Notes under the pieces: model-generated
What the model was told of the DNA's origin: nothing
The model's input: the letters and a program-made list of their open reading frames with translations, nothing else
The model's database searches: none
Position numbers and translations under genes: made by a program
NCBI GenBank assembly: GCA_022539475.1
Contig: VCMS01000009.1
Span: forward strand, 322,043-386,042
Direction: 5' to 3'
Source: Gracilaria domingensis
Lineage: Eukaryota; Rhodophyta; Florideophyceae; Gracilariales; Gracilariaceae
DNA: 64,000 nucleotides
Shown: in pieces, positions 1 to 64,000 of the stretch
Numbering within the stretch: position 1 is the stretch's first letter
Layout: the number at the start of each line of letters is the position of its first letter

Positions 1-1109
1 TGTCGCGGGTGTATCGCCATGTTTGCCATCACATACGTTCAAGAAATGTATACTTTTTCTTCGAGATTTCGGGAGTCCGTTGAACCTTGAAAGCGTTAAG
101 GCACTCAATAAGCATCACGACCATCCATACGCACGGAAAGCATACCTCACAGTGGTGACTTTCAGATAATGATTGTTCTTGATACTGCAAGCCCGATGAA
201 GATAACGCAGGTGGCTGTCTTTGCGAACCGTTAGCTCGTATATTGCTCGAATAAGAAAGGAGTTGAATTTTGGTAACAGGTCATAGTAAAACCATTGTAT
301 TCGGAGCAGCCCTTAAACCGCCATTACACGTTCTAATTAGTGCCGTGTACAACGTCAAGAGTCGGGCACTATCGCTTGTGTGCCATCTTTTTCAGCAGCT
401 CTTCCTTCACGAACGAATTTCATGCTATAACGCAGACGGGAAGAAGAAATTCAAGAAGTCCATGGCGTGTACTACTATCGAAAAGCGGGAGAAGTTGAGA
501 AAAGCTAACCGGTTATTGGAGGGGAGGTGAACGCAGGAAAGGGGAAACAGAATATCTGTTGCAAAAAGCAAAGTTTCTTTGATACACAGAAGGCACCCAA
601 GAACGACAAAATCTTCTCGAGATTGCAGGTTTCGGACGACGTGGAACGAAATGGTCTACATCCCTCAGAACATAAGACCGGGAGCTCGACACAAGTAGCT
701 TCACTAAGAAGTGACAACGTTATCCAGAAATAGCCTGCCCAGTGTTTCGAATTGCTCAAACAACGAAACATGTATGTGTCAACAGAGGTGACACGATTTG
801 CAGCATTGAGCTCGCACTCTATGCTGGAATGCATTGGAGTTCTCGCTGAAGCTGTTTTGTTTGGATGGAACGATGTCCTCATGAGAATTTACTTAGGAAA
901 TGAAGTCTTCCAATGCATTTCAATGAGACACGCACAACGGGGTTGAATATCATGCGTTCCAACTTGGCGGTTCATTCGCGCACAGTGGTTGCGGAGTTTC
1001 GTATACCGCTATACCGCTTCTGTCGATGAATTTCTTTCCAACCTTGAAAACGTTCTTGTCTTTGAAAGGACAGGTTGATTGTGGTTGGATGAACTTCTGA
1101 CAAAGCGCC
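1..1109. other. intergenic, no supported gene
   Basis: Only short, overlapping open frames on both strands with no recognisable domain, signal peptide or coherent codon pattern. It lies downstream of the leftward glutaredoxin-2-like gene, so its right edge probably contains that gene's 3' untranslated region. I see no RNA gene or clear repeat here. Confidence 0.6.
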
Positions 1110-1991
1110 TCACATAGCGCAGTAGTAGTACAATGGAACATCTGCTACTTTAGCATGGTACTCGACATAGTCTTGAATCTTCGGCGGAAGCTTAAGACCC
1201 TTCATAATGGTCATGTTTCGCAGACGCGGAAACAAAATGATGTCATCCAATGACATGCCACCCGGTGAACAATAGTACGGAGAGTAGATCATGTCCGCCA
1301 ACTCTTCGATCCTATCTTGTATTTTGGCAATATACTCAGCAGAGTTGACCATATTGGCTTCACAGCCATCTGGATTCTCAAGAGGGTACTTGCTGATGAA
1401 TGATTCTCGGGCGTCAGAAAAGACGACCTCCGGCAGAGGAGCGCGCGCGAATCGAATGCGGGTGAGACGACGCATGGTCATATCGAGGTCCTCGATCCAC
1501 TGGGAGATATCCGTGCGGCCGGAAGCGGGCTTCAGTAAGCCAGGTGGGCCGTATCGCTCGTCGGAATCGATGGCAGCACAGATGTCAAGACTCTCATCCT
1601 GAGCCGGTCCGCCCACTCCGTTCGGTTGGAAAATAGGCACGATCTTGCGACCAACGAGGGCGGTGGGGGTCTCGACGTCATCGCTCGCAAGCCACACAAG
1701 GTTGTATTTGACATTCTTGAGTCCCAGCAGGTGACGCACGCGCACACAGAACGGACAGTGATCGTATACCAGTAAGCTCGGGAGGGGGTTGAGCACTACG
1801 CGCGGCGGCAAGGCGAGTGGCGCAGCCATGGTGGTGCGCCTCGTGGTTTGGCGGTGGGCGGAGGAGCGAGCGGCGTTTTGAAGGCATGGGCGACGAAGGA
1901 GAGGAGCTGAAGGGATGAAAGCCATTGACACAATGGCGCAGGAGCACAGCGGTGCGGAAGAGCAGGTGACCAGTGTGGTCGCCAATTCCAT
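1110..1991 (-). CDS. glutaredoxin-2-like protein, probably organelle-targeted
   Basis: A thiol-disulfide oxidoreductase of the bacterial Grx2 (GrxB) type, in which a glutaredoxin-fold N-terminal domain with a CPFC active site is fused to a GST-like helical C-terminal domain. The motif YDHCPFCVRVRHLLGLKN is followed by a DDVETPTALVGRKIVPIFQ segment (cis-proline loop VP), as in E. coli Grx2. The C-terminal segment LRNMTIMKGLKLPPKIQDY also fits Grx2. The first 60 or so residues are rich in Ala, Ser and Arg and lack acidic residues, like a plastid or mitochondrial transit peptide. Translation may start at the ATG at 1991 (A at -3, G at +4) or at 1925; both keep the leader. Single exon of 293 codons against about 215 residues in bacteria, the difference being the leader. 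The compartment is inference. Confidence 0.9.
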   Translation of the reverse strand: MELATTLVTCSSAPLCSCAIVSMAFIPSAPLLRRPCLQNAARSSAHRQTTRRTTMAAPLALPPRVVLNPLPSLLVYDHCPFCVRVRHLLGLKNVKYNLVWLASDDVETPTALVGRKIVPIFQPNGVGGPAQDESLDICAAIDSDERYGPPGLLKPASGRTDISQWIEDLDMTMRRLTRIRFARAPLPEVVFSDARESFISKYPLENPDGCEANMVNSAEYIAKIQDRIEELADMIYSPYYCSPGGMSLDDIILFPRLRNMTIMKGLKLPPKIQDYVEYHAKVADVPLYYYCAM

Positions 1992-2509
1992 AATTCATGA
2001 TTCAGGTGCGGCCGTGACAAGCGCCGTGATCTGGAACGCTAAGATGGCATCTCAGATTCCATCAGATCCATCGCGATCTCCTGCAGTGGTCTATTTCAAT
2101 CGCTTCTGTGGATATCCTTCTATGCCCAGAGAGCACAAGTTTCACGATGCTTGCCAGCACTACAAGGGTACGCCGTTCATGTGCTGCTGCTTTGTGTGCA
2201 TTGATTGCATGTGAAGTAGAATGCTCTCTGAGCATAAATTACGAATGCACCTCAAGCGCCCAGTCGACAGTCATTGACCTCCACCCCATCCCAAACGTCA
2301 TGCGCGACAAGGCTGAAGTTGTGTCCCGATTGTTGAAGAGTCTCGGCATGCTCGTCGGGGAGATGGTGCCTTCTGTTTCCCAGAGGAGCTGGGGTGGGCG
2401 CGACAACGAGTTGCTCGTAAGAGACAGCACAGGATTTCGTTTCTTTTGATGCTTGAGCTTCGGAAGCATCGCGCTGGCATCACTCTGTTTACCTTTGCCC
2501 TATGTAAGT
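1992..2509. other. intergenic; promoter of the glutaredoxin-like gene
   Basis: A 518-bp spacer between two leftward genes. It must hold the promoter of the glutaredoxin-like gene and the 3' end of its upstream neighbour. I see no coding sequence and no obvious TATA box. Confidence 0.5.
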
Positions 2510-4928
2510 TCAAAGACGGCCAAATTTCGTCTTATAGGCCTCAACGTAGCGCAGGGCGTTAGACCAGTTCCCATCCCAGACGCCCAAATGCGTTGAACCT
2601 GAGTTTTGCCACTTAAGGCCATGCTTCCCAATCTGCGTCAAGCACCACACTCTCACCAATGATCTCGCATGCAAAACGCGTTCCAACGCCGCGTCCACAA
2701 TCGCCGCTTTCTCTTCCGTCCTTCCGCAAACCAGTCCAGGCCGAAGGCACCCACTCTGCTCCGCGCTCACTTCATACCGTTCATACAGCGGTTTCAAACT
2801 GTACGCAAAGTCTCGCAACTCGTCATACGACCAATCCTGCACCAAGTCCAGCCAGTCGCACCATGGACCCATCTCTGTATTGCTAGTTGCACAAGTCGCT
2901 TGTACACCGTAACCATTTTTAAGGCGTAGACTTTTCACAAGCCCTTTGTGAGCGCCCATCAAATGCTCCTTATTCAAGTACTTTTCAGACCGTTTCTCAT
3001 GCGAATCGACAATCCGTACGAACTCTTCATCGCTCATCTTTGCCACCACGTCCGGGAAGATTGGTCTCGCATATTTGTCCAATTCCTTGTCAATCAATTG
3101 CACCTCTCCTACCCCCTCCACGCTTTTCAGCACCTTGAAAAGCTTATGCTCCACTGTCTTTCGCTGGATGTCCGAGCGGTCAATTCCAGAGTTGATTCCT
3201 ACAAACCTCGATTTCCAATCTTCGCAGATAGCATCAAAGAACGGTAATACTCTGTCATCAATATCATCGGCACGACGCAAGGACACAACATGCAGATCGC
3301 ACTGTACCTTTCTCCAACTGCGGGCCGCAACCAAAACCTCCACACCATCCTCACCCAGTTCCGGGCACGGGCGGGTGAGAAACGCCAGGGCCCAGTTGTA
3401 CTTGTGTTCTTCATCAAGTGCGTCTCTCATCATGCGAAAGCTCTCTACACACATGGAATTTCCCCCTCGCACGATTAACGGCAAGATGCTCCCATCTTGT
3501 GCGTTCTCGTCGCTTTGTTCTTCGTCCGCAGTCATCGCGTCCACAAGCTCTGCAATCACAGAACAAGACACACCTCTCGTCAGGTAGAACAACGTCAGCG
3601 CTGATAAAGGAGTCAAGTGCCTTCTATTGGCGGACTTAGAGGCAGCAGATTGTCCGCCGCTGAGGGAAGGGAATGAGTGTTGAATGAGGAAAGGGTCGTC
3701 TACTGGAGCCGATTTATCGCGCAATACATCGTTCAGCAAGTCGCCCAAAACCAGCCGTGGTATCTCCGGGTGGGAACAGCTCTTCGTGTCTAAAAACAAC
3801 GAATAAAGATGGCGGTACGCGTCTGCGAAGCTGAGCTTACCGATTGTGGTCTCTTGTATGCGCGGACTTAGATCCGATAGCAGTTGCATGTTGCAAGCAA
3901 GTTCCTTTCGACCGCATCTGTGTTCAGGATCATCTTTGCAAAAGGATGGAGTGCGTAATGCTTGCAAATGTTGCGTGTCCTTGTCAAACAAACTGGTTTG
4001 CCATCGCGATTGGCTTGCTTGTGGATCATGACCCAGAGACCCCCATAACAGCTTTCGGGTGCGCGCAAACGGAAGGTCTACAATTTCTCCGAGTGATCTT
4101 GTTCGTAATACTTTGCTTCTTTTCGGTTGCACGTCTGCAGCAGGTGGCTTCGCCGCCTTGGGTTGTTTGAAATGGGATTTCAATGGCGTTTGCTCAACAT
4201 TTTGCATCGCATATGCACGAAGTTGTTCAAAAGAAGACTCGGAGAGAAACAGACGATCAAATTCTTTGTTGTTCCATTCCGCAGAAGGTTCCGAGCACAG
4301 AAGACCGTTGTTGTTCCTAAAGAAGTCAAATGAAGAAAGCCCTTGCCGGAGAAAAGCGAGGCGACTATCTGAGTCCATGACCTCATACTGCAGGGCGTTG
4401 AGTTTCTTGTGTTTAGAATTAATGTGGGCAACAGCCTTTGCTTCTTTGAGTGGAAGCTTTTGAAAGTAGATGTTTGGTTGGGGTTCTGTTTTTGAAATGC
4501 ACAGAAGGCAAGCAACCCACTTAGGACTAGCGCTCTCTCTGTGCACCTTGACGGGGAACATACACTCTACAGCGGGAAACGCATAGGGTGTGGTGAAGAA
4601 ATGGTATCCCGGAGACAACACACATGTTTTGTTTTTGCCATGTTGCGGTGATTTTGGTTTGCTGAGTGGCTCCGCGGTTCTCTGACGTTTTGCCACAGTA
4701 CTCGCCGCTTGTTCAGCACGCCTCTTCTTGGACGAGTTTGGCGCAGCACCACCGACAGGACGAGCATCGGGATCGGAATTCAGCAAAGGCCGGGTGTGAA
4801 TGGCAGGAGCTAGCTCGATCTGGCGCTTCGATGCGGGCAGCTGCAGCGGGGGCTGTGCGAGTGCGATGCGCTGCACGCGGACCTTCTGCGGCGACGGATC
4901 TCTCGAAATGGTCCACGAGACGGCCTCC

Positions 4929-4973
<45 letters not shown>

Positions 4974-5134
4974 TCGGACTTGACGGCGGCGGCGGCGGGC
5001 GGCTGCGCCTGCTGCTGGACCGGCGGCAGATTGACTGCGGCGGTGGGCAGCGGCGCCTGATGCTCGACCTCCGGCAGGTTGACTGCGGCGAGCGCGGCGG
5101 CCTGGCGCGACTCGGTCGTGTCCGTGAGCTCCAT
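2510..5134 (-). CDS. large nuclear-type protein with a Cys2-His2/BED-like finger, unknown role
   Basis: An 874-residue protein I cannot assign to a named family. The start at 5134 sits in an ideal context (GCCGCCATGG); the frame stays open upstream but with no better start. The N-terminal 190 residues are low complexity (Ala, Pro, Gln), including a run of Pro-Ala dipeptides and basic KKRR-type clusters that suggest nuclear localisation. Near residues 200-240 a CLLC pair is followed, 26 residues later, by H-x4-H (HINSKHKK), the spacing of a BED or atypical C2H2 finger. Further on, the segment LTLFYLTRGVSCSVI faintly recalls the region after the BED finger in hAT transposases, so a domesticated hAT transposase is possible but unproven. 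The C-terminus has conserved-looking Trp- and Tyr-rich stretches. It is divergently paired with the MSP-domain gene. Confidence 0.75.
4929..4972. repeat. hexanucleotide tandem repeat (CGCGGG)n
   Basis: About seven copies of a GC-only 6-bp unit inside the coding region, encoding alternating Pro-Ala on the minus strand. It is probably length-polymorphic. Confidence 0.9.
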
Positions 5135-5616
5135 GGCGGCGCTTCGCAGCGGCGCGCGGCGGCGAATGCGGCGGGTGCGCGGCAACGCCCCGGGGCGGCC
5201 GCGCTCTGGGAATGGCTCCGAGTTGTGTTGTGTGCAGGACCTGCAGGTTGTGTGACACATTTGTCAACAATTTGGTTGCCAGCCGGTCGACGTGGGCGCG
5301 CTGTGCCACGCGGCGCGCGGATCTATCTTGTGTCTCTGTCTGCGCGATTTGAGCGCTGTCGTGCGCGAATGACGTCACGCGAGCGAGCGCCACCACCACC
5401 ACTCAGAGCGCAATCTCTCGCAACGCCGCTATCTCGTCCACCAGCTTCCGCCGCGCCGCGCCGTCGCGCCACCCGCCCCCGCCTCATACCACGATACGTC
5501 TTGTACCTGCCCCGCTCCGCACCACAGCCGCCCCTCCCCCCCGCGGCTCCAGCGTTCCAGCTCCGCCCTCGTCTCCCCCGCCCCCCACCCCCGCCCCGCG
5601 TCCCTTCCCTGCCGCC
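5135..5616. promoter_or_regulatory. divergent (bidirectional) promoter region
   Basis: 482 bp separate the start codons of the leftward finger protein and the rightward MSP-domain protein, so both promoters must lie here unless they overlap coding DNA. The stretch is GC-rich with long pyrimidine tracts (5520-5600) and no clear TATA box, resembling a CpG-island promoter. Confidence 0.5.
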
Positions 5617-7098
5617 ATGCCCACCATTCTTGGCACGCCGCCGCCGGCAAACGTGCCCGAGCCCAGGACGCCGCCGCCGTTGCAGACCACCACGTCGTAC
5701 GGGCTCGCGCAGGCGCACCCGGAGGCCACCGACGCCGCCTTCAGCTGCGAGCCCGCCCGCCGCTTCGTGTTCCGCTCGGCTCTGGACAAGCCGTCTACCG
5801 AGACGCTCAAGATTACCAACAACTCGCCAGAAACCCTGCTGTACAAGGTCAAGACCAATGAGCACCGCACCTACGCCGTCAAGTCTGGCTCCGGCCTCAT
5901 TGAGCCGCACACTACCGTCGAGGTCCAGATTATTCAGCGCCCCTTGCGCTCATTTCCGAGACCGCAAGATGTCGCCCGCCACCGTTTCCTGGTCATTGCC
6001 GCACCCATCAGTTCAGCCCCGAATCGTTCTGCCATCAAACCAAACGCCGCCGCCGACTTGTGGAACCTCGTTCCCGACTCCTCTGTGCGCAAGCGCACGC
6101 TGGGTGTGGTTGTCAAGCAGAGCGTTTTCTATATTCCAATGGAAAAGCTGGTCACCTTCAAGCCGGCAACGCTTGCTTTTGTGCCCTCCACACTTCCCAA
6201 CGGTTCGTGCTGCTCACATTTGGATGTCACCAACATATCCGAATATCCTATCTTGTTCAAGATGAAGACTACCAATCATATGGGCTACGTCGTCCGGCCT
6301 CGCATCGGCATCATTGACCCGCACGAGGACTTCCGTGTTGAGTTATCGTCTCAGCCAAAGTCAAAGCGAATGGACGTTAACGGCGAAATCACTGCCAACC
6401 CCATCGTTCCGGTCAGCAGACCAACTTCTCATGACAAGTTCAAGCTTGAAATAGCCGCCGTGCATACTGAGGACCTGCTTGGAACTGCCACGGCGCAGGA
6501 TCTTTGGCCCAGAGTGTTGGCTGGTGACATAAGCACCATCGTGTTCCCGGTGTTGCGAAACGCCGATCCTCGCAAACTCAGTCCCTCCGAGTTGCCGGAT
6601 CTTGCTGCGCATCGTCTGCATGACGCGTTCAAGAAATTGAACTCGAGTGACGGTGCTGGCAAGCTTCAGCTTTCAAGCTCCTTCGTGGATACTTTGGATG
6701 ATGTGTTGTTCTGGACGCCCAAGATCTTGCGACTTCGAGCCGAAAACGATCCGGACCAACAACCTTCAATCTTGCACTTGAGCAATATTTCGGATAAAAC
6801 TCTGCTGTATCGCATTGTTACGGCGAACCGTGGTTTGTACGAGATATATCCTCAGAAGGAGATTCTGGCTCCGTATGATTCGCTCAACGTTAGTGTCAGT
6901 ATGCAGAATCTGAAGATATCTGCCACGAATTGGCAATCGCTTTTGGATGAAGCTGCTATTGAGGTCACCAGTATTGATTTGAAGCCGGACGAGAATATTA
7001 GTAAGGATGATAATGACTTAGATGACATGTGGGCTGCAGTTGCGCAAAAGGACATCCTCAAGGTTAAGTTTGACATTCAAATTCGCAATGTGCTATAA
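5617..7098 (+). CDS. soluble protein with three MSP/VAP-type domains
   Basis: A 493-residue single-exon protein starting in a strong context (GCCGCCATGC). Three successive segments have the major-sperm-protein/VAP immunoglobulin-like pattern. Each has a beta-strand phrase of the type L.ITNNS..LLYK(V/M)KT(N), then a (Y/V)xV(K/R)...G(L/I)I(E/D)PH phrase: about residues 44-120 (TLKITNNSPETLLYKVKTNE), 178-260 (NISEYPILFKMKTTNHMGY) and 364-450 (NISDKTLLYRIVTANRGLY). VAPs bind FFAT-motif proteins at ER contact sites, but they normally have one MSP domain plus a C-terminal membrane helix. Here no membrane helix is visible, so the protein is probably cytosolic. The degree of FFAT-pocket conservation cannot be judged by eye. 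The domain family is secure; the role is unknown. Confidence 0.9.
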   Translation: MPTILGTPPPANVPEPRTPPPLQTTTSYGLAQAHPEATDAAFSCEPARRFVFRSALDKPSTETLKITNNSPETLLYKVKTNEHRTYAVKSGSGLIEPHTTVEVQIIQRPLRSFPRPQDVARHRFLVIAAPISSAPNRSAIKPNAAADLWNLVPDSSVRKRTLGVVVKQSVFYIPMEKLVTFKPATLAFVPSTLPNGSCCSHLDVTNISEYPILFKMKTTNHMGYVVRPRIGIIDPHEDFRVELSSQPKSKRMDVNGEITANPIVPVSRPTSHDKFKLEIAAVHTEDLLGTATAQDLWPRVLAGDISTIVFPVLRNADPRKLSPSELPDLAAHRLHDAFKKLNSSDGAGKLQLSSSFVDTLDDVLFWTPKILRLRAENDPDQQPSILHLSNISDKTLLYRIVTANRGLYEIYPQKEILAPYDSLNVSVSMQNLKISATNWQSLLDEAAIEVTSIDLKPDENISKDDNDLDDMWAAVAQKDILKVKFDIQIRNVL

Positions 7099-7562
7099 GC
7101 TCCGCGACGGAGTGTGATATCTTTGTGAAGAGTCACGCAGGTACCCCGCAGTTGTTTGGGAGCACTTCACCACCAGCGACTATGGATAGCTTGACCACAT
7201 GACGCAGGGCATTATTGAGGCCACATGTAAATGTAAAGATTGGGGGATTTCTGTAGATAAGCACAGCCTACCACGTTATTGACACCGTACCCCTGTACAC
7301 GTAGAAAACAGTACAGTCTCAGTTCCACGTGAACAGGCTGCTAAAAGTCGAAGACCTGGTAATCGGTTGCTACTAACTTGCTAGTACTGTACTGTAGCTT
7401 GCTACTACCTTTGTCCTCATGCCTACTGCTACAGATTCTGCTCTCGAAGGTAGAAAAGTACGAACGTACCGGACGTAGTACCACATCCACTGGTACAGTA
7501 TATTGATGCCGTGTCAAGAAATAGATAGAACCATCTGCAAGTTGCCGAGCTCGCGATAATGC

Positions 7563-7614
7563 CTGATAACTGAACGTTATCCTTCTAGCCTTCGAGGCTA
7601 ACGTTCAGCTATCA
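7563..7614. repeat. imperfect inverted repeat (hairpin)
   Basis: TGATAACTGAACGTTA on the left pairs with TAACGTTCAGCTATCA on the right, with a nested TAGCC/GGCTA stem between them. Similar AGCTGAACG words recur near 8770. It could be a remnant of a small inverted-repeat element. Confidence 0.6.
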
Positions 7615-7737
7615 TCCCGCTTCTTTTCTACCTTTTGTATAATCCCTTTTATTACGAGTATCGCTTATAATCGCACCTGCCGGTTCACGGACAAATCAGA
7701 ATCTGAGCGTCAGATGCATCATCTACAGCAGGGATTT

Positions 7738-7764
7738 GGGACCCGGCCCAAAGGGCCGGGTCCC
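7738..7764. repeat. perfect GC-rich hairpin, 12-bp arms, AAA loop
   Basis: GGGACCCGGCCC and GGGCCGGGTCCC separated by AAA, inside otherwise AT-richer DNA. No poly-T run follows on either strand, so it is not an obvious terminator. Function unknown. Confidence 0.85.
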
Positions 7765-8800
7765 AGCTGCCAACGGCAAGGTAACTCAGAAACTCAAAAA
7801 CTGCAACCCGCTACTTCTGTATGCATGGAATATGCCTTTCCTTTCTTTTCTAGAACTACGACAGAGAGAAGATACTTGTGTGTTACGTGGGCAGTTTCAG
7901 TTTCTCTCACGGAGTAGCGCCACCAGTTTGGGCTCTCATACCAACGTCACAGTACACGAAGTTGCGTTTGTTGTAACTTCCAACGTAGCGGTTCAGACCG
8001 CTCTCTCCTTCTCATACATCAGATAAAATCTAATCTACCACTAATTTTACTTTGTACCACTATAAGAGAACGACTAAAGAGTATGACCAGTTGTCAGGCC
8101 TGGCCACTGGTCGTACTTCATTAGTCTTTCTGGAGTCGCCTTTCTTTTCAGTGCTGTTCGTCAACTGCTTGCTATTAACGGTGTCCACAAACGCACACAG
8201 GGTGGCTATAGCAACCTTCTATTCCGATCTTCTAGTTTTAGTTGAGACACGATGAAAACGTAAACTACACAGTAGAGGATTTGATAGTTAGCCGTTAGCC
8301 ACACAGTACCTTCGTATAATCACGTTCCTCCTCCGCACTTGGTTATTCTTGAAGAGCACCGACACAATTGCTAACGCCACTCCTCATTTTCTTCCACCAT
8401 GGAGAAAACAGCCTTCAGCCAAGGTACGAGCAACGTTTTGACGAATAAAGCTGACCAATCAACGAATATGCTCTGAGAGCCTCCTCAACGAGGTTAATTA
8501 TCTCAAAGGCCCTTGAAAGCCTCTCGAGACTGTCTCGTTGCCTCGGTAGGGTTATAAGTTTAGCCTTCCCCTTCCTACGCGCTCTTGGTCCCACATCAAG
8601 GCGATACATTTTGCTGTATAACGCTCTCACAAATACGTATAAGCACATATGAACATGTGGTGCACTCTTTCCGCCGTCATTCTCTTCTCTTCCTCCTCTT
8701 CTAACTTCAACATGGGCTAACCGTGTCCTTCAGGTATGCATAGGAGCCAACATAGAGCTAAACGTAAAGCTGAACGCTTAGCCCATCCTCTAGTTCAACA

Positions 8801-10366
8801 ATGATCACGATTCCTATTGATTCCCGATTCGTCAATGCTGTTGTCTATATTGTCATTGATGTCATCGTCTATGCGGTTTTAGTGCTGGCCCTTGTATCCT
8901 TACAAGGCTGGCTCACCAAGCAAAGTGTTCTGCGTGGTGAGCGAGTTTCGTTGCGTGAGTTTCGCTTCTCGCCACTAGCCGGAGGTGTAATCGCCGATGG
9001 AAACCGTTTTTCTGCTCTTCTTGTCGCTGTTCACTTTGTGCTTCTTGGAATACTGTTTGCGTTAGCTTTGGGTATTAACGGTCGAACAGCGAAAGCAAAG
9101 CGTCCGACAAGCCGGCAGTATATATCGATTTTACATCCTCGGACAGCACCTGTCGTGACTGATAATCGAGTTTATCCACAGATAATGGCTGGTTGCACTG
9201 AGTTCGAGAATGAACGATTAACCTACTATCCTGTCGCCTTCAATCAAGAAGAGACACCTTCCATCCCAGTTTCAGCTCGTCATTTGAGGCGAAGTCTCAA
9301 CGATAACATCGGGACAGCCATCAACTCCGGCAGCGTTGTGTGCCAAAAATTTAAAGGTGCTAAAGCTATGCTCACCGTGTCACGATGCGGAACTGATGAA
9401 AACTCCTGCTGCAATTTGAGTCTTTCTCCCCGAGTCCGCCTTGACCTTGAGGAAGGACAAGATGGACCAAACGTTTGGCAGAGGAACCACGTGCATCGAA
9501 ATGAGTCTTCGATTATTATGATGAGAAATGTCAAACCTGTGTCATACGATATGTCCCGAGTCACGTACGACCGATTGATTTGTTTGCATTTCGCTCAACA
9601 GTCAGATACGAATTCAACAGCAACAACAATAGATTCCACGGGTAGAATGAACTGCATGTTGGGGACATGGGGTGCCGATGCCACCAAGTTTATTTTTCGA
9701 CTTGGGAATGCAACATTTCCAGATTCACGTCAGGAAGAGATCTTTGATAACGAACAGGTTACAAGCGTGCAGTTTACGGCATTTTCTGTAGAGACAGAAA
9801 TTGGCTGGGATGCGCTCGCCGAGATCACTCTGACCAACGGGCTACATTCCATTGGAGGAAATATGGTTCCCGCCCGATTGTTCCTGGACACGTTGGTTAG
9901 TCGTTCATCAGTTCCTACTAGGATCACCGACGAAGCAATCTTCGAGCAGTACGATATTAACGTCACTGATGTGAGTACTCCAGCTGTAATCGGCTACGCA
10001 ATTCTATGTGTTCTAGCTGCATTCATAGCACTATCAAAAGCTGTGCTTCGTTTGAAGAGTTCTGCTTGCGAAAATGAGCATCAATGGGTACCAGATATTA
10101 CGACATATGACGGTTTGTTGATGTTATTGAAAGGTGATGACACTCGTCGATGTGCAAAGCGAACTACCCGTCCAAAAGTAGAGTTTGGGATAACATGTGT
10201 GGGTCCCTTGCATTCCTGGTACAGTTTCGGGCCTGTTGAAGAGGGCGATAGGGTCGTGAACCTTCCGAAGGAAGGCATTCTCAGATGGCATCGATGCATC
10301 GAAGACGTTATGTCGGCTGCCAAAGACGACGAAACTCTCGATACTAGTTCAATAAGTTCTGTGTGA
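8801..10366 (+). CDS. three-segment membrane protein of an unnamed local family
   Basis: A 521-residue single-exon protein starting at an ATG with A at -3. Hydrophobic segments lie at about residues 8-34, 66-90 and 396-418, giving two N-terminal helices, an ectodomain of about 300 residues and a cytoplasmic tail of about 100 residues. The ectodomain has a cluster of cysteines (VCQKFKG...SRCGTDENSCCN, around residues 180-205) and several N-x-S/T sites, for example NLS, NES, NST, NAT and NVT, consistent with a glycosylated extracytoplasmic domain. The organisation matches the membrane protein at 60764-61888, including a similar stretch entering helix 1 (TIPIDSRFVNAVVYIV against IIPLRPVSTQLIFTII), and the broken copy at 55.3 kb. 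I know no named family with this plan. A surface receptor-like or structural role is a guess only. Confidence 0.8.
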   Translation: MITIPIDSRFVNAVVYIVIDVIVYAVLVLALVSLQGWLTKQSVLRGERVSLREFRFSPLAGGVIADGNRFSALLVAVHFVLLGILFALALGINGRTAKAKRPTSRQYISILHPRTAPVVTDNRVYPQIMAGCTEFENERLTYYPVAFNQEETPSIPVSARHLRRSLNDNIGTAINSGSVVCQKFKGAKAMLTVSRCGTDENSCCNLSLSPRVRLDLEEGQDGPNVWQRNHVHRNESSIIMMRNVKPVSYDMSRVTYDRLICLHFAQQSDTNSTATTIDSTGRMNCMLGTWGADATKFIFRLGNATFPDSRQEEIFDNEQVTSVQFTAFSVETEIGWDALAEITLTNGLHSIGGNMVPARLFLDTLVSRSSVPTRITDEAIFEQYDINVTDVSTPAVIGYAILCVLAAFIALSKAVLRLKSSACENEHQWVPDITTYDGLLMLLKGDDTRRCAKRTTRPKVEFGITCVGPLHSWYSFGPVEEGDRVVNLPKEGILRWHRCIEDVMSAAKDDETLDTSSISSV

Positions 10367-11600
10367 TTTGGACTGAGAAGGAGCTTGAGAAAAGAAGAAA
10401 GGCACGTAATGGAGCGATTTGTGTAGTATTGATGGGCTCATTGTGAAACTCTGCCAGATTCGGGGTTTTGCTTCCGAAGTGGATGAATAGGATTCGCAGG
10501 CATGATTGAATGTGAGGCATACGACTTCTGTTGAGAGAGTTTTAATTCACAGCTCAGCGTCATCGCGCGGAGGAAATGCTTCGCGCTCGGCATCCTGCCT
10601 CAGGCATATCAACGATGGCTTTATTTTGATAGTCAAGAACGAATCGAGTGTGAAGCACGATCTGAGACAACGCTGGGATCAGCCAACAAACCTTGGGTTA
10701 CTAATCGACTCTCTCCGTGGAACTGTCCAACTTGTACTTGTAGTTTTTGTGGGAGGAACTCCGTTTCCGTTCTAATCTGGTCCTGATCTGGTCTAATGAC
10801 CACAGCGGACTGTCTCTCACGTTTCACCGACAGTGATTGGGGGAGTAAGTTGTTGCATCCATGTTGTGGTTCCCAGAAGCTGGGGGTGGTTGAGATGTTA
10901 TCACTGGCATACGAACACGATAATAGTAAACCACTTCAGTCCAACGCGAAGGCAGGTGCCCACTGTTCCCGTAGAAACTTCAAATCATTGATTAAAGGTT
11001 TCTACGGAAACAGCGGGTATATCAGCAATGATTTTGCTTGGTTTAAATACGGAGTTCTGACCTTTCGCCAACACATTCGGCCATATCAGGTTGACATGCG
11101 CCGCATCCCATCCCGAACTGCGAAGCTAAGCACCTTGAGAGAGAAAATGAAGCAAGCAGCGTGGACTCCTGAAGAAGTGAAAAGTGTTGAACGAGTTATA
11201 GAGACGATTATTATTGTCGATGATAAGGCATTGCGAAATGGCGGTCGTGAAGGGCGAGTTGACCAACAGGTACGCAGTGGGCGCCTTAGGGCTGCTTGAG
11301 TCATGAGCAGTTGTGACACCATAACACATGGTATCGTAGATTGGTGTTGAAGGAAGACGAATTTGAAGACATAAGAATTCTGAAGAGCTACTACCTACGC
11401 GCCCTGGAAGGGGACAATAGGTAAGGGTTACCAAAGGTACTTCGAGCTGGGCTAGCTAGTAGTACTGACATGAGCGGACGGTCTGGAATCCCCAGAGCCG
11501 AATGTTTTGCCATTTTGGCTTTTCCCCGTTTTCATTTTCTTCAAATAATATTTCGAGGCACGTGGAAAAGGATTTATTTGTAGGTCAAGTGGCCGTCTCG
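10367..11600. other. intergenic with one doubtful open frame
   Basis: A rightward ATG frame at 10796-11299 (167 codons) has no recognisable domain, biased composition or good context, so I do not call it a gene. Otherwise I see only short chance frames. Confidence 0.45.
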
Positions 11601-11855
11601 ATGGCGCCGTCGCCTGCGTCATTACCTTGCGTCTCCTGCGGCGACGGCGCCGGCAGAGCCGCGCTGACCTACATCCTTGGAAGCCGCGTGCCTCGGGTCT
11701 CGCTTCTTTGCTTCCCCTCCCCCCTCACCCTACAGGCTATCGCTTGCGCTGGAACGGAGCAGCTGACGCTACGAAGCGTCAGTTGGCAGGGCGAAAAGCT
11801 TCGCCTTGTTCCTCTGTGCCAGCAATGCAAGAAAGCTGGAACTCTCCAAGCTTGA
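11601..11855 (+). CDS. possible 84-residue double-CxxC protein
   Basis: A short ATG-started frame whose product contains CVSC near the N-terminus and CQQC near the C-terminus, the four-cysteine arrangement of a small zinc ribbon. The coding stretch is clearly richer in G+C than the DNA on either side, as in the window's other genes. Against it: the start context is weak, no family is recognised, and an overlapping open frame exists on the other strand. An 8-bp inverted repeat (CTGACGCT/AGCGTCAG) lies inside it near 11763-11782. Tentative. Confidence 0.35.
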   Translation: MAPSPASLPCVSCGDGAGRAALTYILGSRVPRVSLLCFPSPLTLQAIACAGTEQLTLRSVSWQGEKLRLVPLCQQCKKAGTLQA

Positions 11856-14800
11856 CCGATTAAAATAACTTTTGAGTTTTTGTGCGTTTCAGCGAGAGTG
11901 ATCAGCTCCATGATCTCTCGGTTGTTCCAAATCAGGATTCGGTTCTTTGTTTATATCTACGATTCGTGTGCTGAGCCATCTCACCACACATGGACCGTCC
12001 CCGCCCCTCTTGGCTGAAGCCTGCATCATTCTCGTCATTGTTAAGAGAGCAAGAGATTCTTGCTATTGGTCTCATAGCATGCGTACCGTCATATATGTCA
12101 GAGATTTTCTATAGAACGTGAGAAAGTTAAAAGTTGCCTTCAGGCTGTTTATGCTGGCAGACTATTTGCCTATGTTTGACGGAGGGTAGAGATTCCCAAA
12201 CTTGAAATTGTCATGAAAGTAGTTTTCTCTCAATCACATGAACAAGGCTGCGCACTCAGGGCTGCGCCCATATTGAGTGTTGACCCAGTGTGTTTCCCGC
12301 TTGTGCAGGAAGCCTTCTTCTGCGACCTTAAAAACTGTAGGGGAATTGATTTCCCCGGAGCCGAGAAGTGGATTGATAGGAAAATTAGTCTTGGATCTTT
12401 GCTAGACCGTTTTGCCGCCAAGCAGACAAAAGTTTGTTTGCCATGCAAGCAGCTTTGCGGCAAACAGCTTCAAGTTCGTCCGCATCGATCTATCGCGCAC
12501 CCCGTTGACCCTTTGTAGTCGATTTCGTTTATATACTCACCCGCACCGGGACGTGTACTCTCTTTAAGATACACATGCAGCTAAATTACTATGTAATCTT
12601 TCTGATCTTTTCTGCGCTTACCGAAACACCTCTCTGCCACCAAACAGTAGACATCGCTCTAAGAGCTGAACCAATATGACACAATAAGATCATATTGCCG
12701 TAGCGATCCTTTGACACCTATGGCGATAGAACAAGTTAATTGTGATGAGCCCATCGCAGCGTGCAGTTGAGGAACGCTTGTTCACTTCTAGTCGTTAGTT
12801 CCTCTTTCTGACGGGGTGTAGTGGTTGCTCTGCAACCACTTTCGCAGAGCAGTGTCACTTGCACTGCCTCACTGCCGTCATGAGCCATCAACGCGGCGAC
12901 TTCTCACGACGGCAGTGATCCTTAGTGGTTTAGATCTAGCTCTGGTCCGACCGGCCGGCGCTGATGTACTTAGCATCAGCCGCCGTCGTCTCCTCAATAA
13001 ATAGGAGGCATCTACCATTCCGCATTCACCACCACCCTCGCGCTCGCAGCCTACTAGCGCACAACGGCTTACAACTCGTTATTCCGAAGCTGTTGTGGAA
13101 TGCAAAACGATGAAGGATGGTGTGGACAGACTACGGTCTTGAATTGAAATTGCAGTCAAAGGACACAATTTGGCACATCACAATTTCGGTTACACTAATT
13201 AATGAAAACCAGAAAAGTTTAAGGGTTTGTGATGCCGGAGCGTAACCGTATCTATATCGTTCGAGCGTATTGTGAAAGAGATATTGTCTCCTAGGAATTT
13301 ACGTCCCAGTTCTGTGCTCCGACGCGTTCGAACTGTCACCGAGCGGGCTCGCATTTTGCAACTAGCTCGCCACCCTGTGTGCTACAGCGTCACCAAAGCT
13401 GTACGTTTGATGCTTACTCGCTTAGGATTTCAACTGACCTTCTGAAAGCAATTTATGCGTTATAAACTGATGCAAAGAAGATTTTTAGTCCTTGTCAACA
13501 TTTCTTCCTTCAGTGAGAGTTCCCAATCCCGAATGCTCACGAATTGAAAACCAGAAAATTTGAAGAGTGGCTAATTACCACCACTTGCGCAGCAAACAGT
13601 GGTCATTTTGAACTCTAAATTGCATATGCCCCTGTACAAGATTCGACCGCATATCCTTCACGCTTCTTCGTAAATGAAAGAGAAGTCAGACACATAATGG
13701 AAAGGCGCATTGTGTGCAACAAAGTTTAAGTCGCATGAGGATTTAAGAACAGGAGTGAAGGTGAGAATAAGAAGATGGGGTTGACAAAACAGGAAACACG
13801 GGGTGTGGATTATGTTCAAACACCCACTCACGAGTCCATGGCTTGCGCAATAATAACGCCGCGTGGATATCACATGACAAGAATAAGTAACATGATGTAT
13901 CATGTGACTTGTTCTAACCGAATTATTTTCTACTTTGAACTTAGTTCGTTTCTTCAGCGCCCAAGTGAATTGGAGCTTATCGTTTTGAAAAGGATAAACA
14001 GGACCTTGTCTTTTCCTGTATCTGATGAAAATCGGTTTGCGCAAGCCCCGGGTAAAGACTGTAGCGCCAAATGTACAAACCGGGTCTTACCGAGCAAGCT
14101 TACTGCAGAGTACTTGTTCCAAGGTAATGAGAGATAACAACGGTTTCCTTGGAAGAAACTGCCCAGGAATAGATATTACGAACAACAAGCTGCAATCTGG
14201 TCGGTGATCCGTTTTTACGCTAGTGTATTGCCTTGTCATGGCGTTGCTGTGCGCGTATCTTTGTAGCGTGAGCAGTAAATGGTTCTGGTATGGTTACCAC
14301 TCCGTATTGGTATGACAACACCGAATCATTTTTGTCATGAGCTGTAAGATACAACTCCAAAACGGACTCTGATGAGGGGTACAATTCCGTTAACACTTTT
14401 CCTGATTAGAAATCACTTGGATGGAACAAGAGAGCATTGATTGTTGATGATGATTGTTGGCTCCCTTTCTGCAGAGTGTTATCTTTTTGGCGCCAGTCAT
14501 AGCCAATGCGTGTGCCAGCTGTGCCTCATGAACAACTACACATAGTCGGGTACCAATTTCGTTTCGACAACGGACTTCTATGGCCCCGCTTCTACCTATA
14601 TTGGATCAAATTCTGAACTTGATGGCGGGGACTTTGACAGATTATCAGAACTAAAAGAACAAACAAATCAGGAATATTGAGACTGATTTGCTGTCTGGCC
14701 TTAACCAGTGCGCCCCCGCTCCGAAAATGACCATATCAAGTTCCCGGACGCTTATGCCAGATTGCTCGTTCCTAAGGGGCCATGACAATCGACAAAAGCT

Positions 14801-16562
14801 GAATAGCTAGCACCTTACCCTCGTGACACTGAAATGCAGCTGAGCTGGCGGGCGACACTGTCTTGCCTCGGAGGAGGAGGTTCATTCAGTTCGCGCTTTC
14901 CAATTCTAATTTGCCAGGAATACTGGCTGGCAGAAAACTGGTGCAACCCCTTAGTCACGCCACACGTCCAGCGTATTGAGGAGCACTTACCCAAAAGCTC
15001 ATAAGCAGTCTCCCAATGGAAGCTTTCTACCATTCTCGCCCCATCCACTTGGATTTACATCAGTGCCGGGTTCCGAAAGTATGGCAGGAGCTGGTTTGAT
15101 GCCAGCGCCTTGTTGGCTGCAGGCGTTGCTGAAGACCGCAAATGCGGCCACACGTGTGCAAACACGTTTTATTGAGTCAGACTGGCGAATAGGTCTTGCT
15201 TTTGCTGTCACAGTTCTAGCCTTCGTTACCGCTACGGAGTAGGTTAGAAATGAAACAGCGGTGTGTGGCTCGATAAGATACCAGGCAGTTGCTTTTTGGG
15301 GCGCACGACTTACGATATGTCTGTTCCTCTCGCAGCTACTATTGTCTATGGCAGGTGCGCCTGGCAGTGGATGGTGGACTAAGTCACAGCGTTCGGGGCC
15401 AGCGTGAAGAGGCCAAAGAGAGCGCCCACCGAACATGAGACATTCTGATCGGGCATGTACAACGAAAGCTAGACAACGGCATAGGGGTGTATCGATCAAC
15501 TGAACGGGTGTAAACGGAAGCTAATGGCGCAGCCTTGGACCGTCTGCTTAGGCAGGGACCGATTCCAAGCCAATCAATGAGGTTCGGAGCGTGGCGAGGG
15601 ATGAGGAAAAATTAATAGCGTAACATAAGCTCCGTTGCTGTCAGTCTGTTGGGCTATTCGCATGTGTAAGTTGCTGCTTTTGGGACATCGCTGTTGTACC
15701 GGCGCAGTTGAACCGAGCGGCCAGGCCATGCTTAAAAGGCGACAAGAATCGAGACAAAGCGAATCTAGAACGAAGACGAAAAAAACGATGTGCTGAAGTG
15801 CGACGTTTACGTATGCGTGGCACGCGATGTGATTCGATTACGTTACTGCGGGCGTCGCAGTCTGTTAGAGAAGGGCAAAAACAGCTCACGCACAACGAGC
15901 ACGCCATTCCTCACGTGCGCGCACGCGCGTGATGCGCCGTCACGACTGACAACCACAGAATGCGCCTCGGGGCAGCCACTCACAACGACGATCGACGCAT
16001 CCCCCCCTCACTCCTCCCCCTGCTGCACCGCACAAGTCGGCATCGCGAACTTGCGCCCGTGCAGCGAAGGCGTTCAGTGCGACGTTTCGAGTTCAGTATT
16101 GAGCGGTTTGGCTTGCAGCTATTGGGCGGAGGCGGGTTGCAAATGAGTCCAGCGGGCGGTTTGACTTCAACGTCGTTGGCCCAAATATCATGCCCATTTT
16201 TTGAGAGTGGCGTGCTTCATGGGCTGGACTCCAACAGACCTGCCGTAACCATACACTGTGATGGTTCGCGCCTAATTTGGCCGCGCCAGGATTCTGCAGT
16301 GCTGTCGATTGCGTATTCAGAGGATTGAGTTGTGCACTTACTCTCACTGAACATTGTTCTTGTTGTAAAGAGTTCGAGTTGGTCGTGCACCGTCTTTACG
16401 CCGAAAGAGTCGGGAAGGGCCTATCTAAGGATATCTACTTGTGCAAAATGAGTTTAAATACGGAACTGGTACAGTACTACCTCTGGGGCAGTATACGGTT
16501 ATGTTATCAGGTTAGGTTACAGCATGCGTTAAATTGTACGCCGCTTTGAGGAGGCAGCGACT
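11856..16562. other. gene-poor region
   Basis: 4.7 kb without a gene I can support. Noted inside: a perfect 9-bp-arm hairpin at 12820-12840 (AGTGGTTGC/GCAACCACT), and a nearby pair of 10-bp arms CACTGCCGTC/GACGGCAGTG around 12868-12918. About 12817-13080 runs from TGTA to TACA with an AATAAATAGG box, which is loosely LTR-like but has no matching target duplication. A leftward MYB gene ends at the right border. Confidence 0.45.
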
Positions 16563-17494
16563 TCAGTACGGATGACGCACGTATTGCTTTTTGAGCGTTG
16601 CATTGAAGCGATTTTTCACGGCGTTGTCAGATCGCCCCGGCAGCAGCCGAGCAATGTCGCTCCAGCGATTCCCTCGTCGAGCTTGTTCCTGCAGAATTAC
16701 CGCATCCTCCCTCGCAGTCCAGAATCCCTTTCGAATTCCTGTTCAGCAATCTCACCATTCGTTAGAGTTCTATTCAGGGAAAAAGCAGCAAATGATGTAC
16801 ACATACCGTCTTGTAAATGGTTGAGCCATCTCTCTCGACATTGCTTGCCAGTACGTCCGGGCAGAGACTCTGCGATCACATTCCAGTTCTCGGGGCGTAG
16901 TCGAGCAAGACAACGAAGACGATCATCCTCTTGCGGGGTCCAGAGTCGCTTTACTGTGCCTCTTTTCCGAGGCCGTTTCGCAATAGCATATGGTGCGTCG
17001 TGAAGATGAATGGATGGGTAAGAAGGTGAGCGCCACTGCGTATCATGCAGCGAAGGAGCAGACTGCACGGAACGCTCGTCCGAGCCAGCGTGCAGCGGGT
17101 AGCAGTTCGAATTAGGCGGAAGTGCGTACTGAGAAGTGAGATGATGCGCAGAAGGTAGCGAATGTGGTGGTGGTGGTGGTGGTGGCAAAAGCGTGGATGG
17201 TACGGCGTGCAGTGGCTGTGGGTTCGGCGGCACTAACGAGGTGACACAATCGTGGCTCGCTCTTTGTCGGAATGAAAACGCAGGCAGCTGTTGCGGAGGA
17301 TGCGGAAGCTGGCGCGATAGGTTTGGAAGGGTACTGGAACTGGAAGCATACAACGAGCGAGACTCATGAGGAAAATGCAACAGCTTGGGAAGGGCGCAGG
17401 CATCGGTGAGCGCCTGAACGGAGATTCGATGACTGCGCGAAGGCGAAGAACATGGTGAAGTGCTGATTGGGGAAAGGTATCGGCGACGATTCAT
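16563..17494 (-). CDS. R2R3-MYB transcription factor, two exons
   Basis: Exon 1 is 17494-16807 and exon 2 is 16738-16563. The 68-bp intron has a GTATGT donor and an AACAG acceptor and splits a Gly codon (phase 1). The spliced product is 287 residues. Repeat R2 spans about 182-229 (Trp 185, 204, 223, all 19 apart; signature GRTGKQCRERWLNHL). Repeat R3 spans about 231-280 (Trp 236, Trp 255, Phe 274; GRSDNAVKNRFNATL). The join reads NHLQDG-IRKGFWTARED, the expected linker between MYB repeats, which strongly supports the splice model. The N-terminal 180 residues are Pro-, Ser- and His-rich. The stop follows soon after R3, so any activation region must be N-terminal, unlike plant R2R3-MYBs. It resembles the MYB at 45.8-46.8 kb. 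Targets unknown. Confidence 0.93.
16739..16806 (-). other. intron of the MYB gene
   Basis: 68 bp, GTATGT...CAG, placed because only this join restores the second MYB repeat in frame. Confidence 0.9.
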
Positions 17495-18415
17495 GACGGA
17501 CTACGGGCGTTGAAAAAGGTCGAGTTTTGAAGGAGCGACGACACAGGGGCGGGGGGGCGAAGGTGTTGTGCGTCTAGTGAAGATGCGCACGAGCTGCACG
17601 CTGTGAAATGACGGTGCGGCTGTTTCGGCGGCGCGCGTGCGAGCGGAGGCTGTCACGCATGTGTGCCGCGCGTGTGAAGCGCCTCGGCGTGTGTGAGGCG
17701 CGTGCCGCTCCCCGTGACGTGGAGCGCGTGTCGTATGCCTCGAAGAGCAACGTGGCCACATCCGTTATCTGTACGCGTGTGTTACAACTGCATATATACA
17801 GCGTGTGTACATGTCCACGTTGCGCAGAAGATGCGATGATTTTCACGTTTTTGTTGAAAGGTTTAAAACTTTTCCCTTTACGCGTGTATGTGGCTTCACA
17901 ATTCTTGCAAAATATTCGTGTAGACGAAATCTAGCGAATCGTAGGGCTCATTGTTGAATGCTGAAGGAGCGTGTAGTACACGAGTGCGACAAGCAACATG
18001 CGTTTGCCGCACGCGTGCTTTAGCTCGAAACTTGTTGACAGGATCAGCTCGAGAACGCCGAGAGTTGTTGACGACAGTTGATGGTTCTCTGCTGTCAAAG
18101 CGCAAATTGGCATGTTGACATCCGCCAGGTAAACATGTCGTACGCGACATCCATGCATTTTGCGTCTGTTTGTTGCCAGTCCACACCCGTGACGACGACA
18201 ACGGTGACGCACTGTAGACCATAACCATAATAACGCGTCACCTAGAGCCTTGCCATTTCAAAAGGACAAACTGCGCTGTGACTTCGGGACGCTTGTATTT
18301 AAAGGTTTGTTGGTCCTCTCATCTCCATTCAATAGCAGCGGCGACCGCTGTTGAAGCATCAACGTTTCTTCTTCGATTATCGAACGATTTCAACTAAGTC
18401 GGTTTCGTCTCCGTC
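17495..18415. promoter_or_regulatory. divergent promoter region between MYB and cyclin genes
   Basis: 921 bp separate the two start codons. It contains the cyclin TATA-like box at 18296-18304 and no supportable coding sequence. Overlapping open frames here lack any domain. Confidence 0.5.
18296..18304 (+). promoter_or_regulatory. TATA-like box (TATTTAAAG) of the cyclin gene
   Basis: It lies about 112-120 bp before the cyclin start codon, a distance similar to other TATA-like boxes in this window. Confidence 0.55.
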
Positions 18416-19090
18416 ATGTCGTTCCCAATAATGCCAGAGCGCTACATGGTTAAGCCGCCGAAACTCCCCTCGCAACCGATGTCGCCTTTACTTCCGTTGC
18501 CAACTATTTCCTTTATCACGGCTCTCACAGCCGCCATTCATTCTCGTCTGCAGCCGGATCCACCTTTCTTTCCGTCTTCTTGTGAACCTCTTTCAGCTTT
18601 CTTTAGTGTTGCTATGCCCTCAATATCAACTCATGAGTACGTTGAACGTTTGGTTAGGTATGCAGATTGCTCAAACTCTGCATTTGTTCTCATGCTCATC
18701 TACATCGATCGAGTGATTCAGTCTGGCTCTATTCAATTTGTTCGTCATTCCATGCACCGCGTCTTGCTAGCTGCTCTTACCGTTGCCGTCAAAAATACTG
18801 ATGACATTGCGGCGTCGTCAACACATTACGCCCGAGTTGGAGGGGTTCCTACTGTGGCTGAAATGAATCGCCTAGAGCTGTTATTCTTGACGAACATGCA
18901 ATACAAATGTTTTGTGGCTCCAGAGCAATATGCTGCGTATGTCTCCCAACTCCAACTATTTGTGCCGTTAACTTACGCTGCTCATAATACCAAAGCACCA
19001 GATCTACTTAACAGTTTGGCTCGTGTTTGCCGTCGGGATCAAACGCAATTAGTTCCGTTTCAAAGTTGTCGAATGTCATACAATCTCTAG
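18416..19090 (+). CDS. PHO80-like (P/U-type) cyclin
   Basis: A 224-residue single-exon protein. Residues from about 60 to 190 form a cyclin box of the PHO80 type: a YVERLVRYADCSNSAFVLML segment, then IYIDRV (the conserved YIDR core), then HRVLLAALTVAVKNTDD and NRLELLFLTNMQYKCFV. In yeast and plants, PHO80 or P/U cyclins activate PHO85/CDKA-type kinases and link nutrient (phosphate) status to the cell cycle. That role would be inference here. Residues 1-50 are Pro-rich and probably disordered. The start follows a TATA-like box by about 115 bp. Length is typical of plant CYCU/P proteins (about 200-220). Confidence 0.92.
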   Translation: MSFPIMPERYMVKPPKLPSQPMSPLLPLPTISFITALTAAIHSRLQPDPPFFPSSCEPLSAFFSVAMPSISTHEYVERLVRYADCSNSAFVLMLIYIDRVIQSGSIQFVRHSMHRVLLAALTVAVKNTDDIAASSTHYARVGGVPTVAEMNRLELLFLTNMQYKCFVAPEQYAAYVSQLQLFVPLTYAAHNTKAPDLLNSLARVCRRDQTQLVPFQSCRMSYNL

Positions 19091-19615
19091 AAATTATTTT
19101 CCTCTATCAAACAGCTGTACTAATACTGAGAACGTCAACTTCATTCTAGTTCTAGCTTTTCCTGTTCCACTTCAAGCTGTAGGGAGTAAGTATATCGCAT
19201 CTTCTAGCACTGCATGCTGTTCGCTACTGCAAGAGCGGATTATGCTGCCCCTGTTTTCTGCGTGCCCGTATAAAACAGGGCCTATTTCTCAAAGCGATGT
19301 GCATTTGTGAAAACAACAATACTGGCTTACTCTTCCTTGTTGTGATCCAAGCAGATTATGAGGGAAAACGAGTATAGTTACTGTCAAAGGTACTGTATCT
19401 TTTGGTGTTGAACTGGGTTTGAGCCTATCTTTGGTGTGGTTCTACAATTCAAATAAACAAATATTCAATCTTGTACGTGCAACAACAATCCCCTCACTGA
19501 ATCTTTCTTCCACAGCCAACTTTCTGTTGTACATGAATAGCACCGAACTTCACGAATTGGTCTCCTTTCCAACGAATTGCTGCACTGGCAGCACCTAACA
19601 TTAAGTTCTATCTAC
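19091..19615. other. intergenic between convergent genes
   Basis: 525 bp between the stop codons of the cyclin gene and the leftward MARVEL-like gene. Nothing beyond presumed 3' untranslated sequence is seen. Confidence 0.5.
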
Positions 19616-20205
19616 CTATACTTCGTATAGGTTCTCTCTCCTTGCTTCCACAGTCATTAGACCGCCGCTGAGTGAGTGAGCAATCGCGTTTAACCACGAA
19701 AACCCCAACACAGCCTTCCCGATAGCATTTCTGCGCGGGGGGTTACCAACGGTCGCTATGATCGCAATCAACAACCATCCCAGCCCCAGTCCAAACATCA
19801 TACTCGCTTCGATCCGTCGAGGTATTTCGTACTTCCCCTTAATTAGATAGAACAAAGCCCCGGTGATTATCGCGGTAAGCAACAACCATCCAGTCACTCC
19901 GAAGAACATAATAGCCCCACAGTTCATCCGATTTCCAAAGTAACAGCTCGTCAAAGGATCCAGCTTGTCGGCTAATAAAGATGGAGAGTTGTTAGCATGA
20001 CAATATTGAACGAGTTGATATTGACAATCTTACCTGTTCCTCCCCATACAACGATCGCCGCAAACCATTCAAAGGCGTACAACCCGAATCGAAGGAAACT
20101 AAACCACATGGCAATGGATACGTTCTTGTTTTCATTCAAAAATCGCTCTGAGCTTTTTGCGTTACGAGTTGCACATGGATGTCTAGATATCATCTGCCCA
20201 TGCAT
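19616..20205 (-). CDS. four-helix MARVEL-like membrane protein, two exons
   Basis: Exon 1 is 20205-20034 and exon 2 is 19971-19616. The 62-bp intron is GTAAGA...TTAG and splits an Ala codon. The join reads VVWGGTA-DKLDPLTSCYFG and the product is about 175 residues. Hydrophobic segments follow in order: one before the join (MWFSFLRFGLYAFEWFAAIV), a second after NRMNC (GAIMFFGVTGWLLLTAIITG), a third (FGLGLGWLLIAIIATVG) and a fourth near the end (AVLGFSWLNAIAHSLSGGL). The short N-terminus, extracellular cysteines between helices 1 and 2 and four helices recall MARVEL/synaptophysin-type proteins of vesicle membranes. That family call is tentative. The start is uncertain: a possible 3' splice site lies just before the Met at 20193, so an upstream exon may exist. 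Confidence 0.7.
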
Positions 20206-21068
20206 TAGAAGTAAGTTTCTTCCTCCTCTCTTGGGAAAATCAAGAAATGTCCGAATTACGTGGTAAGCTATGCAAGCCTAAATAATGATTTCTTCCACTG
20301 GGAGGAAGGCCGAGAGTTTCCGCATTATGAGATGAACAGGTGCACTATTAATACACGTGATTGGGACGGCAAATATTTACTTCGCTCTCTCGTTATATTA
20401 CAATCATATGGTGGAAGATTGTCTTGCACCTCTCCCACAACTGCTTTCTGTCCAAGCTACTCTTGCTCTACATTATGAAAGAAGACTTTTAGTTCAATAA
20501 CGGAAAACTTCTTCAAATTCAGGCGGAAAATAGTATGAAACTGTAATCCTTCGGAACTTGGCAAAACGACTTGGACACACAAACGAATGCCAGCTCAAGT
20601 CTGCAAAGGCAGTCTACTCTTTGACCGACAGTCACCGAATTTTACAATGTAGATTCACATGTAGCTATGGTCTCTAGTCCAGAGTACCGTAGCGATGTAC
20701 ACTTTAGTGCTCAATCCTTACAAGCATGTGCGGCGCAACCCATCTGTAAAGACACTCAAGGATTTGAGGTTGTGCTTGGGCTAAGTGTCACGCCTCAATC
20801 ATCTGAGCTCCTTAGGCTTTACGGGACCACAAGGATTCTTTACGAAGAGGAATATCCTGACCATAACAATTCACAACAACCATTCACAACGCCATTATTT
20901 TTCTCTGGGGGAACATAGCTTAACACCCTCGGAACATTTATGAGTGTTATGCTGTATATCAGAAATTATGATCCTGGGAAGCTAGTCGCTCCGAGTGACA
21001 GGGATCTCTGAACATTCTCTAAGTTCCACCAATCGAACGACGGCAAGCAACAGAGCGGAACGAAGAGC

Positions 21069-21095
21069 CATGAAAGGCCAGTCCGGCCTTTCATG
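21069..21095. repeat. perfect hairpin, 11-bp arms
   Basis: CATGAAAGGCC and GGCCTTTCATG flank a 5-base loop. No coding context. Confidence 0.8.
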
Positions 21096-23537
21096 CCTTT
21101 TGCTTGATCTTGAAAGCATCGGTACTTCAACATAGAAGGTCGTGACAGCCTCTCTCTCCAGCAGCTCTCCGTCGTCTCAGCGGGACCTCTCGACCATCCG
21201 CATAGATCGGCAAGTACGACAGCTATCGAACGGTTCGAAACCGTTGGATGCGATAACCTCATCTACAGTTGATATGTACACCAAAATGATATACCAATCG
21301 ATCCAAAAAGGCTCTATCATGTGGTGTATATTAAAAAGAAGAATGTGTTACGTGTCCTATTCAGCTTCAGCATGGACATATGGAAGCACTCAAATTTTTT
21401 GCGCACAAAGCGCGCCGCGATAGGACGATTCCTGGAACCGTCCTAGAGAAACCGCTACGGTTCTGAGAACGTCGCCCATATTATGCATGATCATATTATC
21501 GATTGCATAGCCGATCTTCCATTGCCAAGATGAGAGCAATGGGCGCCATGACGCTCTTACCAGTGATCTCCTCGTTCATTGATGCTGAGCTTGAATAAAC
21601 TGAGGGATCACTGGTAAACTAACATCGATCATTTCTCTGGCAATGGCTACACCTTCTCCCGTGAATCTGAGAACTTGCTGCATCTCCGAGTGGCGAAGAC
21701 ACTGCGCAAGCTCAGGAATGTATTCTCTGAACTTCATAGAACTATTCTGCCGAGAACATGTTGGTGCTTCAAAGACACCAAATCAGCAGGGAAGTGAAAG
21801 TATTCGTGCTGAGCAAGCTCTCTTCATTTGCGGTGGATGGAATAAATCGAGGCAATGAGCTTGAGACACTAGTCCAATGCAGCGACTCTTCGTCTTCTGC
21901 TCAGAAGAAAAAGTACTACCGTAGGATGGGTATGGTACTGTCTCTCTGACTCTCAAAGAAATCTCTGTCGCCGCAAAATGTGGCTTATGTGCTACTGCTT
22001 CTTGACGGGCACGAAACCCGAAAAAAGCCGAGGGTTCCTTCCCCACTTGCGGCAGTCCTTCTTTGATCGTATTCATGCTATTGGCTTTTTTGCACCCTGC
22101 GAACTCTGCAGTGCGAGTCGCTCGGTTCGACAAAGGAAAGACTGGGCCTCAAACTCGTATCGCGGTGTAAGAGAGAGCTACTAATCCTCAAGACTTGGAG
22201 GATGATTCATGCCGATCTATTCTGTCATGTAGAAAGACTGCGTTTGTCGACTTGCGCAAGTAAGGTTCTACCAGATAACCAGGCCAATCCGAACCCAGTC
22301 TTTCTGCATATGCCAATGATGACAGGGCACAATTGGCTACCCAGGATATTGTTGGATGCTGCTGTAGAAAGTTACCGAAGTCGCCACCCAACTGAGCTGG
22401 TCAGAGTGACAGTCGTTCGGTGTAGATACTACGACCTTTGAATGGCTGAGAAAGCTCTCCTCGCGATAAACATTTTGATAACGAAAATTGTTCGTCTCGT
22501 TTCCTGTCGCTCTTACCAAAGGTACCCTTGGGTACCTAAGGGTAACGCTTGTGCTATATTACTGTTGAAAAGGAAAAGCAGATATGAAGTTAAGCATAAG
22601 CTGAAACACAGTTTGCGCAGAAGTGTTATGATGATGAACGAAATGTGTTCTGGGCGAAACACATGGTCACGGACTGGTTAAGGTAAATCAAAGGTAGAGC
22701 CCCCGAGAGTAGTAGCCAAGCCTCGAAAAATCCTTTGTTGAAGTAGTTTGGACGGATTCTGCCAATAACATGACCTTGATGTATTGTCGATGACATGATG
22801 TTCTCTTTTGAACCAATAAAGACCTAAATACTATCAACTTAGAAGAGGGCGAGAAAACTTAGGCGAGGCGTCGCCGACCATGACGAGGAAAGATTCACTT
22901 GGAGAGTTGGATGTTCGTGTACCAGTCGTAACCGTCTGTACGTCAAACATGACATCAGTTTTGAGTGTCTGACAGAAGGTTTCGAATTGAACTCATCCTG
23001 CAAACTGGGAAGAAGACAGTCCAATGCAGGGCATTTAGCCTTTCGCTCGTTGTACGTGTGCTAAGCACTAGCTAGGTATGCGTGACTCAAAGCTTTCGTT
23101 CTCAGATCTGTTGTCCAAACATGTGCAAAAAGATGGTCCAATAAGTATTTTGTTAGCCAGGTTGGACCAGGGCAATAGACGGCACGGCCTTGCAATGCGG
23201 GTTATCAACATTGATCGGATCTGAAAGAGTTTGATTGACGCCAATGAAGAAAGTAGGAAGACTATGAAAGTACTTCGTGTTGGAGGGACTGTAAGTCAGA
23301 CAACGAGGGTGACCCTTACTCTGCACCCTTGATACGAAGTTTTTCGTTGATCGGCAATCGCCGCGTCGCGGTCGACTGCATAGATAGGAAGGCTCCCTGC
23401 ACAGTATCTTACCGAAAGATTTTTCGGAGAATCAACCACGAGACCTGTCGAGCTCATGAGATGCAAACATTTGATCTACGCCACATATACCAAGGGTAGG
23501 AAACCTTTTCACCTAGTCTAATTTTCAGAAAAGCTCC

Positions 23538-23786
23538 TTAACCCTTTTGAGTTATGTCTAGCTCACTAGACATAAGCAAAATCCTTTCCATTGGCTACAA
23601 ATTCAATCGGTTTGAGCTCAAACCAATAACATTCGAACTTCAGTACCACGTGTGTTTCAATCAAAATAGTCTGTTCAACCACTCTCCCTCAGCCGCACGA
23701 TCGAGCAATTTCTTTCATTTTCATTGGCTACTTCTTATTATGTATAGCTCACTAGACATAAGAATTTTTAGTACCAAAAGGGTTAA
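23538..23786. mobile_element. piggyBac-type MITE with TTAA target duplications
   Basis: The sequence reads TTAA-CCCTTTTG...CAAAAGGG-TTAA. A 241-bp element (23542-23782) has 8-bp terminal inverted repeats beginning CCC and is flanked on both sides by TTAA, which is the diagnostic target duplication and terminus of the piggyBac superfamily. Just inside each end lies a 24-bp palindromic subterminal repeat (23552-23575 and 23738-23761), differing at one base, and CATTGGCTAC is repeated near both ends. There is no transposase, so it is non-autonomous and would have been mobilised in trans. Open frames crossing it are not genes. Confidence 0.85.
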
Positions 23787-25936
23787 TGATACGTTTCGCC
23801 AAGAAAAGTGCATGTTCGAATTGCTGAAAGAATCTACATGCTTCATCTTTGTCATGACATTTGTTCAAAAGAATCCTTTCAAGGGATGAAGTGTAACCGG
23901 CCTGAGCACTGGCACCCTGTCGAAGCAACTTCTAGGTGTACCGGATAAGTCCTTGATGGTTTGACCTGCAAAACCCGGATCGAGCCAATCGCCCTGACAA
24001 TACTAGATGTCTCTTCCATCCTGCTTTATTGTTAAAGAGAAAAAAAGAGAAAACAAGAATATATGTTTTTGTCCAACAACTTTACACATTGTGGAGAAGT
24101 TTGTTTCGCAGCAGATTCGTAATGTACAGGAAGGCATTCAAGAAGCACTATTAGAAGCCAGCAATCAAAACTAAATCGATGCACATGTGCACAATGACCA
24201 ATGACAATTTGAGAAAGGATTGTCATACAAGGCTCGCGAGGCATCGTAGGATGAAGCTGTAGACGAGAATACCGAACCTCAAACAGACATAGTGTATTAC
24301 ACGGGAGCTACAATGCTCAGGGGAATGCTGAATGCCATAAAACAATAGCCCATAGAGATTCGTGCAAAGAAAAAGATAGGTGATTATAGTCATCATGTAT
24401 GACTCTTTTCCCTATCTTGCTGCTTGCTCCGGATTGAAAGTTTCAATTCGCAATTGTCACCATTTTCTGGAAGCTTCTATTTTTGCGTTGATCAGCTTTG
24501 CAGGAAGCTATTTTTTATCATTCACTCTGCCACGATTTCAATGTACACGTACTTTGAATAACTAAAGTGTTGGAGCCCGCGCTGCTAGAATGTGAGAAGG
24601 AAATGTTTTTGACAGAAATATTGCGGTCCTCGGGTCAGTGCCGGAGGTATGAAGTTGACCCAGCGACACATGCATGTAGCGAGAGAATTCTTGCCATTTT
24701 TTGTGATCCGTGACATAGGTCACTGGTCCAGAGTGACTCTTGTCAGAGTCTGGACTTGTCACAATCTGTTATGGATTTTAATTTGAAAATAATACTAATT
24801 GCTCCACAATCAATGGTTCTGTCAGGTAATCGGCTCATCCACGCATGACGCGTACACATACACGTGTACTTTTTAGTACCGTTGGTACCTTTATTACCTC
24901 TGGAAATTTGTGCAATCACTTGTTGCTTGTGTTGCATCATTGACGAGCGCCCCATTACCAACATCGAAGGAGGGATTCTGGCTGGAGCTCTAAGAGAAGC
25001 GGACAATCAACATTTCATGTATCAGGCCAGTCAGTGTCCCATGTCATGGACCAACAACTCGGATTCATGCAATGGCATTGAACAACATCTTCATGATGAT
25101 GATCCCCCTGCCTGTCAATCCCACTGGGAAGCGTACAGAGCGGACGTAGCGAAGGGTATCGAATTACAAGTTTCTACCAGAAGAAGAGGTACAGTGATTG
25201 TTGTGTAGTCACAAGCAGTATTAGTTTTTGATGAGTTCTCGGAGTTGGTGACCAACAGCAAGTACGATACGTATATTATTACAACCTGGACAACTGGGCA
25301 TCCTCGTTGTCTTGAGAATTTAGTTCTAATAGCTCTACTATGAGTGCAACATGACTATCGATATGATAATACAATCGTCTGTTTATGTCTGGGCCTGTTT
25401 GTATCCTGATCTGTGTAGGTAGAAAGAGGCTTGGATATAGTTATATCCTATAACCATTTGAAACCGTGCAGTTTATCTTCGCACAGCGATCGAGAGAGAG
25501 AGGCTATCCTTATACCATTATGATATATTCTTCGATTTACAGTATCTGTTGTAGTCTCACTTCACTTGGTTTCGACATCAAGGCCGAATGTTTCAAATAG
25601 TATGCTCTTTTCTAATCTATACCGATTGTTTCTCCGCCATGATTGTACACAACACTTTGTGTAACCTTTGCTTCGAGCAACAGATAGATCACTGATCTTT
25701 GATCACGCTATACGAAAGTCAACATGCGGTAAATGCAGTGTGACGCTATGATACAGGGCAACAAAGAGGGTCAGAACAAGTAAATCCAAGTTGGCAGATC
25801 TTAAAACGACTTATGAATCCAGGAATAGGCTTTATGTCGATAATCTTCTGTATGCAGTGGCCCAAGAATGTCCATGCCTGGAGCCTTCTTGAGAGTAGTA
25901 TGACACAATCATTGGTACATTTATTGCTACATAGCC

Positions 25937-26077
25937 GAGAGCTTCCGGCATCTTTGTGCCAGAAAGATACCGGGCATGACTTACATTCATCATCATGAGA
26001 TGCATATCCGAAAGCTTCCAGTATCTCTGCAAGAAAAGTACCAGGCTGGACATAAATACATTCATCATGAGAAGGCA
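25937..26077. repeat. diverged tandem duplication, unit about 71 bp
   Basis: Two adjacent copies begin CCGAGAGCTTCCGGCATCT and CCGAAAGCTTCCAGTATCT and both end with an ATTCATCATGAGA-like segment. Divergence between copies is considerable, so the duplication is old. Confidence 0.7.
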
Positions 26078-26703
26078 CAGCATCCTTGAAGTTTTGCATC
26101 GTTCAGTACCTATCGGCTTGAAGCCGATATACCAAAATACCCTGGACACCTTCGTATAATTTCTTTACATTTGTAACCTGACATGTCCAGGCTCTCAATA
26201 GCCTGAAACGTTGGATACATGTGTAACTCTGTATTCCAGTTTGTCATTCGCGGTGCCTATCCAGATGTATCGTGAAGGGGAAACGTTGCCCCTGTCAGAC
26301 AGTCATTGACCCACGACACTTTGGGTTCGTAATGTTACCAGATGCTAATGAGATTGTGAGGCTCTGTTTGGGTTCGATAGGTGACTGGGTATGGCGTGGA
26401 AACACGCACGCAAACGAGGTTGGCTCAATGATTCACACAACGGGACATGTCAGCGCTGACATGGAACACTTTGCTATTGCTATAGAAGGCATACGTGCAG
26501 AAGATGTGACATAGCTGTGCATTCAATGCAGCAGTTTATTGATAAAAGTGACAAATGGAAGCTGTTGACGTGACATGTACTTCGTCCTCGACGACACATG
26601 GATCTCAAGTCCGTTAGAAGTCAACACATGCTGACGGTTTCAAATCGGTACAGAAGAGGGTGGAGGCGTACAGTTTGTGTCTGGTAATATGGGAGTAGGC
26701 ACT

Positions 26704-27072
26704 TCAGTTGTTGACAATGGGAGTGACATGGTGCACAACTTTGTCCGCAAGATGTTCACATCTGCATCTCGTGTCCTCATGAGGGCGCGGTTTGACGACC
26801 ATTCCCGAGTCGGACAGGATGCATTGAAAGGTACCTACGGTAGTAGATCGAACGCAAGTGTGAGTGGCCCAGGCTGGATCGATACATTCAAACGATGGAG
26901 CACAGATGTGGAAGGCACACCAGGCCGGATCGCCCAGCGGGCGGGCACACACGGATACCTTCTGAGTGAGCTGCTCACGACAGGGGCAGGTGCGCAGCGG
27001 GGTGGCCGAGGTTATGGTGAGCGACAGGGTGGCGAAGAGGGTGAGCAGCAACGTAATGCGCACGTGAGACAT
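26704..27072 (-). CDS. small secreted cysteine-rich protein
   Basis: A 122-residue protein with a clear signal peptide (MSHVRITLLLTLFATLSLTI, cleavage probably after TSA). The mature part has ten cysteines, spaced as CPC, VC, WC, IC, EC, TC, QC and CRC, an even number compatible with disulfides. It begins at an ATG with a TATA-like box (CATATAAGG) about 110 bp upstream, supporting a real promoter. I recognise no family. Possible roles (cell-wall protein, defence peptide, protease inhibitor) are guesses. It is divergent from the copper-transporter gene. Confidence 0.7.
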   Translation of the reverse strand: MSHVRITLLLTLFATLSLTITSATPLRTCPCREQLTQKVSVCARPLGDPAWCAFHICAPSFECIDPAWATHTCVRSTTVGTFQCILSDSGMVVKPRPHEDTRCRCEHLADKVVHHVTPIVNN

Positions 27073-28212
27073 GGTGAATGGGGGCTGTTATGGCGAACAG
27101 TGGCTGGTTGCGATTGTGATTTGGGTGGAGGTGTTGGGCTGTGGGGGATGAGAGGGATGGAAGTTGTGGGCGATACTGGGCCTTATATGGAAGAACGGGG
27201 CGACTATTGCAAGTCGGAACATGCAAGATTCGAAAGGTTTGGGCGCCATACGTTCTGGAGAAGAATGCAGTTTGGAAACTGACCAAGACGGCCAATGGGG
27301 GCTAGAACACTTGCCAGCGGCACAGTTTGGAAAGAGGCATTGTTCGAAGAGCAGCGTTGTTCGAATGGCGGCCTGGCGCAGAGCGCGGACAAATGCAGCG
27401 GAGCAGTGCGGGACGTGAACGGCATGCAGCAGCATTGGGATTGAAGCTCATGCTGCTCCCAAAGTGATGCAGCAGCCGCCGCGAAGAGTCGCCGGCGTCA
27501 GCGCGAAGCCGTGCGGCATCAGGCTGACTTCATCAGCAGACAGCAGTGTGCACAACAGTGCAGTGCTTGGCGATGAACTGGCGCGCTCTCAAAGGTCGTG
27601 TGGCTTTTCTGCCGCGAATGCATGACCTGTGCACTGTTCTGTGCGTCATCCAGCGGTGAGCTGTCAATAAAATGCACTTCATTCCTGCGACTTGGCGCCA
27701 TTGTGCGTGACAAAAACGTAAGCAGGCTGAGCCAGCAATGGTATGTTGACATGGCGGTGGACAGCAGCTGGTAAACAGCGATGGGCCGGCTCCGGACTGT
27801 GGACAAAAACGTGGGCACGTGGACACGCGCACGACGCGAGCGCGTGGGCGCCGAGTACATCTCTCGCAAGCGCTCAGGAAAGAAGCTTCGTGGCCGAGCT
27901 GCGAGCAGCCGCGCACCTTCCCGATGCATCGCGAGAGCGCCGCGCCGCGGCTGTACGCAACGCGGCGCTCGCGGGTCGCGCCACTGCTTGGCGATGCGCC
28001 GTTTTTCCGTGGCGCGGCGCGCGCCAGCGCCCTTGCGGTCTGCAGATTCGCCGCCGCGTGCACCCAGTGCGTACTTATCCAGCGCAGTGCTCGCAGCTCC
28101 GACGCTGATACTCGCGGGCTGATTCCAACCTTCTCCACCCGCTCCGTCTCCGTTGCAGCTGCTGTTGTTTCCTCCTTTTGTCCGCAGTGAACGCGAGGTT
28201 GCAAGTACTGAG
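27073..28212. other. divergent intergenic region, GC-rich on the right
   Basis: 1.14 kb between the starts of the secreted Cys-rich gene and the CTR gene. The right part (27780-28120) is strongly GC-rich with open frames in every reading frame, a composition effect. I see no supportable gene. Confidence 0.5.
27181..27189 (-). promoter_or_regulatory. TATA box (CATATAAGG) of the secreted Cys-rich gene
   Basis: On the minus strand, about 110 bp before the start codon. Confidence 0.6.
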
Positions 28213-28800
28213 ATGGACCCGGATATGAGTGGCGGCATGGACATGGGCGGCGGTGACATGGATATGGGCGGCGGTGACATGGATATGGGCGGCGGTGACA
28301 TGGATATGGGCGGCGGTGACATGGATATGGGCGGCGGCGGCGGCGCCAACTCCACTGCTGGCGGTGGCGACGCCAACTCCACTGCTGGCGGTGGCGACCA
28401 CAGTATGATGGGGCATCAGATGAGCCCGTTTCTGTTCATTCGCACTACAGGTTTCTTTGTGCTGTTCAAAGAAGCCAACATCCAGTCCACGGGCGCGTTT
28501 GTTGGGGCGTTGATTTTGTCGTTCATCTTCGCCCTTTTGTCCACCATGCTATCGCTGGTCATTCGCAGCATGGAGGAGCGAACCTTGGCAGGCTCCAAGG
28601 GCGCCATGAAGTTCATCACCGGTCTCCAGCATGGATTCCGAACATTCCTTCACTATGTTGCGATGCTCATCGTCATGACCATGAATGTGTGGCTCATCGT
28701 TGCCGTCGTGGCTGGCCATGCCTTGGGATGGACTGTCTACGCTCTGGCGATTCATAGGACGCTGAAGGATGGCGCTAACAAGGCGGCCTGTGATTGCTAA
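28213..28800 (+). CDS. CTR: CTR-family high-affinity copper transporter
   Basis: A 195-residue protein. Residues 1-60 are Met-, Gly- and Asp-rich (MDMGGGD repeats), the extracellular copper-binding ectodomain. Three membrane segments follow. The second contains the essential M-x3-M motif (MLIVM in HYVAMLIVMTMNVW) and the third the G-x3-G packing motif (GHALG). The C-terminus ends in CDC, matching the CxC/HCH copper-relay ending of CTR proteins. These proteins form trimers that import Cu(I) at the plasma membrane, or release it from a vacuole. I chose the ATG at 28213 because the Met-rich domain begins there; the frame is open further upstream without a typical leader. The repeat number in the ectodomain could vary between individuals. 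Confidence 0.93.
   Translation: MDPDMSGGMDMGGGDMDMGGGDMDMGGGDMDMGGGDMDMGGGGGANSTAGGGDANSTAGGGDHSMMGHQMSPFLFIRTTGFFVLFKEANIQSTGAFVGALILSFIFALLSTMLSLVIRSMEERTLAGSKGAMKFITGLQHGFRTFLHYVAMLIVMTMNVWLIVAVVAGHALGWTVYALAIHRTLKDGANKAACDC
28237..28341 (+). repeat. 21-bp tandem repeat, five units, coding MDMGGGD
   Basis: Five in-frame units of 21 bp, nearly identical at DNA level, indicating recent expansion or homogenisation. They form the Met-rich copper-binding ectodomain. Confidence 0.95.
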
Positions 28801-29350
28801 CTTATGTACTCATGTGCGAGATTTTCCAAGTAAAGAGCCAGTGATTGTCGTATTGTTTTGGATTAGTTAAAGAGAAAGCTGACTCTTGCTTTATTTTGTG
28901 ACGATGTTTGTAGTACACAAACTAATTACCGAACGAACATACGTGAGCCTGTCCCGATGCCCGCACCACTCACACAACCCTTTTTCCGTATGTGTTGCAG
29001 TGCTCATGGCCCAAGTGCAGCGTGCTGCAAGACTTGCGCACCTTGCACCTTGCGAGCAGCGAGTCTTGATATCCTACCGTTGCGTGCTAAGGGCTAGCCT
29101 TCTATCCCTAAGATTATCTGGATGGCGCAGTTTTGTGTGTTCGCTTGTGATTCGTCTGCGCAACCGGCAAGTGTCGGCCCAAGTGTCCAGCTGCCAACTT
29201 GCAGTCCCAGACGCAGGGGTTTTACTTCGGGACCATAGATCATCATGAACTTGAGCCACGTGTGCAGCTCGCTGTAAACGCATTTTCCGAATGCATCACC
29301 GTCGCCGACGCCCCCACCCCCCCCACGCCCTGTCCCGACGCGCCTTAGCC
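28801..29350. other. intergenic between CTR and U1-C genes
   Basis: 550 bp with no supportable gene. It carries the CTR 3' end and the U1-C promoter. Confidence 0.5.
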
Positions 29351-29782
29351 ATGGGCAAATGCTACTGCGACTACTGCGACGTCTTTCTCACAAACGACTC
29401 CGTCGCCGTCCGCAAGCAGCACAACGAAGGCAATCGACACAAGTACAATGTGTGCGAATACTATCGTCAGTACATTGGAGAGCAGCTTCAAAAGCAGATT
29501 GATCAAATAGTTCACCAGTTCGAAATCAACGTCGCCGCCGGATTGATCCGCCCCACTTATGGACTGCCGCCGGCTGCCAAGGCTCAGATAGTGCTACAGA
29601 AGGCGCAAGGCGCTGCTACGCACCCGGAAATCACAGATGCGCCGCCGAACAACCACACCATGAACGACCAGCGAGCGCAGCCGCCGCCACATCAGGCTTC
29701 GCAACCGCAACCGCAGCCGCAGCCGCAACAGATGCCAACTCCACATGCCAACGCTGCGCAAAACGCCAGTCTGGCAGAATGA
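29351..29782 (+). CDS. SNRPC: U1 small nuclear ribonucleoprotein C
   Basis: A 143-residue protein starting MGKCYCDYCDVFLTNDS, the hallmark U1-C zinc finger (C-x2-C followed by H-x5-H in KQHNEGNRHKYN), then the conserved helix VCEYYRQYIGEQLQKQID. The C-terminal half is Pro-, Gln- and Ala-rich, as in other U1-C proteins. It stabilises U1 snRNP pairing with 5' splice sites in the nucleus. The start was set at the ATG giving MGKCYC; upstream in-frame codons encode an atypical basic leader. Its stop lies 45 bp from the stop of the convergent seryl-tRNA synthetase gene, so their transcripts must overlap. Its presence fits an organism that keeps a spliceosome despite few introns. Confidence 0.97.
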   Translation: MGKCYCDYCDVFLTNDSVAVRKQHNEGNRHKYNVCEYYRQYIGEQLQKQIDQIVHQFEINVAAGLIRPTYGLPPAAKAQIVLQKAQGAATHPEITDAPPNNHTMNDQRAQPPPHQASQPQPQPQPQQMPTPHANAAQNASLAE

Positions 29783-29827
29783 GCCTTTCATACGCTCGTT
29801 TATTCAACTTAATCAACAAAACCACGT

Positions 29828-31222
29828 TTACTTCTTCTTAGAGCCCTTTACCTTAATCTTTGGCGGGTCCCGTACAAACGGAATCTCATCCATTCCCATG
29901 ATGGGACGCAGTACTTCGGGTACCGTGATTCCACTCTCCGTTTGATAAGTCTCCAGAATACAACAGATCGTTCTCGTCGTCGCGCAAAGCGTGGAGTTCA
30001 GCATATGCACGTATCGCTTGTTCGTATCTCCCATCTTCTTGATCCCGCACCTCGTCTCCAATTTCCGTGACTGATAATCAGTACAGTTAGAAGCCGACAC
30101 AAGCTCGCGATATTCACCTTTCCCGCCGCTGGCGCCCGGGAACCAAGCTTCCAGATCATACTTCTTCGACGCCGCATCGTTCATAGCGCCCGAGACAATG
30201 CTGATTACCTGGTATGTAAGTCCAAGCGTTTGATAAAACTCCTCTGCGTTGTGAATCATCGTCTCCAGCATTTCGTACGACGCGTTGTCATCCGGCGACG
30301 TGACGCAAAACTGCTCGATCTTATCGAATTGGTGCACTCGGAAAATGCCTAGTTGATCTCGTCCGTGAGAGCCTGCTTCCTTCCTAAAGTTCGTAGAGAA
30401 ACCTGCGAACTTTCGCGGTAAGTTTCGTTCTTCCACCCATTCATCTGCGTGGTACACGCAAATTGGTTGTTCACTCGTTGCTATGAGATATTTGTCACCG
30501 TCTCCAGAAACCTTGTACAATTGCTCGTCGAAATCGTCAAGCTGTGCACACTTTGCCATTTGGTCCTTATCCATGAAATAGGGTGGTTGGAGAGGAGTGT
30601 AACCCCGCTCGCTTAGAAAACGTAGACTGTATTGAATGACAGCCATGTTAAGCATCACTGCCGGTCCCATGAGATAGTAACCTCTGCTACCAGCACAGCT
30701 GACTCCCCGTGCGTACTCCACTCCACCAATCATGTGTAACAGATCAACGTGCGTGAGTCCCTTTCCAGGGGCTGGTGGTCGTTCGCCAGTTTCCGGCCAT
30801 ACGCGCTCCACGCGGTTGTGCTCTTCATCAGCGAAAACAGGCACGGTGTGATGAAGCACGTTTCCAATTGATTTCAAAACAGCATCACGCTCTTTCTCGA
30901 TACCTATGAGTCTTTCCTTGAGCTGAGACTCGTCTTTAGCAAGTACTTCCTTTTCTTGCTTGATCCTCGCTTCCTTGGAACCGTCTGGATCGATGTTTGT
31001 CTCAGGTTTTCTTCCTTTGATTTTAATCTCCTTCAATTGTCCATTGAGTTCGTTTCGTTTCTTCGAGATGCAATCTAGATCGTATCGTACGGATCGCCAA
31101 TCTTTATCCCACTTGATAACGTCATCGACAAGGCTTTCCTTCTTGAATCTTCTCCTCTGACTCTCTCTCACTAGTTCGGGATTTCCGCCGCGGTCTTCTC
31201 GAAAAAGATTTATGTCCAACAT
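29828..31222 (-). CDS. SARS1: cytosolic seryl-tRNA synthetase
   Basis: 464 residues, class II synthetase charging tRNA-Ser (and tRNA-Sec where present). The N-terminal 110 residues form the charged antiparallel coiled coil that grips the tRNA long arm (starting MLDINLFREDRGGNPELV, the typical eukaryotic N-terminus). Motif 2 is seen in NFRKEAGSHGRDQLGIFRVH and motif 3 in LCATTRTICCILETYQTE, both as in animal and plant cytosolic SerRS. The C-terminus ends in a Lys-rich KVKGSKKK tail, matching the eukaryotic cytosolic extension. No leader peptide is present, so it is the cytosolic form. Single exon, complete. Upstream it is divergent from the BUB1-type gene. Confidence 0.97.
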   Translation of the reverse strand: MLDINLFREDRGGNPELVRESQRRRFKKESLVDDVIKWDKDWRSVRYDLDCISKKRNELNGQLKEIKIKGRKPETNIDPDGSKEARIKQEKEVLAKDESQLKERLIGIEKERDAVLKSIGNVLHHTVPVFADEEHNRVERVWPETGERPPAPGKGLTHVDLLHMIGGVEYARGVSCAGSRGYYLMGPAVMLNMAVIQYSLRFLSERGYTPLQPPYFMDKDQMAKCAQLDDFDEQLYKVSGDGDKYLIATSEQPICVYHADEWVEERNLPRKFAGFSTNFRKEAGSHGRDQLGIFRVHQFDKIEQFCVTSPDDNASYEMLETMIHNAEEFYQTLGLTYQVISIVSGAMNDAASKKYDLEAWFPGASGGKGEYRELVSASNCTDYQSRKLETRCGIKKMGDTNKRYVHMLNSTLCATTRTICCILETYQTESGITVPEVLRPIMGMDEIPFVRDPPKIKVKGSKKK

Positions 31223-31853
31223 GTTTGCACAAAAGAGTTCGGGTAAACGGAATGAACCAAGTTTGGGCTGTTAAGTCAACCCGCGGGCAGAGGTCTGTAT
31301 TGTATTGTTTCGCAATGCAGGCCGGTGCTTATAAGAACCAGTGGCGCAGAATCAAGGCAAAGACGGCCTTCCGGACGTTGATTCACGATGGGGAAAGATT
31401 GATTCTTTGGCAGAAAGGTTACACCGGTGCGATTTTGGGAGGCGACTTGCTGCCGTCGATGGGCATCGCCGTTGTCATACTGCGGCAGATTCGCTTTTGT
31501 GCTGTTCGACGTGTGCCATCACGACACTTCAGCTGGTAATTTGCTTGCTGAAAAACAAATTCCTTTAATTGGAAGTTGAACAGCGACGAGAGGAACTTAC
31601 CGGCCCCATGTCATGTATGAAGGGTACCGCAAAACTCCGGTTTGAAAATTCAAACGTATCGGAGCATTTTTGAACTGGATGTATCCTTCGTGCGCGAAGG
31701 AAAGCATAGCTTTCCTGTGTGCGGAATCTAAACTCAACCTACCCGAAGTTCAAGCTCAGGCTTGCAGTATTGTTTCAACGCCGATTCTCTTGAATGCCTG
31801 CCTAATTGAGCAAGTCTCACTCCAAGCCTCTCAGCTGTCAATTTTCTCGAAGC
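31223..31853. promoter_or_regulatory. divergent promoter region, SerRS / BUB1
   Basis: 631 bp separate the two start codons. I see no clear TATA box. Open frames here are short and featureless. Confidence 0.45.
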
Positions 31854-34532
31854 ATGGCGACCCCAAGATGGGAGGCTCATAAGGAAAACATCCAACCTCG
31901 GCCGCGAGGGCGCAATGCGAAGCTCTTGGAGAAGGCCCTGGTGGGCTCGAAGGAGGACATCGAAGCAGAACGAGCTCGACGGGAAAAGGCGGTCAAGGAT
32001 GCCGTTGCGAGACAGGAACCTGCCAGGAACTTGTTGGACTTCTACTTGGCCTACGCATTGTTTATCGTTGACTACTTTCCCGCAGGGTCAAAACATCTTG
32101 TTCAGGCAGTCGAAGACCCCTGCCGGAGACATGCAAAAGATGAGAACTTTAGAGATGATATTCGTTTTCTTCGCTTGTGGATTCTGTACATAGAAATGCG
32201 AAGAGATAAGCTTGATGCATTTACCTATATGAGACGAAAGCGAATTGGTTGCTCCTGGACCTTGTTCTACGAAGCTTGGGCAGCCACTCTCGAAGCCGCT
32301 CGCCAATATGACGAAGTGGAAAAAGTATACCAGCTTGCAAGGGAAGTTGTTTCCCGGCCTCAGGATCGAATTGCTCAACGCCTGAAGGAATTTGAATGCC
32401 GTATGGCTGCGAGAAAGAAGAGGGACCAGAAGAAGAAATTGGATGCAGAAACAAAGAAAATTGACGATGCTCAACGGGAGGCCGCAAGGAAAGAGAGGAA
32501 CACCGCTCGGGCGGAACCGTCTCTGGCGTCTGCAATTCTCTCTGCTCCAGTTGCGGACGAGAACGATGATGAACGAGTCAGAAAAAGCACCCGTGTTCGA
32601 CCAGCTCTTGGACGAATATCAGAGCACGAAGCAGCTACTGGGCTTCGTCCATTCACGTCTCGTACGCCAAGCTCTTCGACGAGAGAATATCAGCACCAGC
32701 AATCTAACCATGTTCAAAAGCAGGTACAAGAAAACAAGGAGAACAAGTTTCAGATATACAGCGATCATTCAGCGCCATCTCCGACTTCTAAACCAACATC
32801 TGGCGAAGATCAGGACTTGCGATTTGATGTCTTGGCGAAAATCGACGACGTTGGCAAGGAAGATCGTGGTCGTCTTCCATCTCAATGGGCTGGCGAGACT
32901 ATCCCGCAGAATGATGCTGCTGTAGAAAAGCTGAAGAACAAAAGTTTGACTTCCCGGCTAGTATCTCCATTTCAGATATATCAGGATGAAAACTATCAAC
33001 GCGGAGGATCTTCTCCTGGAGAGGACGTGTTGGGCATGCCGACCTCATCCATCGCAAACAACGAAAGCTCTAACGATAATGAAAACCTTCCAGTGGCATC
33101 ACCTGAAGCGTCTAGGCGAGAACCATCTCCCGTGTTCGATCAGAAAGCAGAGAGATATAATCGTCCTCCATCACCGACGATTAACACGAAGATTGCGATG
33201 CGCGAGATTGACGATATGTTCAATTGTTCATTTCCAAACGTCAGCGAAGCCAACTTTTCTCGGCCACCACCTCTCTCGCTCGAAAATGAAAGGCCGGGGA
33301 CATCAACCGCATTCAAGATACTACCGGATGAAGAATCGGTCGAGCAACTTAGGTACGCGGAGAAGAGAAGGGCATCTCCTGTGCCTGATTCACAATCAGA
33401 CCCATGTCGATATGACGAAATGGAACTCGGTAGATATCTCAACACCTGGGCTGTTGACCAGCCATCCTTTCAATTCATTGGGGATGTCCATGTGAACATT
33501 GAGCCAGATAGTATACTGGAGTTGCCCTGGCGCGTTCCTGTCACTCTCTGCGTTCAGGAGTCTCAGTGCCCAGGGTTTAATCAACAGTCACGAGTATTTT
33601 TTGTTGAGGATGTTGACAATGAGTTTGGAGGTGCTGATATATCGCTATCTTGTACTGGTGACATTGATGATGTTCCGTTATTCGTCCTGAAGCAATCTTA
33701 TGCCTCGAATATATGGGAATTCTACATCTACCAAACCATTCAACAGCGTTTCCAGAAGAAGCTCATGCAAAGCGATAGTATACCACTCGCTGTGGGATTC
33801 TCGCATGGTACAGAAACGTCTTTCCTAGTGCTGGATACGAAGGGGGTTGCCTGCTTGACCAAAATACTGCAGATGATGCCTAGGAACGTGCTGCCCGAAT
33901 CATTGGCTATGTTCTTGACTGTAGAATTGTTGAAGACTTTATGCATGTTGCATGAAATCGATATCATTCACTCTGATATCACGCTGGATAACGTTCTATT
34001 TCGCAGGAACACAGCTGTGGAATTGGTAGGCGACTCCTACAACGCCTCTGGAGAAAAAGGTTGGTCAGCATGTGGAGTTTTGCTTGTCGATTTCAACGCT
34101 TCTATCGATGTTCTGCATAAACGTGTTGGAGGTGCCGGTGTTGATGATGTGATGCGATACACATCCACTTGCAACCACTCCTTACTTGATCCGCAATATC
34201 GCCCACATTCATCTGCTGGGTGGGCATTCAATGTTGACTGTTACGGAGCAGCCGTTTGTGCAGCAAAGATGCTTGGTGTTAAACTGAATGACACCGACAG
34301 CGGCCCTGTCCCTCTGAAGCAGGAAGATATCTGGAAGTCCTTTTTCGAGGACATGTTGCGCTTGGAGCCTTCATCGACTTCAGTACAGACTGTGAAGGTA
34401 ATGCGACGCAATTATGAATCCATGGAAAGGGTTTTGGAGCAAGATACGAAACTGGGATTCGAAGTCGGAAAGCTATTTAGGGTGGTTGCTTATTCGCTGG
34501 AAGCCGACACATACACAACGAAAAGGATCTGA
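31854..34532 (+). CDS. BUB1: BUB1/BUBR1 (MAD3)-type spindle checkpoint kinase
   Basis: 892 residues, from an ATG giving MATPRWEAHKENIQPRP. A KEN box (10-12) precedes a MAD3/BUB1 TPR-like domain (about 25-170, with NLLDFYLAYALFIVDYFPAG and FRDDIRFLRLWILYIEM). A second KEN box lies at 295-297 in a long disordered middle. The C-terminal kinase domain matches human BUB1: FVLKQSYASNIWEFYI aligns with FVLK...PWEFYI (beta-3 Lys 613), then IIHSDITLDNVLF (Asp 708, Asn 713) and LLVDFNASID (metal-binding Asp 746). The loop Lys of HGDIK is Thr here and DLG reads DFN, so catalysis may be weak or lost. Such proteins inhibit APC/C-CDC20 through their KEN boxes and act at kinetochores. Having both KEN boxes and a kinase domain resembles the undivided ancestral MADBUB form. 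Confidence 0.95.
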   Translation: MATPRWEAHKENIQPRPRGRNAKLLEKALVGSKEDIEAERARREKAVKDAVARQEPARNLLDFYLAYALFIVDYFPAGSKHLVQAVEDPCRRHAKDENFRDDIRFLRLWILYIEMRRDKLDAFTYMRRKRIGCSWTLFYEAWAATLEAARQYDEVEKVYQLAREVVSRPQDRIAQRLKEFECRMAARKKRDQKKKLDAETKKIDDAQREAARKERNTARAEPSLASAILSAPVADENDDERVRKSTRVRPALGRISEHEAATGLRPFTSRTPSSSTREYQHQQSNHVQKQVQENKENKFQIYSDHSAPSPTSKPTSGEDQDLRFDVLAKIDDVGKEDRGRLPSQWAGETIPQNDAAVEKLKNKSLTSRLVSPFQIYQDENYQRGGSSPGEDVLGMPTSSIANNESSNDNENLPVASPEASRREPSPVFDQKAERYNRPPSPTINTKIAMREIDDMFNCSFPNVSEANFSRPPPLSLENERPGTSTAFKILPDEESVEQLRYAEKRRASPVPDSQSDPCRYDEMELGRYLNTWAVDQPSFQFIGDVHVNIEPDSILELPWRVPVTLCVQESQCPGFNQQSRVFFVEDVDNEFGGADISLSCTGDIDDVPLFVLKQSYASNIWEFYIYQTIQQRFQKKLMQSDSIPLAVGFSHGTETSFLVLDTKGVACLTKILQMMPRNVLPESLAMFLTVELLKTLCMLHEIDIIHSDITLDNVLFRRNTAVELVGDSYNASGEKGWSACGVLLVDFNASIDVLHKRVGGAGVDDVMRYTSTCNHSLLDPQYRPHSSAGWAFNVDCYGAAVCAAKMLGVKLNDTDSGPVPLKQEDIWKSFFEDMLRLEPSSTSVQTVKVMRRNYESMERVLEQDTKLGFEVGKLFRVVAYSLEADTYTTKRI

Positions 34533-34719
34533 TGGATGGTTGGGAAGGTGGACATAACTGTAGCAAACGAGAGGGAGAGCGAGTCTGTCTGCGACACGAA
34601 GACGATGCAAACAAATTCCTGTGAGCAGAATGGCGGGAACGTTCCTAGATCTTTGGCGGTAGTTCGTTTCAGATGCGTTTGGTTTGAGAAACATTCGTAA
34701 CAAGCTTTTATGTAGTAAA

Positions 34720-35616
34720 CTAGAGGCGAGCACTTATCCCCGGAGGAACGCCTTTGGCGTCTTTGGCTTCATGTAATATTACATCATCAGTGGGTGGCCA
34801 GACTTTCATCGGCTCGATTTGTTCAACGCAGCGATATTTCTTGAAGTCTGTCACACCCCGACTACGCAGATAATCCTCGTCAATAATTGCTTCTCCATTC
34901 AAAACTTCTGGGGGCTCCTGGACCATCTTCACTACACAATCTGCAACGATTGTTGCCTTCCTCCAATGACTTCGTGCGGCCATCTTGAAGTTCTTCGTCG
35001 CGTAACTCTCTATCATTGTAGCTGGCCACAATGCATTTATGCTTATGCCAGTTCCAGCAACCTCCTTAGCAACTCCCATGGCTATCATTGTCATACCATA
35101 CTTAGAAATGCCATACGCAACTTTGCTCTGAAGCCATCCCAAATCGACCGGAGGACTCATGACAATAATTCGACCATACCCTTGTCTCTTCATTATCGGA
35201 AGCACCTCGTGAACGCAACAAAACGTTGCGCGAACGTTTACTTCGTGCACAAGATCGTATCTAGTCATTGGGGTGGATTCGACGTCCTTCCACCAAAGGG
35301 CACCACTGTTGCAGATCAGAAAGTCGATTCTTCCATACGTTTCGTAAGCCTTCTGTATCATCCTATGAATGTTTGCGGGATTTCGAACATCACATTGGAA
35401 GGGCAGTGCGTCAGACCCATATTGACGGACTTCTTCTGCAACCGTGTAAATGGTGCCTGGAAGATTTGGCTTCTCTTTCACGCTCTTGGCCGCAACAACA
35501 ACTTTACACCCAGCCTTAGCCAAAGCCAGGGCAATTTCGCGTCCAATACCTCTGCTCGCACCCGTAATCACAGCCACACGCCCTCTCAGTTGCTTCAGGG
35601 GAAATGATGATGGCAT
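34720..35616 (-). CDS. short-chain dehydrogenase/reductase, HSDL2-like
   Basis: 298 residues, classical SDR fold. The NAD(P)-binding TGASRGIG motif is near the N-terminus. FQCDVRN and ICNSGALWW (in place of NNAG) follow, then SPP and a Y-G-I-S-K active-site motif (YGISKYGM). The phrases LPGTIYTVAEEVRQYG, INALWPAT and EAIIDEDYL closely match HSDL2, a peroxisomal or mitochondrial SDR of unclear substrate; animal HSDL2 adds a C-terminal SCP2 domain, which is absent here. No signal peptide. The C-terminus ends SARL, which resembles a type 1 peroxisomal targeting signal (S-[AR]-L family: ARL is a permissive variant), consistent with a peroxisomal site. The start is the first ATG in frame. The gene converges with BUB1, 187 bp between stops. 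Confidence 0.9.
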   Translation of the reverse strand: MPSSFPLKQLRGRVAVITGASRGIGREIALALAKAGCKVVVAAKSVKEKPNLPGTIYTVAEEVRQYGSDALPFQCDVRNPANIHRMIQKAYETYGRIDFLICNSGALWWKDVESTPMTRYDLVHEVNVRATFCCVHEVLPIMKRQGYGRIIVMSPPVDLGWLQSKVAYGISKYGMTMIAMGVAKEVAGTGISINALWPATMIESYATKNFKMAARSHWRKATIVADCVVKMVQEPPEVLNGEAIIDEDYLRSRGVTDFKKYRCVEQIEPMKVWPPTDDVILHEAKDAKGVPPGISARL

Positions 35617-37213
35617 CTCTTCGCTGAGATAATCTCGCAACTGCACACTGGTTAGCAGCAACTTGGCGAAATGACTATCTTTCAGTGACGTTTTGAATGC
35701 TCCGCATTCACGGGTTGGAGATGTTGTAGACTCTGGATAATTTCCACAGGTCAGAGGTACAACTTAAGCACTCATACGTGAACATGAGGGGGTGCACCGA
35801 AGAACCAGACCGATCATCTGGTGTACTAGGAACGGACTGCTACATCATCCCGGGACAGAATTCTGATCGGATATCTCAAGTGGAAGCTGCCAAAATTTTA
35901 AACTCCTGCAGAAGTTGAGATGGGCTTTCCAGCCTGGACGCCACAATGCCTCGTTGTGATAGCGGGCGCTCCGCATCAAACAGAACGAACAGGGAACAGG
36001 AGAGAACCCACCGGTGCAGATACGAACGAGTTATGCCGCGAACGAGTAGCTATGGCAGATTTTGCTCCACGAAGTCCGAGCTGCACGACGAATCACCTGT
36101 CAGCCCCGCGATGGCTCCCGGAAGTATGAAGTCTTCATGAAGCAAAGCAGATTTCGGAACCAGTCAATGTTAAGGAATCTTCTACTTGCCCACACACTCA
36201 TTTCCATCCCACACGCATGCCTGGTTACAGATAAGTACTTTAGTCGAGCGCATCATCGATAAGGACCACGAACCTCCATTCGCCGTACCACATGAAATCT
36301 GCGTTAAGGTCTACCTCTCCGTCTCTACGTCGTTGTTTAGTCAAAGAAGGTTCCCTGAACCTGCCTTAGGACGCAGAGGGTTGTGATGTAAAATTCGCCG
36401 AGCGGACTGGATGCCTGTCGAAATCGTTGGTCTACTGCCATTGCGACGTTCTCTTGCTCATGAGAGAATTCACTCGGGAGTAGTTCTCTTACATTTTGCT
36501 CAGGTGTATGATCGCTAGAACCCCGAGGGGCTTTTCTTAAGGACGAGGGGAAGCAGTCCATCTCAATGGTTTGGAAGCCAGGGGTTGAGATCGGAGCTAC
36601 ATTGTGCGGGGCGGCTTAAGGTTACCTCGTGTTTTAGAAGGCTTCCTAACGTGTCGGTAATTCTCAATCGAGGCGCTGCATATGGAAAAGTCTAAACATA
36701 GCCTAGGTCCCGTTCTTCTTCTTTCTCCCAGGCATTCGTTTGGCGAACGCTTGGAAATCTATTGAATACCGTGTACGCTCCATGCTTGTTTTTCCCACAC
36801 TGTTTAGAGTCAAAAGACGGAGGCTAGCTACAGCTATCGAGAGAGAGAGAGAGAGGTGTTTTACGAACTAAAACAGTGACAAGCGAGCGTTTCGCAAGGG
36901 AATGTTCCGCCATCGTCCAGTTTTTGCAGTATCTTTCGATTGACCGCGGTTGATAGATCTATTGCAGATGCATACGGAGTACGATATATAATGCTCGGTG
37001 GTCGCCATGAATATGAAGCCGATCTCAATCCTCAGTATTATCGCGTTTCAAGAACAGGTATGTTCTTTCTCGTTCACCGGCTTCTCAGAACGAGTGGCCC
37101 TGATATCTAAGCGGATTGATGATGAGCAACGATGAAAAGAAGATGCAGACGCGACAAGTACAGTCGAAGGATGTGGATGGTATGACTCGAGAAAACGGAG
37201 TTATGCGGACGAT
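35617..37213. other. intergenic, no supported gene
   Basis: 1.6 kb without a supportable gene. It contains a (GA)n microsatellite at 36839-36856. The left edge is the promoter of the SDR gene; the right edge is downstream of the transporter gene. Confidence 0.5.
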
Positions 37214-38308
37214 TTACTTCGCTGGCGTCTGTACAATAGCGGCCTTCTCCTCTATTGGAGCATCGGTTTTGGGTCCGGTCTTTGGCTTGTTGGCCTTCGC
37301 GTAGGTCTTGTAGAAGAGAGCACCGAAAACTGTAGCGGCCCCGAGCCACTGCATGCCGGTCATGCCATGGCGGAAGAGGAGATTGGACACAAACACCGAC
37401 AAGAACTGGCGGATGGTCATGATGGTGGCATACAAGAGTGCGCCGAACTCCTTGATAGTATATGTGATGGCAAACTGACCGGATACTGCCGAAAAGGAAA
37501 GCACCGCCATGTCACCCATGACTGTGGGGTACTTGAGTAGGAAGGCGATGGATTCTACAAGCTTACCAGATCCAACAAGGAAGCAAATGCTCATGAGACC
37601 CGAGCACATGTTGACGTAAAGCATTTGATTGTAGATGGTCATCTGATAGCCCGAAAAGAGCTTCTCCTGGAAAGTGGAAGTAAAGCCATCAAAGGCCAGG
37701 TAGCCGAGCATGAGCAAAAGGCCGTAGTAGGAGTCCTCGTCGGAGGCCTTCTTGGCCTTGATGTTTCCAGACAAGAGGAAGACGGTACAACCCAGGGCAA
37801 CGAAGACGGCGACGCCGTACTCGACAGCTCCGTAGCGCTTTCCGGACATGAAGGTGCCCCAGATCATAACGGGAATCATCTTGGCGCACTTGGCCAAGGT
37901 CTGGGTGGGGAGGGTAACCCACTTGAGGGCCTCGTACTGACAGCTGGTAGCAATAACATTACTAACACTGATCATGAAGTACTTGTACAACGGGGCCTTA
38001 TTACGCAATTCGGAGAAGTCGCCCTTCGCGAGCAGGATGCATCCGGCCACAAAAGCGGCGGAGAAACGATTGGCGAAGACGAGAACAAGCGAATTCTTGA
38101 AGTACTCGCCTTCCTCGTCGGGGGCTTCGGAGCCGTTCGTGTAGGGCTTGGTCATGATTCGCTCCTGCAACAGGGCGTACAGCATGAGTGAGCCAATGAT
38201 GCCGACGACGCACATCATGACGCGCGGAGAGGGAACATACTTCCAGATGCCCACTGGCTGCGGCGCGGGCGTGGGCTCTGGTTCCATCGGTACGCTCTTC
38301 TCTGCCAT
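37214..38308 (-). CDS. SLC35B2: Golgi PAPS transporter, SLC35B2/PAPST1-like
   Basis: 364 residues with about ten membrane helices, nucleotide-sugar transporter family SLC35B. The closest match I can recall is SLC35B2: QYEALKWVTLPTQTLAKCAK (human [20 protein letters not shown]), MIPVMIWG, LGYLAFDGFTSTFQEKLF (human AGYIAFDSFTSNWQDALF) and IMTIRQFLSVFVSNLLF. It would exchange cytosolic 3'-phosphoadenosine 5'-phosphosulfate into the Golgi lumen for sulfotransferases. In an alga with sulfated galactans this supplies carbohydrate sulfation. The N-terminus is Pro-rich and cytosolic. The C-terminus is Lys-rich without a KKxx ER signal. Single exon. Alternative: another SLC35B member (UDP-sugar transporter); the B2-specific matches favour PAPS. 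Confidence 0.9.
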   Translation of the reverse strand: MAEKSVPMEPEPTPAPQPVGIWKYVPSPRVMMCVVGIIGSLMLYALLQERIMTKPYTNGSEAPDEEGEYFKNSLVLVFANRFSAAFVAGCILLAKGDFSELRNKAPLYKYFMISVSNVIATSCQYEALKWVTLPTQTLAKCAKMIPVMIWGTFMSGKRYGAVEYGVAVFVALGCTVFLLSGNIKAKKASDEDSYYGLLLMLGYLAFDGFTSTFQEKLFSGYQMTIYNQMLYVNMCSGLMSICFLVGSGKLVESIAFLLKYPTVMGDMAVLSFSAVSGQFAITYTIKEFGALLYATIMTIRQFLSVFVSNLLFRHGMTGMQWLGAATVFGALFYKTYAKANKPKTGPKTDAPIEEKAAIVQTPAK

Positions 38309-38778
38309 GTTTGGTGTGTGTGTCTGCTGTTGGTGTGTGGGTAGGTGCGGGTGCGGGTGCGGGCGCGGAAGGGTGGTGAAGGAATACCAACGAAGGCTAA
38401 GAGGGGAAGGAGGGGTGGGCGACGGTGGGCGGAGAGGCGGGTGCTGCCACTACAAGCAGGGTCATCAAGTTTCTACTGGCGACGATCGCCGCGCAGTTCG
38501 ATTTGTACGTCTGAGCGCGCAGTTCGAGGAGCGCTCTGACAGTGAAGCTCTCCCAGAAAGCCGCCGCGGTGAAGGTGGGGGGGGGGGGGGGGGGAAGGCC
38601 CTGTTCGGCGTGTGCCTTACACTGGCAGCGTTTGCGCACGAATTGCTCCGCGAACAAACAAATTGTACAATGACGGGCGGTTTAGTGGTGTGTTTACAGT
38701 TATGCAAAAAGATTTATAAAAGTTAGGAAAAGCTACCGTAACGGTACTACCGCGGGGCGAAGCCCCCCGCGCAGCTCC
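38309..38778. other. promoter region with an 18-G run
   Basis: 470 bp between two leftward genes: promoter of the PAPS transporter and 3' end of the RING gene. An uninterrupted run of 18 G residues lies at 38577-38594, a potential G-quadruplex and a likely sequencing or replication-slippage site. Confidence 0.6.
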
Positions 38779-39420
38779 TCAGCAGCACGCGCTGCTTTGC
38801 TCGTAGACGGGCCTCCAACACAGCGGGCACGAGTTGTGCGCGCCGTCCACGAGCCACAGATCGGCGCAGCGCACATGAAACGCGTGTTGGCACGGCAGTA
38901 TTCGGACGTGACAGTTTGGTTCAAGCTGCGACAGACACACGGCACACTGCTCGTCGCGCTCCGCCGTCCACACCGTCTTGGTGGTGCTGCGGTTCACGTC
39001 GCTCAGGATGGCCCTGGAGGCGCCGAACAGCTGTCGCACGCCGTCCTGAAACGCGTCGCCAACGCGATTGGAGAACGAGGCGTCCGCCGCGTCCGACTCG
39101 GTCTGCAGCAACGCGCGCTGGCGCGCAATGCAGCGCTGTCGGCGCACGAGCAGCACGCCCACGCCGGGCACCAGCAAGTAGCCCAGGATGATGAGCATGT
39201 AGCCCAGCGCCAGCTCGAAGTCGGCGCTCGACACCGCGGCGTGCTGGTGGCAAGCGCGGCTGAGCGACAGCTTGACGGCCGAGTAGGCCAACACGGAGAG
39301 AAGCGACACACTGACGGTGGCCATGATGGCGTCCCTCGACGGACGCACGGCGGCGCACGACGGCGCGGCCGCCGATGAAGGCGAGGCAGACTTGTAGCTC
39401 ATGTCACACACAAGCGGCAT
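38779..39420 (-). CDS. membrane-anchored RING-H2 E3 ubiquitin ligase
   Basis: 213 residues. Two hydrophobic segments at about 27-47 (MATVSVSLLSVLAYSAVKLS) and 66-88 (LGYMLIILGYLLVPGVGVLL) are followed by a linker and a C-terminal RING-H2 domain at 159-201: CAVC...C...CQHAFHVRC...CPLC, i.e. C-x2-C, C-x-H-x2-H-x2-C, C-x2-C. Such ATL-like proteins transfer ubiquitin at endomembranes; the substrate is unknown. The start could be the ATG at 39420 or 39402. The frame is open further upstream but only through low-complexity Pro/Arg sequence. The DNA is very GC-rich, like its right neighbour region. Confidence 0.88.
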   Translation of the reverse strand: MPLVCDMSYKSASPSSAAAPSCAAVRPSRDAIMATVSVSLLSVLAYSAVKLSLSRACHQHAAVSSADFELALGYMLIILGYLLVPGVGVLLVRRQRCIARQRALLQTESDAADASFSNRVGDAFQDGVRQLFGASRAILSDVNRSTTKTVWTAERDEQCAVCLSQLEPNCHVRILPCQHAFHVRCADLWLVDGAHNSCPLCWRPVYEQSSACC

Positions 39421-40274
39421 TCGAACAACAAACACGCGGCAGCAGCGTACACTGGTTGGCAAATCCGGGGAGGAGTCGCAGCGGTGCGAGATGCGATGGA
39501 CGAGGCGCGATGGGCGGGGAGGGGGAGGTGGGGGGGGGGGGGGGAGATGGGGCAATGTGCACGGGCGGCGATGGAGAGGAGGCGGATCGCGCGCAGAAGT
39601 GGTACAAATATCACCCCGCGCGCGCCAAATATCGCGCGAAGCAGAGGGCGACAGCCGCCTCTCGCGGCGGCGCTCGCGGCGCTGATTGGCGCGCAACCCG
39701 CCGCACGCGGCCGCCGGTGGCGGCGTGTGTGGCGAGGAATGCGCGAGCAACGCGCGTCGCTTCGCGAAGCGGCGGGCGTGCGGGCCGCACAGGCGCGCGC
39801 GGGTGACGCGCAGCTCGCGCCACGCTGTCGCTTCCGTCGCCAGACGCGCGCGCGCGCGCGCGCGGCGCGCGCGATGGCGCGCCGCGGCGTGGAACAGCTG
39901 GACGCGTGCGCGCGCTGAGCGCGTGTGCGCGTGTGCGCGTGTGCGCGTGTGCGCGTGTGCGCGTGTGCGCGTGTGCGCGTGTGCGGCGATTCGGAGCGAG
40001 GAGGACGCGCGCGCCGTGCGGCCAGTGAAATGCGGAGGAGCACAAGGCGCGCGGCACGGAACGATATCTTATCTTACGAGCGGCGATACGAGACGTCGCG
40101 CGCGGAGCTGCTGGCGCGCGGCGGAGGCGGTTGCAGGCGACGTCGTCAGAACCCTCGACTCTCTGTTGGAGGGTGGATGATGATGATAATATTCTCTATT
40201 TACAGGGAGTACGAGCGCTAACGCTAGCATTCTATACCTAATGTGCTGTACAGGCGCGATGGGGCGCTTTGTAT
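39421..40274. other. CpG-rich spacer with (CG)n and G-run tracts
   Basis: No supportable gene: long open frames on all strands here are a composition effect. It contains a 15-G run (39530-39544), a (CG)n tract (about 39844-39868) and an 8-bp tandem repeat (39919-39985). The left part is the RING gene promoter. Confidence 0.6.
39919..39985. repeat. 8-bp tandem repeat (GCGTGTGC)n, Z-DNA-prone
   Basis: About eight units of an alternating purine-pyrimidine octamer over 67 bp, preceded 50 bp upstream by a (CG)n tract. Such sequence readily adopts left-handed Z-DNA under negative supercoiling. Confidence 0.9.
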
Positions 40275-40631
40275 CTACACGCCGGGATGCATCACCACCA
40301 TGGGCGCATCCGACATGACGAAGCACTCCGCGCGCGGCGGCTGCCCGCCCGTCGAGCGCTTCCGCCCCGACGCCGAGTGCGAGCAGCGCGGCGGCTCGTC
40401 GCCCGGTGGGTGTTGGTGCAGGAACAGCTGCAGCTCCTCGGATGCTCCAAAGCCGGTCGGCGGCGAGCCCTTGATCAGCGTGGCCTGCTTGGCGCGGCTC
40501 TGCTGCCGTCGGTGCGCCGCGCGCTTCCTCCGCGAGCAGCTGTGATGGCCCGCGCCGCGCGAGTTGTGCGCCGGCGCGCAGCCCGACGCCGCCGGCGCCA
40601 CGAACGCCTCGCACTGGCAGGGCGTCGACAT
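40275..40631 (-). CDS. unknown 118-residue protein
   Basis: An ATG-started frame with good context (ACACCATGTC) and a TATA-like box (ATATAAG) about 140 bp upstream, the same distance seen at other genes in the window. The product begins MSTPCQCEAFVAP, has a basic middle (SCSRRKRAAHRRQQSRAKQA) that could be a nuclear localisation signal, then KGSPPTGFGASEELQLFLHQ, and ends MSDAPMVVMHPGV. No known domain is recognised. It lies in CpG-rich DNA where chance frames are common, but the promoter and the non-repetitive composition argue for a gene. It is divergent from the 411-residue protein gene. Confidence 0.55.
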   Translation of the reverse strand: MSTPCQCEAFVAPAASGCAPAHNSRGAGHHSCSRRKRAAHRRQQSRAKQATLIKGSPPTGFGASEELQLFLHQHPPGDEPPRCSHSASGRKRSTGGQPPRAECFVMSDAPMVVMHPGV

Positions 40632-41207
40632 GGTGTGCGCGCGCGCTGCGTCGGCGCGATGCGGGTTGCGTCGTCGAATGGGTGGGCGCCGCCGTCGAGC
40701 GAGGAGAAGACGCGAGCAGCAGAGCGCGCCTGAGCGCGCCGCGCCGCCAGCGTGCAGTTCGCCCCCTTCCTTATATCTCCGCGCGGCCGCCGGTACCCTT
40801 GTATGCGCGCGCAATATCGCGCGTGCTCACAACAAACCGCGGCGCGCAGGCGCGCGCAGCCACAAACCGGCGCGCCGTCGGCAGCCGTCTCACGCTATCG
40901 GCCGCGCGGCGCCGCCGCTCACGCAACGGCGCGGCCGCGCCGCGCGCCGCGCGCGCGCCGCGCGGCCGAAAGCCGCACGAATTCGCGCCGACGCGCCGCG
41001 CGCGCGCCGCCGCGCAGCCGCTGCGCCAAGGAAGGCTGCCTGTAGGCGCGGCCGCGCGCGCCGTGCCGCGCGCGCGCGTCGACGGCGCGCGCGCGCACGT
41101 GACGCACGTGTGCGCGCCGCGCATTGACACGTGCTGACACACGCGCGCGCCGTCAACGGCCGCGCCGCGCGGCGCGCGCGCGGCCGCGGCCGCGGCTGCG
41201 GCGCGTG
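40632..41207. promoter_or_regulatory. extremely CpG-rich divergent promoter region
   Basis: 576 bp between the starts of two divergent genes. From about 40850 to 41200 the sequence is nearly all G+C with dense CGCG. No gene is called within it. Confidence 0.5.
40770..40776 (-). promoter_or_regulatory. TATA-like box (ATATAAG)
   Basis: An AT-only island in CpG-rich sequence, about 140 bp upstream of the 118-residue protein's start. Confidence 0.55.
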
Positions 41208-41347
41208 ATGCAGACGCCGCGTCTGTCGGCCGCGTCGTCCGACGCGGACGCGCAGCTGCTGCCGTCGCGCCGCGCGTCGCTGCTCGCGTCGCTGCGCGCC
41301 TTGGCCCCGGCCGCCTCCGCCGCGCCGCGCTCGCCGCGCTCGCCGCG

Positions 41348-41380
<33 letters not shown>

Positions 41381-42443
41381 CAGTCTCTTCTCGCGCACGT
41401 CGCAGTTCTTCACGCGCCGCACGCTGCCGTTCGGCGCGCCGCAGCCGTCCGTCGATGCCACCCCGCTGCGCGACCTCATCTCGCCGCCCGCGCGCTACGC
41501 GCAGCACGCGGATGACGCGCTGCACAAGGCGTGCTCCACGCTGCACACGCGCGCGTCGTGGTTCGGCATTGCCGCCGCGTCGCCGCGGAGGACGTCGGCT
41601 GACGTCTGTCTGGAAGAGTGGCAGCAGCTCATTCGCCTGCCGCAGCTCAATACCGTTGTCCGCCAGGCCCGCCCCGACGCGTTTGCTGCGCCGGCGTTCA
41701 AGCTGGTGGTGTACGGCAAGAACGCGTTTTGCGACTCCATTGTGCTGTACACCAATGCGCTCAGAGCCGAGTCCCGTACCCTGTTTTTCCTGCTCTTCTG
41801 TCTGCAAGAGCGCGCAACAGAGTTGGAGACGGGCGATTTGCTCTCCTTTTTCGTGTGGTACGAGCCGTATGCTCACTTTGTGCATTCGGTCATCACCCTC
41901 TTTCAGCACCATTGGCTGCCTCGCTTGGAGCGATACTCAGCCTTTCCCTCCGCGGAGTCGCAACAGTTTTTCTTCGATGCCTCTTCTCGAATTGATCGAA
42001 CTGTTTACAAACTGCTCTCCCATCAAAAGCGATTTCTCCAAAGTCCTCCGCACATAGCTGCCAAAAAGCTGCGTCAGCTCTTTTCCCCATTCGCTCAGTT
42101 GCTGTTAGATTATTGCCAAAAGTTGGAAGCGCTTTCCACGTCTTTCATTGCCTACAACTTCAGTGATGAGGAAACAGCCATGCTGGCGCCACAATTCATT
42201 GCTGAATTTCGACGCATGCCTCATTTCAACACCAATTTGGTGCTGCTGCTACGCTGGCTATCCAATCGCCCTGAGACAGCCTCCTATTGGAGACGAAACC
42301 ACTTGGACGGCATCACAGCCGTTCGCTACACCCAGTGGAAGAAACATGCCAAACAACAGGAGGTTCTCTCGTATTTTGCCAACAAGACCAGAGCCTATCC
42401 GTATGATCGCTATTTTGAGGACGCTACATTACCATCGTTCTAG
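41208..42443 (+). CDS. unknown 411-residue helical protein
   Basis: ATG-started, single exon. Residues 1-60 are low complexity, with RSPRSPRSP and a Pro run encoded by (CCG)n. From about residue 90 the sequence is non-repetitive and helix-rich, with many aromatic and histidine residues: KLVVYGKNAFCDSIVLYTNA, LFFLLFCLQERATELE, SFFVWYEPYAHFVHSVITLF, QHHWLPRLERY, then LLSHQKRFLQSPPHIAAKKL and FIAYNFSDEETAMLAPQFI. The spacing of His and Glu (YAHFVHS, QHHW..LE, SHQK) vaguely recalls hemerythrin-like HHE domains, which bind di-iron, but I cannot establish this. G+C falls steadily from the 5' to the 3' end of the gene. Coding status is well supported; function unknown. Confidence 0.8.
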
Positions 42444-42558
42444 TCACGTAAACACATCACCTTGAGGTTACGCCAAAAGGCGAACAGCAGACGCTGGCGT
42501 CCATGAGGCTAACAAGCTTGTACAAGCCTTGAACGGCAGGCATGAAGAGACAACAAGT

Positions 42559-43696
42559 TTATTGCCGTGTTTTGGCGTTTTCAGTGTCCACTAGTGCTTT
42601 CCATGTATCCCAACTAATGCGGTGCGCGTAACTCTCCCCGTAATGGGCCGATAGGATATGGTTTCTCCACATATCCAGTTGTGGGCACCGAAACGAGCAC
42701 CAATAGCAGAAGAAAGAACACTCTGATCCTGAAATGTTAATGTGATTTTGCTGTGCATTATACCCCCCCAAAAAAAAGAAAAAAACAGGGCAGTTAGATA
42801 TAGTATTGCGAGACTCGCACCCTCCCGCATGTGCACGTCATAGAAAAAAGGTGCGAAAGGAGATATGATATATGGCATTTAGAAGAAAATGAACAACTTA
42901 CGTTGATGTGTCTCCGAAGACTCTTGAACTCGACGTACACCTTTGAACAGTGGCTGCATTTGCTTTCTGTCTTCCCCTCATGAATGAACGCTCGATGTCT
43001 CGCGAGATGATCCTTGTACGCAAACTGGTACGAACAGGTACTACACGTCCATTTGTTGGCAGCCCTGGGTGCGTTTGACCATTGAAATGCATCTCCGTGT
43101 GGAAACGAAAGCGGAAGGTCTGCAAAATGGTTCATGCCTTCGGTTCCAGGGAGGTTGACAATATCGCGCAGGTTTTCTGACAGAGGGAGGTGTACGTCGG
43201 GGGGTGTATACGAAGAAGACTGCATGTTGAGCGGATAGTCGAGTATGTTTGAGGAGGAAGAACGGTGCGGTGTATGTACAGATGAGGCAGCGAATGCATT
43301 GGCATCGGAATGGGGTACAAAGCTTGTGAGTGTACCGTATTCGAATGGGTTAAGCGATTGAGTTTGGTTGCCTAAGGCGCTGGCAATGAGGAGGTCGGCT
43401 TCATTGAGGCGAAAGTCTGGGGGAAGACGAGGGAGAATAACCTTTGATGCGGTGGGTTGCTGCTGCGGCGGCGGGTGCTGGTTTTGATGAGATGGGTTGT
43501 GCGATGGAGCGTGCGGCTGTTGTTGCTGCTGCTGCTGCTGGTGTGCGTGACGCGAAATGAGATTTAGGGATGGAAGCGGGGACAAGCGCTGTGTAGCTGG
43601 GGGGCGGTTGTGTGGCGTGGAGGGGGAGTGGGTTTGCTGGGTAGGGATAAGTTGAGTTGGCGGTGGAGGGGAGATGCGTTGGGGTGGGGGCTGCAT
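42559..43696 (-). CDS. three-finger C2H2 zinc-finger protein, two exons
   Basis: Exon 1 is 43696-42902 and exon 2 is 42750-42559. The 151-bp intron is GTAAGT...CACAG, phase 0. The product is 328 residues. All three fingers have the form C-x2-C-x12-H-x4-H: residues 218-239 (CSTCSYQF...HRAFIH), 247-268 and 280-301 (CYWCSFRC...HILSAH). Finger 2 is completed only by splicing: the join reads RRHIN-QNH, and its last His (268) comes from exon 2, which fixes the acceptor. The N-terminal 200 residues are rich in Pro, Gln, His and Ser with a poly-Gln stretch, typical of transcription factors. Nucleic-acid binding is expected; targets unknown. The stop lies 115 bp from that of the convergent gene. Confidence 0.9.
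42751..42901 (-). other. intron of the C2H2 gene
   Basis: 151 bp, GTAAGT...CACAG with a pyrimidine-rich tract before the acceptor. The nearer-downstream AG (TTTCAG) would put the rest out of frame and destroy finger 3. Confidence 0.88.
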
Positions 43697-45758
43697 GGTG
43701 ACGGTACGGACGGAGTTGAGGGGATGCAGGCAACACGCCAACGAATATGACGTAAAGCAGGCGTGATGTACAGCCTTGTACGTCTGGCAGCATCGGGCAA
43801 ACTGTGGGCGTCATGCGTAAGTGGTGAAGCGTTTCGGGCTGTGCGCAACGTGCAGCACCAGATAGCCGCCAGCTTTTTCGGTGTCGGGATCCGGATGCAT
43901 CTGAAAAAGCGCCAGACTCGGGCTGACCGTTTGCATCCGTGGACACGTGGCCACAGCGTTTCGTTGCACGCATGTGCAGCGTACAGCCAGACGCGCGTGT
44001 CCACGTTCCAGGTGTATGCTGTCCCTGCTGCCTGCTGCTGCGCGGTGCATATGTGTGCTGTTATTGACGCTGCTGCGCGCTGACTTGATCGCCAGCGGCC
44101 AGCTTTTGGGCGCGGCATTGGCGCGTCAGCCGTTTCTCGCGCTGAGCGCGCTGAACCTCGGGTGGCTTGGCACTTTCTACCCCAGGGTGATTAGCTCCGT
44201 ACAAACCGCCAAGCTACCGCCAGGAAAAAGTATTGTGCTGCACTGTGCCTTCCAACTTTTGCGGATCACGTCAGCTGTTCATTCATTCCACCCGGTCCAC
44301 CTCCTTTTTTTACCCTATCGCGCCATATGCTTAGATCCCTCTTTCACGCTATATTACTTGTCGCAAATATCGCTTCTAAACTCTTCTCTACATCCAAGGA
44401 GGAAGAAAGAGACCGCCAGTGCGTACTTCCACGCTGAGACCAAGCTTCAAACATGTGCCCCCAAGAACGGATTTCCCCACAGCTAGCTGGCACTCCTTCT
44501 CTTTCCGAATACGTGCTGTTGCAGATTACGTCTAGAAGCGAGCACGTATGATCGAATCACAGAGTGGTGTGTCCAATGCAGTTCGATACTTGCCACCCGT
44601 TGCTTTCGATATCTCATCATTAACCACTCTTCGAGCCGGATTTTCGTTTCATAGGTCATCGTCTAACTTCCACATCACTCCGTTTTCGATATGCAAGCCG
44701 CGAGGGAATTCTCCCCAAAATAAGCCACACCTTGAACCCATTCGGTGTTTTTAGTTTTTGAAAATGACTTTCACGCTCATGCTACGACATTGATCTTCCT
44801 CAAAAGAGTAGAAGAAACAAGATTTTCATGACGGCTTCTAACAGAGGAGATATAATGAACACATGAGTCGACTTGGGTAAAGCGTGGTTTCCCTTACACG
44901 GACCCGCTATTCTCGAACGAACGTTTCAGAGCATAACCTTGTCGATGCGAGACTCAAGAAAACAACAGTCATCCGCACCCAACCGCCTGTAATAAAGGTC
45001 GTCGCGAGCACTGCTCGATCAGTGGGGGGCGCTGTGTTAATTCAGTTCATCAAACAGCTTCAGTATGAACACGTTGCTTACTGTTCGCGCCGTGTTTTCG
45101 TTTTTTCCAGATATATTTTTCTGTCCAATGAAAGGTCCATTGTCTGAGTTTTCTATCGGACACGTCTGACTGAAGCATCGCTGTTGGGCACCGACGGAAA
45201 AATGCTGTCAATAGCTATGTGCCATTTCGTTGTTGTAGCGCTCGGGACATTGTTGTTGACGCCATTCGATTTCAGTATCCTTGCCTGATACCATACCACG
45301 TTGGCTGTGGGGGATTCAGAGTAGGTTGATTGCTGTACTGGCCATACAGTTTTGATCATCTCAGCTGACGTTGGGGTTCCTCACATGTATGTGTAGCGAT
45401 GCAATTCGAAACTGCGAGTACTGACTCTTGAGACAGCAGAATATGCATGCGGTTTCCCTTTCCAACTGCTGCCCCTAACTGATCCCCCATAGTCAACCAT
45501 TCACTTCACCGTATATTTCTGCTTACCTCAAGAGAGCGTACTCTGTGCTGGAGGAAGTTTTGGCTTTCCTTCATGTCTGGACTACGTGCGATAAGGTAGG
45601 GCAGCCGAATGGAAAAGTCAAAAGGATATGTTGGTGGAAGTTTATTAGTATAGCCTAGAGAGTTACAGCGGTACCGGTACAAGAACGAACCAGCAAGACG
45701 GTCTTCAAAAGAGAAAAAAAAACTCATTGATGAAGTTGTTGGCATGGTCCGACTTTAG
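43697..45758. other. intergenic, no supported gene
   Basis: 2.1 kb between two leftward transcription-factor genes. The left 400 bp is the C2H2 promoter. No domain, RNA gene or repeat of note is seen. Confidence 0.5.
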
Positions 45759-46811
45759 TTATTCCCACATTCGATTTTGTTTCAGCTTCTGATGTGGAAG
45801 CTCGGAGCTATCCTCGGAGTTTGTTTGTTGTGATCGATTCCGCTTCCCGGAGAATGTCCGATTCATGGCACGACTAGCATGAATCCTTCTCTTTAGTGTC
45901 GTATAAAATCTGTTCTTGACGGAGTTGTCGCTTCTTCCTTCAAGAAGTTTCGCGATCCTGCTCCAGCAGTTTCCATAGCGCCGATGGTTCTCGATAATGA
46001 TATCGTCTTCTTCTGTTGACCAAGGCCTCTTCGTCACATTCGGGGAGAGATGATTCAACCATCTTTCGCGAACTTGCTTGCCACTGCGTCCAGGGATCTG
46101 AGCTGCGATGCTTGCCCACAGTCCCTGCCCTAGCTGCTCTACGAGGGAACGCAGTAAGCGATCTTCATGCTCTGTCCAAGGCCGCTTGGCTTTGGGCTCG
46201 GATACGCACAAGGCCGGTGCCGCACGAGCTCCTGTCGAATCCTCGCTGCATGAGTTTCGCTGTTCTGCTGGTAGGCACAACGCCCGATCTCCAACAGAAG
46301 GGTGAGCCGGAAGGTGAGACAGATGAGTTCGTGGTGGGGGCTGCATTTGGGATTGCGTATGCATCGGGGGGTTTTGGTACGGTTGGTTCCGGTGATACAG
46401 GGAAGTTTGAGAGGGTAGACCATGCGGCAAAAGTGGCGGAAGAGGGTTGGTCACAGGAACTTTCAACGACGATGCGATTGTCGGCGGCGGAGGAGGCGGA
46501 GGAGGCGGAGGCGATGGGGATGAGGAAGGGATGGAAGAGATGCGAGGCAGTTGTTGGTTGTGACGCGACGAGCGTGACGAAAACGGTAGCTCGGAAGAGA
46601 AAGACACATGATGTGACGGTACGGGCGGAGGTGGTATCGACGGAAGAGGAGGACACACGAGATTCTGCACAGACATCTTGTGATGACGGGATGGTATTTC
46701 AGCAAGTTGTGGCGGCGGAAGCGGGAGTGCGGAAGACGAAACGAGAGGGGGCATGTCGCAAGATGTTGTGGGAGGCGTGGTGGTATTGCTTGCACGCTGG
46801 TATTTTTGCAT
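45759..46811 (-). CDS. R2R3-MYB transcription factor, single exon
   Basis: 350 residues. The two MYB repeats span about 209-309: R2 KRPWTEHEDRLLRSL...GKQVRERWLNHLSP and R3 KRPWSTEEDDIIIENH...GRSDNSVKNRFYTTLKRR, with Trp residues at the canonical 19-residue spacing. Residues 1-200 are Pro-, Ser- and His-rich with a run of Pro. A short basic and Gln/Ser tail follows R3. It shares the N-terminal low-complexity plan and the GKQ(C/V)RERWLNHL and GRSDN(A/S)VKNRF signatures with the MYB at 16.6-17.5 kb, but lacks that gene's intron between R2 and R3. These repeats bind DNA (typically AACNG-type sites); targets unknown. Confidence 0.95.
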   Translation of the reverse strand: MQKYQRASNTTTPPTTSCDMPPLVSSSALPLPPPQLAEIPSRHHKMSVQNLVCPPLPSIPPPPVPSHHVSFSSELPFSSRSSRHNQQLPRISSIPSSSPSPPPPPPPPPPTIASSLKVPVTNPLPPLLPHGLPSQTSLYHRNQPYQNPPMHTQSQMQPPPRTHLSHLPAHPSVGDRALCLPAEQRNSCSEDSTGARAAPALCVSEPKAKRPWTEHEDRLLRSLVEQLGQGLWASIAAQIPGRSGKQVRERWLNHLSPNVTKRPWSTEEDDIIIENHRRYGNCWSRIAKLLEGRSDNSVKNRFYTTLKRRIHASRAMNRTFSGKRNRSQQTNSEDSSELPHQKLKQNRMWE

Positions 46812-48220
46812 GACGAGCGGGAGTGCTATGAAGGGGAAAAGGGGGGGTGGCAGCAGAGAGTAGAAAAGGGGCAGCAGAACGGCAGGAGGGGGGGGAAGGG
46901 AAATGAGTAAAGCAGTGAAGGGGGTTGATGTGCGAGCGGAATGGAGGGCGGAGCGGGGTACCGGCGGCTACTCAAGTGCGAAGGCGCGAAAAGTGTGATG
47001 ATTTGCGCTGCCGGTGCTGAGACGAGCTGCGGTCTGATGCGGCGGTTACCCAACGTTGTTTCGGCCGTTGATTTTGGTGTGAGGAGAAGGTGCATGCGGT
47101 GGCGCGCTGCAACGCGCATGGAGGTTGGCTCGAAGCGCGTGGCGGCAGATGGCGGCGAGGTGCGCCTTGCGCGTGGTGGTTGACGGCCAAGCGGGCTGGT
47201 GAGCTGAAGGCGGACGCGCGTAAACGGTGATTTGGTGGGCCTGTTCACGACACGGCGACAACGGCGAGGTGGAGTGACGGGGCGACGGTTGCGACGGTGG
47301 CACGACGTGGGGCGTTGCGGGGAGGTTGGGGCGATGCAGGTACGCGGTGGTGCTGAGCGAGCAGTTCTGAGGTGGAGGTGGAATACAGCGGATGGGGGAC
47401 GATGTGGCGTTTAGACGGTTTGTATCGGGGTGGGGCGGTGCGGAAGGTGAGGTTTACTGTGTGTACATAAAATTTGTAGTGGCTGCGGTGGCGAGTTGGG
47501 ACACGGTATTAAAGTCGGGCTGTATGTTGCGGTGATGCGCATGATTGCTTGTTTGTTTACAGGGGAGGCGGAGCGGGGAGGGAGTTGAGAGGGGGTGGGG
47601 GGGTGCGAGGGGGAAGGTGTTGCGGTGGCGGCAAATGACGAATGACGGCATGCATGGAAACGTTTGTTTGGCACGAAGGGGTTCGACGCCACATACACCG
47701 CTATTGATACGTACGATACCAGCGAGCGTTGCGAACGGACACGAAGAGGCGGCGCGTGCGCGCGCGTCGAAGAGCGCGCGGCAAGACGCGCTGCATATGC
47801 GCCACGCAGGCTCGACGTGCCGCGCCGCCGCGACGACATGCGCACGACGGCTGTCGGCGGCGCGGCGCGCGGCGCGCGGCGCGCGGCGCGCGCCGCCCGT
47901 CCGCCGCGCGCCGCCAAAACGCACCGCCGCGCGCTGCGCGCGACGCGCCGCGCGCCGCCGCCGCCGCCACTCGCGCGCGCGCAAGCGCGCACGCCACCGC
48001 GCGCCGGCGCAGCGAGCGCGGCGCGCGCCGTGGGACGTGTACGCGCGCCGTTGTAAGCCGCTGTCAGCGCGCGGCGCAGCGAGCGCGCCGCTTGGGCGCG
48101 CGGCGGCGGCGCGGCGGCGCGGCGGCGCGGCGCGCGGCGGCGGCGGCGGGGAGGGGCGCGTTGGGTCGCGTATCGCTAAGCTGCGCGCGCACCCTTTCCG
48201 GCGCGGCGCTTCGGCGCGGC
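46812..48220. other. GC-rich spacer, no supported gene
   Basis: 1.4 kb between the MYB start and the DPH3 stop, both leftward genes. 47730-48190 is almost pure CpG with CGCG runs, so the long open frames here on both strands are a composition effect. Confidence 0.55.
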
Positions 48221-48481
48221 CTAGTGCTGCTCCGGCAGGCAGCGGACGCGCGCGGCGGCGGGCGCGTCGTCGCGCACGTCGTCCTCGTCCAGGTCGTAGA
48301 TGACGCGCACGACCAGCGTGCAGCTCGGGCAGCGCGCGATCTCCTCGCCGGCGCGCAGCTCGCGCGGCGTGATTTGGAACACGTCGCCGCACGGGCACTG
48401 ATACACGTACGCGCCCAGGCCGTCGTCCCAGCTCATGTCCTCCAGGTCCACGTCGTCGTACACCGGCTGTTGTCGCAGCAT
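48221..48481 (-). CDS. DPH3: DPH3 (CSL-type zinc protein of diphthamide synthesis)
   Basis: 86 residues. It contains the CSL zinc-binding motif CPCGDVFQITPRELRAGEEIARCPSC followed by LVVRVIYDLDED, matching DPH3/KTI11 (here the four cysteines lie in the two CxC / CxxC pairs). DPH3 donates electrons to the radical DPH1-DPH2 enzyme in the first step of diphthamide formation on elongation factor 2, and also supports Elongator-dependent tRNA wobble modification. Length fits the family (about 80 residues), with a slightly extended C-terminus. It is divergent from the large secreted repeat protein gene. Confidence 0.96.
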   Translation of the reverse strand: MLRQQPVYDDVDLEDMSWDDGLGAYVYQCPCGDVFQITPRELRAGEEIARCPSCTLVVRVIYDLDEDDVRDDAPAAARVRCLPEQH

Positions 48482-49125
48482 AACGCAAACGGAGGAAGCG
48501 ACGCGTCGTCAGAACGCGCTGTCGGGCTCTCGCATGCGCCGAGTTCCACGCCTGAAACGCGCGCGCCTACTTACCATCTTGGACGCTGCGCCGCGGCGAC
48601 GGTTGCGGCGGTTGCGGCGGTTCCACGGCTCGGCCGTTCCGCTTGGCGTTGGCGCGCGCCGCGCCGGCTCGCATGTAGAGCGGCGGCGCTGCCCTCCATC
48701 TAAGTACAGCAACGCCTTGTCGGCCCACGTGGCCTGGTCCCCACGTGGCCAGCTGTACACGCTGTAGGGCTTATTACTCCCGATTCTTACTAAGAATTTC
48801 TTAGCGCATCACACAAGCGCGCGCGGCGAGAGCTCGCACCTTCTCCGTCGCCACGCAACGCATCGCTCTGCGCGTGCGCCGCCGTCAATATGCCGCCGCA
48901 ACGCGCCCGCCACTTCATCGCCGCCGCCGCCAGCTGGTCGCCCACCCCCTTCACGCGTCCTCCCTGATTATCACCTGCCCCCGCTCTCCTTTCGGACAGC
49001 CCACTACAAATACCCGCCGCAATGGCGGTTTGGAGCTCGCCTTGTCTGCCCGTCATCCCCACCCCGACTGTTTGCTTTCGCTGCTCACTGCCTACTCATT
49101 CTGCCCGTTGCTCCGCTGCTCCTCC
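48482..49125. promoter_or_regulatory. divergent promoter region, DPH3 / secreted repeat protein
   Basis: 644 bp. GC-rich on both sides with no clear TATA box. The rightward frame is open from 48874, but the typical signal-peptide start lies at 49126. Confidence 0.45.
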
Positions 49126-51519
49126 ATGTCTGTGCTAACTTCTATTCTAACTGTGTGCGCGCTCTGCGTCGTCCAGTCTCACGCTGCCTTCGAGTACATC
49201 TTTGACTCTCCCTCTCCCTCTCCTCATGAAGCGTCCTATACCGTCATCCAAGTTCCGATCCCCGCTCACGGCCCATCTGGCTTGGTTCGCACGTTTAACT
49301 TTTTTGGCCACAGCCCTTCCCCGTCAGTCTCCGTAACTCCCAACACGCTCCTTCAAACCCCAGAGGTCATCTCCCCGTACTCGCAGCCTCCCACAAAAAC
49401 GCCCGCACCACTTCGACTCATTCACAAAGTTCTTGGCGGAGCCGATGTTGCTACCGTCCCGACTTCATCCATCTCCGCTAGCCCTTCTGGCGAACTTCAA
49501 TCTTTTCCCGTCGTCACCACGCCCTCTGTTCCTTCCGATGATGCCCACGCCTCAGTCCCTCCTGCCCCGTCTCCCTCTCGGCCCCTGTCGCCCCCATCTC
49601 CGCCGTTGACCAAGCGCATCATCGCTATACCACTCCGTGTGCCGCGTCCCCTGCCTCCGTCGGATTCATCGCCGTCCCCATCCATGTCGGCGCACCAATT
49701 CGAAACCAAGCCGTATCAAGTTCAGCGTCATGTCTTTGTGCCGCAACGGGAAACACATTCATACTTCAAACCCTCACCCGCCTTCAAAGTCCAAAAGGTC
49801 GAAGATATGCCGCCTGACGTTCAGCATGATGTCCTTACACCGCCCACGTTCCAAATCCCACCTTTGTCCGTATCTCCGCAGCCCTCATTGCTCGTTTCCA
49901 TTGCTCCAAGCTCATCAATTCCGCCAAATTCGATCCCTCCAGAAGTCGACGCTGTTGACCATGTTTTTGCCATGGAAGCAACTATTCCGCCGAATGGTCA
50001 GATTGTAACGCCCTTCCCTCTCCCGAGTGCCTCACAAACAATCGTCCCTTTGGAAATTCGTCTACAGAAAAGGATCCATGCCACTCCACTACCGATGCCG
50101 TCAATGAGCCCGCTTCCTTCTCATGAGCCGCGAGGTCCTCATGCAGATTTGATGCGCAATGTCGAATCGGGATTCCTCCTCGGAAATACGTTTGAGAACA
50201 ACGCAAAGCCTACTCCGCAAAATCCCTGCACCGTCACGCCCTCCGCAGTTCCATCAGTTGGTCCTTCTAACGCCGTCAGAGTTGCTCGCCGCCATCGGGT
50301 CCCTTCAATCAGAACGGGAGCGAACGCTGCATCTGACACCCTCCCGTCGCCTGGTTCTACCCCATCTGAAGCCCCATCCAAACTCGAGACGCATGGCACC
50401 AAAATGTTCCATCGCCATCGACGCCCGGTCAGAGTGATATACCGCCATCGATTACCCTCACTCAAAGTCAAGATGGAACCCGCCCGCAGCACCGTCGCTT
50501 CTCCCAGCCCTTCACCGTCCACTAAACCGGCCAAGCTTTGGATGCACGACGTCAAAATGTTGAATCGCCATCGAATTCCGATCAGAGATATATACCGCTA
50601 CCGATTGCCTTCACTCAAAGTCGAGAAGGAACCCACCCGCAGCACCTTCGCTTCTCCCAGTCCTTCACCGTCCACTAAACCGGCCAAACTTTGGATGCAC
50701 GAAGTCAAAATGTTAAACCGCCATCGAGTTCCGGTCAGAAATCTATACCGCCACCGAATGCCCTCACTAAAAGTTAGAAAGGAAACGGTCTTCCCCACGA
50801 CTGCTTCTCCTAGCTCTGCCCCGGAGTACTCGGAACCGGAACCGGATGCTGATGGGTTTGGTCCGTCTCCAGCACCGTCCAAAGCTCTGCTGGTGTATGG
50901 TGAGAGAATGGTGCGGGCCCATGGAGTTTCCTTTGCCGAAGCGAAGAAGCAGAACCTAGGCACAGCTGAGAGGGTTCAAGGGGCTGCTTTCGGTGGCTTT
51001 GGAGGTAGCTCTTCACCTTCCCCGCAAAAGGCGATTGGTCCGACTCCTTCAGTATCCAGGGACGTTGATACGGCTTATTCGACTCCGATGGTGGTAAAGA
51101 GTTCAGTTCCGCCGTCGCCGTCGCCCTCGTACGTGCCTGGAGTGTCTGAAGAAAGTGTGCGCGTTGCTATGGAACTAAACCAGAACTTCAATGAGCTGGG
51201 CATCATGCTGGCGTCTCCAGAAGAGGAAGATTATTCCTATTGCGAATCTGTGAAGCAATGTATGTGCGCCGTAATTGATGACAAATTGCTCAGCACTTCG
51301 CTTCTCTCATATTGCGACCATCTCAACGAGCTCAACTATTCATTTTGTGAGCAATCTAAAGAGGCACACATCTTCTTACAGTTTTGGACTCACAAACAAG
51401 GTACATCTATCAAGTCAAGAGGAATGGAACTTGTGAACGAATGCAATCTTGGAGACATTATGATACATTATGACCGCCTTGCTTCTATTAACCGCGAAGC
51501 TTTCCATGAACCGCTGTAA
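49126..51519 (+). CDS. large secreted Pro/Ser-rich repeat protein
   Basis: 797 residues. A signal peptide (MSVLTSILTVCALCVVQSHA) leads into a protein dominated by PSPSP blocks, resembling hydroxyproline-rich glycoproteins of algal and plant walls. Residues from about 380 to 610 carry a repeat of exactly 51 residues (three good copies, two degraded) with the core KMLNRHR(I/V)P(I/V)R..YR.R(L/M)PSLKV. The last 110 residues are different: a compact Cys-containing domain (YSYCESVKQCMCAVIDD...SYCDHLNELNYSFCEQSKEA...NECNLGDIM) with no Pro/Ser bias. No membrane anchor is seen, so it is probably extracellular or in the wall. I recognise no family for the C-terminal domain. Confidence 0.82.
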   Translation: MSVLTSILTVCALCVVQSHAAFEYIFDSPSPSPHEASYTVIQVPIPAHGPSGLVRTFNFFGHSPSPSVSVTPNTLLQTPEVISPYSQPPTKTPAPLRLIHKVLGGADVATVPTSSISASPSGELQSFPVVTTPSVPSDDAHASVPPAPSPSRPLSPPSPPLTKRIIAIPLRVPRPLPPSDSSPSPSMSAHQFETKPYQVQRHVFVPQRETHSYFKPSPAFKVQKVEDMPPDVQHDVLTPPTFQIPPLSVSPQPSLLVSIAPSSSIPPNSIPPEVDAVDHVFAMEATIPPNGQIVTPFPLPSASQTIVPLEIRLQKRIHATPLPMPSMSPLPSHEPRGPHADLMRNVESGFLLGNTFENNAKPTPQNPCTVTPSAVPSVGPSNAVRVARRHRVPSIRTGANAASDTLPSPGSTPSEAPSKLETHGTKMFHRHRRPVRVIYRHRLPSLKVKMEPARSTVASPSPSPSTKPAKLWMHDVKMLNRHRIPIRDIYRYRLPSLKVEKEPTRSTFASPSPSPSTKPAKLWMHEVKMLNRHRVPVRNLYRHRMPSLKVRKETVFPTTASPSSAPEYSEPEPDADGFGPSPAPSKALLVYGERMVRAHGVSFAEAKKQNLGTAERVQGAAFGGFGGSSSPSPQKAIGPTPSVSRDVDTAYSTPMVVKSSVPPSPSPSYVPGVSEESVRVAMELNQNFNELGIMLASPEEEDYSYCESVKQCMCAVIDDKLLSTSLLSYCDHLNELNYSFCEQSKEAHIFLQFWTHKQGTSIKSRGMELVNECNLGDIMIHYDRLASINREAFHEPL
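50365..50820 (+). repeat. 153-bp coding tandem repeat, three clear copies
   Basis: The period is 153 bp (51 codons), for example AAAATG at 50401 and 50554, and GGATGCAC near 50540 and 50693. Copies 2 and 3 are the most similar. Degraded copies flank the array. Confidence 0.9.
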
Positions 51520-52327
51520 ATTTAGGGTGCTCGTCAAGAAGAATCACAACCTCGCTAATGAAACGGGGCTCTACTGACGATCGTCTATCCTGCGGAAGAG
51601 CAGCGTTCTTCAACGGATGTACCCTAGGTAAGTAGTTGGTTGTCTTTGCTGTAGAGCAAAATTGATGATCATGTGAAAAATGGGGGGCCTTGTTCTTTTG
51701 ATCTTTGTAGTCACCAAAAACATGACACGCTCTTTATCGCTAAGGATTATATTGATAAAAACAGTACAGTGCTTCGTCAATATGTCCCTCCGGACACCAT
51801 TAAACCACGTTAGGTTTAAGAAGGTTGTCATTCCCCCACGTGTGAGATAGATTTCTCTTGAGATTTTGAAGAAAGATCTTAAACTTCTCGTACAAAGTAG
51901 TGACCTTGTATCGGGAGCGTACCATGGGCATCTTTACGATTTGAGGGGCTTGGCCGTGATGCCTATACGAGTGGAAGTCTTAAAGAAGTGTGCCTCAGGC
52001 AGAGGATGCGGTATGGCAGCGCACGACTGACTGGCTCGTGTTCACATGGTGCAAGGGACCGAGTATGGTTCTAAGGTAATTCGCTGAAAAAAGTACGTTC
52101 TACGATACTGCTGCTGTAACACAATGAGGTTGGATGAATTTTAGCCTTCTCCGATGGAGGGGAAGGCCGGCTGACGCTCTCTTTATAGTAGCTGTAGCTG
52201 CCTATCTACCTGTCGAACTAAACTCTAAGCGAGCGGACATGTCATCACAAAGTGACCTACTGCTACTAGAGCGTGAGCTACAAGCCGATCACGGTGATCA
52301 AGCGTGATATTGGCTTTTAGCTCTACG
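51520..52327. other. intergenic between convergent genes
   Basis: 808 bp between the stops of two convergent secretory genes. No gene, RNA or clear repeat. Confidence 0.5.
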
Positions 52328-53068
52328 TCAAGTTACGACTACTCCGCATGACTGTACTGCAGATGCCGAGAAACCTCCGAGAGTAAGACCTTCCGGAGAA
52401 GGAAGTTCCGTGATTCCGTCGATAGGCATCGACATAAGTGGCAGAAAAAATGTCGTTCCATCGGCTTGAATAGCTTCAATACGGCTTGGAGTACTCAATC
52501 GTTCGACTTGACGGGACCCTAACGTACCAAGTATCCCTTCTGGTAGAGAATCAAAAGCAAGCGGAGGAGGGGTGCCTATCGGCGCATCGGCAAAGGCTGG
52601 GCTCCGAATACAGAACATCATTGCGTCCACTGTGAAATTTCTCGGATTGGGGCAGCTAGTCGACAGGTTGAAAGGTGCGAATGGGTTTCCATCGAATTCA
52701 AACAGGTCGGTGCCTATGTCTACCTTGCTAACAACGCTGAGAAAACCAAAATTTGGCTCTTCGACTACGCGAAGCACAGAAATTGGAGCGGTCCGTGGTC
52801 CTATGAAGCATTCTACCACTGTACCATTCTCTTGAGTGCAAAACGGGCATCCTTTTTCGCAAACTACTAACGACGACGGGAAAACTTGTGGTTGTTGTTG
52901 CTGTTGTTGCTGGTCCTGAACATCTTGACGAATGAGCGGTGACTTTGTAGATGATGCGGTGTTTCCAAGGAAAGGCGCCTTGGATAGCTTTGACTCGAAC
53001 AGTGGGAATGAACTGGAGATGCAAAAGAAGATTGCCAGACCGAGCAGATGGAACTTGATCATTTTCAT
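52328..53068 (-). CDS. secreted cysteine-containing protein, unknown
   Basis: 246 residues with a signal peptide (MKMIKFHLLGLAIFFCISS). A short Ser/Gln-rich spacer including a poly-Gln stretch (residues about 54-60) is followed by a compact domain from about residue 68: CEKGCPFC, VVECFIG, STSCPNP, MFCIRSP and a final QSCGVVVT. N-glycosylation sites (NGT, NLS, NFT) fit secretion. A strong TATA box (TATATAAAG) lies 135 bp upstream of the start. The CPFC resembles a thioredoxin active site, but the surrounding sequence does not, so I do not infer redox activity. No family recognised. Confidence 0.78.
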   Translation of the reverse strand: MKMIKFHLLGLAIFFCISSSFPLFESKLSKAPFLGNTASSTKSPLIRQDVQDQQQQQQQPQVFPSSLVVCEKGCPFCTQENGTVVECFIGPRTAPISVLRVVEEPNFGFLSVVSKVDIGTDLFEFDGNPFAPFNLSTSCPNPRNFTVDAMMFCIRSPAFADAPIGTPPPLAFDSLPEGILGTLGSRQVERLSTPSRIEAIQADGTTFFLPLMSMPIDGITELPSPEGLTLGGFSASAVQSCGVVVT

Positions 53069-53202
53069 TGTGTATAGTTATCAGAATTAATTGGGCGGAG
53101 AGCGACCGGAGCAGTGAGCGCGCGTGCACTGAAAGAGGTGTCGATGCGGAACGAGTCTTCGTCGGAACAGTTCTTCGTTTCATGAGAGTGGCTCTCAAAC
53201 TG

Positions 53203-53211
53203 CTTTATATA
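53203..53211 (-). promoter_or_regulatory. TATA box (TATATAAAG)
   Basis: Canonical sequence on the minus strand, 135 bp before the ATG at 53068. Confidence 0.75.
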
Positions 53212-53558
53212 CCTTCGTAACATTGTTGTGAAGCTTGCTGTTCGCCCCATTTTGCAACAGCTCTTCACTCATTACACCAAAGAGCAAGCGTGCACAATAT
53301 TACCAGCGGCCACTGGCCGATAGTAATTTCCGGTACCTGATATATTGCTTGCGTGGAGCTCTTCTGGTGCGACGCAGGTGCTCTTATATTCTTGTGGTAA
53401 GGAGGGGAGTCTATATTGTTGCGAAACGCCAAACTGACACGGAAGAGTGTATTCACGGCGGCTTCCCAAATTCCCGGAGCCCTCTACAAGTTGTACGTGT
53501 AGAAGATTTTTATGAGTAATATCCGTGATCTGATGTTTTGCTCTTTTGCTCGTTTAGA

Positions 53559-53613
53559 GCTCGCTTGGGGCTTCAGTGGTGCTCGCCGAGCACCACTGAA
53601 GCCCCAAGCGAGC
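53559..53613. repeat. perfect palindrome, 27-bp arms, 1-base centre
   Basis: The left arm begins GCTCGCTTGGGGCTTC and the right arm ends GAAGCCCCAAGCGAGC. All 27 base pairs match, with a single C between the arms. Such an almost spacerless palindrome is unusual in eukaryotic DNA because it is prone to deletion. Confidence 0.95.
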
Positions 53614-55253
53614 ACTGCTCGGGTGGAGTCAGGATTAAAGAAACTGATTACCGTCGTTCCTGTATATGATAACGCATTTTGCTTTATAACCGTGTGTGCT
53701 TGCATTGCGTGCGTTGTCCGCGCAAGTGCACAAACCGCAGTCACTGGCTTCCTTAATTTCGATTATTACGCAGCATCATATGCGCACAGTAGTCATCTAG
53801 AGAAAGATGAGCTATTTGCTCCGATTTGTTGTATTTGTGTGTACCAAAGACGCAAATGCGTCTTGATAGAGCTCCTGCGAAATATAAGGCTCAGCGGGGA
53901 GATTGTGGCTTTGGCAGGTTTACGATATTCTTTTTACAACTTACACTACGGTTTGTATCGGTCTTGTACGACCAACGCGACGCAGCCCCATCGGAAACCG
54001 TTAGTCTCCTCGGCACATGCAGCCCTGCTGAGGGCCGCCACTGTGCTCCCCATCATTGTTCGGTCGAACAGCGCCGCCGAGCGCCGGGACACTGGAGCTC
54101 GTTGGTCCGGAACTCTAGCTTCAAAAGGAGCCAGAGGACCGTGACTTGACAGACTTCGGCAAAGAGGGCTCCACATACTCACCGAGCGCTATCCTGAACC
54201 TCGACTCAGTGCTTGGCCTCCTTTCGCTCGGGCACGCTTTCTCGCGTAGTGGAGTTCGTGCGACATTATGCATATACGAAGGTATCTTATATTTCTGCCA
54301 TTTTGAACCGACAGCAATCTGACCTTCATGCGAAGATCAGGTGAAGGTGTCATTGGACCGACTATCGCCACGTAGGTCAGGGCACTTGGAGACGAAATGT
54401 CTGCGTAAGCTGCCTCTCCACGTGCGTTCCACATTTCTCCAGAGCGCTGGTTCGCAGATTTGTTGCTCCATTCTCGGATGTATTATATATGTTGCACAGA
54501 CAGTGTGTGGTCTATATCTACCCAGGGGTATCCTTATACCTCTTACATACAGGATAGCGCTGATTCTCTTAATCCGGCGCGAGTGGTATCGAATAATTTG
54601 GGCGCTCTTCAGAGACAAGGCTCGCCACGTACCGTTGGAAAGCAAAAGGGCTACCTGACGCATGAAAAACAGGTATAGGTTATTCTGGCTCTACGTAGGT
54701 GGAGGGACCGCAAAGAGGACACACCACACTCGAGAAGTCCTTTCCTTTTTGGGCGATCTTGCGTAGGTAGCACACCGTAGGTAACACTCACGACTTGTTC
54801 CTGTCTCCCGTTTTGGAGACAACTGGTGGCATAAATGCCACTGTTCCCTGCCATCTCGGTAAACGAGACGGCATCGAACCTCAGCTTTCCGAACCGTTCC
54901 CGTAGTGCGCCACAACAGGACCGTGTCGAGCGATAGTGGACTGAGGCAAAGGCTTGCCCGAGCGAAGCGAGGCCAAGCATTGAGCAATCGTTTCCTCTCC
55001 GAATCAGTTGATCTTGTTCGCTACGCACCGTCGTAACTGGCATCAGTGGCTTCATTTTACTATTAGAGTGTGATGAAACACCATGCGTTCGGCATGCTGC
55101 GGCAAGATCGTAAACCCACTTGAAAACCATATCATGTGCAGAGTCAGCGAGCTGCAGATCGAAGACACAATCACTAATTCAACACCTCCAGCCATGTGGC
55201 TTGGGCGAGCACAAGGATGGCCATAGATTAGCCACGTACCTCCATGTCGTTGA

Positions 55254-55816
55254 GTGAAAACATCTTTTATCCCACTAGGGCTGAGCTTTATCGCTCTGTG
55301 GATCGCATTGTTTATTCGCAATGCCTTGAGCTTCACGGCATCCCTGCCCCTGGCACCGAGAGTCGTCCAAATCGCACAAAGCAGCCGGGCTCAAATCATG
55401 GACCTTTCGTTTGCGCCCCCGTACTGTCTCCTTATGCAGGCGCTCTCTACTGCCTTCATTCTAGTCGCATCGCAAGAAATTGGTAGCTGCTTCAAGCCAA
55501 GTGCTGTGGTCCAGCCGCAAATTCCGAGAAACAACTCACTCGAGAGTTTGGAAGAAGTGATGCTGTTGAGCTGTACACAAGTGCGAAGCAACCGGACTAT
55601 TTCCGTCTTCGAGGCCCAAACTAGTTTGGAATTGGATCGAACTGAATGCAGAGACAACGCGCTACTTAGCTTCATGTTAGGGAAGGAATGAGTATATCTA
55701 CACAAGAGATGGACTCCGTTCTGGAATGCAAGGAAGGCTTTTGTGTCATCGTCGCGTATATTGATTCCAAGCTGTTTATTTCCACTCCACAGAATGCGAA
55801 CTTTGATACCAATTGA
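55254..55816 (+). pseudogene. frameshifted paralogue of the three-segment membrane family
   Basis: Two successive frames together match the membrane protein at 60764-61888. The first (55254-55691) has hydrophobic segments and a Cys region: CTQVRSNRTISVFEAQTSLE..ECRDNALLSF aligns with CFQMSTSQRVVVSEGSLSLD..QCGDELLSY, with a preceding Cys at a similar distance. The frame then stops, and a different frame from about 55682 continues with SVLECKEGFCVIVAY, aligning with HSICSEKFCVGMLSE, at nearly the same spacing (19 against 21 residues). No third helix is seen downstream and no normal start is evident (the first frame opens with GTG). I read it as a decayed, truncated paralogue. A short intron or sequencing error is a less likely alternative. 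Confidence 0.65.
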
Positions 55817-56181
55817 AGCACCACCGTCACTGCCGTTAGCACGCAACCGTCATGACCCTTCTCTCCTTTTCTTTCGATATACGCTCAAAGCCTGCTCAGT
55901 TTGTTCCTCACGGGTATCTTTGACGAGAGAGCCATACGCCACCTTCTATTCCTGCAGGTTCTCGGGAGCCCCTGTGAGTTCAGGAGAAGCACAGTCATTG
56001 CTGGCCCTTTCAGAACACCCTGTGGGCAACTGGAGATATCTTTATCCTAATCTCAACTCCCCCCAGCCCAGAGTTGAAAAGGCTCCTTGAACACCAAGTT
56101 CGCTGAACTTGGTACATTACAATCTTGTCTGACGTATTATAGTACCGCAGCTGTTCTGTCCCTGCTGAGAAGCTGTAGACT
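55817..56181. other. intergenic, decayed 3' part of the pseudogene possible
   Basis: 365 bp between the pseudogene match and the stop of the convergent protease gene. No alignable family sequence seen. Confidence 0.4.
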
Positions 56182-57630
56182 TCAGGACTGGCGAGGTGCC
56201 TGTCGCCTCATTACATCAGGGCACGAGAGTCCTAACGAAAACTCATCTAAGAGTCCTGGACCGTTGTCGATCACTCTGGTTACGGCAGTCAACATACTTG
56301 AGGACACCTCCCTTTCATCAGAAAGCAACACCGCCATCGCACCGCTAACATGAGGGGTAGCAAAAGAAGTTCCAGACACCAGACCTTGTGAAGTCGAAAT
56401 GTCTACCCCGGGGGCAGATATATCTATGCAATCTGCTCCTATCTCGGAAATATTGTTTCCTTCGAAGGGCACACTTTCGCTATCGTGTGCTTGCACACTG
56501 AAGAACTTTTCGTCTCGAAAAAAGGCTGGGAGCATGGTACATGCATTGTCTCCACCATTTCCCGCCGCCCCAGCTATGAACACGCCCATGTCGGTCAAAG
56601 CCTCCAGCGTGTCTGCAACTAAACTGGCGAACAGTGGGTCTACACCGATACCCCCCGATAAAGAGAGATTGACAACGTTTCCCCTCGTCGCATTATTCAA
56701 GTTTGCTGCAACAAAGGATAAGCCCAGCAGCACTGTTCTCCAGCCGATCCCCGGATCAGGGAGAATATCCTCGAAAACACGCAAGCAGTTCCGAGTGCTC
56801 TCCACAGCCACGCCACTTGGACCAGTGGCAATCTCACTTACCGCCGTCCCATGCCCACTGGTATCACTGCATCCTGGTACCGGCTCAGGTCCTAGAAAGT
56901 CTTGACAAAATCCATCGGTAGTCGGTTCGCAACCAGTATCAAGAATCCACACACTCACATCCCGCCCATTCATGCTCAGTGGAGCACATGTGCGCAGCCC
57001 ATCCGTAGGAAAGCCCCCATCTGTTTCGTCAATGCCGAAAAGGTCGCATTCTATCCGAGAAGGCAGTCTCCGTTGATTGGGCAAAAGTAAGCTTCCTCGA
57101 AACGGGAAACCCCTGGAAGTGTTCAAGATGCAATCTGAGACGAAAGGCTCCTCCGGCAGTATAAAGGGTGGAATATCTGGTATGCTTACCGTGCGGCTAT
57201 TGACAATACTCAAAGGACGTGTACCACCTCTTGCCAGGGCCCTGCTCACGACCCTGATCAGCTCCTCTGCGAAAGCCTTTAGCGCCCTTTCTGGCAGATC
57301 ACGCAACTCCTGGATATCGCATGAAAACGATTCCACACGGACTGGTCCAATATCGATTCCTACGAGACCGATTTCGCAGCCCCTAGTCAGATTGCTTGCA
57401 TCCAGAAGGGTTTGCACTTCTGAGCGGCAGGCAGCGTCACACGGAGAGGAGATTCGCAAGAGAAATTCATCTGGAATGATTGCATCATCTGTCATTTCTG
57501 CCCGTAAAGGATTACGGGGTTGAGGCATCATGCGCCCAGTTTGGTCTGTCTTGAGTTCTATTGCTTTTAGAACGACAGCGAACGAGAGAGTCAGTAAGAT
57601 GGAAAAGCATATTCTCGTGCTACTGTGCAT
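56182..57630 (-). CDS. secreted subtilisin-like serine protease (S8)
   Basis: 482 residues. A signal peptide (MHSSTRICFSILLTLSFAVV) leads to a propeptide-position domain at about 54-150 containing CDAAC and SFSC, and then a subtilase catalytic domain. The triad is intact: Asp 231 (WILDTGC), His 260 (SGHGTAVS) and Ser 422 (GTSFATPHVSG), with the oxyanion Asn 358 (AAGNGG). An NLSLSGG segment matches the substrate-binding strand. It should act outside the cell or in the secretory path, autoprocessing its propeptide. The chosen start is the ATG that begins the signal peptide. The prodomain-like region has cysteines, which I9-type propeptides usually lack, and resembles the C-terminal domain of the secreted protein at 58972-59718. 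No C-terminal P-domain or membrane helix. Confidence 0.94.
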   Translation of the reverse strand: MHSSTRICFSILLTLSFAVVLKAIELKTDQTGRMMPQPRNPLRAEMTDDAIIPDEFLLRISSPCDAACRSEVQTLLDASNLTRGCEIGLVGIDIGPVRVESFSCDIQELRDLPERALKAFAEELIRVVSRALARGGTRPLSIVNSRTVSIPDIPPFILPEEPFVSDCILNTSRGFPFRGSLLLPNQRRLPSRIECDLFGIDETDGGFPTDGLRTCAPLSMNGRDVSVWILDTGCEPTTDGFCQDFLGPEPVPGCSDTSGHGTAVSEIATGPSGVAVESTRNCLRVFEDILPDPGIGWRTVLLGLSFVAANLNNATRGNVVNLSLSGGIGVDPLFASLVADTLEALTDMGVFIAGAAGNGGDNACTMLPAFFRDEKFFSVQAHDSESVPFEGNNISEIGADCIDISAPGVDISTSQGLVSGTSFATPHVSGAMAVLLSDEREVSSSMLTAVTRVIDNGPGLLDEFSLGLSCPDVMRRQAPRQS

Positions 57631-58971
57631 TTCTGCGCGGTCTTCGTATTTTGGGGCTCGACACACTCTTGATAAGAGTCGGTAGCAAAAGAAATCAAGC
57701 AGGGGATATGATTGGAAGCAACGAGCTTAAGACGAGCTACGAGACGGAAACACAGGTTGCCAAGCCGCACAATATATCACACAAAAAGTAAGACGTATGA
57801 GGAGAGATCGCCGACCCCTGCAGGATTAAGCAACTTGCTCATTCCTACAGCAGAATATTGCAAGATTGCAGGACTGCAGTTGACCTATTGAATACACTGG
57901 TACACCTGCAATGGAATGGGATTTGTAGCTTCCATTTACTCGTCACTATGCTACAGGCAGCTTGTAGATTTCACAGCTCCTGTCTCATTCGAGGGAAGTA
58001 CAGCTTTAAAGTTTACAGCTTCGGAAGGTGGATAGTGCTCCCGATAAGTTCATTGATAAGGTGGAGCGATTGCTTCCGCCGTGCCGCGGTGGTAACTGGG
58101 CAGTAAACTATCATCGCGATGTCGTCCCGATAGCCACAGAGAGGTAGAGAACGATAGCTTAGCAGTGACTCAAGTGCTCGACGCTCCTGCAACGATTCTC
58201 TCCTCGATGGAACAACACATGGAGAGACGGCAGCGTGTCGATTTGTCTGCACCATGATCAATGATCATGATGATCATGATCATAGTGTAACTCGGAACGT
58301 ACACGTGTCGCTTCAAGCGGAGAGGTTGTTTCTGTATGTACAAGATATTCTGGTTAATTTCTTGTAGAAACGCTCGAGTGAAGAGCAGACAACGGCACAG
58401 GCGCTGTCTGCCCGCCGCTGTCTGCTCTTGAGCCTACCCATCTCTGCGCAGCACCGCGTGGTGGCCAGCACGGCCTTGGCCCAGCACGGCAGCGCCACCA
58501 CGCCCTCGCGCAACCACGTCCATCTCGTACCTTCGGAAGGTATCATACGCGTCGACAGGGGGCTCCACGTCGCGGCGTTTGCAGCCGTGCGCGCTCAGCG
58601 GTTTGTGGCGGCGGTCGGCAGTCGAGGCAGGTGCTTTGTGGGAGGGTAGTGTAAGTTACCAAAGGTACAGTATGCATCGCTGCTGGTGGGCAGCGAAGCA
58701 GGCGCGTCCCAATCGGGGCGATTTCGGAGCTTAGCCCAACTACCACGTGCCAGGACGTCGCGTGATGCTGTGTGACGTCACGCCACGGCGCCGTTGGAGA
58801 GCAAGTACGTGTCCCGTAGTGCATTTTCGGGATACGAAGAAGATTTACGAAGGGTAGAAGGATACAACTTCTACCGTAGAAAACTGCGTTTTGCTGCACT
58901 ACATCCAGCACCGCCTCGCCGCCCTCGTCCGCTGTCGTCGGAGTGGACCGCGTCTTTACTACGCCCCCGTG
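57631..58971. other. intergenic, no supported gene
   Basis: 1.3 kb. A TATATT motif about 145 bp before the protease start (57772-57778, minus strand) is a possible TATA element. A short self-complementary TGATCATGA cluster lies near 58255-58283. 58400-58650 is GC-rich but shows no coherent product. Confidence 0.45.
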
Positions 58972-59718
58972 TCACGCGCCGGGCGAGACGGGGTTGTCGT
59001 TGACGACGGACAGAACGGTGATGCCGAACGGTGCAAGCGCGACGTCCAGCGCGCTCTCCACTGTCGCGGCCGCCACCTCGGCGCCGCTGCAGCTGATGAA
59101 CACTAGGTTCACGCTGCCGATGTTCACCGGTGTCGCGCCCAGCGCGCAGTCACTCGACAGCAGCACGGCGCCCGCGAAGTCCTCGCACAAGCCCTCGCAT
59201 GGCGCGCTGATGCTCGCGATGAACGAGTTGGCGATGGCGGCCTCCGGCGTCAACCCCGACTCCGCGACGCCGCTTGCTTCCGGCGCGCTCGACGGCGACG
59301 GCGACGGCGATGGCGATGGCGACGGCGATGGCAATGGCGATGGCGCCGGCGACGGCGTCGGCGTCATCGTCGGCGACGACGTCATCGTCGGCAACGGCGA
59401 CGGTGATGGCGCCGCTTCCGGAGTCTCAAGCGGCTCGTCGGACTCCTCCAACGGCTCCGTGCTCATCATGTGCATGGCCATCAAGTCCGCGTCCATCATA
59501 TCCATGCCGTCAAAGTGTTCACTGCGGCTCATACCGGCGCGCAGCGACAGCGCGCCATACACGCGAGCCGTCTCTGCTTCAAGCCGCGGTGATGGCTGCG
59601 ACCATTCCGGCACATGCGCGAGCGCGTCCAGCGCGGAGCCCGGCACGACGTGCAGCAGCGAGCACAGAATCACCGCCCAGAGCGCGGTGATGCGGCGCGT
59701 GGATTGGCAAACAGCCAT
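58972..59718 (-). CDS. secreted Pro-Ser-stalk protein with a propeptide-like C-terminal domain
   Basis: 248 residues. A signal peptide (MAVCQSTRRITALWAVILCS to about residue 29) is followed by a Met- and Asp/Glu-containing segment and a P-S-P-S stalk (about 102-150). The C-terminal domain at about 163-246 resembles residues 54-150 of the neighbouring subtilisin-like protease. Shared phrases: SFIASISAPCEGLC against EFLLRISSPCDAAC, CALGATPVNIGSVNLVFISC against CEIGLVGIDIGPVRVESFSC, and LSVVNDNPVS against LSIVNSRTVS. No protease domain is present. It may therefore be a free propeptide-type inhibitor or chaperone held on an extracellular stalk; that function is inference. The stalk DNA is a GGCGAC/GGCGAT tandem repeat. 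Confidence 0.82.
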   Translation of the reverse strand: MAVCQSTRRITALWAVILCSLLHVVPGSALDALAHVPEWSQPSPRLEAETARVYGALSLRAGMSRSEHFDGMDMMDADLMAMHMMSTEPLEESDEPLETPEAAPSPSPLPTMTSSPTMTPTPSPAPSPLPSPSPSPSPSPSPSSAPEASGVAESGLTPEAAIANSFIASISAPCEGLCEDFAGAVLLSSDCALGATPVNIGSVNLVFISCSGAEVAAATVESALDVALAPFGITVLSVVNDNPVSPGA

Positions 59719-60763
59719 TGTATTTTGTGCAAATGCGGTGCTGTAGCTTTAGGGTGAACGTCGATCGCGCCTCTGCACAACGAGTAGCGAGCGAGTTTGC
59801 GACCTGATCAACGCCCACCAGCGTCGACGGCATTGGAGTCGTGAAGAAAGCTACGCCCCGCTTTTACGAGCCATAGACGCACAGCCGAACGCGCCCTTGT
59901 CTCGCCGAGTACGTGTAGCGACAGTAGCAAGGCTTCAACGCGAATCAGTAACAGCCTTACCCTCGCACCACTTGTAGCGAATCTACTCCATGTACCGACG
60001 GTAACGCACGGCACTGTTCGGCAGAGTGCGTTACATGGAGTGTGTGTCATGTGCATAATTGGGATTTTTTAAGCAAATGAACACCTCAAAATGAAGCATG
60101 GTTCGTAACGTGCATAGTATCATAAATAGCTTCTCAGGACATGCCGCATGTTGGCCAGTTGAAACATGGCCTCCAGTAGAATCCAAAATGCTCCAAAACC
60201 TCGATTTTGGCTTGTCTCACCCAAGTCTATCTACACTCGCCGAATATTGCTTCACTCGTTTTGCCCAGAGCTTGGTTTGCAGGAAAGAATGGCCATATGC
60301 CGCGTAGGATAACCTTTGGTCGGCTAGGCTTGAGCCTCAAAGAAAGAATGAGCGCAAAACCAAGAAAATACATTCCAAGTTGGATATGGTTTCTTGGTTA
60401 TCATAATTTGTACAGTTGGATAGTCCAACCGTAGAAATCATGATACTCCACAGTAGGGCACATTAACCATATTCCGGCACTGTGCGTGAAGCACCGGCAA
60501 TACTTGCGTCCTCGTCGTCCGCGCTGGATCCCCGCGAAGCCGATTAAACGACGTCCCATTCGCTGGGAGCCGAATCTTGTTGGCGCTGGTCGTAGTAAAC
60601 TCAAGGAACCAGCGTTTAAATAATCGAGATACTGTCGTACATCTAGTGCAGGCCTGAGCTGGTGTATTCAACGCCCCTGCGCTTGGAACATCCATCAAGG
60701 CAACTCATGCTACCACCGTCTTTACAACATATCACATCAAAACTCTGTTTCTACCAAGTAGCT
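59719..60763. other. intergenic, no supported gene
   Basis: 1.0 kb between two leftward genes. It contains the promoter of the stalk protein and the 3' end of the membrane-protein gene. Nothing else is recognised. Confidence 0.5.
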
Positions 60764-61888
60764 TCAGCATTCGTCATGTGCTCGTTCCGAGTGCGAACTA
60801 CGAGCTACACGAGTATCTGTATCCTCCGCGTATGGTACGCGCCCCTTGTACGAGACAACCACTGATCGTTGCTCACCTTTCCCACTTATTTGCACGTATG
60901 CCGTTTCCTTGTCAACCTCCTCGCTCGTCGACTCACTCAGTTTCTTCGCCCAATGCGACGGATCCCTCATGTCGTAAAACACCCTCCTCTTACCAAATCT
61001 CGTCCCGATGAACGCCAACAAACTCGAGATCCATATGAACAGTGACAAGATCGTAATCCAATATGGCAACACAGTTTCTCTTCGCTTCGATTCAATCATG
61101 TTGCATTCGCCTCGGCTTGTCTCACCGAAGAGTACTGTCCTTACGTGGAGCACATCCTGTGTTCCCCTCGCGACAAGCCCCAGCAACATTTCTGTCATGT
61201 CCTTCAGATAAGGGCTTGCGTCGTACGATATGTTGGTCCACAGTCCTGGAGTCCGTCCCCCAAAGTCATGGGTGGGCGACAGAGTAAGGGACAGGAACAC
61301 GGAAAGTCCCTCAGATAACATTCCCACACAGAACTTTTCACTACATATGGAATGATTATTTCTGCCGATAAACTCTTCAAAATCAGGCTCAGTATTTTCG
61401 TACGAAAGCAGCTCATCGCCACATTGCAACATTCCAGAATCAAGGCTTAGACTTCCTTCCGAAACGACTACTCTTTGACTCGTGCTCATTTGGAAACAAC
61501 CGAACGTGATAGCTGCTCTTTCAATATCATTTGTTTCGCCGAAATCTGTGGAGTTTCTGGGAGAAAAGGTGACACAATTCTGGTCGGCGTTGAGCGCACG
61601 ATCAAATTGCCCTGAGAACGTAGAGACAAGCGTTTCGACAGTTAGAAACATAATCAACGCTAGAAGTTGAATGAGCCGAATTCGACGAGAGTGCGATTTG
61701 ACGCTCAACGCCTTTCCTCTTTCGAGAAGATGACACTCCGCAAGGGCATGGAAGATCAACACAGCAGACACAAAGAGAAGTTCTGCAATGGCCATGATGA
61801 TGGTGAATATTAGCTGTGTTGAGACAGGACGCAAAGGAATGATAACACCTTTAGGGGTATCTTCAATGCGGTGAATGAAATCGTCCAT
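60764..61888 (-). CDS. three-segment membrane protein, same family as the 8.8-kb gene
   Basis: 374 residues from the ATG at 61888 (context GGTGCCATGG). Membrane segments at about 26-50, 73-91 and 277-298 enclose an ectodomain with spaced cysteines (CVTF, CFQM, QCGDELLSY, SICSEKFCVGM) and N-glycosylation sites (NST, NHS, NIS), then a charged cytoplasmic tail with basic and Ser/Asp/Glu clusters. The entry to helix 1, IIPLRPVSTQLIFTII, parallels the 8801-10366 protein, and the ectodomain matches the broken copy at 55.3 kb. The frame stays open upstream to about 62110 without an ATG, and a TATA-like TTTATAAAG lies at 62187-62195, so an extra N-terminal exon cannot be excluded. Function unknown; a surface receptor- or adhesion-like role is a guess. 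Confidence 0.8.
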   Translation of the reverse strand: MDDFIHRIEDTPKGVIIPLRPVSTQLIFTIIMAIAELLFVSAVLIFHALAECHLLERGKALSVKSHSRRIRLIQLLALIMFLTVETLVSTFSGQFDRALNADQNCVTFSPRNSTDFGETNDIERAAITFGCFQMSTSQRVVVSEGSLSLDSGMLQCGDELLSYENTEPDFEEFIGRNNHSICSEKFCVGMLSEGLSVFLSLTLSPTHDFGGRTPGLWTNISYDASPYLKDMTEMLLGLVARGTQDVLHVRTVLFGETSRGECNMIESKRRETVLPYWITILSLFIWISSLLAFIGTRFGKRRVFYDMRDPSHWAKKLSESTSEEVDKETAYVQISGKGEQRSVVVSYKGRVPYAEDTDTRVARSSHSERAHDEC

Positions 61889-64000
61889 GGCACCAATTTT
61901 TGTTGAAAGCAGAGCGCGTCCGTGAAAATCGGGGGGCAGGTGCTGGCCGATGAGTAAAGGCGGAGTTACCTGTGATACCGCGTTTAGGCAGTCGTGCTGT
62001 TGACAGATACTCGGTTCAGATACACTTAAGTTCAGGTTTGAAAGGCAGATAAGCTCGAGAGGAACAGTGCGTACTCTGGAAGAATTCAAAAGCAGCAATG
62101 TCCGTGACAACGCTCATGGTTCCCATTCGCACCTCCACTTCCCGTTTAGGTCCTTCCAATAAGTCAGTTACTAAGAGCAACATGTGCTTTATAAACAAGA
62201 TTGACAAGAGTGTAGGAAGGTACGAAAGTGCCAAAATGACGCGCACCTGCTACAAAACCAGGGGCGTTCGTAGCCACGGGAGCTCTCGATTTCTTGTCTG
62301 CAGTCTTCATTATGAATAACTGCATTCACTCATTTTCATTGGGTGTCAGATCTGACAGCTTGTGTTTGTGTTTTTAAAGGTTTCTTCAAACCTTTATCTA
62401 GAGACTCTTCTATCAGAAATGCTCAACACCTTGAAACACATCATGTCGTGCGAAGAGTGGAATGCATATGCGTCATTTTTGTTTCGAAACATTTCAAAAT
62501 TGTGCTACTCCTGCTACACAGTGTGTCAACAATGTCCTGCATATTGATATATGAAACGGAAGCAGACAAAGGTGGAGCCTGCTGCTTATCACTTTATAAT
62601 ACTGCGACGGTTGAGTCTTGGTTTTGCATTGATGTAGTAAGGCTCCTATGAGAACGGTCCTCTGCCAGTCTGGAAAAAGGCGCATTATCTTCTCAGCCTG
62701 TGGTGTCTGTCGCAATGGTTGCTCTCAGCTCCTAAGCACACGCCGTTTCCGTTTTCCCCATAGCGTTCAGGACTACAGTTGCGATTATTAAATATCCAAA
62801 GCGAAAAGGGGGCTCCCAAACACCAGTCTTTTTGTTCCGTTCCTTTCGACAAAAACATGTTGTAGATGTAAAGCTGTGGAACACGTAAAGAAAATGCGAA
62901 GTCCACGGTAGCTGTGACCATGCTGTAGGGAACAGCAACGGCACACGACTTCTGATCATGCCAAATTGTGCGGTGATACGGAGAAAGGATAGAGACCAAT
63001 CAGTGCTGGACCCTCTGTCTACATGTCGTCCCTATCGGCAAAGCTCCCACTCTATTGCATTGCCATTGGAATTCTCTACAAGTTCTGAGAGAGCTAGAAA
63101 TGGCCATATTGAGGTACGCGTCTGCGCAAGAATTTTATACAGTGTAATCGCGCTGCATGTTTCGGTTCTCGGCAAATTGCTATCGAGGTGGGGAGAATGC
63201 GTGCTTTCCCAAGACATGCACCTTTCTCTAGCTAGCTAACAAAACGAGACCAGTTGTTGTGTAACACGAGTGTTTCTTGTCAAAAATAGTGTCGTATATC
63301 GCAACGCAACGCTTGGAAAGCCGCTTTGCTTGTCAACAATGTCTGTTGCCATTATCTGGCAGAGATGCTCCCAACATTTTGGAAGATACCAAGGGTAACG
63401 ATGTACAAGGATACACGTGCATCATCGGGAAGTGGAGCGCTGTGTGAGCCTCTCAGAGGTGCTGATGTGCGTTCCTCAGGGACGGCATGCTGCCTTCGGA
63501 ACGATAATCAAATCAAAAACACGAAAACAGGGCCGAAAATGGCGCTCAGGATTGTTTGGAACTGTAAGCCAGCAAGGCTGTAAGTTTCTGTGCCATGGGA
63601 GCTTCGGTTCCTGTTCAATGTTCGTTTGGTTCATTGAACCAAACGAACAGGATCCGAAGCTGAGCTTCGTTCCCACAGCCTCGACAGAACCATATTTGGA
63701 TATTTGGATCTCTACAATCTTGTGATCCTGGTCCAGTTGACGATGATCGAGATGGCAGCAGCTGATGTTACTGGAAGTTGGAACTATCGACGAGTACCGC
63801 TCTCTGTAACAGGAGGCCTGTTGTCTGTTCACTTAACACGTTCTACGGTCGAGCTCGGAGGGCGTTGCTCTTATCTGCAGCTGCAGCTTTAGTAAGCACC
63901 CCTGCATGCGGAGGGAAAGCTTCGTCCCGCAAACCTCGAAACGAATTCTTCATGGCATGTACTTAATGTACTTCAGATGCTTCCGGGATCAGAGTCACTT
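61889..64000. other. intergenic, no supported gene; ends with hairpin
   Basis: 2.1 kb. The left part is the promoter of the membrane-protein gene. Remaining frames are short and featureless on both strands. A long imperfect hairpin (63601-63660) is listed separately. A gene may begin beyond the window edge. Confidence 0.45.
63601..63660. repeat. long imperfect hairpin, stem of about 26 bp
   Basis: The 60-bp stretch folds back on itself: right arm TGAACCAAACGAACAGG... pairs with left arm ...GTTTGGTTCA, with one mismatch and a 7-base insertion (AATGTTC) in the left arm. The loop is only a few bases. Confidence 0.85.

Follow-up and report, generated by a model that had tools for sequence, protein, structure and literature searches.

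A four-cysteine domain shared by a proteinase-K-like S8 protease and an adjacent stalk protein: a candidate prodomain and its stand-alone copy

Adjacent genes in a 64-kb window, by which we mean the whole stretch of DNA that was analysed, encode a putatively secreted S8 protease and a putatively secreted protein that carries, beyond a Pro/Ser-rich stalk, a domain homologous to one preceding the catalytic domain of the protease. The reading that we favor, tentatively and as something close to an even call, is that this domain may be a cysteine-bearing S8 prodomain and that the linked stand-alone copy may act in trans on the protease.

Results

The gene for the protease, which is proteinase-K-like, occupies 56182..57630 on the minus strand as a single open exon (482 aa), and that of the stalk protein 58972..59718, also as a single open exon (248 aa) with a hydrophobic N-terminus. 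Both are read from the minus strand, and a gap of 1341 bases separates the end of the stalk-protein reading frame from the protease ATG, in keeping with the spacing of 1.3 kb and the common orientation given in the initial annotation, whose residue numbering for the protease likewise fits a start at ATG 57630 and not at GTG 57666. The reading strand of the stalk protein is fixed by the homology of its C-terminus to the protease domain. Third-position GC is strongly unlike in the pair (0.84 vs 0.49), pointing to different mutational or selective histories of the two genes.

The shared domain comprises residues 46-149 of the protease (57184..57495, minus strand) and residues 156-245 of the stalk protein (58984..59253, minus strand), which stops three residues further on. 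As judged from their sequences the two regions are homologous: BLASTP aligns them with an E value of 1e-7 and 32/104 identities (31%), all 14 gap positions falling in the stalk copy, and tblastn of each domain against the whole window is reciprocal, at 2e-7 both ways. The Smith-Waterman score of the pair is 99, as compared to 26.5 ± 4.7 for shuffled sequences, with a best shuffle of 47 and 0/2000 reaching the observed value. The four cysteines pair up, residues 64, 68, 85 and 104 of the protease corresponding to 174, 178, 191 and 210 of the stalk protein, and the C-x3-C and C-x18-C spacings are identical. The ordered phrases initially described as common to the two proteins hold up, save for a detail of the third, which reads LS(I/V)VN-x3-VS and not x4. 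A third copy was not found in the window, where the next tblastn stretch has an E value of 0.43 and where a two-sequence HMM run against 1108 open frames of at least 35 aa gives a next best E of 1. An alignment-based search of viral contigs returned no relatives of the shared domain, and plasmids contained none of the stalk domain.

The protease begins with a putative signal peptide (approximately residues 1-24, 57559..57630, minus strand), strongly hydrophobic from residue 7 and with a boundary set by eye. It belongs to peptidase family S8, its catalytic domain (residues 222-449, 56284..56967, minus strand) matching Pfam PF00082 above the cut-off (E 1.5e-11), proteinase K being the top match in a sequence search of the PDB (3e-13) and the triad D231, H260 and S422 as well as the oxyanion residue N358 being intact in an alignment with that enzyme. 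A Foldseek search with the AF2 model finds subtilisin/proteinase-K-like enzymes (best E 9e-16); the 50 matches listed are all to the catalytic domain and bear on that part of the protein alone. The shared domain, prodomain-like in its size of ~104 aa, lies ahead of the catalytic domain, as had been proposed, and behind the putative signal peptide (residues 46-149 vs a catalytic domain from 222), and this position suggests that it may be a prodomain that is cleaved off. An extra linker (approximately residues 153-196, 57043..57174, minus strand), delineated from comparator S8 alignments and predicted by AF2 with low confidence, leads from the domain to where the alignment with mature S8 enzymes begins.

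The stalk protein opens with a putative signal peptide (approximately residues 1-27, 59638..59718, minus strand; hydrophobic from residue 10, boundary by eye) and continues to a Pro/Ser/Thr stalk (residues 101-150, 59269..59418, minus strand) in which 18 P, 15 S and 5 T are counted among 50 residues. It has no protease domain, the shared domain following the stalk at the C-terminus, and the earlier description of a stand-alone C-terminal copy on a secreted Pro-Ser stalk is borne out by a domain that fills residues 156-245 of 248 behind a putative signal peptide. A stop at the end of the domain is as expected of a stand-alone inhibitor. Among solved structures the stalk domain matches only 5yl7, in part of the catalytic core of an S8 enzyme (E 0.016; 0.051 with the whole protein). 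We have set aside the notion that the domain is a piece of catalytic core because the protease copy has no such match (its best is unrelated, E 0.16) and because a profile of 31 catalytic domains scores at background, 354/500 shuffles reaching its score.

That the domain is an I9-type propeptide, as the initial annotation had it, is not established. Neither protein has an I9 match in Pfam or NCBIfam, searches in which HMMER filters drop most matches weaker than ~0.1, and both score at background with an HMM built from 30 I9-type propeptides (loci L001-L030; 29 from prokaryote genomes and 1 from a viral contig). These are 30/31 loci, L031 having been left out of the I9 counts for want of a recognisable propeptide, and some of the rows kept are poorly trimmed. 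Comparison of the domain pair with the 30 propeptides by hhalign gives a score of 19.5 at a probability of 5.8%, with column-shuffle controls (n=100) at 9.35 ± 1.88 and a maximum of 16.9. For the stalk protein alone hhalign is at background, 30/60 and 28/60 shuffles reaching its score; the reduced I9 profile used in this case and in the three-block test below was made from 21/30 propeptides, the remainder being badly trimmed or divergent. The two-row profile of the pair has no hit of any kind among solved structures at E 10, and neither domain alone matches a propeptide there.

A three-block I9 pattern gives a score for the protease that is reached by 3/849 control windows and one for the stalk protein that is reached by 22/849, which is marginal; within nine proteins of the window the corresponding numbers are 3/143 and 4/143, and the first two blocks are placed differently in the two proteins. 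MAFFT alignments with isolated propeptides (23/30 used, the others again being badly trimmed or divergent; n=4 runs, of which auto equals localpair, hence three distinct results) match LSIVNSRTVSI of the protease and VLSVVNDNPVS of the stalk protein to the final strand of I9 and the tail behind it, as in VLSVEPDAIVT. There VVND (stalk) and IVNS (protease) fall on VEPD, the helix-capping acidic pair not being kept as such, and a full-length alignment with the comparator S8 proteins puts the last strand in another register.

With respect to I9-type S8 prodomains the protease is atypical in its four cysteines and in a linker that is ~40 residues too long. The comparator propeptides are free of cysteine in 28/30 cases. 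The protease has 52 residues between the putative last-strand motif and its counterpart of the first Trp in the mature-enzyme region, a distance that is at most 14 in 21/28 comparators measured (L012 and L028 left out; by eye, L001, L011 and L026 are mis-set too long and L030 too short). In other respects the 30 loci resemble the protease, having in common with it the catalytic domain, the triad and the order of signal, prodomain and catalytic domain, and the L002 propeptide opens with VPDQYIVVL, to which IPDEFLLRI of the protease is similar; the putative prodomain of the protease is longer than theirs.

In neither AF2 model is the full I9 fold resolved. The AF2 model of the protease places helices at residues 66-78 and 114-133 (pLDDT ~70) and, between them, short strands at 92-94 and 97-99 in a segment of pLDDT <50, an order that is the inner order of I9 with the outer (first and last) strands absent. 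The input alignment had no propeptide rows, and the prodomain of the model rests on a single sequence; comparator propeptides were left out because alignments containing them either gave an implausible threading of the central part of the domain or put the stalk domain in the wrong place, with a risk of forcing an I9 result. Another candidate alignment was dropped as it misplaced the stalk domain. Modelled from a two-row alignment the stalk domain has a pLDDT of 44.5, too low to be informative, again with the first and last strands absent, and Foldseek with this low-confidence model finds nothing better than E 0.61.

Discussion

A precedent for a linked prodomain copy is provided by Plasmodium SUB1-ProM, described in PMC6993865 as a stand-alone propeptide mimic with a signal peptide, encoded next to SUB1 in the same direction, that potently inhibits SUB1. 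According to that paper its BLAST similarity does not extend beyond its orthologues, and it was fold modelling that picked out the SUB1 propeptide. The stalk protein is of this kind in being putatively secreted, lacking a protease domain and resembling what may be an S8 prodomain; like SUB1-ProM (PMC6993865) it is encoded by a single exon in the same orientation as an adjoining S8 gene, resembles the putative prodomain of the neighbouring protease itself and ends near the C-terminus of that domain. Unlike SUB1-ProM, for which inhibition has been shown (PMC6993865), it has clear sequence similarity to its partner, with which it shares four conserved cysteines, and it bears a Pro/Ser stalk. The same source names Toxoplasma MIC5 as a related case, a protist mimic of an S8 prodomain that controls a surface-trimming protease, much as is proposed for the stalk protein, and mentions the MEROPS I9 group of stand-alone inhibitors, including Pleurotus proteinase A inhibitor 1 (PMC6993865). 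The members of that group are small and stand alone, and they act like S8 propeptides, as the stalk domain may do; they differ in having no stalk, and the stalk protein has no I9 profile match. Yeast proteinase B inhibitor 2 and Arabidopsis SPI-1 are further examples, and to our knowledge these inhibitors lack disulphides.

In the reading that we favor the stalk protein would be a stand-alone copy of the protease prodomain, secreted on its Pro/Ser stalk, that docks in trans onto the catalytic domain of the mature enzyme encoded next door and either inhibits this protease or aids its folding at a fixed place, in the wall or extracellular matrix; the cysteines would form disulphides and the fold may be I9-like. 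It is a good deal more speculative, and on the whole we think it unlikely, that the pair represents a eukaryotic, probably algal, family of disulphide-bearing S8 prodomains apart from I9, one copy of which has become a stalk-tethered regulator beside the protease, silencing or releasing activity at fixed sites in the wall or matrix.

A distinctly possible alternative, somewhat less probable than a prodomain acting in trans, is that the four-cysteine domain serves generally as an extracellular module binding wall, sugar or protein, which the protease would retain after maturation as a targeting device, with linker 153-196 as the true propeptide, if there is one, and with the two proteins binding the matrix together and no regulation involved. 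Pro/Ser stalks commonly bear binding modules, and the rarity of cysteines in comparator propeptides, the long linker ahead of the catalytic domain and the family searches devoid of an I9 signal speak for such a module. Against this, the position and size of the domain match those of a prodomain, Pfam shows no known binding module, and the I9 signal of the pair, while weak, is above shuffles; moreover, only two copies occur in 64 kb, adjacent and unscattered, although one window says little of the genome.

Rather improbable is a scenario in which part of the protease gene was duplicated to give rise to the stalk protein, with a role for the domain that is now unrelated or absent and with linkage as a relic. 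Adjacent genes in the same orientation that have only an N-terminal domain in common fit such an origin, as do the low identity, the confinement of gaps to the stalk copy and the disparity in third-position GC; the persistence of four cysteines and ordered motifs despite that identity, together with a signal-peptide-like start and an open frame, argues for selection. At the DNA level the two loci have no significant similarity (best E 0.69), which rules out a recent segmental duplication and argues that the stalk-protein gene is not a recent decaying duplicate. It is very improbable that the stalk protein serves the protease as substrate or docking site, with the domain recruiting the enzyme and the stalk or N-terminal part being cut: a copy of one of the enzyme's own domains would be an odd choice of substrate, even with a stalk that is likely unfolded and encoded beside a secreted protease.

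Linked pairs of a protease and a stand-alone prodomain are, as far as we know, rare in eukaryotes, and among the titles and opening lines of abstracts that literature searches listed, no algal or stalk-borne case was found. If the proposed trans-acting copy is real, it would be a second instance, remote from Plasmodium, and would suggest that such pairs arise repeatedly in evolution; placement on a stalk would be a new way to fix such a regulator in space. With the enzyme and its presumed partner both known, the claim is directly testable with two recombinant proteins. As to the protease by itself, a single-sequence query of viral contigs with the S8 protein found no relatives, and an alignment-based query of viral contigs found two distant S8 proteins.

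Shared Domain of Two Neighboring Genes

The S8 protease gene (56182-57630, minus strand) reads open as one exon and encodes a predicted secreted protein of 482 residues with an intact catalytic triad, and it lies 1.3 kb downstream of, and on the same strand as, the gene for what we term the stalk protein (58972-59718; 248 residues, likewise open as one exon). The catalytic domain is proteinase-K-like by sequence, as is its model by Foldseek (best E 9e-16). The stalk protein runs from a hydrophobic N-terminus through an acidic, Met-rich stretch and a Pro/Ser/Thr stalk (18 Pro, 15 Ser and 5 Thr in residues 101-150) to a C-terminal domain.

Between protease residues 46-149 and stalk-protein residues 156-245, 32 of 104 aligned columns are identical (BLASTP E 1e-7), and the local alignment score of 99 was never reached by shuffled sequences (mean 26.5, sd 4.7, maximum 47; n=2000). 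All four domain cysteines are matched, with identical first and last spacings. The similarity is thus real, as the initial annotation had proposed from shared motifs. It also shows which strand encodes the stalk protein, a question left open by the frames themselves because the repetitive stalk region has long ones on both strands. No third copy was found in the window by six-frame search (next best tblastn E 0.43), and an HMM search of its 1108 open frames returned only the pair (next best E 1). Third-position GC is 0.84 in the stalk protein (0.91 in the domain) and 0.49 in the protease; five other window genes measured, protease included, span 0.44-0.73. Given this strong difference and the lack of significant DNA similarity between the two loci, the genes are not recent duplicates.

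Relation to I9 Propeptides

The initial annotation had likened the shared domain to a subtilisin propeptide of the I9 type. Its position in the protease, between putative signal peptide and catalytic domain, makes this plausible; by sequence the identity is not shown. Pfam and NCBIfam scans gave no I9 match in either protein, both score at background with an HMM of 30 I9-type propeptides of S8 proteins (29 prokaryote loci, 1 viral contig), a profile of the pair matched no solved structure, and neither domain, searched singly, matched a propeptide among them. Profile-profile comparison of the pair with the I9 profile gave a probability of 5.8%, but its score of 19.5 exceeded those of all 100 column shuffles (9.35 ± 1.88, highest 16.9); with a 21-row I9 profile the score was 17.2 (maximum of 60 shuffles 14.6). 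For the protease domain by itself the result is marginal: 2/60 shuffles reach its score with the 21-row profile and 0/60 with the 30-row one. The stalk domain by itself does not rise above background (30/60 and 28/60).

An ordered three-block I9 test was likewise marginal, with 1/400 shuffles reaching the score of the protease and 5/400 that of the stalk protein. Of 849 control segments cut from long open frames in the comparator loci, a set that includes many non-genic frames, 3 reached the protease score and 22 the stalk score; for 143 segments from nine proteins of the present window the counts were 3 and 4. The two proteins agree in position for the last block alone. MAFFT, in four runs of which two coincided, placed LSIVNSRTVSI of the protease and VLSVVNDNPVS of the stalk protein on the last strand and the tail of I9, and the stalk protein ends after a further PGA, near the I9 tail length by eye. 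This placement is the most suggestive I9 detail, to be taken as a lead only because the motif adopts a different register in a full-length alignment with the comparator propeptides (A3).

The protease was modeled with AlphaFold2 from an alignment (A5) in which 31 comparators were confined to the catalytic part, a choice that kept the alignment from imposing an I9 answer. An S8 fold is predicted for the catalytic domain. In the prodomain model helices 66-78 and 114-133 have pLDDT of about 70, a short helix (106-111) is lower, and strands 92-94 and 97-99, of three residues each, lie in a segment under 50. The predicted helix-strand-strand-helix order matches that of the inner elements of I9, which is compatible with the I9 fold but not proof of it; the model does not define the first and last I9 strands or the linker, and the stalk domain, from a two-row alignment, reached a pLDDT of only 44.5.

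Two features fit I9 poorly. Cysteine is lacking in 28 of the 30 comparator propeptides, as against the four conserved here, and 52 residues separate the presumed last-strand motif of the protease from the residue that the alignment pairs with the first Trp of the mature-enzyme region, a distance of ≤14 residues in 21 of the 28 comparators measured. Either the shared domain is a disulfide-bearing offshoot and the mature enzyme has a lengthened N-terminus, or the domain is no I9-type prodomain.

The stalk domain has one solved-structure match, a weak one (5yl7; E 0.016, or 0.051 with the whole protein), to part of the catalytic core, not the propeptide, of a cold-adapted bacterial S8 enzyme. We read this as chance, since the protease's own copy has no such match and the stalk domain is at background against a profile of 31 catalytic domains (354/500 shuffles reach its score).

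Possible Function

Most economically, though still tentatively, the shared domain would serve as the prodomain of the protease, and the neighboring gene would provide a stalk-borne copy in trans that may inhibit the enzyme or aid its folding at a fixed extracellular place. A close precedent by analogy is Plasmodium SUB1-ProM (PMC6993865), reported to be a secreted propeptide mimic encoded in one exon next to SUB1 and in its orientation, to bind SUB1 fast and inhibit it potently, to lack BLAST similarity outside its orthologues, and to be of the same kind as I9 stand-alone inhibitors and TgMIC5. The stalk protein resembles it in being a single open exon, predicted to be secreted, and in adjoining an S8 protease in the same orientation. 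A protease linked to a stand-alone prodomain mimic is already known; new here are the Pro/Ser/Thr stalk and the four cysteines, and no algal or stalk-borne case was found among the titles and abstract openings listed. Somewhat doubtful, yet a serious contender, is the view that both proteins share an extracellular module of a general kind with four cysteines; the conserved cysteines fit such a module. That the stalk protein is a relic or a substrate is unlikely, even taking both together.

Other Genes of the Window

The window is eukaryotic nuclear DNA, as it encodes a seryl-tRNA synthetase, a Mad3/BUB1-type protein, a UAA-family transporter and a Myb factor and has a 5S rRNA-like match (11073-11195, plus strand; 39.5 bits, cut-off 38). 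Judging by the style of its genes, it may be algal. A long Pro/Ser-rich open frame (48874-51519, plus strand) shows by eye a signal-like Met within the frame and a C-terminus rich in cysteine; it has no Pfam match at 0.01, and its C-terminus shows no similarity to the stalk-protein domain (best E 0.33). Downstream of the pair and on the same strand, 52328-53068 (minus) encodes a protein that contains cysteines and a poly-Gln run and starts in a signal-like manner, with no Pfam match above cut-off and nothing else significant in the window by tblastn (best E 0.62). The proteins of 8801-10366 (plus) and 60764-62110 (minus), without a Pfam family above cut-off or mutual similarity (best E 0.82), each have by eye a cysteine-containing middle and hydrophobic stretches near both ends. 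A near-perfect inverted repeat lies at 53556-53616, with two arms of 30 bases, 97% complementary, separated by 1 base.
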